DNA from: Candidatus Bathyarchaeota archaeon | GTDB taxonomy: Archaea; Thermoproteota; Bathyarchaeia; Bathyarchaeales; Bathycorpusculaceae | Length of the DNA: 46,773 nt | Reading direction: 5' to 3' | Assembly (NCBI GenBank): GCA_003133625.1 | Contig: PKYH01000046.1 | Location: forward strand, 1 to 46,773 | Part shown: positions 1 to 46,773 of the stretch, in pieces | Position numbering within the stretch: position 1 is the first letter of the stretch | Layout of the letters: each line of letters opens with the position of its first letter | Program-made: the position numbers and the translations under genes | The notes under the pieces: model-generated | What the model saw: only the letters and a program-made list of their open reading frames with translations | Told to the model about the DNA's origin: nothing | Database searches by the model: none

Positions 1-2078
1 GGTAACGCACCACTTATAGTACTTACTTTGCCTTGTTGTAATGCAACTTGAGAAATAGGTGACGCAGGAAAATCAACATCCGCAGGGGCTTTACTGCCTA
101 TACTATCCCAGATGGGCTTCATTGATCCACTCGGAGGAGTATATTCTTTAGGCGTAACATCTTGAAGCGTCGGCAAGTTTTCTCGTGCATAACTGTATTC
201 TGTGTTTTCTCCGAATTTGTAAGGTGTCTTGTTGAAAGCTAAACGTTCAGTCTTGCCAGCTTTGCCTTGATATTCTTTTTCAAACATGCTTTCAGGAATA
301 CCTTCATCCTGCTTGCCCATCATACCTTTCAATGGTATTTCTTTAAGTTCTATTAACTCTCCACCTAAACCAAGGTATAAAGGAAAACTCTTAGCCACAG
401 CAACTTCAGGAACTTTAGCAACTACTTTGCTGTATTCAACTGGGTCGAAGCTTCTGCCGTAAGCGGTTTGGTTAACATCCCATTCTAAACCAGCCTGCAT
501 CCTAAGCTCAGTATTAAGCATGGTTGATTTAGCCACAAACTCGGTTCCTTCACCTTTATTGAAGCCTAACAAGCCGCCTTCTCTAGTAGCGCCCATGTTA
601 GCTAAGTCAACATCAACAGGAACATTACGTGACACACCATTAACTGTAACGGCTTCGTTTCCCCATAAACCGCTTGTCGCAATATTAGGCAAAGCTTCAA
701 AGCCAACAGCGGGTCTGACAGGTCTTAACCCTGTAATTTCCATTGCAGAACGTTCAGCGAAGCTTGGTTGATAACGTGTATTACCTTCGTTAATTACCTC
801 GTAGTATTGGCTTAGATTCTCGGACATTTTAGAGGTAGCAAATCTTTCCTGTAATGGACCCATAACACGGTTAGTGACTTTGCCTGTAACATCGTACTTT
901 GCATTGACAGCACCAAATACTTCGCCAGCTAAACCAAATGCTGCGCCGAACGCTGCACCTTGCAATGCTCCTTGCCCAGTCACTTTTCCCTTTGAAGCAT
1001 ACTCGTATATGGTTCCTCCACCAGCGCCTAAACCAGCATTAACTCCGATTCTTCCAACAGCAGCAACAACGCCTTTGGCTCCCGTTAATCCTACCGCACC
1101 AATAACTCCAGAGGCACCAGCACTAAAAACTGCACCGCCCGCCGCACTTTCAATTGCTTCTTGCGTTGTTAACAAGCCTTGACCTTGAACCGCCTTGATA
1201 CCCTGAGTTATTATTGGGCTAATCACAGCACCCGCTAATGCTGCTGGCGGGTTAAAGACAAAAGCCACAGGAGCAGCCATAGATAAAACATCTTTAACTA
1301 CACTTTGCCTAACTTGCGCCTGTCCCGCTGGAGTTAGGTTACTCCAGACGAAAAAAGATGATTGAGGTATTCCACCTGATTGTGTTGGTGATTTAATGAG
1401 CCCAGGGTTAGTTGCGTAAGCAAGTGAAGGCGTAGGTCTAAGAGGCATATTTGGTGTTGGCGCTCCTTGTTGTTGGGTAGGTAGTGAAGCTAGGAATGTG
1501 TTGTATTCAGTGTTTATTTGTGTGATGCTTGCTTGTGCTGTTGCTGTATCTATGAATCCTTCTTTTTGTGCTCGGTTTATTTCAGCTATCTCAAGTTGGT
1601 TCTGGAAGCCTATAGCTTGATTATATTGTGCTTGGGTAATCTTTCCTGATTGCAATGCTTGACCGAAAACTACATTTTGCCCTTGTATTTTAGCAAATTG
1701 ATCATTTATGCTTATTGATTCTCGCGATGATTCCCGTTCTTGCTGAAGTTGCTGAGACGTATAATACGATACGCCACTCGGAGTTATTGCGTTTATGTAT
1801 GATCCTGTTGGAACAGATTGTTTTGCTTGCTGAAAAACTGCTTCAGACACTCCGAGTTGTTGTGCTGTTTGAGGTTTCGTAGCTTGGTAAGTCATAGCTT
1901 GGTTATATTGAGCTTGAGTAATTTTCCCTGATTGTAAAGCTTGACCAAAAACCAAATTTTGGTTTTGAACAGTCATGGCTGCATTGTATTGCGCTTGAGT
2001 TATCCGTCCTGAAGCTAACGCTTGCTGAAAAACTTGGTTTTGCTGTTGAATCTGGGCTGGTGTATATTGAGTTGACAT
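1..2078 (-). CDS. Large repeat-bearing, Gln-rich then Ala/Gly-rich protein, partial (continues past the left edge); candidate virus/plasmid structural or surface protein
   Basis: Manual minus-strand translation is open from ATG at 2078 to position 3 with no stop (MSTQYTPAQIQQQNQVFQQALASGRITQAQYNAAM...). Not in the ORF track because it is truncated by the window edge. Contains three copies of (N/Q)xVFxQALxSGKITQAQYNxA and a glycine-zipper-like hydrophobic stretch. Confidence 0.8.
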   Translation of the reverse strand, partial: MSTQYTPAQIQQQNQVFQQALASGRITQAQYNAAMTVQNQNLVFGQALQSGKITQAQYNQAMTYQATKPQTAQQLGVSEAVFQQAKQSVPTGSYINAITPSGVSYYTSQQLQQERESSRESISINDQFAKIQGQNVVFGQALQSGKITQAQYNQAIGFQNQLEIAEINRAQKEGFIDTATAQASITQINTEYNTFLASLPTQQQGAPTPNMPLRPTPSLAYATNPGLIKSPTQSGGIPQSSFFVWSNLTPAGQAQVRQSVVKDVLSMAAPVAFVFNPPAALAGAVISPIITQGIKAVQGQGLLTTQEAIESAAGGAVFSAGASGVIGAVGLTGAKGVVAAVGRIGVNAGLGAGGGTIYEYASKGKVTGQGALQGAAFGAAFGLAGEVFGAVNAKYDVTGKVTNRVMGPLQERFATSKMSENLSQYYEVINEGNTRYQPSFAERSAMEITGLRPVRPAVGFEALPNIATSGLWGNEAVTVNGVSRNVPVDVDLANMGATREGGLLGFNKGEGTEFVAKSTMLNTELRMQAGLEWDVNQTAYGRSFDPVEYSKVVAKVPEVAVAKSFPLYLGLGGELIELKEIPLKGMMGKQDEGIPESMFEKEYQGKAGKTERLAFNKTPYKFGENTEYSYARENLPTLQDVTPKEYTPPSGSMKPIWDSIGSKAPADVDFPASPISQVALQQGKVSTISGAL

Positions 2079-2081
2079 TTT

Positions 2082-2162
2082 TTACTTAGCCTTCTTTTCT
2101 TTGCGTTCTTCGCGTTTTTGTAGTCTCCAGTATTTTCTCATGCTAGGTGTTGATTTCGGCAT
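2082..2162 (-). CDS. Small basic peptide (26 aa: MPKSTPSMRKYWRLQKREERKEKKAK)
   Basis: ATG...TAA read manually; ends 3 nt before the start of the large ORF on the same strand. Confidence 0.35.
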   Translation of the reverse strand: MPKSTPSMRKYWRLQKREERKEKKAK

Positions 2163-2302
2163 ATCTTATCTAAAATGTAATTTGCACAAGTTAGCTTATG
2201 AATATTGGCTACAATTGTAAGAATGTCTTAGAATTTGTCTAAGAATTACAACTTTTGAGGGCTATATATAAAAAAGGGGAGATTGTTGGATAGTTTTACT
2301 GT

Positions 2303-2608
2303 TCAACAGATGTATGGATGTCGCAAGACTTGTGTAGGTTCTGGGTATCGCCTTTCCATATCGAGTTCATCTAGGATTAGCTGTGCTACGGTTTTCTCGC
2401 CATAGACACGTTCAATTTCTCTGCGTGGAATCTTCTTCAGATGCTTGATGACAAGCAAATAGAGAATATTATCAAACTCGAAGATCGCCTTTGGCACCTG
2501 AAGTTTTGCTGCCTGTTCTTTGAAGAAAATTGTAAGAGCTTCTAATTCTACATCCTTACAAATTTTGCTTTCGTGGCATTTGTCTACCTTAATATTCTTT
2601 ATTGCCAT
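2303..2608 (-). CDS. Hypothetical protein, 101 aa
   Basis: ORF track; same strand and spacing as neighbouring accessory ORFs; no recognised motif. Confidence 0.5.
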   Translation of the reverse strand: MAIKNIKVDKCHESKICKDVELEALTIFFKEQAAKLQVPKAIFEFDNILYLLVIKHLKKIPRREIERVYGEKTVAQLILDELDMERRYPEPTQVLRHPYIC

Positions 2609-2689
2609 TCTTCATCCTCCGTAGATTCTCAGCAATCTTCTTGGCAACTTTGACAAATTCAGCATTGCTCAACGGTTCATCAATCATAC

Positions 2690-2851
2690 CTAAGCCCCAA
2701 ACTCTGCCTGGTGGCTTCTGTAATAGTCGTTGATGATGGCGCGGAGGACTTCTGTGTTATTCTCAAGCCCCTCAGTTTCTTTAATTTTAAGAAAATGATT
2801 CGCTACTTTGCCAACAAGTACGATCCGAATATCAACTTTCTGGTTTTCCAA
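2690..2851 (-). CDS. Ribbon-helix-helix-like small protein (about 53 aa, TTG start proposed)
   Basis: Manual translation LENQKVDIRIVLVGKVANHFLKIKETEGLENNTEVLRAIINDYYRSHQAEFGA*: beta-strand followed by two helices typical of RHH; SD-like AGAGG upstream of TTG. Confidence 0.45.
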   Translation of the reverse strand: MENQKVDIRIVLVGKVANHFLKIKETEGLENNTEVLRAIINDYYRSHQAEFGA

Positions 2852-2878
2852 AATTTTTCGCCTCTTTACAAGTTCCCA

Positions 2879-3256
2879 TTATTGAGGCTGACTCGCCTCT
2901 ATGACCGAAAGAAGCCCGCGCACTTCCTTCGCCAGCATTTCCTTCTCGATCGAGAAAACAGTTTCATGCAGAGCCTTAATAACTTGAGCGTTAAGTAGGT
3001 GTTCAGCCATTTCCCCGACTGTTTCTTTATAGTTGGTTGCTATGTCTGCAATCTGATTGTAGAGCTCTTCAGGAATCAAAATTCTTTTTTTCAACTTTTG
3101 TTTCGCCTTCCACTTTTTGTAGAGCTCTTCAGAAATCAAAATTCTTTTTTCCAAACTTTTTTCACCTTTATTCACTTTTTGTGTCTTAATTGTCTTAGCT
3201 GTTGGATGTGACTTATAACACTTTTTGTGATAAAACACGTAGACTGTCACTTTCAT
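2879..3256 (-). CDS. Hypothetical protein with internally duplicated KRILIxEELY motif, 125 aa
   Basis: ORF track; duplicated motif KRILISEELYKKW / KRILIPEELYNQI resembling RHH-type N-termini. Confidence 0.5.
   Translation of the reverse strand: MKVTVYVFYHKKCYKSHPTAKTIKTQKVNKGEKSLEKRILISEELYKKWKAKQKLKKRILIPEELYNQIADIATNYKETVGEMAEHLLNAQVIKALHETVFSIEKEMLAKEVRGLLSVIEASQPQ
3057..3150. repeat. Direct repeat of about 34 bp, two copies exactly 60 bp apart (3057-3090 and 3117-3150), one mismatch
   Basis: ttgtagagctcttcag(g/a)aatcaaaattctttttt seen twice. Confidence 0.9.
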
Positions 3257-3259
3257 AGC

Positions 3260-3499
3260 TTATTCGTTCAATTCGTTTTTCAATTCGTCTTTCAATTCGT
3301 CAAGATCAGCAAAAATTTTATTCGTTAAGAAGTTACATCTTTCAGGATTCTTTTTCTGCAAACGCTTAAGACGATAATCATAAAACCTAAGATTATTCCA
3401 GTTTTTCTTCTTAGCCTTTTCAGCTTTTTTACTACAATTCGTTGGCCCATCCACAAGCAAAGAAGGTAGTTTGCGCTTAACACGATCAGCGTTAATCAT
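3260..3499 (-). CDS. Hypothetical basic protein, 79 aa
   Basis: ORF track; Lys/Arg-rich; C-terminal ELKDELKNELNE encoded by a short tandem repeat. Confidence 0.4.
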   Translation of the reverse strand: MINADRVKRKLPSLLVDGPTNCSKKAEKAKKKNWNNLRFYDYRLKRLQKKNPERCNFLTNKIFADLDELKDELKNELNE

Positions 3500-3741
3500 G
3501 CTGGAAGGCTCCCAAAAAAGAAAAAGGGAATTGTGTGCGGGAGATGGGTTTTGGTGACAGATGATATAACTTTATTGCTCGCTTGGTTAACATACTTTCA
3601 AACACTTTTTAGTTAACTAACCTGATTTAACAATATTATGAGGATAAGTTTTGTCAACTTCAAAAAGCGCAACTTTTACATTAAAGTATGGAATTAATAG
3701 TTTCTCTAGAAAAATGTATATCAAGGTATTCTACAATTTAA

Positions 3742-4338
3742 ATGAGAAAACATTTCATGGGAGAAGAGGATTATTTGAAAAACATGGTAGAGTTTAGATG
3801 GCATGGTAGAGGCGGTCAAGGAGCGTGGACCGCGAGTGAATTGCTGGCAAGAACAGCCCTTGATGAAGGCAAGTACATTCAATCATTCCCCGAATTTGGA
3901 CCTGAACGAATGGGTGCGCCTGTGACTGCTTTTACAAGAATAAGTACTGAACCAATAAGGTTACATTGCGCAATTTACGACCCAGATGTTGTTGTTGTTT
4001 TAGATAGCACTCTGCTGAAAACGGTTCCAGTTACGGCTGGATTAAACCGAGATGAAGATGTATTAATTATTAATTCTACCGAGGAACCGGCTGCCCTAAA
4101 GGAAAGACTTAGGGTGACAAAAGGCAAAGTTTGGACGGTTCCAGCATCCGAAATTGCCCTAAGAATTTTGGGAGCTCCAATAACCAACACAGCAATGCTG
4201 GGCTGTGTCGCTAAGGCAACTAATATAGTCACTTTAGAGGGCATAGAGAAAACGTTGAAGGGACGTTTCAGACTAGACTTAGCGGAGAAAAACTTCGCAA
4301 TTATCAAGGAAGCGTATAAGGAGGCAAAATCCGAATGA
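3742..4338 (+). CDS. porC: Pyruvate:ferredoxin oxidoreductase gamma subunit
   Basis: FRWHGRGGQGAWTASELLARTALDEGKYIQSFPEFGPERMGAPV is the POR gamma signature; adjacent to D, A and B subunits. Start could be ATG 3784. Confidence 0.93.
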   Translation: MRKHFMGEEDYLKNMVEFRWHGRGGQGAWTASELLARTALDEGKYIQSFPEFGPERMGAPVTAFTRISTEPIRLHCAIYDPDVVVVLDSTLLKTVPVTAGLNRDEDVLIINSTEEPAALKERLRVTKGKVWTVPASEIALRILGAPITNTAMLGCVAKATNIVTLEGIEKTLKGRFRLDLAEKNFAIIKEAYKEAKSE

Positions 4339-4616
4339 GTCGAGAGAAAAGCTGGAAAGAAATCTCCATAGCCGGTGTATGCTCAAAATCCAGCGTTGGA
4401 TTCATGACAGGCGACTGGAAAACTTACACGCCAATACGAGACCTGGCGAAATGTACAAAATGCTTAACATGCGTGATGTTTTGTCCTGAAGGGGCAATAA
4501 AGTGGCGTCCTGAGATGGGTGATATCGAGTTTGACTTTAGCTTCTGTAAAGGCTGCGGAATATGCGCCAACGAGTGTCCAACTAAAGCAATAACAATGAA
4601 GATAGAAGGGGAGTAA
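4335..4616 (+). CDS. porD: Pyruvate:ferredoxin oxidoreductase delta subunit (2[4Fe-4S] ferredoxin)
   Basis: CTKCLTCVMFCPEGAI ... CKGCGICANECPTKAI; overlaps porC by 4 nt. Confidence 0.93.
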   Translation: MSREKSWKEISIAGVCSKSSVGFMTGDWKTYTPIRDLAKCTKCLTCVMFCPEGAIKWRPEMGDIEFDFSFCKGCGICANECPTKAITMKIEGE

Positions 4617-4622
4617 AAGGAC

Positions 4623-5855
4623 ATGGAAAAACAGGTTAAACAGGAAACTATGGCTTTAAACGGAGATGAAGCAGTTGCCTTCGCGGTTAAACAATGTGAT
4701 GTTGACGTAGTTGCTGCTTACCCTATTACACCTCAAACAATCATTGTTGAAAAATTCAGCGAATACGTCGCTAACGGAGAGGTCCAAACAGAATTTGTCT
4801 GCACAGAATCAGAACACAGTGCGATGACTGCTTGCCTTGCTGCTTCAGCTACAGGTGCAAGAACTTTCACTGCCAGCGCTTCTGCAGGCTTAGCGTTGAT
4901 GCATGAGATGCTTTTTGTTACGTCTGGTTCTCGAGCGCCAGTTGTGATGGCGGTTGCTAACCGTGCTTTGTCTTCGCCGCTTAACATTCATGGTGACCAC
5001 TCGGACAGCATGGCAGAAAGAGACAGCGGGTGGATTCACATTTACGTTGAGAACGCTCAGGAAGCTTATGACTCTATTATTCAAGCTTTCAAGATAGCGG
5101 AGGATGTTGGCGTTTCGTTGCCAATCATTGTGGGTTTAGATGGCTTTACAATTAGTCATACGCTAGAAAGGGTAGATGTACTTCCGGAAGACGCAGTAAA
5201 GCAGTACATTGGAGAACGGCAATTACCAAACGTGCTTACTCATGAAGGAAAAACAGTGCCTTTCAAACTTGACCCTGATAACCCAATGACAATGGGACCA
5301 AACGCACTGCAAAACTACTATTTTGAGTTTAAACGTCAACAAGAAGAAGGCATGAAGAACGCGTTAAAGAAAATACAAGAGGTTAACAGTGAATACGCTA
5401 AAATCAGCGGCAGAAGCTACGGCAACGGACTTGTAGATGCATACCAGCTTGAGGACGCTGAAGTTGCAATTGTTTGTATTGGCTCAACCGCTGGAACATT
5501 AAAGGTGATAGTTGACCAGTTAAGGCAAGAAGGCGTTAAAGCTGGGGTTCTACGACTCCGTACGTTTAGGCCACTGCCAGTCGAAGAGCTTCGAAATGCA
5601 TTAAAAAACGTTAAAGCAATAGCGGTTATGGATAAAAGCATGAGTTTCGGCGGCTTCGGCGGTCCAGTTTTCAATGAAGTCCGACACGTACTGTATGATG
5701 TGAAGGAGCATCCGCTAATCGTCAATTACATTTTCGGTTTAGGCGGAAGAGACACGAGCCCGCGTAACCTGCGAAGAATCTTCGAAGACATAGTGCAAAT
5801 CGCCAAAACCGGACATGTGGAAACTCAAGTGCAATATTACGGATTAAGGGAGTAA
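4623..5855 (+). CDS. porA: Pyruvate:ferredoxin oxidoreductase alpha subunit
   Basis: NGDEAVAFAVKQCDVDVVAAYPITPQT...; operon context. Confidence 0.95.
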   Translation: MEKQVKQETMALNGDEAVAFAVKQCDVDVVAAYPITPQTIIVEKFSEYVANGEVQTEFVCTESEHSAMTACLAASATGARTFTASASAGLALMHEMLFVTSGSRAPVVMAVANRALSSPLNIHGDHSDSMAERDSGWIHIYVENAQEAYDSIIQAFKIAEDVGVSLPIIVGLDGFTISHTLERVDVLPEDAVKQYIGERQLPNVLTHEGKTVPFKLDPDNPMTMGPNALQNYYFEFKRQQEEGMKNALKKIQEVNSEYAKISGRSYGNGLVDAYQLEDAEVAIVCIGSTAGTLKVIVDQLRQEGVKAGVLRLRTFRPLPVEELRNALKNVKAIAVMDKSMSFGGFGGPVFNEVRHVLYDVKEHPLIVNYIFGLGGRDTSPRNLRRIFEDIVQIAKTGHVETQVQYYGLRE

Positions 5856-5869
5856 AGGAGGAAAAAAAG

Positions 5870-6835
5870 TTGACAACTCAAGAATGGAAATTCACAGCAA
5901 AAGATATTGCATCTAAACCAGACCTATTTCTTTCAGGTCACAGAGCATGCGCAGGCTGCGGACCAGCAGCAATGCTGCGTTTGATAATGAAAGCCACTAG
6001 GGGACCCACAATTGTGACTCAAGCAACCGGCTGCATGGAAATAGTCGGGTCAGTTTACCCGTACACGTCTTGGGCGCTGCCATGGCTGCACACGGCTTTT
6101 GAGAATGCCGCTGCGAATGCTTCGGGCATCGATGCTGCGTTGAAAGCTATGCGCAAGAAGGGCAAGGTGAAACAGGAGCACATTGATATTATTGCGTTGG
6201 CTGGTGACGGCGGAACCTGTGATATTGGCTTGCAAGCTTTGTCTGGCGCTGTTGAACGTGGACACGACTTCCTGTTTATCCTGTATGATAACGAGGGTTA
6301 CATGAACACGGGAATTCAAAGAAGCAGTGCGACCCCTACTGGTGCAGCAACAACAACTACTCCAGCTGGCTCAGTAATTCCAGGTAAACTTGAGAAGAAA
6401 AAACCAATTACCGAAATCATGTTGGCTCATGACATGGAGTATGTGGCTACTGCAACACCATACTACTGGAAGGACATGCTGACAAAGGTCCGCAAAGGCT
6501 TAGAAGTCAATGGACCAGCGTTTCTGCATATATTTGCCCCTTGCCCAAGGGGTTGGCGCTGTGAACCAGGCAAAACCATGGAGTACTCCAAGTTGGCGGT
6601 GGAATCATGCGTTTTTCCAATTTGGGAAGCAGTGAACGGCAAACGGCAGCTTTCAACGCCAAGTAAACTGATTGCTTTGGCACCGCAAAAGAAGAAGCCA
6701 GTTAAAGATTACCTTGCTGGTCAAGGCAGGTTCAGGCACCTGTACACTCCTCAAAACAAGCATGTGCTGGATGAGATGCAACGTTTCACTGATGAACGTT
6801 GGGAACGGCTTCTCCAAAAATGCGAGTCAGCCTAA
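5870..6835 (+). CDS. porB: Pyruvate:ferredoxin oxidoreductase beta subunit (TTG start)
   Basis: GHRACAGCGPAAMLRL..., TPP-binding GDGGTCDIGLQALSGAVERGHDF...YDNEGYMNTG; GGAGG upstream of TTG. Confidence 0.95.
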   Translation: MTTQEWKFTAKDIASKPDLFLSGHRACAGCGPAAMLRLIMKATRGPTIVTQATGCMEIVGSVYPYTSWALPWLHTAFENAAANASGIDAALKAMRKKGKVKQEHIDIIALAGDGGTCDIGLQALSGAVERGHDFLFILYDNEGYMNTGIQRSSATPTGAATTTTPAGSVIPGKLEKKKPITEIMLAHDMEYVATATPYYWKDMLTKVRKGLEVNGPAFLHIFAPCPRGWRCEPGKTMEYSKLAVESCVFPIWEAVNGKRQLSTPSKLIALAPQKKKPVKDYLAGQGRFRHLYTPQNKHVLDEMQRFTDERWERLLQKCESA

Positions 6836-6870
6836 ACTTTTCTTTCTTTTTTGTTTTTTGTTTTTGTGGT
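6836..6870 (+). terminator. Putative T-rich archaeal terminator after por operon
   Basis: acttttctttcttttttgttttttgtttttgtgg immediately after the porB stop. Confidence 0.4.
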
Positions 6871-7072
6871 ATAGTGCTCTGGGAAAGTTTATAGCTCTTA
6901 CATAAGGCGGTTAGAGAACGCTTTTGAAAAAAAGAGTATTGAATAATTGAAAATGGCAAGTTTTGAATTGCTTAATTATTAGTGTACCAATTAAATTAGT
7001 GGTGTTTTGATTGATTTTTAATCAGGGGTGAGTTAAATTCTTAGAGAATTTGTAAGAAAAACAGCGGATTCC

Positions 7073-7693
7073 TTGCGTTCGACAAAGAAAAGCGATTTAC
7101 CTTTCGATCACAGGCTTATCAGGCCTGCCTTCTTTTTGTCTCAGGAATCTCCGTATTCAAGTTATTCCGTTGGCAAGTTTTCTTACGGAGTAAATTTGCC
7201 CCTTGTTTTTAGTAATGCAACGGGAGATAAGAGCGGTTCATTGAAGATTGGCAAGTTTTGCTCGATAGGTTCAGGTGTTACGATTCTTCTTGGCGGGGAA
7301 CATAGGCCTGATTGGGTTACAACCTACCCTTTTAGTACATTTTTTAAAAAGTTTAATGATTTTCATGGCGCTTCGACCACTAAGGGTGATGTTGTTATTG
7401 GAAATGATGTTTGGATTGGCATGGACGTCTTGATTTTATCAGGTGTTACGGTAGGTGATGGAGCGGTTATTGGAGCCTGCAGCGTGGTAACGAAGGACGT
7501 GGAGCCTTATGCTATTGTTGCGGGAAACCCTGCGAGATTGATAAGGAAACGGTTTGATCAAGCGCTTATCAATAAGCTTTTAGAGATTAAATGGTGGGAT
7601 TGGGATGCTGGCAGGATTACGGAGAACATGCCTCTTTTGCTTTCAAATAGGATTAATGAGTTTGTTGAGAAAAATAGTGCCAAGAAAAGTTAG
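7073..7693 (+). CDS. Left-handed beta-helix (hexapeptide repeat) acetyltransferase, CatB/Vat-like
   Basis: [60 protein letters not shown] start in track. Confidence 0.85.
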
Positions 7694-7944
7694 GTTAGCC
7701 TTCCGCCTAGTTTCTCAAGATAATCCAGAAACTTTACCAGCTCAGCCCTGTCCATATCCACGAGTTCAGCCCGCTCAGCTTTAACGTACTTGCGAAAAGA
7801 ATCCAAACATTGACTGGCACTAACGTTCTCTTTAAAGGTCCGTATCTGCTCACGCTCAATCTTAATCCTATACAGCGTAGCCACAAAAGTCGCTAAAACA
7901 ACCAGTGTGTTGCTTACGATAACGATTAGTGAAATGTCAACCAA
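7690..7944 (-). CDS. Small membrane-anchored hypothetical protein
   Basis: N-terminal hydrophobic helix [23 protein letters not shown]; 84 aa. Confidence 0.5.
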
Positions 7945-8028
7945 TTGAACATCCCCTCTCGCTTATGCATATCAAGACTTAGGTTATTTTCCCTTTCGCT
8001 CAAGACCCTTTAATCAATCAATAAATTC

Positions 8029-8050
8029 CGCAAATTAAAAAAATTTTGCG
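8029..8050 (-). terminator. Imperfect hairpin downstream of the homocitrate-synthase-like gene
   Basis: cgcaaatt-aaaaa-aattttgcg inverted repeat with a 1-nt bulge. Confidence 0.25.
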
Positions 8051-8064
8051 CTAATTTGATTATT

Positions 8065-9285
8065 TTAGTGGTTGTTTTCTGGGAGTATTTTCAGTATGCG
8101 AAGGATTTTTTTGAATTCTTCCTCTTTCAACGAGGCTCTTCTGCCGTTCGCGTACATGTCTTTTACCCTTTCTACTACTATGGCTACCGTTTGGTCGTCT
8201 GGAGTGTTTCCTGCCAGCTCTGTTATTTTGTGTTTGATTATGCCTTTTCCCGACTGCTTCCCAATCGTTAAACGCCTTGTGTTGCCTACCAGTTCAGGCG
8301 GGTAAGGTTCATATGTCCACGGGTCGTTCAAGACGCCATGCGTGTGGATTCCTGACTCATGCGCGAAACCGTAGTCGCCAACGATTGCCTTGTTAGGCGG
8401 AACCACGTAGCCTGTTGCTTTGCCAATGTAGTCGGCGGTTTGCTTCAGTTTCTGGGTTTTGCCTTCAAACTTTTTGATGCCATAATGCAAGTACAAGTTC
8501 AACAGTACCTTCTCGGTTTCAGCGTTGCCTGCACGCTCGCCAATGCCAAGATACGTTGTGCTAGCGTACACCTTATCCCAGACACCTGAAGCTGCCCTAA
8601 TCGCCGCCATCGTGTTCTCAACAGCGTTCCCGAAATCGTCATGCGCATGAATCTCAATGGCGCCAATTTTAGTTTCCTTCTTGATGGCTACCACTTTGGC
8701 TGGAACACCGTTGGGCAAAGGCGCCGCCAGGTCAGACAAGCCAATTCCGACAGTATCGCAGATACGGTAACATTCCGCGCCAGCGTCGGCAACGGCGTTG
8801 ATTAAGCGTTTCTCAAAGTTCCAGTCTGCACGTGTGCTGTCTTCGCCATGAACGAAAGTTCTCAATCCGCACGTTTTAGCTGCATACTCAACAACGTCAA
8901 CCACATTAGCAAGGATTTGCTCTTTGGTTTTTTCAGGCCACTTAGCCTTGAAATGTAAGTCGGAAACAGGATGAGAAATTCCGACCTCTTTAAACCCGCA
9001 TGCCATAGCGCTGTCAATGTCCTCTTTTAATGCTCTGCACCAGCCGGCAACGCGCAAGTTAAGATGCAAGTCCCCGATAAGCTTTGCTGCTTTCTTGTCT
9101 GGCTCTTGATAATGGAAAAGTTCGATGCGTTCGACGCCGATTTCGCTGAGGAACTGGGCTATTTTTGCTGAGTCTTTTGGTCCAGCAGCTAAGCCGGGCA
9201 TTTGAATGCCATCACGCAATGTTGTATCGTCTATGATGGGCTCGGTTTTTAGGAGCAATTTGAAATAGAAGTCTTGTAAGTCCAT
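8065..9285 (-). CDS. Homocitrate synthase / 2-isopropylmalate synthase family (HMGL-like)
   Basis: DDTTLRDGIQMPG ... HAHDDFGNAVENTMAA ... GIGERAGNAETEKVLLNL ... HESGIHTHGV. Confidence 0.87.
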   Translation of the reverse strand: MDLQDFYFKLLLKTEPIIDDTTLRDGIQMPGLAAGPKDSAKIAQFLSEIGVERIELFHYQEPDKKAAKLIGDLHLNLRVAGWCRALKEDIDSAMACGFKEVGISHPVSDLHFKAKWPEKTKEQILANVVDVVEYAAKTCGLRTFVHGEDSTRADWNFEKRLINAVADAGAECYRICDTVGIGLSDLAAPLPNGVPAKVVAIKKETKIGAIEIHAHDDFGNAVENTMAAIRAASGVWDKVYASTTYLGIGERAGNAETEKVLLNLYLHYGIKKFEGKTQKLKQTADYIGKATGYVVPPNKAIVGDYGFAHESGIHTHGVLNDPWTYEPYPPELVGNTRRLTIGKQSGKGIIKHKITELAGNTPDDQTVAIVVERVKDMYANGRRASLKEEEFKKILRILKILPENNH

Positions 9286-9470
9286 TTTGCACTACTCTGT
9301 CCTTTTTATGCTTCTCCAAAAGCGTTTTTTGTAACGGTTATTAACGCTTACATGAAGTTGATAAACATTTCTGCACTACTTTTGTAAGTTTGTCCAATAA
9401 AATATGTGACGTAGATGCAAAATGTCTTATCTAAAAGCAAACAAAACATTTACACATAAACAAGCGAATG

Positions 9471-9785
9471 CTATCTTGTGTTCGCATACAATGCCTTAAG
9501 CGTACCTGAAACAGCCAAAACAAGCACCGCCGCCTCTCTGCCCCCGATGCTGGTAACTGTAGCCAACGATGCCCTCACCATACCCAAAGCGACCAGCGAA
9601 ACGCGAACCACCGCAACTTTCCGTTCCAAATCAAAGTCAATCAAAGTTAAACCAGTTAAACTTGCGCCAACTTCGCCATAAAGCTTCGTTACGGCAGCCC
9701 AGATTGCATCTATTAACTCGCGTTCAGTAGGCAAGCCTTCGCATTCCAGTTGCAATGCTAAGTAGCGCCGTTTAATCCTCTTCAA
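9471..9785 (-). CDS. rnp2: Ribonuclease P protein component 2 (Pop5)
   Basis: KRRYLALQLECEGLPTERELIDAIWAAVTKLYGEVGASLTGLTLIDFD; adjacent to Rpp30. Confidence 0.85.
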   Translation of the reverse strand: MKRIKRRYLALQLECEGLPTERELIDAIWAAVTKLYGEVGASLTGLTLIDFDLERKVAVVRVSLVALGMVRASLATVTSIGGREAAVLVLAVSGTLKALYANTR

Positions 9786-10516
9786 GGAGCTTTGCCCTCC
9801 TTAATTATGCTTATGCCGGGTGCAACAAACCGGCTGCTGAGTTTTTCACGGTTACGCTTAACAATTGCCGCTGGATTAGTTGAAACCGAATCTAAAGCTG
9901 AAGCCTCATCCAACCCAAACAGAAAAGCTAAACTTGCCATGTCCCTTGGCAACCGCATAAACCGCTCCTCGGCAACACCGCTAGAAACAATCAGGGGCAC
10001 GCCGAATTCGCGTGCAATGGCGACTTCACGGCGCAAACTCGCAAGCAACCTAACCCGTGGTGGACCCTCCAAAATCAAAAGCGGTTTAACATCCACTTCC
10101 AACGCTGCTAAGCAGTTGCTGGCTAATTCGGCTTCTGCACGGTCAAAAAACCGTTTGCGATAGTCAAGGCTGGGAAAACTTAAGAGGTCAACGCGCCTGT
10201 CTTTTGCTGCTTGCCGTGCAACCTCTTTATTGTCGCATGTGATGCATATGATTTCGAATCGTCGTCTGAATTTGCGCAAAAAATGCGTTAGTTCATTTTC
10301 TGTTCGCGGATGGAAATCGGCTCGTGAAACAAAATCTAAGCCTGCTTCGCTGCATGTTGCTTTGAGCTTGGCGATTTCGTCTTCGCGTAATGCTGAAGTG
10401 AATGGGATGGAAATTAGGCGGTAGCCGAACTTTGCAGCCCTGTTGATTAGTCGTTGAGTGGCCTGTTGGTCTTTGGGGTTAACGCGTAAATGTAAATCGG
10501 CGAAAGCTCGTGTCAT
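9782..10516 (-). CDS. rnp3: Ribonuclease P protein component 3 (Rpp30)
   Basis: FADLHLRVNPKDQQATQRLINRAAKFGYRLISIPF... ; Pop5 and exosome-associated neighbours. Confidence 0.85.
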   Translation of the reverse strand: MTRAFADLHLRVNPKDQQATQRLINRAAKFGYRLISIPFTSALREDEIAKLKATCSEAGLDFVSRADFHPRTENELTHFLRKFRRRFEIICITCDNKEVARQAAKDRRVDLLSFPSLDYRKRFFDRAEAELASNCLAALEVDVKPLLILEGPPRVRLLASLRREVAIAREFGVPLIVSSGVAEERFMRLPRDMASLAFLFGLDEASALDSVSTNPAAIVKRNREKLSSRFVAPGISIIKEGKAP

Positions 10517-10959
10517 GGCAGCAACCCTGTATCGCTTAAAATATCAGTTATTTCTTGAGGGGATTTGTTTTTGAAATGTATTTTGAAGTGAACGGGGTCG
10601 TTTTGCGAAAACTTGAGCGTTCCCAAAGAGGCTGATTGCTTGTCGAATCTGAGGTATAAGTTTCGCTTTTCCAAATGCAGTTTTAAGTCGCGACATAACT
10701 CTTCCTTGTCTAACGCGTTTAAGCCTGTGCCTATTTTTTCCAGTGCTGCTGGAAGGGTTTTTTTGTCTGTTAGTTTGGCTGTAAAAATGATGATGGAGTT
10801 TCCATGATGCCCCGTTAAGCTTGTTTTTTGGAAAACAAGGGTTTGCGCCAGTTCCTCTGGCAGTAGATTGCGTACGGCAGTTTGGACTTTGTCTGAGTCC
10901 TCGGTTGCGTGTGCAAAGACTCGAATATCTATGTGTCCTATTGGCGGTTTAGAAGACAT
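10513..10959 (-). CDS. RNA-binding / exosome-associated protein, COG1325-like
   Basis: HIDIRVFAHATEDSDKVQTAVRNLLP...TSLTGHHGNSIIIF; overlaps rnp3. Confidence 0.75.
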   Translation of the reverse strand: MSSKPPIGHIDIRVFAHATEDSDKVQTAVRNLLPEELAQTLVFQKTSLTGHHGNSIIIFTAKLTDKKTLPAALEKIGTGLNALDKEELCRDLKLHLEKRNLYLRFDKQSASLGTLKFSQNDPVHFKIHFKNKSPQEITDILSDTGLLP

Positions 10960-10976
10960 TGGGCACCTATTTTGTT

Positions 10977-11246
10977 TTACGCTTCTAGCTTTTTAGCTTT
11001 TTTCTTCGGTCGCGGTTCAGTTTTTGGAGTTTTTGGTTTTGCTTCTGCTTTTGCTTTTTCAGCGTGCGCTTTTAGGGTTGCGATGTTTTCGTCGTGTGTT
11101 GATTTTCTTTTGACGTCAACGGGTATGCCCATTTGTTTGGCTTGCTGTTTGTTTACGCCTGCTTTTTCCAGCTCGCTTGGGCTAAATCCTCTTCCAGTGC
11201 TTTGTTTTCCGTTTTGCTTAGTTATTACTGCTTTGATGTGATGCAT
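10977..11246 (-). CDS. rpl13e: Ribosomal protein L13e
   Basis: GRGFSPSELEKAGVNKQQAKQMGIPVDVKRKSTHDENIATLK. Confidence 0.85.
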   Translation of the reverse strand: MHHIKAVITKQNGKQSTGRGFSPSELEKAGVNKQQAKQMGIPVDVKRKSTHDENIATLKAHAEKAKAEAKPKTPKTEPRPKKKAKKLEA

Positions 11247-11249
11247 ATT

Positions 11250-11843
11250 TTACCATCTTTGTTTTTGCTTGTATCTTGCTCCTCTACGGTGGCTTGGTCT
11301 AACTTTTTCTGCGCCTCTTCCACGATGGTGTAAGCCTCTGACGTTTTTGCCTGCGCTTGTCAAGCTTCTGAAAACTCGGCTTGTGTGCTGCTTCTCAGTT
11401 ATCCAGCTAACGTCCTTGTCTGTTTTTATGACTGGGCTGTTCGGGTCAAGCAGTATGATTTCGAACCATTTGTGTTTTCCGTCTTCGCCTACCCAGTAGC
11501 TGTTTAGGACTTCTAGGTTTGGGAATTTTTTTGCTGTGCGTTCTTCTGCTATGAGTCTTATGCTTTTGGCTGGTTTGAATTTGGCGACTCCCATGCGTTT
11601 GGGTCGTCTTCCAGAGCGTGGGCGTTTCTTTCTTAATCCGCCTCTGCGCACTTTTGTACGCGCCATTACGAAGCCTTGCTTGGCTTTGTAGCCTAGTTTT
11701 CTTGCTCTGTCAAGCCTCGTTGGATGCTCGATGCGAAGGGTTGATGGCTGTTTTCGCCATTGCACTAAGCGTTGCCGCATGAGTTCTTCAACGAAGGATT
11801 CTTCGGGTTTAGACCATTCTTCCGCTATGTACTTGTATGTCAT
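11250..11843 (-). CDS. rpl15e: Ribosomal protein L15e
   Basis: [65 protein letters not shown]. Confidence 0.95.
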
Positions 11844-12186
11844 TTTTCAATTTCACCTCAATGTTTTATTTGCTTACGGTTCAGCCTTTCGGCCACATCC
11901 CAACGGACATGATTGTCCGCCTGCAATTTCACATCATAGTACCATGCAACAAAATAAACCTTTCCAGCAAACAGTAGACTCTCAAAGTTTATAGCCTCTT
12001 GTCTTCCGCCTGCCTGTCTCCTGCCTCTCTGTCAGTCGGGCACTCACGCAAAAAAGAAGCACCCGTTTATAAAATTCCCTTGGAAACTGAATTCTCGAAT
12101 CCGAACCCTGAGGGGTTAAAGCAAAATGCTTATGCTCTTCGAAATGCATCAGTATTAATTTATGTTGAAAGCGAGGAAGATGCCCT

Positions 12187-12429
12187 ATTAGCCCAAAAAA
12201 ACGAGCCCCAAGAAATGCAAAAAACAGACGCCGCAAAGGCATTGATTACCCATTTGAAATTGGAGAAGAATACGAAGTAGACATAGTAGATATGAGTCCA
12301 AACGGGGAAGGCATCGCCAAAATCAAAGGCTTCCCAATCTTCATCAGCAACGCAAAACCCAACGAACACCTAAAAATAAAAATAACAAAACTAATCAGCG
12401 GTTGCGCAGACGCCCAAATAATCCCCTGA
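12187..12429 (+). CDS. TRAM-domain RNA-binding protein (start uncertain, no ATG/GTG/TTG upstream of the domain)
   Basis: Manual translation ...SPKKRAPRNAKNRRRKGIDYPFEIGEEYEVDIVDMSPNGEGIAKIKGFPIFISNAKPNEHLKIKITKLISGCADAQIIP*. Confidence 0.65.
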   Translation: MSPKKRAPRNAKNRRRKGIDYPFEIGEEYEVDIVDMSPNGEGIAKIKGFPIFISNAKPNEHLKIKITKLISGCADAQIIP

Positions 12430-12500
12430 TAGAGAGGGCGAATTGGAGTGATTGGAGAATTAGTGTTTTTTGAATGTGCAAAATGCGGTTTTGAGGAGAT

Positions 12501-12576
12501 TGGTGCGGTCACCGGGATTTGAACCCGGGTCGTCAGCTTGGGAAGCTGATGTCCTACCAAACTAGACTACGACCGC
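12501..12576 (-). tRNA. tRNA-Gly(CCC), 3' CCA encoded
   Basis: GCGGTCG...TTCCCAA anticodon loop...GGGTTCAAATCCC T-arm...TGACCGC-A-CCA; acceptor and anticodon stems pair. Confidence 0.93.
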
Positions 12577-12716
12577 ATATGTTTTGAACTGGTCTTGTTT
12601 GTTTTATTCAGTCGGGTATATTGGTTCTTCTCTGCAATATGCTTAACGCTGGACTTTTTGTGACTTTTAAAAGAAAGAAGCATGGTTAATTTAAATAATT
12701 TTACATACTTGATCAG

Positions 12717-12869
12717 TTATTTTTTGCTTTCTTCTTTCATTAGTTTATAAACGGCGTAATTAACGCCATGACTAATCGAGCTAAACCTCTTGACTTTAAT
12801 TTGTTCGTGTAAAAAATCCATCACTTCAGCATCAAGAGTTACAGTGGTTTGTTTCTTTTTTGTTAACAT
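12717..12869 (-). CDS. RHH/CopG-like small protein, 50 aa
   Basis: Manual translation MLTKKKQTTVTLDAEVMDFLHEQIKVKRFSSISHGVNYAVYKLMKEESKK*. Confidence 0.65.
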   Translation of the reverse strand: MLTKKKQTTVTLDAEVMDFLHEQIKVKRFSSISHGVNYAVYKLMKEESKK

Positions 12870-12969
12870 GCTTTCTCATGTTGTTTGCTTATTCCATATT
12901 TAGGTTTCCATTGCCCACCAATATTTTCTATCCGTAACAAGTATTATATATTACAATACATCAATAGAA

Positions 12970-13392
12970 ATGCTGGGAAGGAGCTGTAGGTTAGCAGACA
13001 AGAAAGCGCAAGAATCCAGAAGAAGAAATTATTTGGAAAAAACCAATAAAATAATAGTAATCGACAACTATGAGAATTTGGCAAAGGCATATGCAAGTAT
13101 CCTACAGAAAAGTGGATATACTGCCGACACAGCCCAAACATATAAAGAAGCCATGGAAAAAACATGCACTAACCATTATGCTTTAGCCATATTAGACGCG
13201 GAAATTCCAGACAGCACACGCATTCTCCAAAAGTTAGCCAAATCTAAAACAATCAAAATAGTAATCACAGACTTCCCTGAAGAAACTATTCTGAAAGGAG
13301 CAGATGCCTGCTTAACCAAAATTGTAAAACCCAAAGACTTACTTTTTCTAATTGAAAAAATGCTAAAAGAAAAACAAACGACTAACCATTAA
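12970..13392 (+). CDS. Degenerate response-regulator receiver-domain protein
   Basis: NKIIVIDNYENLAKAYASILQKSGYTADTAQT...ILDAEIPD...IVKPKDLL; paralogous to the next ORF. Confidence 0.75.
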   Translation: MLGRSCRLADKKAQESRRRNYLEKTNKIIVIDNYENLAKAYASILQKSGYTADTAQTYKEAMEKTCTNHYALAILDAEIPDSTRILQKLAKSKTIKIVITDFPEETILKGADACLTKIVKPKDLLFLIEKMLKEKQTTNH

Positions 13393-13518
13393 ACGTAAAC
13401 TATACAAATTGTGGAATATTCTAAATCCTGTAATACTGCTTTATAGCAATCAAAAAATTACTAAAAGATACCAAGAAGCGAATACACCTTAGCGAGCAAA
13501 CGCACTGAAGGAAGAAAA

Positions 13519-13890
13519 ATGGGCAAAGACGCCAAAACAGTACTAATCATTGATGATGACGAAAGCATCATAAAGACTTTCGTACGCATCCTCCAGAAAA
13601 AAGGATACAACACTGACACAGCCCAAACTGGAAAAGAAGCCATACAAAAAACCAACGCGAAATTTTACGCTGTAGCCCTAATTGACATTTGCCTTCCAGA
13701 TTTGAATGGCGTGGAGCTTTTAGATAAGCTTGCTGATCATGGCGGCAAAATGGTTAAAATAATAATTACAGGCTTTCCAACAATGGCACCTATGAAGGGC
13801 GCACATGCAGATGCTTACCTTTTGAAACCTGTGAAACCCCAAGAACTTCTTTCAATAATATACGAAAAAACAAAGAAAAATAACCTATAA
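13519..13890 (+). CDS. Response-regulator receiver domain protein (single domain)
   Basis: TVLIIDDDESIIKTF...ALIDICLPDLNGVELL...IITGFP...LLKPVKPQELL. Confidence 0.88.
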   Translation: MGKDAKTVLIIDDDESIIKTFVRILQKKGYNTDTAQTGKEAIQKTNAKFYAVALIDICLPDLNGVELLDKLADHGGKMVKIIITGFPTMAPMKGAHADAYLLKPVKPQELLSIIYEKTKKNNL

Positions 13891-13985
13891 CCGTTAAAAA
13901 ATAAGTTGTTTCTTACTTTTAGTATCCGAGCAAGCAAAATCGTTATCTCTAACTAACCAGAAAGAATACCAAGGAGAAAACAGCT

Positions 13986-15065
13986 TTGCCTAAAAATTAC
14001 ACTTATACGGACGCAGGCGTAAACCGCAAACAACGCGCAGAATCAAAAAAAGCCCTAAAAAGCCTGCAGGAAACCTACAAGCACAGCCGCTATGGCGGCG
14101 TAATGCATCTGCCATATGGTAACATTTTTCCAATCGGAGAAAACACTTTTCTTGACCTTGTCATAGAAGGCGTAGGCACCAAAGTCCTCATAGCACAATT
14201 AGCACAGAAATATGACACCATAGGCATAGACGCAGTAGCCATGGCCGTCAACGACGTAATCCGTTCAGGAGCAAAACCACTCGCCATAGCAGATAACATT
14301 CATGCACAAACCAGCGAACCCCAGCTTGTAAAAGCGTGGCTAAAAGGAATCATCCAAGGCGCCGCTGAAGCAGAATGCCCGGTCACTGGTGGAGAAACAG
14401 GCGACGTTGCAGAAATAATAAAAGGGTTAACAGAAAACGCAGGCTTCGACATGGTGGTCGCCTCAGTAGGCCAAGTTGAAAAGCAAGAAATCATCACCGG
14501 AGAAAACATCAAGCTAGGCGACCCAATAATAGGCTTAGCCAGCAGCGGATTGCACAGCAATGGCATAACAATGGCAAGAAAAATCCTTTTTAAGCAATGG
14601 GGCGGAAAATACCAGCCAAACGACACCCCAGCAGGCTTGGACAGGGAAATAGCCCTTGAAGCCCTTGAACCAACAAAAATTTACGTTAAGCCACTACTCA
14701 AACTAGCCGGCGAAGTAAAAGTCAAAGCAGCCGTACACATAACGGGCGACGCGTACATGAAATTCAACAACCTTGTCAGTTTCTCGCCAGGCATAGGCTT
14801 TGAATTTACCAACTTCAAACCCCAACCCATTTTCGGATTGATTCAAAAAACGGCGGCTGAATTAGGCTACACTATCACAGACGAGGAAATGTTCAAAACC
14901 TTCAACATGGGCTGGGGCTTCGGCATAATCGTAGACAAAACAGACGCAGACAAAGCCATGAACACGCTAGAGCAAAACAGCGTAAAACCTGAAATAATAG
15001 GCAAAGTAACAGAAAAACAAACTGTAGAAATACACTACCAAAACAAAAAGATGATATTGACGTAA
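13986..15065 (+). CDS. purM: Phosphoribosylformylglycinamidine cyclo-ligase (TTG start)
   Basis: YTDAGVNRKQ...GVGTKVLIAQ...DAVAMAVNDVIRSGAKPLAIADNI...GGETGD. Confidence 0.95.
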   Translation: MPKNYTYTDAGVNRKQRAESKKALKSLQETYKHSRYGGVMHLPYGNIFPIGENTFLDLVIEGVGTKVLIAQLAQKYDTIGIDAVAMAVNDVIRSGAKPLAIADNIHAQTSEPQLVKAWLKGIIQGAAEAECPVTGGETGDVAEIIKGLTENAGFDMVVASVGQVEKQEIITGENIKLGDPIIGLASSGLHSNGITMARKILFKQWGGKYQPNDTPAGLDREIALEALEPTKIYVKPLLKLAGEVKVKAAVHITGDAYMKFNNLVSFSPGIGFEFTNFKPQPIFGLIQKTAAELGYTITDEEMFKTFNMGWGFGIIVDKTDADKAMNTLEQNSVKPEIIGKVTEKQTVEIHYQNKKMILT

Positions 15066-15123
15066 AATTTTGCTTTTTTTATGACAAAAGCGTTTAAATC
15101 CTGTAAGCTTAATTTAAAGGCTC

Positions 15124-15375
15124 ATGAAATACCGCGCTAAAATAGAGGTCAGCCTCAAACCAGGTCACAGCAATCCTGAAGGGGAAACAACAGCCCGTTT
15201 ATTAAAAGAACTCGGCTACAAAGTAGAAGCAGTAGACGTGAGCAAAGTTTACACTGTCATTCTTGATGCACCAACAATTAAAGAAGCCAAGGCAAAAGCG
15301 GAAGAAATGAGTAAACGCCTCTTGGCAAACCCAACCAAAGACAACTACATGATAACCGTTGAGGAGCAGAAATGA
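15124..15375 (+). CDS. purS: Phosphoribosylformylglycinamidine synthase subunit PurS
   Basis: Small PurS-like protein, overlaps purL. Confidence 0.9.
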   Translation: MKYRAKIEVSLKPGHSNPEGETTARLLKELGYKVEAVDVSKVYTVILDAPTIKEAKAKAEEMSKRLLANPTKDNYMITVEEQK

Positions 15376-17753
15376 ACGATAACCTCTTCATCCACCGTAA
15401 AACCAGCTATGCGCTCTACGAGGTAGCCTTAGCCAAAGCCACCAACCAACAACTCGTCGAAATCAGCAACGAGCTAGCCTTAGGCTCAAGCCTACAAGAA
15501 ATGAAGAGTATCCAAACTTACTTCAAGAAAGAAGACAGAAACCCAACTGATGTGGAGCTGCAAACCATCAGCCAAACATGGTCAGAACACTGCTACCACA
15601 AAACCTTCAAAGGAAGAATCCGCTTGGACGGCAAAGAAATCGACAGCCTCTTCAAAACTTACATTGCAAAAGCCACAAAAGAAATCAACCCGCCCTGGTG
15701 CTTCAGCGTCTTCGAAGATAACGCTGGCATCGTCCGTTTTGACAAGGGCTATGGAATAGCCGTCAAAGTTGAAACCCACAACCACCCATCCGCCGTTGAA
15801 CCCTTCGGCGGTGCAGCCACTGGTGTTGGCGGCGTAATTCGAGACATCCTCGGTGTCTGGGCAGACCCAATCGCGTGCACGGACGTTTTAGGCTTCGGAC
15901 CACTAGATTACGATTATAACAAGCTTCCTGCAGGCGTTAAACACCCAAAATACGTGTATATGGGCGTCACTGCTGGCATCAGCGCTTATGGAAATAACAT
16001 GGGCATCCCAACTGTAAACGGAGCAATATACTTTGACGACAGCTACACAGGCAACGTCACCGTATACTGCGGATGCATAGGACTTTTACCATTAAACAAG
16101 TTCATTAAAAACGCTAAACCTGAACATGCAATTGTGCTGGCAGGTGGAAAAACAGGACGCGACGGCATCCATGGCGTAACCTTCGCCTCAGCCGAATTAA
16201 CTGAGAAATCAGAAGAAATCTCAAGACCAGCCGTACAAATCGCCGACCCAATTGAAGAAGAGAAAGTCAAACGGGCATTAATAGAAATCCGCGACCTCCT
16301 ATTGGCATCGTCGACTACTGATCTTGGCGGAGGAGGCTTATCCTCAGCCGTCGGCGAAACTGCCGAAAAATTCGACTGCGGAGCGACCGTTGAGCTTGGC
16401 AAGGTACCGTTGAAGTATCAGGGTTTGGCTCCGTGGGAAGTTTACATTTCAGAATCGCAGGAAAGAATGCTCCTAACCGTGCCACCGGAAAACTTGGAGC
16501 GAGTCATGGCGATTTTTGAGAAAGAAGACGTTGAAGCCACAGCAATAGGCAAACTAACAACCGAGCGCCGCCTACAATTGAATTTTCACGACGAGAAAGT
16601 CGCCGACATGGACATGACGTTTCTATTTAATCCTTGCAAAAGCATGAAAACAGCAACCCTTGAAACCCTAAGCTTCACGGAACCAACGTTTCCTGAACCA
16701 GAAAACCTAACCGAAACCCTAATGCAGCTTCTTTCAGCGCCAAACATTGCCAGCAAAGAAAGCGTCATACGCACTTATGATCATGAGGTAAAAGGAAACA
16801 CGACGCTTAAACCCTTGCAGGGAGAGTACGCTGGACCGAACGACGCCGCTGTTCTGAAACCGCTCGACGATTCGTGGAAAGGCTTAGCGATTTCATGCGG
16901 GATGAACCCAAATTACGGGAAAATTGATGCTTACTGGATGGCAGCTTCAGCCATTGACGAGGCAGTGAGAAACAACATTGCCGTCGGAGGAAGAAGAATT
17001 GCCCTTCTGGATAACTTCACTTGGGGTAATCCTGAAAAGCCAGAGCGTTTGGGTTCGCTGGTAAGAGCCTGCCAAGCCTGCTACGACTTTGCAAAAGCGT
17101 TTAGAACGCCGTTTATCTCGGGAAAAGATAGCCTCTACAACGAGTCCCCGCTAGGTCCAGTCACACCGACACTGCTAATTACTGCAATAGGCATTGTTCC
17201 TAACATTCAATTTACCACTTCTATGGATTTGAAAGCGCCCGGCAACCTGCTCTATGTTGTCGGGGAAACGTTCAATGAACTTGGCGGTTCAGAATACTAC
17301 AAGCTCAAAGGCTACTTAGGCGCAAGCGTGCCCAAAGTGAAAGGAGCCAAAGCCAAGCGCACATTCAAAGCTGTAACTAAAGCCATCGATTTGGGCTTAA
17401 TCAAATCATGCCATGACCTCTCTGAAGGCGGGTTGGCTGTGGCGGCGGCGGAGATGGCGTTTGCAGGCGGCTACGGCTTGGAACTGGATTTAGGTAAAGT
17501 GCCGGGCAAAGCACTTGAGCGGAATGACTTTGTGTTGTTTTCAGAGTCAAACAGCCGCTTCCTTGTAGAAGTCTCGGAAAAAGATAGGCAAGAATTTGAG
17601 GCATTAATGAAAGGTAAAACCTGCTCTAAAATTGGCAAAGTAACTAAAGACGAGAAACTGCTCATTCACGGATTAAACCGAAAAATTGTAGTTGACGCTT
17701 CACTTGCCGAGCTGCGGCGTAGCTGGAAAAAAACGTTAAGCGGTGAGCCCTAA
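15372..17753 (+). CDS. purL: Phosphoribosylformylglycinamidine synthase subunit PurL
   Basis: SQTWSEHCYHKTFKG...VKVETHNHPSAVEPFGGAATGVGGVIRDILG. Confidence 0.96.
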   Translation: MNDNLFIHRKTSYALYEVALAKATNQQLVEISNELALGSSLQEMKSIQTYFKKEDRNPTDVELQTISQTWSEHCYHKTFKGRIRLDGKEIDSLFKTYIAKATKEINPPWCFSVFEDNAGIVRFDKGYGIAVKVETHNHPSAVEPFGGAATGVGGVIRDILGVWADPIACTDVLGFGPLDYDYNKLPAGVKHPKYVYMGVTAGISAYGNNMGIPTVNGAIYFDDSYTGNVTVYCGCIGLLPLNKFIKNAKPEHAIVLAGGKTGRDGIHGVTFASAELTEKSEEISRPAVQIADPIEEEKVKRALIEIRDLLLASSTTDLGGGGLSSAVGETAEKFDCGATVELGKVPLKYQGLAPWEVYISESQERMLLTVPPENLERVMAIFEKEDVEATAIGKLTTERRLQLNFHDEKVADMDMTFLFNPCKSMKTATLETLSFTEPTFPEPENLTETLMQLLSAPNIASKESVIRTYDHEVKGNTTLKPLQGEYAGPNDAAVLKPLDDSWKGLAISCGMNPNYGKIDAYWMAASAIDEAVRNNIAVGGRRIALLDNFTWGNPEKPERLGSLVRACQACYDFAKAFRTPFISGKDSLYNESPLGPVTPTLLITAIGIVPNIQFTTSMDLKAPGNLLYVVGETFNELGGSEYYKLKGYLGASVPKVKGAKAKRTFKAVTKAIDLGLIKSCHDLSEGGLAVAAAEMAFAGGYGLELDLGKVPGKALERNDFVLFSESNSRFLVEVSEKDRQEFEALMKGKTCSKIGKVTKDEKLLIHGLNRKIVVDASLAELRRSWKKTLSGEP

Positions 17754-18573
17754 AATGAAGCTGGAAGAAATCAAAGTCTGCGTTATGCGCGTCGGCGGAA
17801 CCAACTGTGATTCAGAGACCCAGCGGGCATTTCAAGAGTTAGGCGTGCAAGCGGAAACCTTGCATGTTAACGAGTTAATAAAACGCCGAAATCTGCTGGA
17901 TTATCAGGTGCTGGTTTTTCCAGGCGGCTTCTCGTTCGGCGATTATGTGCGTTCAGGCGTGATTTTTGCGCGGTGGCTTAGCGCCAAGCTAGACAAAGAG
18001 ATTGAAACGTTTGTTGATGAAGGCAGACCAATTCTTGGTATATGCAACGGCTTTCAAATACTGGTTGAGTACGGTTTGCTTCCAGGCTTAGAAGGAGTGA
18101 GCACTTATCCTGAGGCTACATTGACCACGAATGAACCGCAAGGTTTCAAGTGTCAGTGGGTTTATCTCAAGCACGAAAATAAGGGAAAATGCGCTTTTAC
18201 AAACAAAATCCCAGCTGGAAAAGTGGTCAGGATGCCTATTGCTCATGGAGAAGGAAGACTACTGTTCCCTAAGGAGAAAGAACAGGAAATGCTTGCAAAA
18301 CTAAACAACAATGACATGGTTGTTTTCCGATACTGCGACAAAAACGGCAACATTGCAGACGGCAAGTACCCAGCTAATCCGAATGGTTCCTTCTATGACA
18401 TTGCTGGCATTTGCAACAGGGATGGAAACATTTTTGGTTTGATGCCTCATCCTGAAAGGGCAATGTACTGGTGGCAACAGCCCGACTGGACACGGCAACA
18501 GCAAATGCTGCAGTACGGCGACGGAAAACTAATCTTCCAAAGCATAATCGACAATTTAACCAAGAAGTGCTAA
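17743..18573 (+). CDS. purQ: Phosphoribosylformylglycinamidine synthase subunit PurQ
   Basis: VMRVGGTNCDSETQRAF...FPGGFSFGDYVRSGVIFA...GICNGFQILVEYGLLPG...MPHPERA. Confidence 0.96.
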   Translation: MSPKMKLEEIKVCVMRVGGTNCDSETQRAFQELGVQAETLHVNELIKRRNLLDYQVLVFPGGFSFGDYVRSGVIFARWLSAKLDKEIETFVDEGRPILGICNGFQILVEYGLLPGLEGVSTYPEATLTTNEPQGFKCQWVYLKHENKGKCAFTNKIPAGKVVRMPIAHGEGRLLFPKEKEQEMLAKLNNNDMVVFRYCDKNGNIADGKYPANPNGSFYDIAGICNRDGNIFGLMPHPERAMYWWQQPDWTRQQQMLQYGDGKLIFQSIIDNLTKKC

Positions 18574-18745
18574 AGCTACAATCAACAGTCCGAGGTTTCA
18601 GCGGATGCGCTTATACACTTTTTGGGCTCGAAGGAAGGGAAAGTGTTCGACTGCGCCAAATCGAAAAATTGTTTTTGGCAAATCAAAATAAATTGGCAAA
18701 AAGAGATATATTTGCCATTAACATCATTATTTGCTGGTGACGAAT

Positions 18746-18994
18746 ATGTCTGTGGAAGTTGGCAAGTATGGACGCATCGTTCTACCCAAACAGCTTCGCC
18801 AAAAATATGGCATGGATGAAGGCATTCGGCTTATCATCACTGAGTATATGGGGCGTATTTGTCTTGTTCCTGTAAGTAAGTATGAAAAGCCTACTGAGGC
18901 GTTATATGGCGCCGTGAAGTTGGAGAAGCCTATAAACGAGCCGAAGCGCCTGGCAAGAGAACACATTCGGAAAAAGTTGGTTGAGGGTTTATAG
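18746..18994 (+). CDS. AbrB/MazE-type antitoxin (VapB-like)
   Basis: MSVEVGKYGRIVLPKQLRQKYGMDEGIRLIITEYMGRICLVPV; directly upstream of a PIN toxin. Confidence 0.85.
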   Translation: MSVEVGKYGRIVLPKQLRQKYGMDEGIRLIITEYMGRICLVPVSKYEKPTEALYGAVKLEKPINEPKRLAREHIRKKLVEGL

Positions 18995-19395
18995 TGACTT
19001 GGTTCGTGGACACCAACGTCTTTATCTATGCTCTCACGGCTCACCCCCTTTTCGGGAAGACCGCTAAGAATATTCTTGAACGCATAGAAAACGGTGAACC
19101 GGCCATAACTTCTACATTGGTAATGTGTGAGGTAGCTTGGGTACTAGAAGCCATGGGTAAGCAAGGGGATATCAAGCCTAGTCTTGAAAAGATGATGTCC
19201 TACAAGGCTTTAAAAGTCGTCGGTTTCAGCGGCGATGACCTGTTGGTAGGAGCAAATAACATGATTGCTGAGAATTTAGACTTTAATGACGGTGTAAACC
19301 TTGCTTTGATGATGCGATTAGGAGTTACTGAAGTTTATTCTAACGACCAAAAACACTTTGGTAAAGTAGACTTTCTAAAGTTGGTTTTCGGCTAA
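18994..19395 (+). CDS. PIN-domain toxin (VapC-like), GTG start
   Basis: WFVDTNVFIYAL...LVMCEVAWVLEAM...DFNDGVNLALMMRLGVTEVYSNDQKHF. Confidence 0.88.
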   Translation: MTWFVDTNVFIYALTAHPLFGKTAKNILERIENGEPAITSTLVMCEVAWVLEAMGKQGDIKPSLEKMMSYKALKVVGFSGDDLLVGANNMIAENLDFNDGVNLALMMRLGVTEVYSNDQKHFGKVDFLKLVFG

Positions 19396-19461
19396 TCCTC
19401 GAGTCTCACTTGCACTTTGTCCTGAGGCTCTTTGGTTTCCACACCATTATGTTAGTTTTAA

Positions 19462-20373
19462 CTAAATCGATGCTAAATCTTTAGCATAGGGCAAGCCTGC
19501 ACGTGCGCCCATCTCCATTACGCATCTTGAAGCAACAAAATTCGCCAGCCGCCCGCATTCGGAGAGGCTTTTGTTTTTAATTAAGCCGTAGAGGAAGCCA
19601 GCGCAAAAAGCGTCCCCAGCACCAGTCGTATCAACAACTTTCACTTTGAAGGGTTCGATTCTTATCCGCTCGCGGCCATCGGTCACGTAACAGCCTGCGC
19701 TACCAAGCTTTACAGCAACGATTTTGACGCCTCGCCCAATCATGAAGTCAGCGCCTTTGCAATAGTCAGATTCGCCTGTTAACTGTTCAAGTTCAAATGA
19801 GTTAGGCATCAAAACGTACGTTTTTTTGATTATGGATTCTATGGCTGAGTAGCCTTTTTGTGCGTATACTGCGCCAGGGTCAAAGCTGACTTTAACGTCG
19901 CTTGGTAGTGTGGTTAAGAGTTTTTTTTGTGTTTGGAGGGATTTTTCACCTACAAAAGAGGTTAAATGCAAAAACTTCGCTTGTGATGCGTAATCGGGTT
20001 TTATTTCTTTAAATTTGATTGTGTCGTTGACGCCTGAATTGATGTATAATGCTCTTGCACCTTTTTTGTCAACAAAGCCAAGCACTGAACCGCTTTTCCC
20101 TTGCTCTGCTTTGATTATGCCGTTTGTATCTACGCCTTCATCGCTAAAACAATCCAGCTGTAACTTGCCTTCTCTGTCACTGGCTACTTTGCCTATGAAG
20201 CCCGCTTTGCAGCCGAGCCTTATCAACCCAACTGTGGTGTTTGCGGCTGAGCCTCCGCAAGACTCAGTGTAATCCTCAATGAAGCTTTCTTCTTCAGCCC
20301 GTGCAAGGCTGTTCACTTTGAAAAGCAGGTCAACGTTAAGTGCGCCAAAACCAACAACGTCAAATTTGGTCAT
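19462..20373 (-). CDS. PfkB-family carbohydrate/nucleoside kinase
   Basis: [24 protein letters not shown]...[19 protein letters not shown]. Confidence 0.9.
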
Positions 20374-21281
20374 GGAAACAGCTCTCGCAAAAATATTTTA
20401 TGTTCGCCTAGTTTGCCGCCGTAGTTGCCAGCGGAAACCTTCACGACGCCATCAATGCCTAACACCGCTTCGATTCCAGCTTTAGTTGCTTTTTTAACAG
20501 CATCTAAAGAAACGCCATCTATGACTATCTCTGCTATGTAGCCTACGCCTTCAGGAACCTTGGATTCTTTGCCTAACCGCTCCTTAAGAGATGGGCAATA
20601 CAGGTGGTTAGTTGTTGGACCAATCTTGGGAAAATGAGTTTCCGGCTTGGAGCCTGCAGAGCAGACGTCAAAGGGTGTAACTATACCACGTACATTATGG
20701 ATGGCGGCTAAGGCTTTTTCTCCTGCTTGCCTTAAGGCTTCTTTTGTTTTACACATCACCCAAAAATTACCGCCCATAACACCGCGGCCATAGCCTAAGT
20801 ACCGCTCAATGATAAAGTCAGGAACCATCAGTGGGACAACGATGACTTCTCTACCGTGGCGCTTTTCAACCCATTCATAGCCGTCACCGCAGTGCCCAAC
20901 ACTCTCCATCATGTCCATTTTGCCCTCAGCACTTGTCAAAGCGTCGTAGACAGCGGTGAAAGGCTTGACTAGGATGTCTTGGCGGATGCGGTAGGAAAGC
21001 TCGGTTTCAAACTTTTTTAGTGATTCAGCGAAGGCTTTTTTGGGGTTTATTTCTCCCCAGAACTGCAGTATCGCGCCTTTGCGCTTATCAGGAGTTTCTT
21101 TTGGGCTGAGATATTTTTCGACTCCGCCTTCAACTCTGCCAATCACAACGGATGGCGTTGCTGTTGAATTTTCAGCAGCCTTACGTAAGGTTTCCTCGTC
21201 GTCGGCTGTAACAATTACTCGGCAAAAGATTCCAGTAAAAGCTTCGGCGTACGTGTCCTCTATTAATGCTTTTTTTGGCAT
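20370..21281 (-). CDS. ftr: Formylmethanofuran:tetrahydromethanopterin formyltransferase
   Basis: [30 protein letters not shown]...[15 protein letters not shown]...[12 protein letters not shown]. Confidence 0.88.
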
Positions 21282-22364
21282 TTATCCGAGTCTCCCGATG
21301 GCTACTCCTCGCACTTTCTTCCTAAATTCGCTGCTTTCTTTTACCATCGTTTCCATATTTTCAGCTGTTACTATTTGAGCTTTAGGCAAGGCATCAGGAT
21401 ACAGGTCTGAGAGCTGTCTCAGCAAAGCAGCGTCCACTCCTCTTTTTTTGAGCGCTTCATAACTCCAAGACCGAAGCGTACGCATTGTTTTTTCTTTCCC
21501 AAATCTGCAGAACAAATCAGCAATCACAGCAGTGATAACATTATTTTCGGACAGAACCGCTACTTCAGCATTTTTAACTGCGTAACTATTGCCATTAAAG
21601 GAGACAGTTAAGCCGCCCTTGGCTCGCACCAGTTTGAAGGCTTCCACGTCGGTTATGCTGTCGCCCACGTACATCACATCCGCTATTTTTGCGCTTAAAC
21701 GTTTTACGGCATCGCGGATTGCTTCGGCTTTTTGCTCGCCACCAACAGTTACCACATCAATGAACATCTTACCAACGCTCATCTTCGGTATTTCGCTCCA
21801 GAAAATCTCATCTAAACGCTGAATTATCGCCTGGTCATTGCGTGAAAAATCTTCCATTGTCCTTGCGGCTGAAGGGATGTCAATTATATGCATCTTCACA
21901 ATTTCCTTAGCTATTTCTTTTAGTCGCTTTTTTTCTTGTTGGGTGGTGGCGTATTTTTCTAGGCTTAGTTTGGTGCAGTAGGTGTTTTCGTATGGGAATG
22001 CTAATGCTTTGCACAGCGCTCTTATGTAATGCTCGTAACTGGTGCTGACGATGAAGGCGTTGGCTATAGCTTGCACGTAGTGAAGCGTATTTTGGCTGTT
22101 AGCGATTAAAACAATATTTTTCTCTGAAAAGTCTTCCATCTGCTTATCCGTAACATCGTACGCTTTAAAGAAAGGCAAAACCAGCTTCAACGTGCTGCCT
22201 GCAGAGTAACTGGGCTTTCGCAGAACATCCGCCAATACATCGTCGTACTTGCTTATGTTAGCAAAAAGTTTGTCTCCTTCTGGAATAAAGTGGGCTGTTA
22301 ACTCGAAGGCGTTGTCGTTTTTGGAGATTGGTCCTTCACAGTCAGAAATGAAGATGCGCTTCAC
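21282..22364 (-). CDS. HAD-superfamily phosphatase-like protein (archaeal COG4030/EhaR-like)
   Basis: FISDCEGPISKNDNAFEL...VMYVGDSITDVEAFKLVRAKGGLTVSFNGN. Confidence 0.75.
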   Translation of the reverse strand: MKRIFISDCEGPISKNDNAFELTAHFIPEGDKLFANISKYDDVLADVLRKPSYSAGSTLKLVLPFFKAYDVTDKQMEDFSEKNIVLIANSQNTLHYVQAIANAFIVSTSYEHYIRALCKALAFPYENTYCTKLSLEKYATTQQEKKRLKEIAKEIVKMHIIDIPSAARTMEDFSRNDQAIIQRLDEIFWSEIPKMSVGKMFIDVVTVGGEQKAEAIRDAVKRLSAKIADVMYVGDSITDVEAFKLVRAKGGLTVSFNGNSYAVKNAEVAVLSENNVITAVIADLFCRFGKEKTMRTLRSWSYEALKKRGVDAALLRQLSDLYPDALPKAQIVTAENMETMVKESSEFRKKVRGVAIGRLG

Positions 22365-23776
22365 GCTTTGCGCCTCAAATTATCCATGTGACTAACGCTT
22401 TTTGCAATATGCTGCTTTGAGGCAACGTCGGTTCGGTTCCACAATGCCCCGCCCCTGATTGCTTTGGCGCCTTCAAGGCTGATTTCGCGCGCTTCCTCGA
22501 TGCTTTTGCCGATGCCTAAAACTCCGACTGTGCGGGATTTCAAAGCGTAGTTTTTGCCGTTTCTTGTTTCCATTGAGCCGGGGTAGATGCAGATTCTATT
22601 ACCATACTTTTTGGTTAACGCATAAGCCTTTGAGAGGTCAACTTGAGTGCTAACGACTGATTTGTCTATTTGGTTGGGGAACACGTCTGCGTAGCCGCCA
22701 TAGTCTGATGGAACTTTATATGTTAAAACGGTCGCCGCCTTTTCCAACGCGACACTCGTTAGATTTCCCTCAATCATCTTGAAGCATACGTCAACAAAAT
22801 CATCTTTGATTAGTGGAAGGAGGTTGATTATTTCTGGGTCGCCGGGACGACTGTTGTTCTCAAGAACCTTAATCCCGTGGCCAGTGTGCATGAAGGCAAG
22901 ATATAGGGGCACGCCTCTAAGCGCTGAATCATCTTTAATCTTAGCTTTCCAACCTTCGAAAATTTTATTGGCTAACGCAAGTTCCTGTTCCCGTTCAGCC
23001 GCAGTCAAGAATGGCAATGTGTCGCCAACGTCCTTGTATGAGCCCATTCCACCAGTGTTGGGACCTTTATCGTCATCAAAGGCACGCTTGTAATCGCGTG
23101 TATCTGGCAGGGGAATAAAGTGTTTGCCATCACAGAAAGCCATGAAACTGGATTCTTCCCCATCTATCTTTTCCTCTATGATAACTGAGCTGTATTGGAA
23201 GTTGGACATGAAATGCTCAAAAAGTTGCTCTCGAGTAGCAAAGTGGTCTCCCCATACGCCGACGCCTTTTCCCAAAGCAGGCTTATCAGGCTTAACCACA
23301 GCGTGGTTATCTAGCTCATCTAGCCAGCGGTAAACGGCGCTTTTAACTTCCGCTTCACCCTTGTAGTCGGCTGGATTAAAAATCTTGAAGCGGGGATTAG
23401 CTTCTGGCGCAATCTCTTGGAAAAGCAGGCGCTGCTCTATTTTGCTGGCTTCTATGGCGTATTCTTGCTTTGGACAAATAACCGGTAATCCAGTGCGTTT
23501 CTCAACGAGGTCGCGGATTCCTTCAATTATGGGTTTTTCTGAACCGACCAGAACGAAATCGATTTTATCCTTGCTTGATTCAGCGAATTTGCAGATTTCT
23601 TCAACGTCAAGGTTTGGGATGACAACGTGTTTTGCGGCTTTTTCTGCATTGAAAGGGTTCCGTTGTTTATCGGCGATGTAGAGTTCCACTTGGTAGTTTC
23701 TGCTTTGTAGAAGAGCGTCAACCATGGCGACTTCTCTTGCGCCGTAGGAAACGACCAGTATACCTATTTTTTCCAT
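22361..23776 (-). CDS. purD: Phosphoribosylamine-glycine ligase-like ATP-grasp protein
   Basis: KPDKPALGKGVGVWG...DDDKGPNTGGMGSY...ENNSRPGDPEIINLLPL. Confidence 0.9.
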   Translation of the reverse strand: MEKIGILVVSYGAREVAMVDALLQSRNYQVELYIADKQRNPFNAEKAAKHVVIPNLDVEEICKFAESSKDKIDFVLVGSEKPIIEGIRDLVEKRTGLPVICPKQEYAIEASKIEQRLLFQEIAPEANPRFKIFNPADYKGEAEVKSAVYRWLDELDNHAVVKPDKPALGKGVGVWGDHFATREQLFEHFMSNFQYSSVIIEEKIDGEESSFMAFCDGKHFIPLPDTRDYKRAFDDDKGPNTGGMGSYKDVGDTLPFLTAAEREQELALANKIFEGWKAKIKDDSALRGVPLYLAFMHTGHGIKVLENNSRPGDPEIINLLPLIKDDFVDVCFKMIEGNLTSVALEKAATVLTYKVPSDYGGYADVFPNQIDKSVVSTQVDLSKAYALTKKYGNRICIYPGSMETRNGKNYALKSRTVGVLGIGKSIEEAREISLEGAKAIRGGALWNRTDVASKQHIAKSVSHMDNLRRKA

Positions 23777-23837
23777 TCAAGATACACCGTTATGCTAAGA
23801 GAGGAGAGGGAACGCTTAATTTGCTTTGCCACCGCAG

Positions 23838-25319
23838 TCAGGGTTGAACTTCATCCGACTCGTAAATTCTCGTTTTTTCCTCATAGCCATCAAAGAATCT
23901 AGTTTTCATGGCATCAGCCATTTTTTGAGCACATGGGGTTGGATACTTGCCTGTAATGCAGGCTAAACAGAGTTGGTCTTGTGTTTGACCAGTGGCACGT
24001 ACTAATCCCTCAATGGACTGGTAGCATACGCCGTCTGCACCTATGATTTTAGCGATTTCTTCGGCGCTGTGTTTTGAGCCGACGAGTTGCCCGTAAGTTG
24101 ACATGTCAATTCCGTAAAAGCAAGGTCCAATAATTCGTGGAAAAGTAACGAAGACATAAATTTTTTTGGCTCCTGATTTTCGTAATTTATCTATAATTAC
24201 CTTGGTTGTGTCCCCTCTGACTATGCTGTCTTCGGTTACGATAACTCGTTTACCATTAACTTTCGGACCTAAAATGTTGATTTTCCTATCAATCGTGGAA
24301 AAGCGCTCCATGTTTAGGAGTATGAAGGCTCTCTCGGTAACATAACGGTGCCGCCTTGATGCCCGTTCCCATCGTAAGCCTGATGCTTCATGGACCCCCA
24401 TGGCTGGGTCATCGCCGGTTTCAGGCACTGAGAGAATCATGTCGCTATTCTTTACTATTTCAGGATATTCTTTAACGATATTTCTGCCGAACTCTTCGCG
24501 TATTTCGTAAACGTATTTGTCGTCAAACCTTGAATCGGGCCTAGCAAAATAAGCGTATTCGAAAGCGCAAAAAGCTGGGTGAGGGTTTTTAATGATTTGT
24601 GTGCGTTTGAAGCCGTCTTGTGAAACTGTGACTAATTCGCCTGGTTTTAGTTCGAAGTCTCTTACTAAACTGTTCATGTCTAAGCTTGCGGTTTCGGAGG
24701 AAAAAGCGTAGGTTGCCCCAGCAGGGTCATGCCCAGCGCATAGCGGTTTTATTCCATGCGGGTCTTTGAAGGCGAAAAAGTCTCCGTCTCCGGTTAGGCC
24801 TGTTACTGAGAATGCGCCGTCTAAGCTTTCCATGACGGAGCGAACTGCAGATGCTAAGTCTTTGCCTTGTTTGAGTCCAAGGAGCATTTTGTGGCATACT
24901 ATGTCGGAGTCGCAATTGTAGAGGAAGTCTGGGAAGTTTTCGGTCATTTCTTTTTTCAGCGGCAAAGTGTTAACTATGTTGCCGTTGAATGAGAGTGCAA
25001 GTTTTATGCCATTTGCTGAAGCGGTGACTGGTTGAGTGCCTTGGATAAGTGAGGCATCATCACATTTGCCTGACGTTGTGTATCGAACGTTGCCGATGCC
25101 CATAGATCCTGGAAGGCGCCCGAACCATTCTTGTATGGCGTTAGTTTTTATTTTTGGAACTAAATCCAAGTTCTTGTAAACAAAAAATTGTTTGTTGTTG
25201 TATGTGAGGAAGCCGTGTGATTGATGACCTCGGTGGTTTTGGGCTCGGAGACCCCAGTAAACATACGGAAAGACAGGATGATTTTCATAATTTATTGCAC
25301 CAAAGATGCCGCAGCCTAT
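23838..25319 (-). CDS. purF: Amidophosphoribosyltransferase; reading frame extends upstream of the track call to a catalytic Cys (probable non-canonical start)
   Basis: Track start at 25169 omits CGIFGAINYENHPVFPYVYWGLRAQNHRGHQSHGFLTYNN, open in the same frame to 25331 with no ATG/GTG/TTG; ATA codon at 25319. Confidence 0.85.
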   Translation of the reverse strand: MGCGIFGAINYENHPVFPYVYWGLRAQNHRGHQSHGFLTYNNKQFFVYKNLDLVPKIKTNAIQEWFGRLPGSMGIGNVRYTTSGKCDDASLIQGTQPVTASANGIKLALSFNGNIVNTLPLKKEMTENFPDFLYNCDSDIVCHKMLLGLKQGKDLASAVRSVMESLDGAFSVTGLTGDGDFFAFKDPHGIKPLCAGHDPAGATYAFSSETASLDMNSLVRDFELKPGELVTVSQDGFKRTQIIKNPHPAFCAFEYAYFARPDSRFDDKYVYEIREEFGRNIVKEYPEIVKNSDMILSVPETGDDPAMGVHEASGLRWERASRRHRYVTERAFILLNMERFSTIDRKINILGPKVNGKRVIVTEDSIVRGDTTKVIIDKLRKSGAKKIYVFVTFPRIIGPCFYGIDMSTYGQLVGSKHSAEEIAKIIGADGVCYQSIEGLVRATGQTQDQLCLACITGKYPTPCAQKMADAMKTRFFDGYEEKTRIYESDEVQP

Positions 25320-25481
25320 TTTTAGTCCCTTCTAACTGTAATGGGGATGTAGTGAAAAAAGGGGTTTATCAGCTTTTAGTACATATTTAGCTAAAAAGCA
25401 TGGGGATTTTAACATAATCAGATTAAAAGAAACAAGAAATGATATGGAGATAAAATTCTTAGAAAATAAAGAAAGGAAAGG

Positions 25482-26915
25482 TTAGGGTTGCCATTTCTCT
25501 TGCAGGTATTTCGGAATCCCGCTGCTGTCGCGTGGACCAACTTGTACCTTCCAGCCGCTTAGTTCTTCTATTTCGCCGCTTATGCGTGAGGCTTTGCCTG
25601 GGATGATAATTTTTCTGTGTTTAACTTTGCTTTCGATGCCTGAAGCTTTGATTGCATCTGCAACGCGTTCTGCGGTTAGTTTGCGTCCTGCGACTCCGCT
25701 GTCTATTGCTGAGCCTTCAGTTTCTACGACGATTAGGTATGCGTTGAGTTTGTTGCTTTCTATGTCTGATGCGACTGTGTAGTATGTTAAGGCAAAGTTT
25801 GATGTGAAGAACACTGGCGAGTTTTCGTCTGGAGTTCCGAACACTTTGAGTCCTGGAGCGACTGCAACTGGTTTGCGTGGGTCAGTGTAAATGTTTTGTC
25901 TTAGCACTGTTGTCGGTAGCAGTGACCAGCCGTCAGCGCCATGCATCACAAGCACATCAGCGTATCGGACAAGGAGCATTGAGGCTAAGTATGATTCGCG
26001 CCATTTTATGAGGTCTTCAGCTGTTTCGCCCCTGTCCACCCAAGCAACCATTGGGACACCCATTAATGGGAATCCGGCTAATTCTTCGCCGCCTTTGCAT
26101 GCTGCTCTGCGCAGCATAGTAAAGTTATTAATAGTATCTGGGAGCCCTTCGTTCGTGAATGTGCCGGGGTCTAAGACTAAGTCGGTTACACCGTAAGCCA
26201 TCATAGTTTTAGCAAGTGAAAACAGAGTGGTTAGGTCGTTTGGTGCAGAAACCACTAGTGGGCAATTGTACATTAATGCGAGTTCTGCCATGTCTTTCCA
26301 GTTCTCAGCGTTAGCCGCATAGAGCAGTGGTCGTGCATTTGGCACCGCCATCAATCCTGCTTCAAGGACATTGGGGTTCAATGCGCACAGGATCATGGGT
26401 AAATTGGTTGTTTCAGCGACCTTTTTCACGGTGGCTTTGAATTTTTCAGCGTCGCCTGATGTTGAGCGGACAGCAATCATGTCCAGCTTTAGCGTGTAGC
26501 CGATGTATTCGAAGCTATAGTTTTCTATGCGTTTTATTCGGTTTATGACTTCTTGCTCGGTCATTTCGTCGGTTACGTCGATTGCGATGGCTGTGGGGTT
26601 CGTATAGGTGAATTCATGGCGGTACATGACTAGTTTGCCGCCGAGTTTCGTAGCTTTGTCTCCGACGCCGACGATGACTTCTTTGACTGCTGGCTTTAGC
26701 ATTTCTCTCAGTTGATTGTAGGCTTTCTCGTTTTCTTTCTTTAGCAACGGTGGGCACTGGTCGATGTTTATTTCGCGGTTGACAATTTTTGTGGCGAAAG
26801 CCATGCAGTTGTCTTCGCCGCATTCTTTGCAGTTAGTTTTTGGAAGAAGCTTGTAAACGTCTATGGGGCTTAATTCTTTTAATCCAGCTTTCTTTTTTTC
26901 GCTCATGCCATTCAA
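25482..26915 (-). CDS. cdhE: CODH/ACS (acetyl-CoA decarbonylase/synthase) gamma subunit, corrinoid Fe-S protein large subunit
   Basis: LSPIDVYKLLPKTNCKECGEDNCMAFATKIVNREINIDQCPPL 4Fe-4S motif; operon context. Confidence 0.95.
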   Translation of the reverse strand: MNGMSEKKKAGLKELSPIDVYKLLPKTNCKECGEDNCMAFATKIVNREINIDQCPPLLKKENEKAYNQLREMLKPAVKEVIVGVGDKATKLGGKLVMYRHEFTYTNPTAIAIDVTDEMTEQEVINRIKRIENYSFEYIGYTLKLDMIAVRSTSGDAEKFKATVKKVAETTNLPMILCALNPNVLEAGLMAVPNARPLLYAANAENWKDMAELALMYNCPLVVSAPNDLTTLFSLAKTMMAYGVTDLVLDPGTFTNEGLPDTINNFTMLRRAACKGGEELAGFPLMGVPMVAWVDRGETAEDLIKWRESYLASMLLVRYADVLVMHGADGWSLLPTTVLRQNIYTDPRKPVAVAPGLKVFGTPDENSPVFFTSNFALTYYTVASDIESNKLNAYLIVVETEGSAIDSGVAGRKLTAERVADAIKASGIESKVKHRKIIIPGKASRISGEIEELSGWKVQVGPRDSSGIPKYLQEKWQP

Positions 26916-26921
26916 ACTCCT

Positions 26922-28151
26922 TTAAGCCTTTACGCTGACCCATTCAGCAAATTTGGATGCATCTGCTTTTTTGCCGCTTGTTAGGTAGTTTGTAACGTCC
27001 TTGAGGGTTTTTACTGCTGCCGGGTGCATCATCATGAACAAGTCAACGCCAGTCAATAATAGTGTTAAAGCTGTTGTTACTTCCCACAATGGACCTCGGA
27101 GCTCGCGTGGTTCCCATTCAGCAGACATTTTCAGCCAAGCTTCGCGTGCCGCCCAAGCATTAGTTGTTCCCGAAGACATTGGGTGAGCTAATTCAACATC
27201 GCCCATTAATCCGCCTATCCTAGCGCGTTCCATGTTAGTGAATGCGTAGTCTAAGCCGTAGCCTAATGCGGCAGTGGTTAAGTCCATGACAATGTCTTCC
27301 CTGCCCATGAAATCGTATAATCGCCTGTTAAGTTCCCGTGCCAAATTCAAATCCATCGGAGTGAATGATAACGCGATATGCCCGTTCTTTTTAACGTATT
27401 TTGCACAGCGCTCAACATCCATATCCCGTGTTATTGAACTAATTAGGAAACGTTCGCCTGGGAAAGCTTCGCAGATTGCCTCAAAAACATCTGCGTCTTT
27501 AACCGGGTCACCGCAACCGCCGATAACTAGCGGAACATCAACGGCTTGCAGAACTTTTTCAACTGTTTTCACTGCATCTTTTGGTGTAGCATCCTTGAGT
27601 AAGGGGTCAATGCTGATTAAGTGAATTGTAACCATGTCTGCGTCGAACTTGTCCACTGCAAGCTTTGCCCACGCCGCTGGGTCACCGACAACATCTTTGA
27701 CGTGCATTTTTACCGCTTTGCTTAATGGAACTTCCATGTCGAAAACGTCAAGAGTGATTACGGGTTTATGGGTGGTCGGTCGCTCAAAATTGTAGAATGC
27801 AGGCGAAGTCTCGCCGCCTATTATGAGTGACCTTCCGCGTGTTCCGCCTTCGCTTCTAGTTGCTCCAAGTTTTACTTCAGTGATCTTGTTTGGATAGGTT
27901 TCAACTGGAGGTACGAAAGCTGTCTGCAACATGGCAGTTGGTTTTCCGCCTGCTATGCCTGGAAGCTTTATTTTCGGCATTATTTGCCCAGCCATTCCGG
28001 GCTCAAAGATTATTTCTAGTTCTTTGACATCCATTTCGAAATCTTGTAGCTCGATTTGCTGGAATTTTGCAAGCGCTTCCAGTAGGTCACTGCTGAGTTT
28101 TAATCCTTCATCCTCTTTTTTCTTATCGCCGTCTTGAGGCAATTGGATCAC
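26922..28151 (-). CDS. cdhD: CODH/ACS delta subunit
   Basis: TRGRSLIIGGETSPAFYNFERPTTHKPVITLDVFDM...; between cdhE and cdhC. Confidence 0.94.
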   Translation of the reverse strand: MIQLPQDGDKKKEDEGLKLSSDLLEALAKFQQIELQDFEMDVKELEIIFEPGMAGQIMPKIKLPGIAGGKPTAMLQTAFVPPVETYPNKITEVKLGATRSEGGTRGRSLIIGGETSPAFYNFERPTTHKPVITLDVFDMEVPLSKAVKMHVKDVVGDPAAWAKLAVDKFDADMVTIHLISIDPLLKDATPKDAVKTVEKVLQAVDVPLVIGGCGDPVKDADVFEAICEAFPGERFLISSITRDMDVERCAKYVKKNGHIALSFTPMDLNLARELNRRLYDFMGREDIVMDLTTAALGYGLDYAFTNMERARIGGLMGDVELAHPMSSGTTNAWAAREAWLKMSAEWEPRELRGPLWEVTTALTLLLTGVDLFMMMHPAAVKTLKDVTNYLTSGKKADASKFAEWVSVKA

Positions 28152-29563
28152 CGCTTCTCTGATTTTTCGCTCTTTACGGTTGTTATTATGACTTTGTTAG
28201 CGTAGATTTTTGCGTCTTTGAGGATGATTTTGAATCCGCCAGCCATTATTGGCAGTGACGCTGCTGTGGCAACTGGCATCATTGTGCCTGCTGCTTCTTC
28301 TTTAACTTCCAGTGCTTCCGCTTCTGCTGCTGGAGCTTCTTCGGCTGCCCATCTTGCTACTACTGGGTGGTTCTTGTCCTTTAGGAATGATTTCAATGCG
28401 TCGACGCCAGTTGCGTTTTCTTCGGTGGCAATTTTGTCAATGACGTCTTTGGGTATGAAGTCTTTTACTCGTTCTTTAACTTCCTTCGGAAGCCAGACTA
28501 TGCGGTTCCATCCGCCGTCTGCAGACAGGAACTTCTTGCTACGCATGTACTCAATTGACATTCCATGGAAGCCGTCTATTTGTCGTCCGCCGGCAGTAGA
28601 GTCAGCGAGTGTTGAGAATGATAAACCGTTTACTGATACGCCTTTGAAGCTTCTGTTTACTACGCCGAAGCCGTCTACTTCTGGAATGTAGAATGCTACT
28701 GCCTCGAAGCATCCGCATGAAGTGTGTGGGTGATCGAACGCTGTGTACAGCCAGACTTGGGTTACTTCGCCCATAGTGCGTTTTTTAACCACTTCGTTAA
28801 CGCCGCTGAACTCGCCTTTTTCAGCATTTATTAATTCGCCTCTGTCGATTGCGAATACTGGTCCTTTAGGATCGACGTTTGCTGAGGCTTTTCCGTCAAA
28901 CCAGCTGATGGCTCCGCAGTTAGAGTATCTTTGTGGGGTAATTACGCAAACGTGGGTTGGAGCGAATGATTGACATAGGGTGCAACCGTAGAATTTATCG
29001 ACGTCTTCATCTTTGAGGCCTCTCGCTTTAGCGTCGCGTGATTCGTAATCTTGCATAGCATTCGGGTAGAGCTCGGCTACTTTTGCTGGGTCTGTTATGA
29101 AGGTAATTTGTACTTTCTCAATTATGGGTAATTCGCTTTTGAATAAGCGGTAGAGTACTTTGCCGATTGATTCAAAACTGTTTAAGCCTTTTTGGAATGA
29201 TTTTTTGCTTAAGCGTATCCAGATGTCATAGCGTTGGTTTAGGTGCATGAAGCCTTCGATGTAGTTTAGGTAGCCGTGGATGCGTCTTTCGATGACGCCT
29301 TCGAGTCCTTGGTCGAGAGTTGCGCCTGCAGCTTCCACTAAGATGCCTAGTGCATATGCACCGCCTTCTTTGAGGTCTTTGATGTCTGGGCCGATTATAG
29401 TGATTTTTCCGTCTTCGATTTCGTCCATTGGTTTAACTTTTGCTAGTTCAAACTTTTCTTTAACTGTTGGACCGCCAAGTTCTACTTGCATGTCGTTTCT
29501 TCTGATGCGTTCGCCTTCGTAGATTACGCCAACATCAACAGGTATATCTTTAAACATTGACAT
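28148..29563 (-). CDS. cdhC: CODH/ACS beta subunit (acetyl-CoA synthase)
   Basis: YGCTLCQSFAPTHVCVITPQRYSNCGAISWFDGKAS...HTSCGCFEAVAFYIPEVDGFGVVNR. Confidence 0.96.
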   Translation of the reverse strand: MSMFKDIPVDVGVIYEGERIRRNDMQVELGGPTVKEKFELAKVKPMDEIEDGKITIIGPDIKDLKEGGAYALGILVEAAGATLDQGLEGVIERRIHGYLNYIEGFMHLNQRYDIWIRLSKKSFQKGLNSFESIGKVLYRLFKSELPIIEKVQITFITDPAKVAELYPNAMQDYESRDAKARGLKDEDVDKFYGCTLCQSFAPTHVCVITPQRYSNCGAISWFDGKASANVDPKGPVFAIDRGELINAEKGEFSGVNEVVKKRTMGEVTQVWLYTAFDHPHTSCGCFEAVAFYIPEVDGFGVVNRSFKGVSVNGLSFSTLADSTAGGRQIDGFHGMSIEYMRSKKFLSADGGWNRIVWLPKEVKERVKDFIPKDVIDKIATEENATGVDALKSFLKDKNHPVVARWAAEEAPAAEAEALEVKEEAAGTMMPVATAASLPIMAGGFKIILKDAKIYANKVIITTVKSEKSEKR

Positions 29564-29566
29564 TTT

Positions 29567-30109
29567 TTATTGTCCTCCTTCAAATTTTGAAGTTATGACT
29601 TTGAGATTTGCAGCCCATTCCTCCAAGGTTGCGTTTGGGAAAGACCAGCTTGCATGCGGATGATACAAGTTGTCCAGAGTCATAGTCTTGAGGTCTGGAG
29701 CAAAGTGCTTGAGACCTGACAAGATTAATGCCTCCATATAATATGGCAGCCCGATGAGTAACACTAAATCAGGGTGTCCTTTGCCGTCGAGTCCTTGCCA
29801 CTCCGGATCTACAAGCCTGTTACCGATGTCCATTGCAGACATGAAACCTGCTGGTTCATAGCCCCGTTTTAGGAATTCACCGACCATGTGCGCTGTGGCT
29901 ACAACTGGAACTTTTGATGCTTTAGCGAAGTCAATCAGGTACTCGATTAGTTGTTTGCCTTCCATCCAGCGTTCAGTAGCATTACTACCTACAATGAGGA
30001 TGGGACGTGATGCTTTCTTTATCATTGCCACTGCTATCTCAGGTTTCTGTATGGGGTTTGCTTTCTTTGTAGCAGCTATTTCTGCACATTGCCAAGGTTC
30101 ACATGACAT
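29567..30109 (-). CDS. cdhB: CODH/ACS epsilon subunit
   Basis: KASRPILIVGSNATE...; between cdhA and cdhC. Confidence 0.9.
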   Translation of the reverse strand: MSCEPWQCAEIAATKKANPIQKPEIAVAMIKKASRPILIVGSNATERWMEGKQLIEYLIDFAKASKVPVVATAHMVGEFLKRGYEPAGFMSAMDIGNRLVDPEWQGLDGKGHPDLVLLIGLPYYMEALILSGLKHFAPDLKTMTLDNLYHPHASWSFPNATLEEWAANLKVITSKFEGGQ

Positions 30110-30115
30110 GTCTTA

Positions 30116-32470
30116 TCACTCCTTCATTTTACGAATCATTCTTGGAAGCAATGTTGGATCGGGAATTACTGTTTCCTTCCAGTTTTTCGCTTCCAATATC
30201 TTCGTGAATTCATCTTTCAGTGTCATTGGCACATCAGCCATTGTTCGCACGAACAAGTGCAAGTCCTGCGGCATGCATCCATAGTAGCGTTTGTGTAAGT
30301 CTACGTAGTGGCTTAGTTTTATGCTGCGTCCTTTCCAAGTGTCGTTTGGTCTGATGCATAATTTTGCGATGACGACCATTGCTTCTTGCGGTGTTTCAAC
30401 TGTTTGGAATAAGTGTTCAGGTGCTGGTCCAACGTTGACTTTGTTACCTGTGCGGGCATCGTAAACGTCCCAGTCTTCAGGTTTGTCTTCTCTACCTAAA
30501 AGCATGCGCCTGTATTTTGCGCCGTGTGGACCTACAAGTACTGGAACGCCTAAGCGCCAGAAGCCTGATGCAATTGATGCCGCTTTCTGCGAATATGCAC
30601 CCCAAGCTAGGCCTACTGCGCCTAAGCGGTTATGTATGTAATCTGCGATTTCTTCATAGTTGCCTCTTAGGTTACGTTTGGCGAAGATGTTTGCTACTTT
30701 GATTGCTGCACCTGCGATGTGACTGTTTGCGACGCATGAGCCGACGTTGAGTACTCCTCCAGCTTCGAATCCGCCTGAGAATTCTTCGTATAGTGTTTTG
30801 CCTTCTTCATTTCTGTAGCTTCCTGCGGACATGGCTGAGCAGCCTGATGTTACAACGATGTAACGTCTGCTAGCAAATTCTCTGCATATATCATATACGT
30901 CTTTGCCGCCATGTGGATAGTTGCTGCAGCCTACGACTGCGAGTATGCCCGGGATTTCTCCAAGCACGATTGGGCTACCGACATTGCGTATTTCTACGTC
31001 TTGGACAGCGCCTCTGCCTGCACGGCACAAGTTAGATTCCTCTAACATGAATTTTTCGCCGGCTTTGATTATGAAGCTGTGTATTTGCAGCTTGACTGGG
31101 CATGCTTCTTCACAGCGTCCACATCCAATGCATTCTTCATATAGGTCGGTTAGCGGTGCAAGATTACCTTCAGCTGCAGCTTTAATTGCTGCTGGGATTA
31201 TGAGGTCTTGTGGACAACTCCTCTGGCAAAGGTTGCATTGTCTGCATGTTTTGGCAAGAGATTTTATTTCGTCGATTGAGGGCAGGTTATTCATTTTCTT
31301 GCGTATAGGCGCTATTTGCTTTGCAACTTTGACTGCTACTTCGCCTACTTTTTCTGGGTCAAGAATGAGTACACCAGGTACTTTGCCGCTTACAAGGTCA
31401 GCGACGATTTCGTCTGCTGGGTCGTTTGTGCGGTTCTTAAAGCCCATACAGTTCTTTTCTGAAGCGGCGATGACTGGAGCGTGAACTTTGCGTGCTTCAT
31501 CAAAGGCGTCTGTTCGGACGCATTGCTCGTCTAAAACGACGACGTCTGCGAATCCGCCTCTTATGAAGCGTAGTTGCCAACTGATTGGACCGACGATTTT
31601 TGCTCGGTCGTAATATCTTGTATTGTCGAAGGCAGTACAACATAATCCCACGACTTCCATTTTGTCATCAAGCTTGCTTTCTTTCATGTAATCGATAATT
31701 CCAACTGAGGGCACAACGTTATGACCAATGCACATGATAACTGGTTTCGATGTGTCGACTGATCCAATACCCATTTTAATGAGTGGCGCTTCAGGATCAG
31801 CCTTCGGGAAGTTCAGTGTTGAGATTTGAGCAATATCCGCGACTTCCATTCCTACTTGGTCAACCATGCCCGCGTGGAATGCTTTTGATTCAAAATCTAA
31901 GTTGTTACCCTCTTGACCTGTATGTGCTGCAGAGAGGCAATGGGTAATCTGTGTTTCGCAGTATTCCAAAACTTCCTCTAGATCGCCAAGAGTTTCAGGT
32001 TTTATTCCAGTTACAAGTCTAGTAACTGGAGCCTCAACCTTAACGTTCAAACCGCCTACATCCAAGGGAAACCGCCGACCATATTTTTCAATTAGGTGGT
32101 CGACTACATGGCGAGCGTGCCCCGTGTGGGTCGCAGCACCGATACTGCAGGCTATAAGCACTATGCGGGACGATTGTGCAGCTATGTCCAAACCACAAGC
32201 ACCACGTTTGCCAGCGGTTAGGTCGCATTTGCCAAAAGTGCAGAGACAGCAAAGGTCACAATCAGGCATGTAGAAGGGCTTGTATTTGTTGAGGAGTTTC
32301 ATGTCCCAGTCCCTCAGCGCGGTGAGCGAGGGCATTGGGGTGGGTCCCATAGGCTCGGTCCAGTTGTCATTAACAAGTTTTCCTATAGAAACTTCAAGGT
32401 TCTTGATAAGACCAGTACTAGTCTTCATTTCATCTATCTTTACGTGTACATTTTTGCTGGTCAATGTCAA
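30116..32470 (-). CDS. cdhA: CODH/ACS alpha subunit (CO dehydrogenase)
   Basis: CDLCCLCTFGKCDLTAGKRGACGLDI...HTGHARHVVDHL...CRQCNLCQRSCP...CIGCGRCEEACPV. Confidence 0.96.
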   Translation of the reverse strand: MTLTSKNVHVKIDEMKTSTGLIKNLEVSIGKLVNDNWTEPMGPTPMPSLTALRDWDMKLLNKYKPFYMPDCDLCCLCTFGKCDLTAGKRGACGLDIAAQSSRIVLIACSIGAATHTGHARHVVDHLIEKYGRRFPLDVGGLNVKVEAPVTRLVTGIKPETLGDLEEVLEYCETQITHCLSAAHTGQEGNNLDFESKAFHAGMVDQVGMEVADIAQISTLNFPKADPEAPLIKMGIGSVDTSKPVIMCIGHNVVPSVGIIDYMKESKLDDKMEVVGLCCTAFDNTRYYDRAKIVGPISWQLRFIRGGFADVVVLDEQCVRTDAFDEARKVHAPVIAASEKNCMGFKNRTNDPADEIVADLVSGKVPGVLILDPEKVGEVAVKVAKQIAPIRKKMNNLPSIDEIKSLAKTCRQCNLCQRSCPQDLIIPAAIKAAAEGNLAPLTDLYEECIGCGRCEEACPVKLQIHSFIIKAGEKFMLEESNLCRAGRGAVQDVEIRNVGSPIVLGEIPGILAVVGCSNYPHGGKDVYDICREFASRRYIVVTSGCSAMSAGSYRNEEGKTLYEEFSGGFEAGGVLNVGSCVANSHIAGAAIKVANIFAKRNLRGNYEEIADYIHNRLGAVGLAWGAYSQKAASIASGFWRLGVPVLVGPHGAKYRRMLLGREDKPEDWDVYDARTGNKVNVGPAPEHLFQTVETPQEAMVVIAKLCIRPNDTWKGRSIKLSHYVDLHKRYYGCMPQDLHLFVRTMADVPMTLKDEFTKILEAKNWKETVIPDPTLLPRMIRKMKE

Positions 32471-32603
32471 ACCTCAGTAAAGGTTTTAGAGAATACCTAA
32501 CACTACACCATTTTAAACCTTTCCAGAGTCCCCGTTGTAAAGTCATGGTTCACGTTGAAGAATGTAAGCTTCAAAAACGCAATCTTGTACATAAGAACTG
32601 GGG

Positions 32604-32756
32604 TTATTGCCTTATGTAACCCGTCGCCTTCATGATAGCCTTAACAGAAAGATACGTGGCATTGTCAGAAGGCAAATCAAGCAGTGACTGCCCATTAAGA
32701 ACGTACTCGTCCAGTTGCTCATCAGCAGCCATCTTGCTCAAATACTTAAACTTCAA
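32604..32756. repeat. Diverged direct repeat, left copy (cooC 3' end)
   Basis: Aligns without gaps to 36151-36303; about 23 mismatches in 153 nt by hand count. Confidence 0.85.
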
Positions 32757-32813
32757 AGTTCGCGTCCGAAATAAAAATCCATTCGTCAATGTTCCCAGCC
32801 GTTTCTCGTGCAC
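32604..32813 (-). pseudogene. 3'-terminal fragment of a CooC-like ATPase gene (relic)
   Basis: C-terminal 50 aa about 80% identical to the end of the 36151-36927 ORF; P-loop and N-terminal domain absent; DNA about 85% identical over 153 nt by hand count. Confidence 0.85.
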
Positions 32814-32862
32814 GCGCTCTAAATCGAAAAGCTCTTATAGCACTTACAGATGCATGACTTCC

Positions 32863-32877
32863 TAGGTAGGTAGGTAG
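32863..32877 (+). repeat. TAGG tetranucleotide repeat in the 5' leader of the NuoE-like gene
   Basis: taggtaggtaggtag, 4 nt before ATG 32882. Confidence 0.85.
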
Positions 32878-32881
32878 TAAA

Positions 32882-33529
32882 ATGGTATTGCTCATATGTC
32901 AACATTGTGACTATAGATGGGATTACCAAGGCGAGAACGAGCATTATGCCACCTGCCCTACATGCCGTTACAAGGTTAGGATCCCTGAAGAAAAAGCTCA
33001 AATGTTACGTCGAAAAGGGTTGGATATGGAGTTGAAAAGCAAATTCTCATTAAAAGAGCAACATGTAAAATTGCGTGGTATTGCTGGAATAGTGAATAAG
33101 ACAATAGAGGACTACCAATACGACAAAAGCATGTTAATTCAAATCCTTTTGAGATTGCAAAAGAATTTCGGCTGGCTTCCGATGGAAATGCTATTAGAAG
33201 TAAGTAAACAGCTGGGAATTCCCTTGGGTCAGATATACCAAGTCGCAACCTTCTACAAAGCCTTCTCTCTTGCTCCACGGGGGAGGCACCTAATTAGAGT
33301 GTGCACGGGAACTTCTTGTAAAGTTCGAGGTGCGCCGATAGTCCTCGATAGGGTACAGAGTTCTCTCAACATAGAAAGGGGTGAAGTCACTCCAGACGGC
33401 AGATTTAGTCTTGAAACAGTTAACTGTTTAGGCTGTTGCGCTCTCGGCCCAATGATGACTATTGACGGCGAATACTATGGAAACTTAAAGCTGCTCGCCG
33501 TGAAAAGAATTCTATCTAAATATACGTAG
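32882..33529 (+). CDS. NuoE/HoxE-like [2Fe-2S] thioredoxin-fold subunit with N-terminal zinc-ribbon-like CxxC pair
   Basis: LLICQHCDYRWDY...ATCPTCRYKV then QLGIPLGQIYQVATFYKAFSLAPRGRHLIRVCTGTSCKVRGA...VNCLGCCALGPMMTIDGEYYG. Confidence 0.9.
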   Translation: MVLLICQHCDYRWDYQGENEHYATCPTCRYKVRIPEEKAQMLRRKGLDMELKSKFSLKEQHVKLRGIAGIVNKTIEDYQYDKSMLIQILLRLQKNFGWLPMEMLLEVSKQLGIPLGQIYQVATFYKAFSLAPRGRHLIRVCTGTSCKVRGAPIVLDRVQSSLNIERGEVTPDGRFSLETVNCLGCCALGPMMTIDGEYYGNLKLLAVKRILSKYT

Positions 33530-33542
33530 CAGGTGAATAAAC

Positions 33543-35471
33543 ATGGGAACCGTTAAGTGTATACGATCACCTAAAGACCTCGAAAAGCTTCGCGAAGAAA
33601 TCAAGTCCAAGAGAAAACCGAGTAAATCCAGCGTCTCGGTTTGTGTTAGCACAGGCTGTGTTGCGCTTGACGCTTCGAAGGTTAAGGAAGCTTTCATAGC
33701 CGAACTGGAGAAGCAAGGACTAAAAGATCAAGTGGAAATTAAGGAAACAGGATGCTTGGGCTTCTGTGAGCAGGGACCAAGGGTAACGATCTATCCAGAG
33801 GAAATCTGTTATTTTAAGGTTAAGCCTGAAGATGCCCCGGAAATTGTTTCTAAAAGCATTCTTGAAAAGAAAGTTGTGGAACGGTTGCTATACAAAGACC
33901 CAGCCACCGGCAAAGGAGTACAGAAGCTTGAGGACATACCCTTCTACAAATACCAGCGTAGATTGCTTCTGGAAAATAACGCGAAAATAGACCCAAAGAA
34001 TATCGAAGATTACATTGCTCTAGGGGGATACAGCGCCCTTGCCAAAGTCCTCTTCGAAATGACACCTGAACAGGTGGTTGAGGAAGTTAAAAAGTCAAAA
34101 CTGCGGGGAAGGGGTGGAGGAGGATTTCCAACGGGGTTAAAGTGGGAAACCACGCGGAACGCACCTGGCGAGCCTAAGTATGTCATCGTTAACTGTGATG
34201 AAGGAGACCCAGGAGCCTTTATGGATAGATCTCTGATGGAAGGTAATCCTCATAGTGTGCTCGAAGGTCTCATAATAGGCGCGTATGCGATTGGAGCCAA
34301 TGAAGGCTTTGTTTACGTTAGGGAAGAGTATCCTATAGCTGTAGAAAACATATCCACAGCTATAAGGCAGGCTGAAGAGTATGGGTTGCTCGGCGAAGAC
34401 ATTATTGGCTCGAGTCTAAGCCTTAGGGTTAAGGTTCACAAGGGTGCAGGAGCTTTTGTCTCAGGAGAATCTAGCGCTCTTATGACAGCAATCGAGGGGA
34501 AGGTTGGTGAACCCAGACCCAAATACGTTCACACAGCGGTTAAAGGCCTTTGGGATAAGCCTAGCCTCCTAAACAACGTTAAGACGTGGGCTAGCATCCC
34601 TCTAATAGTCCTTAAAGGCGCTGAGTGGTTTAGGAGCATAGGAACCCAAGGCAACAGCGGAACTATGATCTTCTCCCTCGTTGGGAAAGTTAACAACACA
34701 GGTTTAGTTGAGGTGCCTATGGGAATAACTCTTCGGGATTTAATCTTTAAGATAGGTGGAGGCATTAGAGACGGCAAGAAGTTTAAAGCTGTTCAGATCG
34801 GAGGGCCGTCTGGAGGCTTCATCCCAGAGCAGCACCTCGATATTCCAGTAGACTACGATGAACTTGTAAAAGTTGGCTCAATGATGGGCTCTGGAGGCAT
34901 GGTAGTCATGGACGAAGACACCTGCATGGTAGATGTGGCTAGATATTTTGTCGATTTCCTCCTCGAGGAATCCTGCGGAAAATGTATCCCCTGTCGTGAA
35001 GGGTTGAGAGTGCTCTCCAGCATTTTAAGTGATATCTGCGCTGGCAAAGGGAAAAGTGAGGACATACAGACAACTGAAGAGATAGCTGAAACAATGAGGG
35101 AGGCTTTACTCTGCGCATTGGGCAGAACCGCAGCAAATCCAGTACTCACATCTCTGAAGTATTTCAGAGACGAATGGGAGCAGCACATAATAGAGAAACG
35201 TTGCCCAGCTAACGTTTGCAAAGCTCTGATAGATTTTTACATAAATCCAGAGAAATGTCAAGCTTGCCTCCTTTGCTTAAAGGAATGCCCAGCAGGAGCT
35301 ATTCAAGGCGACAAGGATCAGGTTCATTGGATTGATCAAGAAAAATGCATAAAATGTGGGACATGCTATGAAATTTGCAATTTCCAAGCGGTGAAAAAGC
35401 TTTCGGGAGAGCCCATTCCACCTCCACCAAAAGGAATGAAACCAATTCGAAAATTGAAAGGAGAGAACTAG
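33543..35471 (+). CDS. NuoF/HoxF-like NAD(P)H- and FMN-binding subunit with N-terminal [2Fe-2S] and C-terminal 2[4Fe-4S] domains
   Basis: CVSTGCVAL...ETGCLGFCEQGP; LRGRGGGGFPTGLKW; EESCGKCIPCREG; CQACLLCLKECPAGAI...CIKCGTCYEIC. Confidence 0.93.
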   Translation: MGTVKCIRSPKDLEKLREEIKSKRKPSKSSVSVCVSTGCVALDASKVKEAFIAELEKQGLKDQVEIKETGCLGFCEQGPRVTIYPEEICYFKVKPEDAPEIVSKSILEKKVVERLLYKDPATGKGVQKLEDIPFYKYQRRLLLENNAKIDPKNIEDYIALGGYSALAKVLFEMTPEQVVEEVKKSKLRGRGGGGFPTGLKWETTRNAPGEPKYVIVNCDEGDPGAFMDRSLMEGNPHSVLEGLIIGAYAIGANEGFVYVREEYPIAVENISTAIRQAEEYGLLGEDIIGSSLSLRVKVHKGAGAFVSGESSALMTAIEGKVGEPRPKYVHTAVKGLWDKPSLLNNVKTWASIPLIVLKGAEWFRSIGTQGNSGTMIFSLVGKVNNTGLVEVPMGITLRDLIFKIGGGIRDGKKFKAVQIGGPSGGFIPEQHLDIPVDYDELVKVGSMMGSGGMVVMDEDTCMVDVARYFVDFLLEESCGKCIPCREGLRVLSSILSDICAGKGKSEDIQTTEEIAETMREALLCALGRTAANPVLTSLKYFRDEWEQHIIEKRCPANVCKALIDFYINPEKCQACLLCLKECPAGAIQGDKDQVHWIDQEKCIKCGTCYEICNFQAVKKLSGEPIPPPPKGMKPIRKLKGEN

Positions 35472-35472
35472 A

Positions 35473-36099
35473 ATGAAGAAAGTCATTACTTTACAGATTG
35501 ATGATAAAGAGGTTAAGGCAGAGGAAGGAATAACCATTTTAGAGGCGGCGCAGCATGCAGGTGTGGAAATCCCAACCCTATGCTGGTATGAAGGACTAGA
35601 ACCCTACGGTGCCTGTCGATTTTGCAGTGTAGAAATCGAAAAAAGAGGAAGGGCTCAAGTGGTAGCTTCATGTTGCTATCCAGCGGAGGAGGGGTTAAAG
35701 GTAAAAACCAGATCTCCCAAAATCGTTAAAATAAGAAAGATCATAATAGAATTAGCTGCCACATCCGCGGGAGAAGATGTCAGTAGCAAAATGAGGGCGT
35801 TGGCCAGCGAATATAACGCGGATTTATCTCGATTCAGGTCAAAGGCACCATTGTCCCCAACAAAATGCATCCTTTGCGGACTATGTGTACGTCGTTGTAT
35901 TGAAGCAAATTGGGAAAGCGCTATAGGATTCATTGGTAGAGGAATATACCGATGCATTGCACTTTTCCCAGAAAAGGCAGGCCTCTGCTCGACATGTAGT
36001 TATTGCCGTGACGTATGCCCCACTGGCAGAACTTGCTCCACGTTTGGTCCTCGTCCTCCTTTCCCTCGAGTTGACGATGTCCTCGCAGGGAGAAAATGA
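35473..36099 (+). CDS. HoxU / NuoG N-terminal-like ferredoxin subunit
   Basis: [2Fe-2S] motif CWYEGLEPYGACRFCSVEIE; CILCGLCVRRC and CSTCSYCRDVCP clusters; no hydrogenase or molybdopterin domain. Confidence 0.87.
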   Translation: MKKVITLQIDDKEVKAEEGITILEAAQHAGVEIPTLCWYEGLEPYGACRFCSVEIEKRGRAQVVASCCYPAEEGLKVKTRSPKIVKIRKIIIELAATSAGEDVSSKMRALASEYNADLSRFRSKAPLSPTKCILCGLCVRRCIEANWESAIGFIGRGIYRCIALFPEKAGLCSTCSYCRDVCPTGRTCSTFGPRPPFPRVDDVLAGRK

Positions 36100-36150
36100 A
36101 GCATGAAGCCTCGCGGGCTACATCAATCATAGTCAGCCCGACCTTCAATT

Positions 36151-36303
36151 TTATTGCTGTATGTAACCCGTTGCCCTCATTATCGCTTTAACAGAAAGAT
36201 ACGCGGCGTTGTCAGAAGGCAAGTCAAGCAATGATTTCCCATTAAGAACGTAATCGTCTACCTGCTCGTCAGCAACGATTTTGCCCACATACTTAAACTT
36301 CAA
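36151..36303. repeat. Diverged direct repeat, right copy (cooC 3' end)
   Basis: Partner of 32604-32756. Confidence 0.85.
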
Positions 36304-36927
36304 TTCGCTCTCAGCTTTACTGCCGAGTTCAGCGGGAAACCTGTAGCCGCCGATGAGGTAGAAATTGTTAAATTCCATGTTGACTTCTTTGGCGATGCGG
36401 TACGCTCGTTTGACATGTTCAAAGCTCTTCTTTGAGTGGTCAAGAATGTCGAAAACGTCATTCACCTTTGACGCGATGCGCCTGTTCAAGTGTTCAAGCC
36501 CCGCGGGAGAATCGATGAGCACGTACTTGTAGTTCTTCGTCAAAGATTCCAGCGCTGCCTTCAAAGCGGAGTTGGGCATGCAGTAGCAGCCTTCAACCCA
36601 TTTAGTGCCGACTGCAAGGAAGTCGAAATTTTTGCTCTCGTATAAGCCGTTTTCCCAAATTCTACTTTCTATTCGTTCCGTTGGAGGAATTCCTACTATG
36701 GTGCCTCCTTTCTCGATGAATGTGCTGACAAGCAATTCGGCGATGGTTGATTTTCCAGCTTCTCTGAGGTCTATTCCGAGCATTTCGGCAAGGTTCTGGT
36801 CTGGGTCTGCGTCAACCAGTAATAAGGGTGCTTGTCCAGTTTCGATGAAGCATTTTGTCATTAGAGCGGTGAAACTGGATTTTCCTGTTCCGCCACGACC
36901 CATCGTTACCAGAGTTTTCATTTTCAA
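36151..36927 (-). CDS. cooC: CooC-like CODH maturation ATPase (deviant P-loop)
   Basis: MKTLVTMGRGGTGKSSFTALMTKCFIETGQAPLLLVDADPDQNLAEMLGID. Confidence 0.88.
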   Translation of the reverse strand: MKMKTLVTMGRGGTGKSSFTALMTKCFIETGQAPLLLVDADPDQNLAEMLGIDLREAGKSTIAELLVSTFIEKGGTIVGIPPTERIESRIWENGLYESKNFDFLAVGTKWVEGCYCMPNSALKAALESLTKNYKYVLIDSPAGLEHLNRRIASKVNDVFDILDHSKKSFEHVKRAYRIAKEVNMEFNNFYLIGGYRFPAELGSKAESELKFKYVGKIVADEQVDDYVLNGKSLLDLPSDNAAYLSVKAIMRATGYIQQ

Positions 36928-36942
36928 ATAAACCTCAAACTG

Positions 36943-37722
36943 TTATGCGGTTTTCTTAAGCAAAAGCTCGCATATATTATCTATGGTCTTAACCGCTGAG
37001 ATTTCCTTGTTTTTAAGCGGCGTTTCACCAACCATGTCAGCTTCAATCACTTTCTGGTCAAAGGGTACAAAAGCAAGTAGGGATAAGCCGTTTTTGTCTG
37101 CGAAGTTTTGAATAGCCTCTTTCTGGGCTTCGTTCATTACTCTGTTGCCAACAAGATAAAGCTGCTTCATGCCGGCGGCAGCAGCCATATCGTGAATGTG
37201 CTTGGCAATTTCCAGAGATTTCAGGTTGGAGTCAGCAACAATGAGCAGCGCATCAACATGTCTGGCGGTGCCTCTGCCGATATGCTCCACGCCAGCTTCC
37301 AAATCCAAAACAACTACTTCGTTTCGTTCAACAACAAGATGCCTAAGCAAAGCGCGTATGACAGCGTTTGGAGCACACATGCAGCCTGCACCCATCGACT
37401 GCACTGTACCCATAACAATCAAGTTCACGCCAAGCGGAGTGCTAACTGAATAGTCTTTGACGATGTCGTCAACGGTGAATTGTAAGCGGTAAACTCCTGA
37501 GTAACCCGTGCTAGTTTTTGATTCCACAAGCTCCTTGTTCTCTGAAATAGGAACGATTTTGCGAGTTTCCTCAGCGGATAAGCCTAACGTCAAGCCGAGA
37601 TTCGGAGAAGAATCTGCATCAATCGCCATCGTCTTTAATCCACGCTCAGCAAAACCACGAGCTAAACCGCCAGCAATCAGGGTTTTGCCGACGCCGCCTT
37701 TACCAGAAACAGCAACCTTCAT
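36943..37722 (-). CDS. cooC: Second CooC-like/ParA-family ATPase
   Basis: MKVAVSGKGGVGKTLIAGGLARGFAERGLKTMAIDADSSPNLGLTLGL...MCAPNAVIRALL. Confidence 0.88.
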   Translation of the reverse strand: MKVAVSGKGGVGKTLIAGGLARGFAERGLKTMAIDADSSPNLGLTLGLSAEETRKIVPISENKELVESKTSTGYSGVYRLQFTVDDIVKDYSVSTPLGVNLIVMGTVQSMGAGCMCAPNAVIRALLRHLVVERNEVVVLDLEAGVEHIGRGTARHVDALLIVADSNLKSLEIAKHIHDMAAAAGMKQLYLVGNRVMNEAQKEAIQNFADKNGLSLLAFVPFDQKVIEADMVGETPLKNKEISAVKTIDNICELLLKKTA

Positions 37723-37798
37723 AATCTCACAGCTAAAAACATTTCCGTTCTAAGGTTAATTTACGTTTCCTCGAAAAGTTAGATAAAACACAAGCATT

Positions 37799-38293
37799 CT
37801 ACTGTTTCTTCTGTTCAAGCAAAGTCCTTCTGGGAAGAAAGCCAAACCGCGAATAGAACCCGTAAGCCTGCTCGTTGCCGACAGCCACTGAAACAATTTT
37901 CTTTTTCGCCCCTTTACAGTTTAACCACGCCAGCGCTTTCTCCATTAATGCTCTGCCGATGCCCTGTCCCCTATATTTTGCAGTGACAAAAATGGAATCA
38001 ATCTCACCCGTCAGCCACCTGTCAATGCTGCTTACACAGTAACCGACAAGCTCACCTGAAGCATCCAAAGCAAGGTCAACCCTGACTTCTCCGCCCGAAG
38101 CCCTTTGCAAAATAGCATGCTTCCTTTCTTCAAACGTCAAAGTTAGATAGTAGTCTTTGAAGTAGGGTGACACACTCAGATGATGTCTATTTAGGGTTTC
38201 CCATAAAACCTTGATTTCATCAAGCATGCCTCCGTCACCATGGACATACTTAATTCTAGGTTTATTCACCAAATGCTCTCCCATGCAACCCAC
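37799..38293 (-). CDS. GNAT-family N-acetyltransferase
   Basis: GYCVSSIDRWLTGEIDSIFVTAKYRGQGIGRALMEKALAWL...AYGFYSRFGFLPRR. Confidence 0.88.
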   Translation of the reverse strand: MGCMGEHLVNKPRIKYVHGDGGMLDEIKVLWETLNRHHLSVSPYFKDYYLTLTFEERKHAILQRASGGEVRVDLALDASGELVGYCVSSIDRWLTGEIDSIFVTAKYRGQGIGRALMEKALAWLNCKGAKKKIVSVAVGNEQAYGFYSRFGFLPRRTLLEQKKQ

Positions 38294-38406
38294 CTGTTAA
38301 CTGAACACTAAGGCAAATATTATTATGCCTATATCAAGGATTTTAAAGCTTTATTTGGTCGAAAACGCTCACTAACTTTCAATAAAACAGTTTGGGTGCG
38401 CTTTTA

Positions 38407-39318
38407 ATGGCTGATGACCGCACAGAAAAAACCATAGAGAAATATCGAAACTACAAAGCACAAGACGAAGCAAAAATAGAGCAAGAATTTTTGAAAGGAA
38501 CAAAGAACGAAAACCTTGGCGTTTACTGCGACATATTTTCTGCAAAAAGCGGCGTAGATGGACAGGACGGCGGAATAGTCACTGCACTACTAGTTAAGGG
38601 CATTAAGGAGGGCATTTTTGACTTAGCTATAGTTGTTCAACGCAAAGAAGGATATAACGCGGAAGCGGTCGTAGCAGAGAACGTTAATGATGTAATGGCG
38701 GCAAGGGGAACAAAATATCTCAGAGTAAGAGTTACGCCCAAGCTACGAGAGCTAGTGGACCAAGGCAAAAAGAAGATAGCAATCGTTTGCACTCCATGCG
38801 AGGTTAGGGCGGCAAGAAAAATACAACAAACCCTCAAACGTAATTCTTCAAATCAAGAGGTCACAATTTTAGGATTGTTCTGTTTCGAAGCCTTTAACGG
38901 GGCCAAATTGAAAGAAGAAATAAAAACACGTTTAGGCGTCGACATAGACAAAGCCGAAAAAACCCAGATTCGAAAGGGAAAATTCATAATGCATCTTAAA
39001 GGAAAAGAATACAGCTGCAAAGTAAGAGACCTCGGCAAAGCTGTCGAAAAAGGATGCCATTACTGCGATGATTTCTCAGCGCAACTTGCAGACATTTCAG
39101 TTGGTTCAGTAGGCAGCCAAAGTGGATACTCAACAGTCATTGTAAGGTCAGAGGCTGGGAAAAAGCTGCTGGAAAACCTAGACATTGCCAAGGAAGATGC
39201 AGAGAAAGAAGAAATCATAAAACTATCCAGACTCAAAAAACAACGAGCCGAAAAAAGCTTCGTCTCTCGTTTACAATCGACAACAACTAAAAACCAAAAG
39301 CGGATCGACATAACGTAA
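38407..39318 (+). CDS. FrhB/FdhB-like coenzyme F420 hydrogenase/dehydrogenase beta-subunit family protein
   Basis: KSGVDGQDGGIVTALLVKGIKEG...CTPCEVRAARK...LGLFCFEAF...KGCHYCDDFSAQLADISVGSVGS. Confidence 0.88.
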   Translation: MADDRTEKTIEKYRNYKAQDEAKIEQEFLKGTKNENLGVYCDIFSAKSGVDGQDGGIVTALLVKGIKEGIFDLAIVVQRKEGYNAEAVVAENVNDVMAARGTKYLRVRVTPKLRELVDQGKKKIAIVCTPCEVRAARKIQQTLKRNSSNQEVTILGLFCFEAFNGAKLKEEIKTRLGVDIDKAEKTQIRKGKFIMHLKGKEYSCKVRDLGKAVEKGCHYCDDFSAQLADISVGSVGSQSGYSTVIVRSEAGKKLLENLDIAKEDAEKEEIIKLSRLKKQRAEKSFVSRLQSTTTKNQKRIDIT

Positions 39319-39434
39319 GCACATTTCTTAATACTTATTGTTTTTTCCCTGAGAATGTTTGGTAATGATAAATTGCTTCTCAATTAGGCATCCGCTTTAA
39401 AGCCTGCTTTGCAGCACATGCAAAAGATTTTTTA

Positions 39435-40199
39435 ATGAAAACATGTCTAACCTTAAGCCGAGATGAACTCTCTATGAAAATACTAAACGAGTTTGTGCCA
39501 ACACGCAAATTTCTAAAGCTTGCCGACGAAATCAAAGATCTAGTTGATGGATGGAACGTCACTGACAGCGCAGCAGGTTTTCCAGCCCCAAGCGGCACAG
39601 TTGTAAGCTGCATCCTCAAAACCAAATACCCTGAAAAAATAATCGTACCCATATTCATCCTACACTACAAAGGACCAGTCGAAGTAGGAGGCTTAGCTTT
39701 AGCCGCAGATATCATAGGTCTCGATGGCTTAGCGATCACCATGGGTGACAACCCCAAGTACGGAGAGGCCATAAAGATGTTGAAGTCCTCCGAGGAAGCC
39801 CGAGACTTCATACGCAACACAGTAAAGACCAAAAACCTCAAGCTTGGCTGCTTACTGACGGCAAGACGATCTGTAGAGGAAACCCTTGCCCGTGCGAGAG
39901 AGCCATGGGACTTTATCTACTTCATGAGGCTAGAAGACAAATCCTTCCCCATACTAGAGCAAGTAGCCAAAGAGTGCAAACGCCTAAACAAGCCCATCTA
40001 CTCATACTTCCTAGTGGGAACACCTAAAAATGTAGAAACAGTGAAAATGATTGGGTGGCCAGTCGCCGCAACCATGGATACAGTTGAAGAAAAAGCAGCA
40101 AAGCTGGATGGCTTGGTAGACGGCATAATCGCCACATGCGCTGGAGACGCTGAAGGCGACAAAGAGATGCTAAGAAAACTGCAAAAGTTCAGAAAGTGA
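39435..40199 (+). CDS. Methylenetetrahydrofolate/methylenetetrahydromethanopterin reductase-like (MetF family)
   Basis: Short TIM-barrel protein with GLDGLAITMGDNPKYGEA, LKLGCLLTARRSVEETLARA. Start may be ATG 39474. Confidence 0.65.
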   Translation: MKTCLTLSRDELSMKILNEFVPTRKFLKLADEIKDLVDGWNVTDSAAGFPAPSGTVVSCILKTKYPEKIIVPIFILHYKGPVEVGGLALAADIIGLDGLAITMGDNPKYGEAIKMLKSSEEARDFIRNTVKTKNLKLGCLLTARRSVEETLARAREPWDFIYFMRLEDKSFPILEQVAKECKRLNKPIYSYFLVGTPKNVETVKMIGWPVAATMDTVEEKAAKLDGLVDGIIATCAGDAEGDKEMLRKLQKFRK

Positions 40200-40208
40200 C
40201 AGAAGACC

Positions 40209-40508
40209 CTAATAGGATAGAACTAGAGACGCTTTAACAGTCTCTTCATCCAACGTTTCTATCTTAAATCCCTTTTTCTCGCATAACCTTATCATTTTAA
40301 TGTTATCTGGAAGAACAGTAGCAAAGATTCTCGCCAGTCTCATGTTTCTTGCAACCGCTATTATGTAATCCATTAGCATTGATCCAAGACCTTTAAGTTG
40401 CCATTGATCGGCAACCAAGACAGCGAACTCGCTACTTTTTCCATCAGGTTCAGCGATTACCCTGCTAGCGCCGATTATTTGCCTGCCACCTTGCCTAAGC
40501 TCAGCGAG
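40209..40508 (-). pseudogene. C-terminal GNAT-domain remnant (protein acetyltransferase/acyl-CoA synthetase-associated GNAT type)
   Basis: LAELRQGGRQIIGASRVIAEPDGKSSEFAVLVADQWQLKGLGSMLMDYIIAVARNMRLARIFATVLPDNIKMIRLCEKKGFKIE; open frame without start codon, preceded by a stop. Confidence 0.65.
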
Positions 40509-40654
40509 TCAAGTTTGCCTTGCAAAAAAAGAGACACTTTATCTGCCCCTCTTTTTCCAGGTTTTGAATCAACTTTTTTTCAATTTTCTTATTGAGATAA
40601 CCTTAAGTTTCTATTGAATAATTAGCAATTAATGATTCAGTAGAGGTATGTTGT

Positions 40655-41413
40655 GTGAACACTATTCAAGTAATCGCTGTTGAAAATTTACCGTTAATAA
40701 AGAAAGGAGACAACTTGGGTCAGCTTATCGTTGAAACGGCAAAAAAACAGAACACACCAATCCAAGAAAAAGACGTCATTGTGGTTACGCATGTTGCTGT
40801 TTCGAAAGCTGAAGGAAACATAATTAATCTTGACCAAGTTACGCCTTCGGAAAGGGCAAAGGAAATAGCGGAAAAAATCAACAAAGACCCTGCTATGGTT
40901 GAAGTAATTCTTCAAGAAACCAAAGACATTATTCGAATTGGTCAAAACAGCATCATTACAGAAACCAAGAGTGGCGTGATTTGTGCCAACGCTGGAGTAG
41001 ACCGATCCAACGTTTCAGGCGACAGAAATGTTGTGCCACTGCCAAAAAACCCTAATGCTTCTGCACAAAACATAAGGCAAGAAATAAAACGGTTAACAGG
41101 CGCTAATGTGGCGGTTATTGTTTCTGACACACATGGCAGACCCTTCAGGATGGGTGAAATTAACGTGACAGTTGGCGTAGCAGGAATCAAGCCTATAAGA
41201 GACAGGCGAGGCGAAAAAGATCTCTTCGGATATGTTCTGAGAATAAAACAAACCGCCATCGCAGACGAATTATCTTCGGCAGCGGAACTTGTCATTGGTC
41301 AAGCGAATGAGGGAATACCGGCCGCTATCATCCGAGGGTACAAGTACCAAACTGCCGAAAACGCCTCAGCAACAGAACTCACTAGACCAAAAGAAAAAGA
41401 CCTTTTCAGATAA
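40655..41413 (+). CDS. cofE: Coenzyme F420-0:L-glutamate ligase (GTG start)
   Basis: VVTHVAVSKAEGNIINL...SGVICANAGVDRSNV...VIVSDTHGRPFRMGEINVTVGVAGIKPIRDRRGEKDLFGYVLRIKQTAIADELSSAAELVIGQANEGIPA. Confidence 0.93.
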   Translation: MNTIQVIAVENLPLIKKGDNLGQLIVETAKKQNTPIQEKDVIVVTHVAVSKAEGNIINLDQVTPSERAKEIAEKINKDPAMVEVILQETKDIIRIGQNSIITETKSGVICANAGVDRSNVSGDRNVVPLPKNPNASAQNIRQEIKRLTGANVAVIVSDTHGRPFRMGEINVTVGVAGIKPIRDRRGEKDLFGYVLRIKQTAIADELSSAAELVIGQANEGIPAAIIRGYKYQTAENASATELTRPKEKDLFR

Positions 41414-41467
41414 ACCATTCAATAAAGTTCAATAACCTAATTGTGTACAATAGGAGGAAACTACGAG

Positions 41468-41806
41468 TTGAAAATGATGGAAGCTAAAACGCCAAAGGAG
41501 TTTTTCGAAAAAGCGTTACCTGTCAGATTCAAACCTGATAAAGCGGCAGGCATTGACGTTATAGCTCAATTAAACTTAACCGGTTTAGAGGGAGGTGACT
41601 GGGTGGTCATTATAAAAGATCAAAAATTGCAGGTAACAGAGGGAACCCAGTCCTCACCAGCATTGACGCTGAAGATCGCTGTAAGCGATTTTATGAACAT
41701 AGTAAACGGAAAGTTAAGCGCTGAGAAAGCTCTTTTCACAGGAAAAATCCATTTCAAAGGCAACATTAGCTTGGCGTTAAAATTAAAGGACGCAGGCTTT
41801 CTATAA
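41468..41806 (+). CDS. SCP2 sterol-binding-like domain protein
   Basis: LNLTGLEGGDWVVIIKDQKLQVTEG...LTLKIAVSDFMNIVNGKLSAEKALFTGKIHFKGNISLALKL; AGGAGG upstream of TTG. Confidence 0.83.
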   Translation: MKMMEAKTPKEFFEKALPVRFKPDKAAGIDVIAQLNLTGLEGGDWVVIIKDQKLQVTEGTQSSPALTLKIAVSDFMNIVNGKLSAEKALFTGKIHFKGNISLALKLKDAGFL

Positions 41807-42239
41807 GATTATTTTAAGCCATGCTTTCGAACAACTTCTAAAGGCAAGTCGTACTCGCCAATTTTGAATGTATGCGGCAGCAGAGATGCATTTCCTGTTG
41901 CATTTTCTTTGTCTCTTCAAATTGTAAGGTGATTATGCTTCTTTTATTTAGCGTTAATTTTGGATGCGAACATAATCAACGAATTAATCATAGTTAATTT
42001 TAAATATAACTGCACTAATATCGCCTTTTAATTACTGGTGTCTAATGAGTGTTGGTCGTCTCAAACATCGACCTAGCAACTGATTCGCATGTGCTAAAGC
42101 CTTCAACGTTTCTAGATTTATCAATCGAAGCTTCTTTTCACTTGGCGTTATCCAAGAATTGTATAGTTAGAAATAAGTACTTCTTCTCAAAACACAAAGC
42201 AATCCTAAACAAGGAAATAATCATGGAAGAGAAATAATT

Positions 42240-43376
42240 ATGGAAGAGACCGAAGAAGAACACTTGCAACATAACCATGAAAACGACGAGGATCTAAAAA
42301 GTCGCAGCCCCTTCTCACTTTTGGACGGCGCAACCGCCCAAGTTCCGTCAATAACACCCGAACTGTATTTTGAAAGCAAAACAGCCCGAGATCGCAGCAA
42401 ATCCCTAGAAGAACGGCTCGAATGCTTCGAAATAATACTTGACTCAGAAGTGGGCGACACAAGCCTAACCCGAGCAAGAAACATCGAAAGAGAAGTGGGA
42501 CTCCGACAAATATACTTAAAATTCGAAGGCGGAAACCCAACCGGAACACAAAAAGACCGCATCGCCTTCGCGCAAGCCCTTGACGCACTTCGCAGGGGAT
42601 ACAACGAGATAACAGTCGCCTCATGCGGCAACTACGGCACAGCAATCGCGCTAGCCGCATCCCTCGCTGGATTACGTTGCCTAATATACATCCCTGAAGG
42701 GTACCACGCTAACAGAATCAAAGAAATCAAACAATTAGGCGCCGAAATAATCAAAACTCCAGGAGATTATGAAGAATCCGTGAGAGTTTCCCGCGAACAA
42801 TCTGAAGAAAACGGATATTACGATGCAAATCCAGGCGGAAGCAATACCAACCTCCAATTCAAAGCATACGGCGAAATAGCTTACGAAATCTACGACGAAC
42901 TCAGGGACGCACCTGCCGCCGTGGCCGTACCAGCCTCAAACGGCTCCACAATAGCAGGAATATACAGAGGCTTCCTAAGCCTATACAACCGAGGAAAAAC
43001 ATCCCGCATACCACGCTTCATCGCAGGCTCATCCTACGGCATGAACCCCATAATAAACGCATTCATCAAAAACATGCCCCACTGTTGCGACTTAAAACCA
43101 GAAAAAATCAGAAACACCACAATCAACGAGCCTCTAATCAACTGGCGTTCAATCGACGGCGACTACGCACTGTCCGCCATCAGACAAACCCATGGATGGG
43201 CTGCATACGCAACGGACAAGAGCATGATAGATTACGCACGCTTAATAAGAGAAAAGGAAGGCCTAAGTGTACTTCCAGCGTCCACAGCCGGGCTAATAGC
43301 GCTTCTGGACAGGCATAAAAAGGAACCTTACCCAGGCGACCGATATGTGGTAATCCTTACTGGACGCAAAGCGTGA
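42240..43376 (+). CDS. Threonine-synthase-like PLP-dependent enzyme
   Basis: VGDTSLTRARN...YLKFEGGNPTGTQKDRIA...ASCGNYGTAIALAASLAGL...PASTAGLIALL. Confidence 0.85.
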   Translation: MEETEEEHLQHNHENDEDLKSRSPFSLLDGATAQVPSITPELYFESKTARDRSKSLEERLECFEIILDSEVGDTSLTRARNIEREVGLRQIYLKFEGGNPTGTQKDRIAFAQALDALRRGYNEITVASCGNYGTAIALAASLAGLRCLIYIPEGYHANRIKEIKQLGAEIIKTPGDYEESVRVSREQSEENGYYDANPGGSNTNLQFKAYGEIAYEIYDELRDAPAAVAVPASNGSTIAGIYRGFLSLYNRGKTSRIPRFIAGSSYGMNPIINAFIKNMPHCCDLKPEKIRNTTINEPLINWRSIDGDYALSAIRQTHGWAAYATDKSMIDYARLIREKEGLSVLPASTAGLIALLDRHKKEPYPGDRYVVILTGRKA

Positions 43377-43383
43377 GCAACAT

Positions 43384-44433
43384 ATGCCAGAAGAAAAAGC
43401 ATTAGTCTACTGCGAAAGAGAATACCTAAATGCAAACGGCAAAACAGCTCACGGACTCGTACGTTACACAACCAGATACAAAATTGTGGGTGTCGTAGAT
43501 TCAACTGCTCCTCTGGGGGACGCAGGGGAAATATTAGACGGAAAAAAAAGAGGAATTCCACTATTTTACGACTTAAAAGAAGCCCGCGAAAAAACTAAAC
43601 CCGACACATTTATAATCGGAGCAGTTTCCGAAGGAGGCATTTTGCCGCAAGGTTACGACAAAGCGGTCATTTATGCTTTGCAGCAAGGCCTAAATGTAGT
43701 TTCAGGGCTTCATCAATTCATCTCAGACGAAGAACGGTTCACCTCAATAGCTAACAAAAACGGCTGCAAAATCACAGACGTCCGCAAGATGTTCAGAGAC
43801 CACAAACGGTTCTACACAGGTGAAATTGGCAAAGTAGGCTCAACCAGAATCGCCACCTTAGGCACAGATTCAGCTATTGGAAAGAGAACCACGGCAGTCA
43901 TGCTAGTCAACGAACTGAGGAAACGCAAACGCAAAGCTGACATGATTTACACTGGACAAACTGGATGGATGCAAGGTTGGCCACATGGAGCAGTCATCGA
44001 CGCATTGATAAACGACTTCGTTTCAGGCGGAATTGAAGGAGCAATACTTGACTCGTGGAGAGATGAAAAACCAGAATTCATCATAATCGAAGGACAAGGA
44101 AGTTTGGTGCACCCATTTTTCCCAGGCGGGTTTGAGATAATGGCTGCAGGACAAATTCACGGCTTCACATTGCAGGATGCCCCTGGCCGTCCATATCTTG
44201 ATGGATTCCCTGGTTACCCTATGCCTGATCCTCTCCGCGTTGTTAAGATAGCCAAGCTCCTTTCCGAACGTCCCCTCATCGGAATAAGCATCAATCATGA
44301 GCACCTTTCGCATGAGGAGGCTAGAAAAGCCAAATCTAAGCTGCATAAAAGATTCAAGGTGCCTGTAGAAGATCCCGTCATTGACGACGTTACACAGATA
44401 GCTGACGCCATCGAGAAACTTAGGGATGGTTAA
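43384..44433 (+). CDS. DUF1611 family protein (DgcN-like)
   Basis: LGTDSAIGKRTTAVMLVNELRKRKRKADMIYTGQTGWMQGWPHGAVIDALINDFVSGGIE...IIEGQGSLVHPFFPGGFEIMAAGQIHGF. Confidence 0.83.
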   Translation: MPEEKALVYCEREYLNANGKTAHGLVRYTTRYKIVGVVDSTAPLGDAGEILDGKKRGIPLFYDLKEAREKTKPDTFIIGAVSEGGILPQGYDKAVIYALQQGLNVVSGLHQFISDEERFTSIANKNGCKITDVRKMFRDHKRFYTGEIGKVGSTRIATLGTDSAIGKRTTAVMLVNELRKRKRKADMIYTGQTGWMQGWPHGAVIDALINDFVSGGIEGAILDSWRDEKPEFIIIEGQGSLVHPFFPGGFEIMAAGQIHGFTLQDAPGRPYLDGFPGYPMPDPLRVVKIAKLLSERPLIGISINHEHLSHEEARKAKSKLHKRFKVPVEDPVIDDVTQIADAIEKLRDG

Positions 44434-45865
44434 TGTAACGAATATTCAGTGTTTCAATTCTATCGAAGTCTACGACCCAGAAATTAAGGAAAAAACTGTA
44501 AGAACACGCATAACGTGTGAGAGTATTGATGGAGAACGGCACAGCTTCGTTCTTCTCTCCAAATACGAGAAATCTCTATCAGAAGAGCACTTGGCTTTTT
44601 TAAGGCTGGCGTCAGCTATGCCTATTCTTAACTACGGCCTCTTCACTAAGGAAATCACACTGAAATATTCAATAAGCGAATCTGATGTTTCGCTGCTGAA
44701 GGATCTTTTGGATATTTTCAGCAGAGACATTTTCATCAACAAGTTGATACGTAGAAAAAACCCTTATGTTTTACCTGAATTTAGATTATCAGATGAAGAC
44801 GCAACTGAAGAGAACGCTAAGCCCTTAGCAAGCTTAGTCCCTGCCTCTGTCGTAGAAGATTCCCAGCTTTGCTCTGGACTTGATGAAAACTCGTGTGGTG
44901 TACTTTCAAGTGGTGGAAAAGAGAGCCTCTTGACTTATGCCATGTTGAAGGAGGTTGGGGCAAAGGTTTATCCCTTGTACGTCAACGAGAGCGGAGGACA
45001 CTGGCGAACCGCACTTCCAGCTTACCGTCACCACGTAACCAGCGAGCCCAATAACGGTAGAGTTTGGATTAATGTGGACAGGTTATACACTTTCATGCTG
45101 GATCACATGAGAATCATTAGGCCTGATCACAGACAAGTATGGTCAGACACTTACCCAATAAGGCTATGCATATTCCCAGTCTACGTTTTCTATTTACTGC
45201 CGATATTCTTTTCCCAAAAAATCGGCAACTTATTAATCGGAAGTGAATTTGACGACCCCCGCATTTCTCAGTTCTACAAAGGAATAAAGCATTATTATGG
45301 CGTCTACGACCAGACGCAAGACTTTGACTTAAGAATGGAGAAATGGTACGAAAAGAGGATGCCTGGAATGCGCCAATGGAGTGCCGTTAGACCAGTGTCA
45401 GGACTCATTGTGGAGAGGATATTAACCAAACGATATCCAGAAATTGCCAAGTTTCAACGCTCTTGCCACAGTTGCCACTTCCAAGGCAGAGACATAGTGC
45501 CGTGCGGCGACTGCAGCAAGTGCCTTGGAATTCAGTTGTTCCTTCGCGCCAACAACGTTAATCCCGCCATTATGGGCTATGGCAAAAAGGAAATCGCCGC
45601 ATTTCCTGCTCGACTTGCCAAGGGGGGTCTCAGACTGGATGAAGATGAACGAGAGCACGCCGCTTTTCTCGCCAACAAATATGACTCTTCAATAAAGGGA
45701 ACTGAACATGCTCATGTTGAAACTATTCATCTTCACAAAGACACGGCTGATATGCAGCTTGTGCCAAAGCGTTATCGTTTTCATCTGCTTAAGATAATGA
45801 CAGATTATACGAACGGCTTTACAAAATTGTATAACGATGTTTGGGTTCCAACTACGGAGCCTTAA
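44426..45865 (+). CDS. PP-loop (N-type ATP pyrophosphatase) protein with QueC-like Cys cluster; possibly MurL-like
   Basis: VLSSGGKESLLTYAMLKEVGAKVYPLYV (SGGxxS); CHSCHFQGRDIVPCGDCSKCLGIQLFLRANN; overlaps the upstream gene by 8 nt. Confidence 0.68.
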   Translation: MVNVTNIQCFNSIEVYDPEIKEKTVRTRITCESIDGERHSFVLLSKYEKSLSEEHLAFLRLASAMPILNYGLFTKEITLKYSISESDVSLLKDLLDIFSRDIFINKLIRRKNPYVLPEFRLSDEDATEENAKPLASLVPASVVEDSQLCSGLDENSCGVLSSGGKESLLTYAMLKEVGAKVYPLYVNESGGHWRTALPAYRHHVTSEPNNGRVWINVDRLYTFMLDHMRIIRPDHRQVWSDTYPIRLCIFPVYVFYLLPIFFSQKIGNLLIGSEFDDPRISQFYKGIKHYYGVYDQTQDFDLRMEKWYEKRMPGMRQWSAVRPVSGLIVERILTKRYPEIAKFQRSCHSCHFQGRDIVPCGDCSKCLGIQLFLRANNVNPAIMGYGKKEIAAFPARLAKGGLRLDEDEREHAAFLANKYDSSIKGTEHAHVETIHLHKDTADMQLVPKRYRFHLLKIMTDYTNGFTKLYNDVWVPTTEP

Positions 45866-46355
45866 AGAGAGGTTTGACCATGCGGATGGCATCGCGTGTT
45901 CCGTTGTGTTCAAATCGGTAAAAGCCTACAAGTCTCTGCTTGATTGTGTAACCTGCTTTTTGATAGAGGCTGATTGCAGGTTCATTTCGTTCAGAAACTT
46001 CGAGTTGCGCGAATTTCATCCCCCGCTGCTTCATGTCCTCTTCTGCTGCCGCCAGAAGGCTGATGCCCACACTTAGGTTTTGAAAACGTGGGTCGACATC
46101 GATCGTTTCGACGTTGCCGATTAGACTTCCCTTCCGATAGGTCACGATTATGAACCCTCGCACCGTACAGTTTTCAGTTTCAACTAGGGCTGTACTGTTG
46201 GCTTTTAGGATTAAATATGCCAGCTGACGCTTAGGATAAGCAGTTAATTCGGGGAAGCATGTCTTCTCAATTTCAGAGATAACTCCGATGTCGTTAGCGT
46301 TTGCCCGACGAATTATAGAAGAAGTTTTCTTTCTTTCCACCGCGGTCAACTTCAC
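45852..46355 (-). CDS. RimI-like GNAT N-acetyltransferase
   Basis: RRANANDIGVISEIEKTCFPELTAYPKRQLAYLI...VDPRFQNLSVGISLLAAAEEDMKQRGMKFAQLEVSERNEPAISLYQKAGYTI. Confidence 0.87.
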   Translation of the reverse strand: MKLTAVERKKTSSIIRRANANDIGVISEIEKTCFPELTAYPKRQLAYLILKANSTALVETENCTVRGFIIVTYRKGSLIGNVETIDVDPRFQNLSVGISLLAAAEEDMKQRGMKFAQLEVSERNEPAISLYQKAGYTIKQRLVGFYRFEHNGTRDAIRMVKPLFKAP

Positions 46356-46510
46356 TATACCTTAGAGTTTGTTTAGGAAAAATCTTTCGACACTAAACGG
46401 TAGATTCGCACTTGAGAAACAAGAACTTTTTACTATAGTAATTTATGGTTTGAACCTGATTCTTACTAGTCAAAAGAAAAAAAGAGACGAACATATTTAT
46501 TTCGGCCTTA

Positions 46511-46773
46511 GTGGTTGGAATATTGAAACGGAAGGGAAAGACCTTGAAAGAAGCAGTCAAAGACTACGAATTCAATGATAAAATGAGCGTAAATGAGCTT
46601 GTTAACCAGATGGAGAAAGCTTGGGGTTTTACCGCTGGCAAACTTGCCACAGGCGTAAACATCCTTGAAAGCATGATTAACACAAAAGGCTGCGTAAAGT
46701 TTCTCTCATTCACCGGCAACCTAGTCGCCACAGGCACGCGCGGCGTGATAAAGGAACTTGTGAAACGCAAACT
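46511..46773 (+). CDS. dys: Deoxyhypusine synthase, N-terminal part (continues beyond window; GTG start proposed)
   Basis: Manual translation (V)VGILKRKGKTLKEAVKDYEFNDKMSVNELVNQMEKAWGFTAGKLATGVNILESMINTKGCVKFLSFTGNLVATGTRGVIKELVKRK. Confidence 0.85.
   Translation, partial: MVGILKRKGKTLKEAVKDYEFNDKMSVNELVNQMEKAWGFTAGKLATGVNILESMINTKGCVKFLSFTGNLVATGTRGVIKELVKRK

Follow-up and report, generated by a model that had tools for sequence, protein, structure and literature searches.

Three closely spaced genes on a Bathyarchaeota contig raise the question of whether a pyridoxal phosphate (PLP) enzyme, a DUF1611 protein, and a PP-loop ATPase form a single pathway and, if so, what that pathway makes. 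The genes lie on contig PKYH01000046.1 of assembly GCA_003133625.1, which was analyzed over its positions 1 to 46,773 (i.e., the window, the whole stretch of 46,773 nt). An earlier note had described three plus-strand ORFs behind a leader of roughly 430 bp and had proposed that the set could make or recycle an unusual amino acid or peptide, perhaps containing D-Glu. The features of the locus are as follows.

41807..42239, plus strand: leader upstream of gene 1, 433 nt; presumed regulatory region
42240..43376, plus strand: gene 1, 378 aa; PLP enzyme of fold type II; belongs to the PRK06381 group, whose label is "threonine synthase", and is distinct from canonical ThrC
43384..44433, plus strand: gene 2, 349 aa; DUF1611 protein with a Rossmann-like N domain and a BioD-like P-loop C domain; distant DgcN homolog
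43861..43893, plus strand: P-loop GTDSAIGKRTT of gene 2 (residues 160-170)
44426..45865, plus strand: gene 3, 479 aa; MurL-like/QueC-fold PP-loop ATPase, in no Pfam or NCBIfam family
44909..44926, plus strand: PP-loop SGGKES of gene 3 (residues 162-167)
45464..45523, plus strand: Cys cluster CHSC-x9-CGDCSKC of gene 3; likely a zinc site, as in QueC
45852..46355, minus strand: gene 4, GNAT acetyltransferase, convergent to gene 3 with a 14-nt overlap of the 3' ends

The ORF coordinates agree with the layout described earlier: genes 1 and 2 are separated by 7 nt, genes 2 and 3 overlap by 8 nt, and the ORF preceding gene 1 ends at 41806, which leaves the 433-nt leader. The motifs named in the earlier note (i.e., the PLP signature of gene 1, GTDxAxGKRTT in gene 2, and SGGKES in gene 3) were all located. 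The Cys cluster of gene 3 is also present, but it reads C347-x2-C350-x9-C360-G-x-C363-x2-C366, with a spacing of x9 rather than x8 between C350 and C360. Missing from the earlier list was the convergent GNAT gene, a conserved fourth operon neighbor.

A survey of gene neighborhoods, suggested earlier as a check, showed that the three genes truly belong together as a conserved cassette. Among 151 relatives, gene 3 orthologs, DUF1611 proteins above the cut-off, and gene 1 orthologs occur in exactly the same nine genomes; the gene 3 orthologs in eight other relatives share 55 to 79% identity with gene 3. In a sample of 200 Thermoplasmata genomes, DUF1611 accompanied gene 3 in 34/34 genomes and the PLP gene did so in 33/34. 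Scanning the genome collection led to the identification of 56 loci with the architecture of the window (class I) in Bathyarchaeota, Thermoplasmatota, Korarchaeota, and one Myxococcales MAG. DUF1611 is adjacent in 52 of these loci and the PLP gene in 49 (51 and 48 by ORF, respectively, plus locus L095 by tblastn). The L095 MAG is labelled Proteobacteria, yet it sits among Thermoplasmatota genomes. Class I genes are contiguous wherever the contig is long enough, the gaps being contig ends except in locus L053, and pairwise distances between cassette genes correlate (r = 0.72-0.92, with the species tree ignored). A second architecture (class II; Asgard, Bathyarchaeum, and Spirochaetes) combines the PLP enzyme, a gene 3 homolog, and GNAT, with a D-Ala–D-Ala-ligase-like ATP-grasp enzyme replacing DUF1611. 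Class III comprises PLP, DUF1611, and GNAT without gene 3, and gene 3 is therefore not always needed. The earlier note knew of no described pathway with this combination, and none was described in the literature that we searched for DUF1611, COG3367, MurL together with PP-loop, and the cassette as a whole. Several archaeal phyla and a few bacteria share this conserved and so far undescribed set of enzymes.

Gene 1 matched PALP in the Pfam search (E = 4e-59) and contains NPTGTQKDR, in which K105 (codon 42552-42554) is the predicted PLP lysine. Over its full length, it passes the cut-off of NF004996 (threonine synthase PRK06381; 435 bits versus 266). This label and the QueC-like Cys motif of gene 3 would fit housekeeping threonine synthesis beside unrelated genes (e.g., for tRNA queuosine/archaeosine), an outcome that, like a lack of co-occurrence, the earlier note had said would refute its idea and that we consider very improbable. 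The canonical ThrC of the same hosts carries STGNTSA and NS.NP.RIEGQ, which are replaced in gene 1 by CGN[YF]G, Y[DN]A..G, and an invariant NEPL (aligned with ThrC of genomes G000 and G013 and of Ferroplasma). Of 16 cassette genomes, 12 have a canonical ThrC that scores above the cut-off of its family, and the window's genome encodes a separate ThrC homolog besides gene 1. Likewise, 5 of 11 genomes with the cassette carry a genuine QueC at another site. Cassette linkage is moreover strict: among the 151 relatives, PRK06381-type gene 1 is always tied to the cassette. With the canonical enzyme elsewhere and its motifs absent here, gene 1 is, judged by its sequence, not a plain threonine synthase, and that candidate was rejected.

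Alignment of the gene 3 homologs revealed G164, K165, and L168 of the PP-loop region, as well as C347, C360, C363, and C366, to be invariant. The predicted structure of gene 3 (pLDDT 94) has a QueC/QatC-like fold, in which a PP-loop fold is combined with a Cys4 cluster, and Foldseek matched the model to QatC (E = 9e-5) and QueC (E = 1e-3). QatC was the best structural match for class I and class II homologs alike, the class II AlphaFold model being only moderate (pLDDT 72; 10 sequences) and given little weight. Gene 3 shares its predicted fold, PP-loop ATPase core, and Cys cluster with QueC, QatC, and Cap9 (QueC family; PF06508). phmmer and profile searches against the PDB returned only spurious TPR matches or the bare PP-loop. 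Membership in the QueC family, which the earlier note had proposed to check by HMM search, was not borne out: gene 3 matched neither PF06508 nor TIGR00364 in the Pfam and NCBIfam searches, and its best relative reached PF06508 with an E value of 0.0021, still below the cut-off. The QueC substrate motifs VPxRN and YPDC (PMC13329287) are absent from gene 3, where the corresponding positions read YPIRL and YDQT. With genuine QueC encoded elsewhere in the five genomes mentioned above, a plain QueC was rejected. As the top structural match in both classes, QatC also favors macromolecule modification, in which gene 3, like QatC or Cap9, would attach an adenylated small acid made by genes 1 and 2 to a protein N terminus or RNA. 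We regard this as quite improbable, given the replaced substrate motifs, the absence of a conserved substrate-protein gene beside the cassette, and a PADLOC search that yielded nothing above noise. A defense role, likewise prompted by QatC, was rejected in view of the PADLOC noise and the linkage to metabolic enzymes.

MurL converts L-glutamate to D-glutamate in some bacterial cell walls. In both classes, this ATP-dependent L-to-D glutamyl epimerase is the closest profile relative of gene 3. It was the top NCBIfam match by member count (18 of 26 members; best E = 6e-6). In hhalign comparisons with distant Myxococcota MurL homologs (~110 bits; themselves unassayed), class II gave 94% over 320 columns and class I gave 90% over 117 columns, in the C-terminal half only, compared with 52-60% for QueC and ≤1.1% for column-shuffled MurL. 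The search for MurL sequences returned three distant homologs in Myxococcota and none in the phylum of L095, and a plasmid search for MurL via the class II homolog gave no match. The Dph6 PP-loop control did not match MurL; for the class I PP-loop segment alone, Dph6 (56%, 17 columns) was slightly better than QueC. The motifs GK[DE]SL (PP-loop), YDQ/NHQ (x-Q), SC, and C-x2-C-x2-C are laid out alike in MurL and gene 3. Of the earlier comparison of gene 3 with MurL, the kinship stands and the membership does not: against the MurL equivalog NF041275, gene 3 reached 10.6 bits (E = 0.14), far below the cut-off of 700 bits, and its hosts are archaeal. Gene 3 belongs to an unnamed family.

Gene 2 contains both DUF1611 domains (N, E = 8e-23; C, E = 3e-54; Pfam search), for which solved homologs are available (2g0t, 7xrj, and 2obn), and shares the P-loop GTDxxxGK with DgcN. 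The identification as DUF1611 was thus correct, but a strict DgcN assignment was not, with 173.7 bits against a cut-off of 480 for the equivalog NF041892. In the window, gene 2 is partnered by PP-loop and PLP enzymes and not by DgcA; a DgcA-type enolase-superfamily racemase is absent from the window. A related L-Ala-D/L-Glu-epimerase-like enzyme, paired with an M14-like peptidase, adjoins the cassette in seven loci, a pairing that resembles the surroundings of E. coli ycjG (PMC5808125), and two other Thermoplasmata genomes have DUF1611 in the vicinity of an epimerase of the enolase superfamily. These neighbors and the DgcN family membership point to catabolism of D-amino acids or of muropeptide debris from dead bacteria, in which DUF1611 would act as in DgcN-DgcA and the epimerase and peptidase, where present, would degrade L-X-D-Glu peptides. 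However, most loci, among them that of the window, lack the pair next to the cassette, and the cassette has no linked transporters. MurL depends on ATP, releases AMP, and works only from L to D (PMC8788868), so a MurL-type reaction would spend ATP in that direction. Catabolism is therefore improbable. No MurD2-type or other Mur ligase was recognized among the cassette neighbors. A D-aminoacyl-tRNA deacylase (DTD2) gene lies directly upstream of the cassette in 19 loci; this adjacency in one order may be a single old event, because archaea generally use DTD2 for quality control.

The class II ligase passes Pfam Dala_Dala_lig_C (117 bits) and stays below the cut-off of NF002378 (183 versus 243 bits). 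In class II, precisely three types of enzyme come together with the PLP enzyme, namely, GNAT, ATP-grasp ligase, and PP-loop ATPase, and both the QueC/QatC fold and the Cys cluster are known from enzymes that form amides (PMC13329287). The main rival explanation is an amidated, N-acetylated amino-acid or dipeptide solute resembling NAGGN: the PLP enzyme would supply the amino acid, the Ddl-like ligase or DUF1611 would couple it, GNAT would acetylate the amine, and gene 3 would activate the carboxylate by adenylation so that ammonia can amidate it, in the manner of asparagine synthetase or QueC. NAGGN synthesis presumably uses the same combination, with an asparagine-synthetase-like PP-loop enzyme and the GNAT/ATP-grasp protein Ngg (TIGR03103), whereas class II has a Ddl-like ligase and a MurL-like PP-loop enzyme and adds a PLP enzyme. 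We consider this solute unlikely, as the nearest profile is MurL and not QueC and cassette neighbors indicate D-amino acids. In addition, many of the hosts are low-salinity acidophiles, in which an osmolyte is not expected.

Strict co-occurrence, MurL as the nearest relative, and D-amino-acid neighbors elsewhere therefore lend support to the earlier idea of one pathway around an unusual amino acid; glutamate as its substrate gained no support. The neighbors in question are DTD2, the L-Ala-D/L-Glu-epimerase-like enzyme with its M14-like peptidase, and the Ddl-like ligase, each in other lineages. Our preferred reading, which is plausible but which we would not yet bet on, is a small anabolic pathway in which an amino acid is N-acylated or ligated and its alpha carbon is then inverted via an acyl-adenylate, with reaction order, substrate, chemistry, and stereochemistry all inferred. 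Gene 1, with its beta/gamma-replacement fold, would make or tailor the amino acid. Gene 2 (the Ddl-like ATP-grasp enzyme in other lineages) and GNAT would block the amine by acylation or a peptide bond. Gene 3 would adenylate the free alpha-carboxylate, converting ATP to AMP and PPi, and the acidified alpha carbon would be inverted from L to D and the adenylate hydrolyzed, by analogy with the proposal for MurL. Such a pathway would end in an N-acyl-D-amino acid or in a short peptide that contains a D-residue.

Several observations count against this epimerase pathway: the distance of gene 3 from the MurL cut-off, the restriction of the class I match to the C-terminal half, the remoteness of the Myxococcota MurL homologs used in the comparison, the slightly better Dph6 match of the class I PP-loop segment, the class III clusters that lack gene 3, the tendency of the QueC superfamily to form mostly amide or nitrile bonds, and the fact that GNAT, ATP-grasp, and PP-loop enzymes also fit an amidated solute. 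GNAT is a conserved cassette partner except in Thermoplasmatales, where none adjoins, which also counts against it.

These data suggest that archaea without a cell wall devote a pathway of their own to a modified amino acid or small peptide, probably of D configuration. The fuller claim, i.e., biosynthesis of D-configured N-acyl-amino acids or short peptides through a new family of ATP-dependent epimerases resembling MurL, with interchangeable DUF1611 and Ddl-like architectures in the mostly murein-free Bathyarchaeota, Thermoplasmatota, Korarchaeota, Asgard, and a few bacteria, is one that we make still more tentatively. If a D-amino acid or peptide is the product, wall-less archaea own a dedicated, energy-spending source of it, and the hosts concerned would include Asgard relatives and cultivable acidophiles (Ferroplasma and Acidiplasma). 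MurL was reported to contain no known domain (PMC5808125), and intermediate sequences from this analysis link it to the QueC/QatC PP-loop fold, suggesting that epimerization driven by adenylation predates wall synthesis and extends beyond it.

The window carries a gene cassette that is conserved in archaea, is apparently undescribed, and includes a new MurL-like family (gene 3). The cassette consists of three genes, accompanied in the window by a convergent GNAT gene:

42240-43376, plus strand, PLP enzyme (gene 1)
43384-44433, plus strand, DUF1611 protein (gene 2)
44426-45865, plus strand, MurL-like PP-loop ATPase with a QueC fold (gene 3)
45852-46355, minus strand, GNAT protein (gene 4)

As the earlier note described, the three plus-strand ORFs are joined by a 7-nt gap and then an 8-nt overlap, behind a leader of 433 nt. 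Every motif it named was found, but the Cys spacing differs from that reported (C-x2-C-x9-CG-x-C-x2-C). Upstream lie CofE (F420-0:gamma-glutamyl ligase; 40655-41413) and an SCP2-domain protein (41441-41806); within the genus, CofE remains close to the cassette, but this does not hold elsewhere. A deoxyhypusine synthase paralogue that starts at position 46511 (46511-47426 of the window's contig C16, equivalent to 5512-6427 of locus L036) is divided between two overlapping ORFs of 102 and 206 aa, which looks like a frameshift just beyond the window's end. It is a single ORF of 316 to 386 aa in relatives, and a second, full-length copy adjoins the split one.

Among 151 genomes (the window's own genome and relatives), the gene 3 orthologue was present in 9, and DUF1611 over the cut-off and the gene 1 orthologue (73-100% identity) occurred in the very same 9; the cassette is therefore patchy but inseparable. 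The three genes, which the earlier note had read as one set, thus do co-occur across related archaea. In 9/9 cassette-bearing genomes, the GNAT gene and gene 3 meet tail to tail, and three further genomes carry a distant gene 3 homologue adjoining a gene 1 of 45% identity, with no DUF1611 gene. A profile search of genome contigs with the gene 3 alignment led to the identification of 68 loci. Class I (56 loci; order PLP-DUF1611-gene 3) spans Bathyarchaeota, Korarchaeota (Methanodesulfokora), one Myxococcales MAG, and many Thermoplasmatota, including Ferroplasma acidarmanus, Acidiplasma aeolicum, Cuniculiplasma, Thermogymnomonas, and Methanomassiliicoccales. An adjacent DUF1611 gene is present in 52 and an adjacent PLP gene in 49 of these 56 loci; those missing one or the other start at a contig end, with the sole exception of L053 (JAAZNF010000038.1), the Myxococcales locus, where gene 3 (59% identity) and GNAT have no PLP or DUF1611 gene nearby, reflecting either transfer or contamination. 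In class II (12 loci), a distant gene 3 homologue is followed by a D-Ala-D-Ala-ligase-like ATP-grasp protein (11 loci) and GNAT (9 loci); the PLP gene is convergent or, in Spirochaetes, within the same operon. Class III comprises PLP-DUF1611-GNAT clusters (seven read) in Thermoplasmata genomes without gene 3, so this core can work without gene 3, and this speaks against the cassette existing for gene 3 alone. In a 200-genome Thermoplasmata sample, gene 3 was present in 34 genomes, accompanied by DUF1611 in 34/34 and the PLP gene in 33/34.

GNAT accompanies class I at 23 loci by ORF, at L095 by tblastn, and at the Korarchaeal L075 by Pfam, and also occurs with classes II and III; Thermoplasmatales cassettes have none alongside, Tsr3 occupying that place. 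L095 (JAJPHT010000039.1) is a complete cassette in a MAG labeled Proteobacteria bacterium, a label that is probably wrong because its phylum sample overlaps Thermoplasmata genomes. Pairwise distances among class I proteins correlate (r of 0.72 to 0.92, uncorrected for species relatedness). At eleven class I loci (L055, L058, L059, L064, L067, L070, L071, and L074, and L057, L066, and L068), one component is more distant, i.e., PLP at 46-49% (usually about 65-70%) or DUF1611 at 43-45% (usually about 65%), with gene 3 still at 50-55%; this suggests replacement of single components in place.

Gene 1 is a PALP protein passing NF004996 (435 bits; cut-off, 266). It is not the sole threonine synthase of its host: of 16 cassette genomes, 12 encode a canonical ThrC scoring above the family cut-off, and the window's genome encodes a separate ThrC homologue on contig C11. 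TGT[QH]KDR and CGN[YF]G are common to all the cassette PLP enzymes that were compared; their invariant NEPL is missing from the three canonical ThrC proteins compared, whose NS.NP.RIEGQ segment they lack in turn. At L123 to L126, which lack the cassette, another Thermoplasmata PRK06381-like PLP gene adjoins an acetolactate-synthase-like gene; three of the four loci also have a trimethylamine methyltransferase-like gene beside it (neighbor names assigned by eye). Gene 2 contains both DUF1611 domains (N and C), with solved homologues 2g0t, 7xrj, and 2obn (E values of 1e-27 to 7e-34), and falls under the DgcN equivalog cut-off (174 versus 480 bits). Because its GTDxxxGK loop is BioD-like, acyl-phosphate ligase chemistry is possible, which would explain the Ddl-like ligase replacing DUF1611 in class II.

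For gene 3, sequence searches gave no Pfam or NCBIfam hit over the cut-off and no PDB chain of relevance. Its AlphaFold2 model (pLDDT, 94; pTM, 0.92) retrieved QatC with ATP as the top Foldseek match (E value of 9e-5), followed by QueC and Cap9, and viral QueC proteins headed the BFVD search. Sequence comparison places it closest to MurL among known families, MurL being the NCBIfam entry matched by most members (18/26; best E value of 6e-6); a Dph6-type PP-loop control matched Dph6, LarE, and QueC and had no MurL match. Profile comparison was built on three distant Myxococcota MurL homologues (L132 to L134; NF041275 E value of about 1e-31, about 110 bits): MurL matched class II gene 3 at 94% (320 columns) and class I gene 3 at 90% (117 columns), and QueC matched at 52-60%. 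Class I gene 3 matched Dph6 at 56% over 17 columns (PP-loop only), column-shuffled MurL gave ≤1.1% (30 trials each), and the class I and II proteins are homologous (99.4%; E value of 2e-21). Gene 3 keeps the PP-loop and Cys cluster of QueC, but the QueC substrate motifs VPxRN and YPDC (PMC13329287) are replaced by YPIRL and YDQT in the alignment; its substrate for adenylation is therefore very probably some carboxylate different from 7-carboxy-7-deazaguanine.

Taking the linkage, families, and fold as established, we infer a substrate, order, and stereochemistry for the cassette: in the best-supported reading, the amine of an amino acid would first be blocked, and its alpha carbon would then be inverted via an adenylate. 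D-Glu, raised by the earlier note, is one candidate. Because the QueC superfamily chiefly forms amide bonds, the main rival is that the carboxylate is amidated, yielding a NAGGN-like solute. Beside the blocking-and-inversion reading stand D-amino-acid-related neighbors in other lineages. At 19 Thermoplasmatales loci, gene 1 is immediately preceded, on its own strand and at a distance of 49 to 398 nt, by the gene of an archaeal D-aminoacyl-tRNA deacylase (PF04414; E value of 6e-59); the gene upstream of the deacylase varies among groups. At seven loci (one Bathyarchaeote and six Thermoplasmatota), two further genes adjoin the cassette: one of the enolase superfamily, for which L-Ala-D/L-Glu epimerase scores best in NCBIfam (238-244 bits, short of the 500-bit cut-off), and one for an M14-like carboxypeptidase. 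This pair, inverted in orientation between the Bathyarchaeote and Thermoplasmatota loci, resembles E. coli ycjG, which adjoins the gene of a murein-peptide endopeptidase (PMC5808125). At L129:3063-5941 and L130:5477-8350, from two Thermoplasmata genomes that lack gene 3, DUF1611 lies one gene from an enolase-superfamily epimerase, an arrangement recalling DgcN-DgcA.
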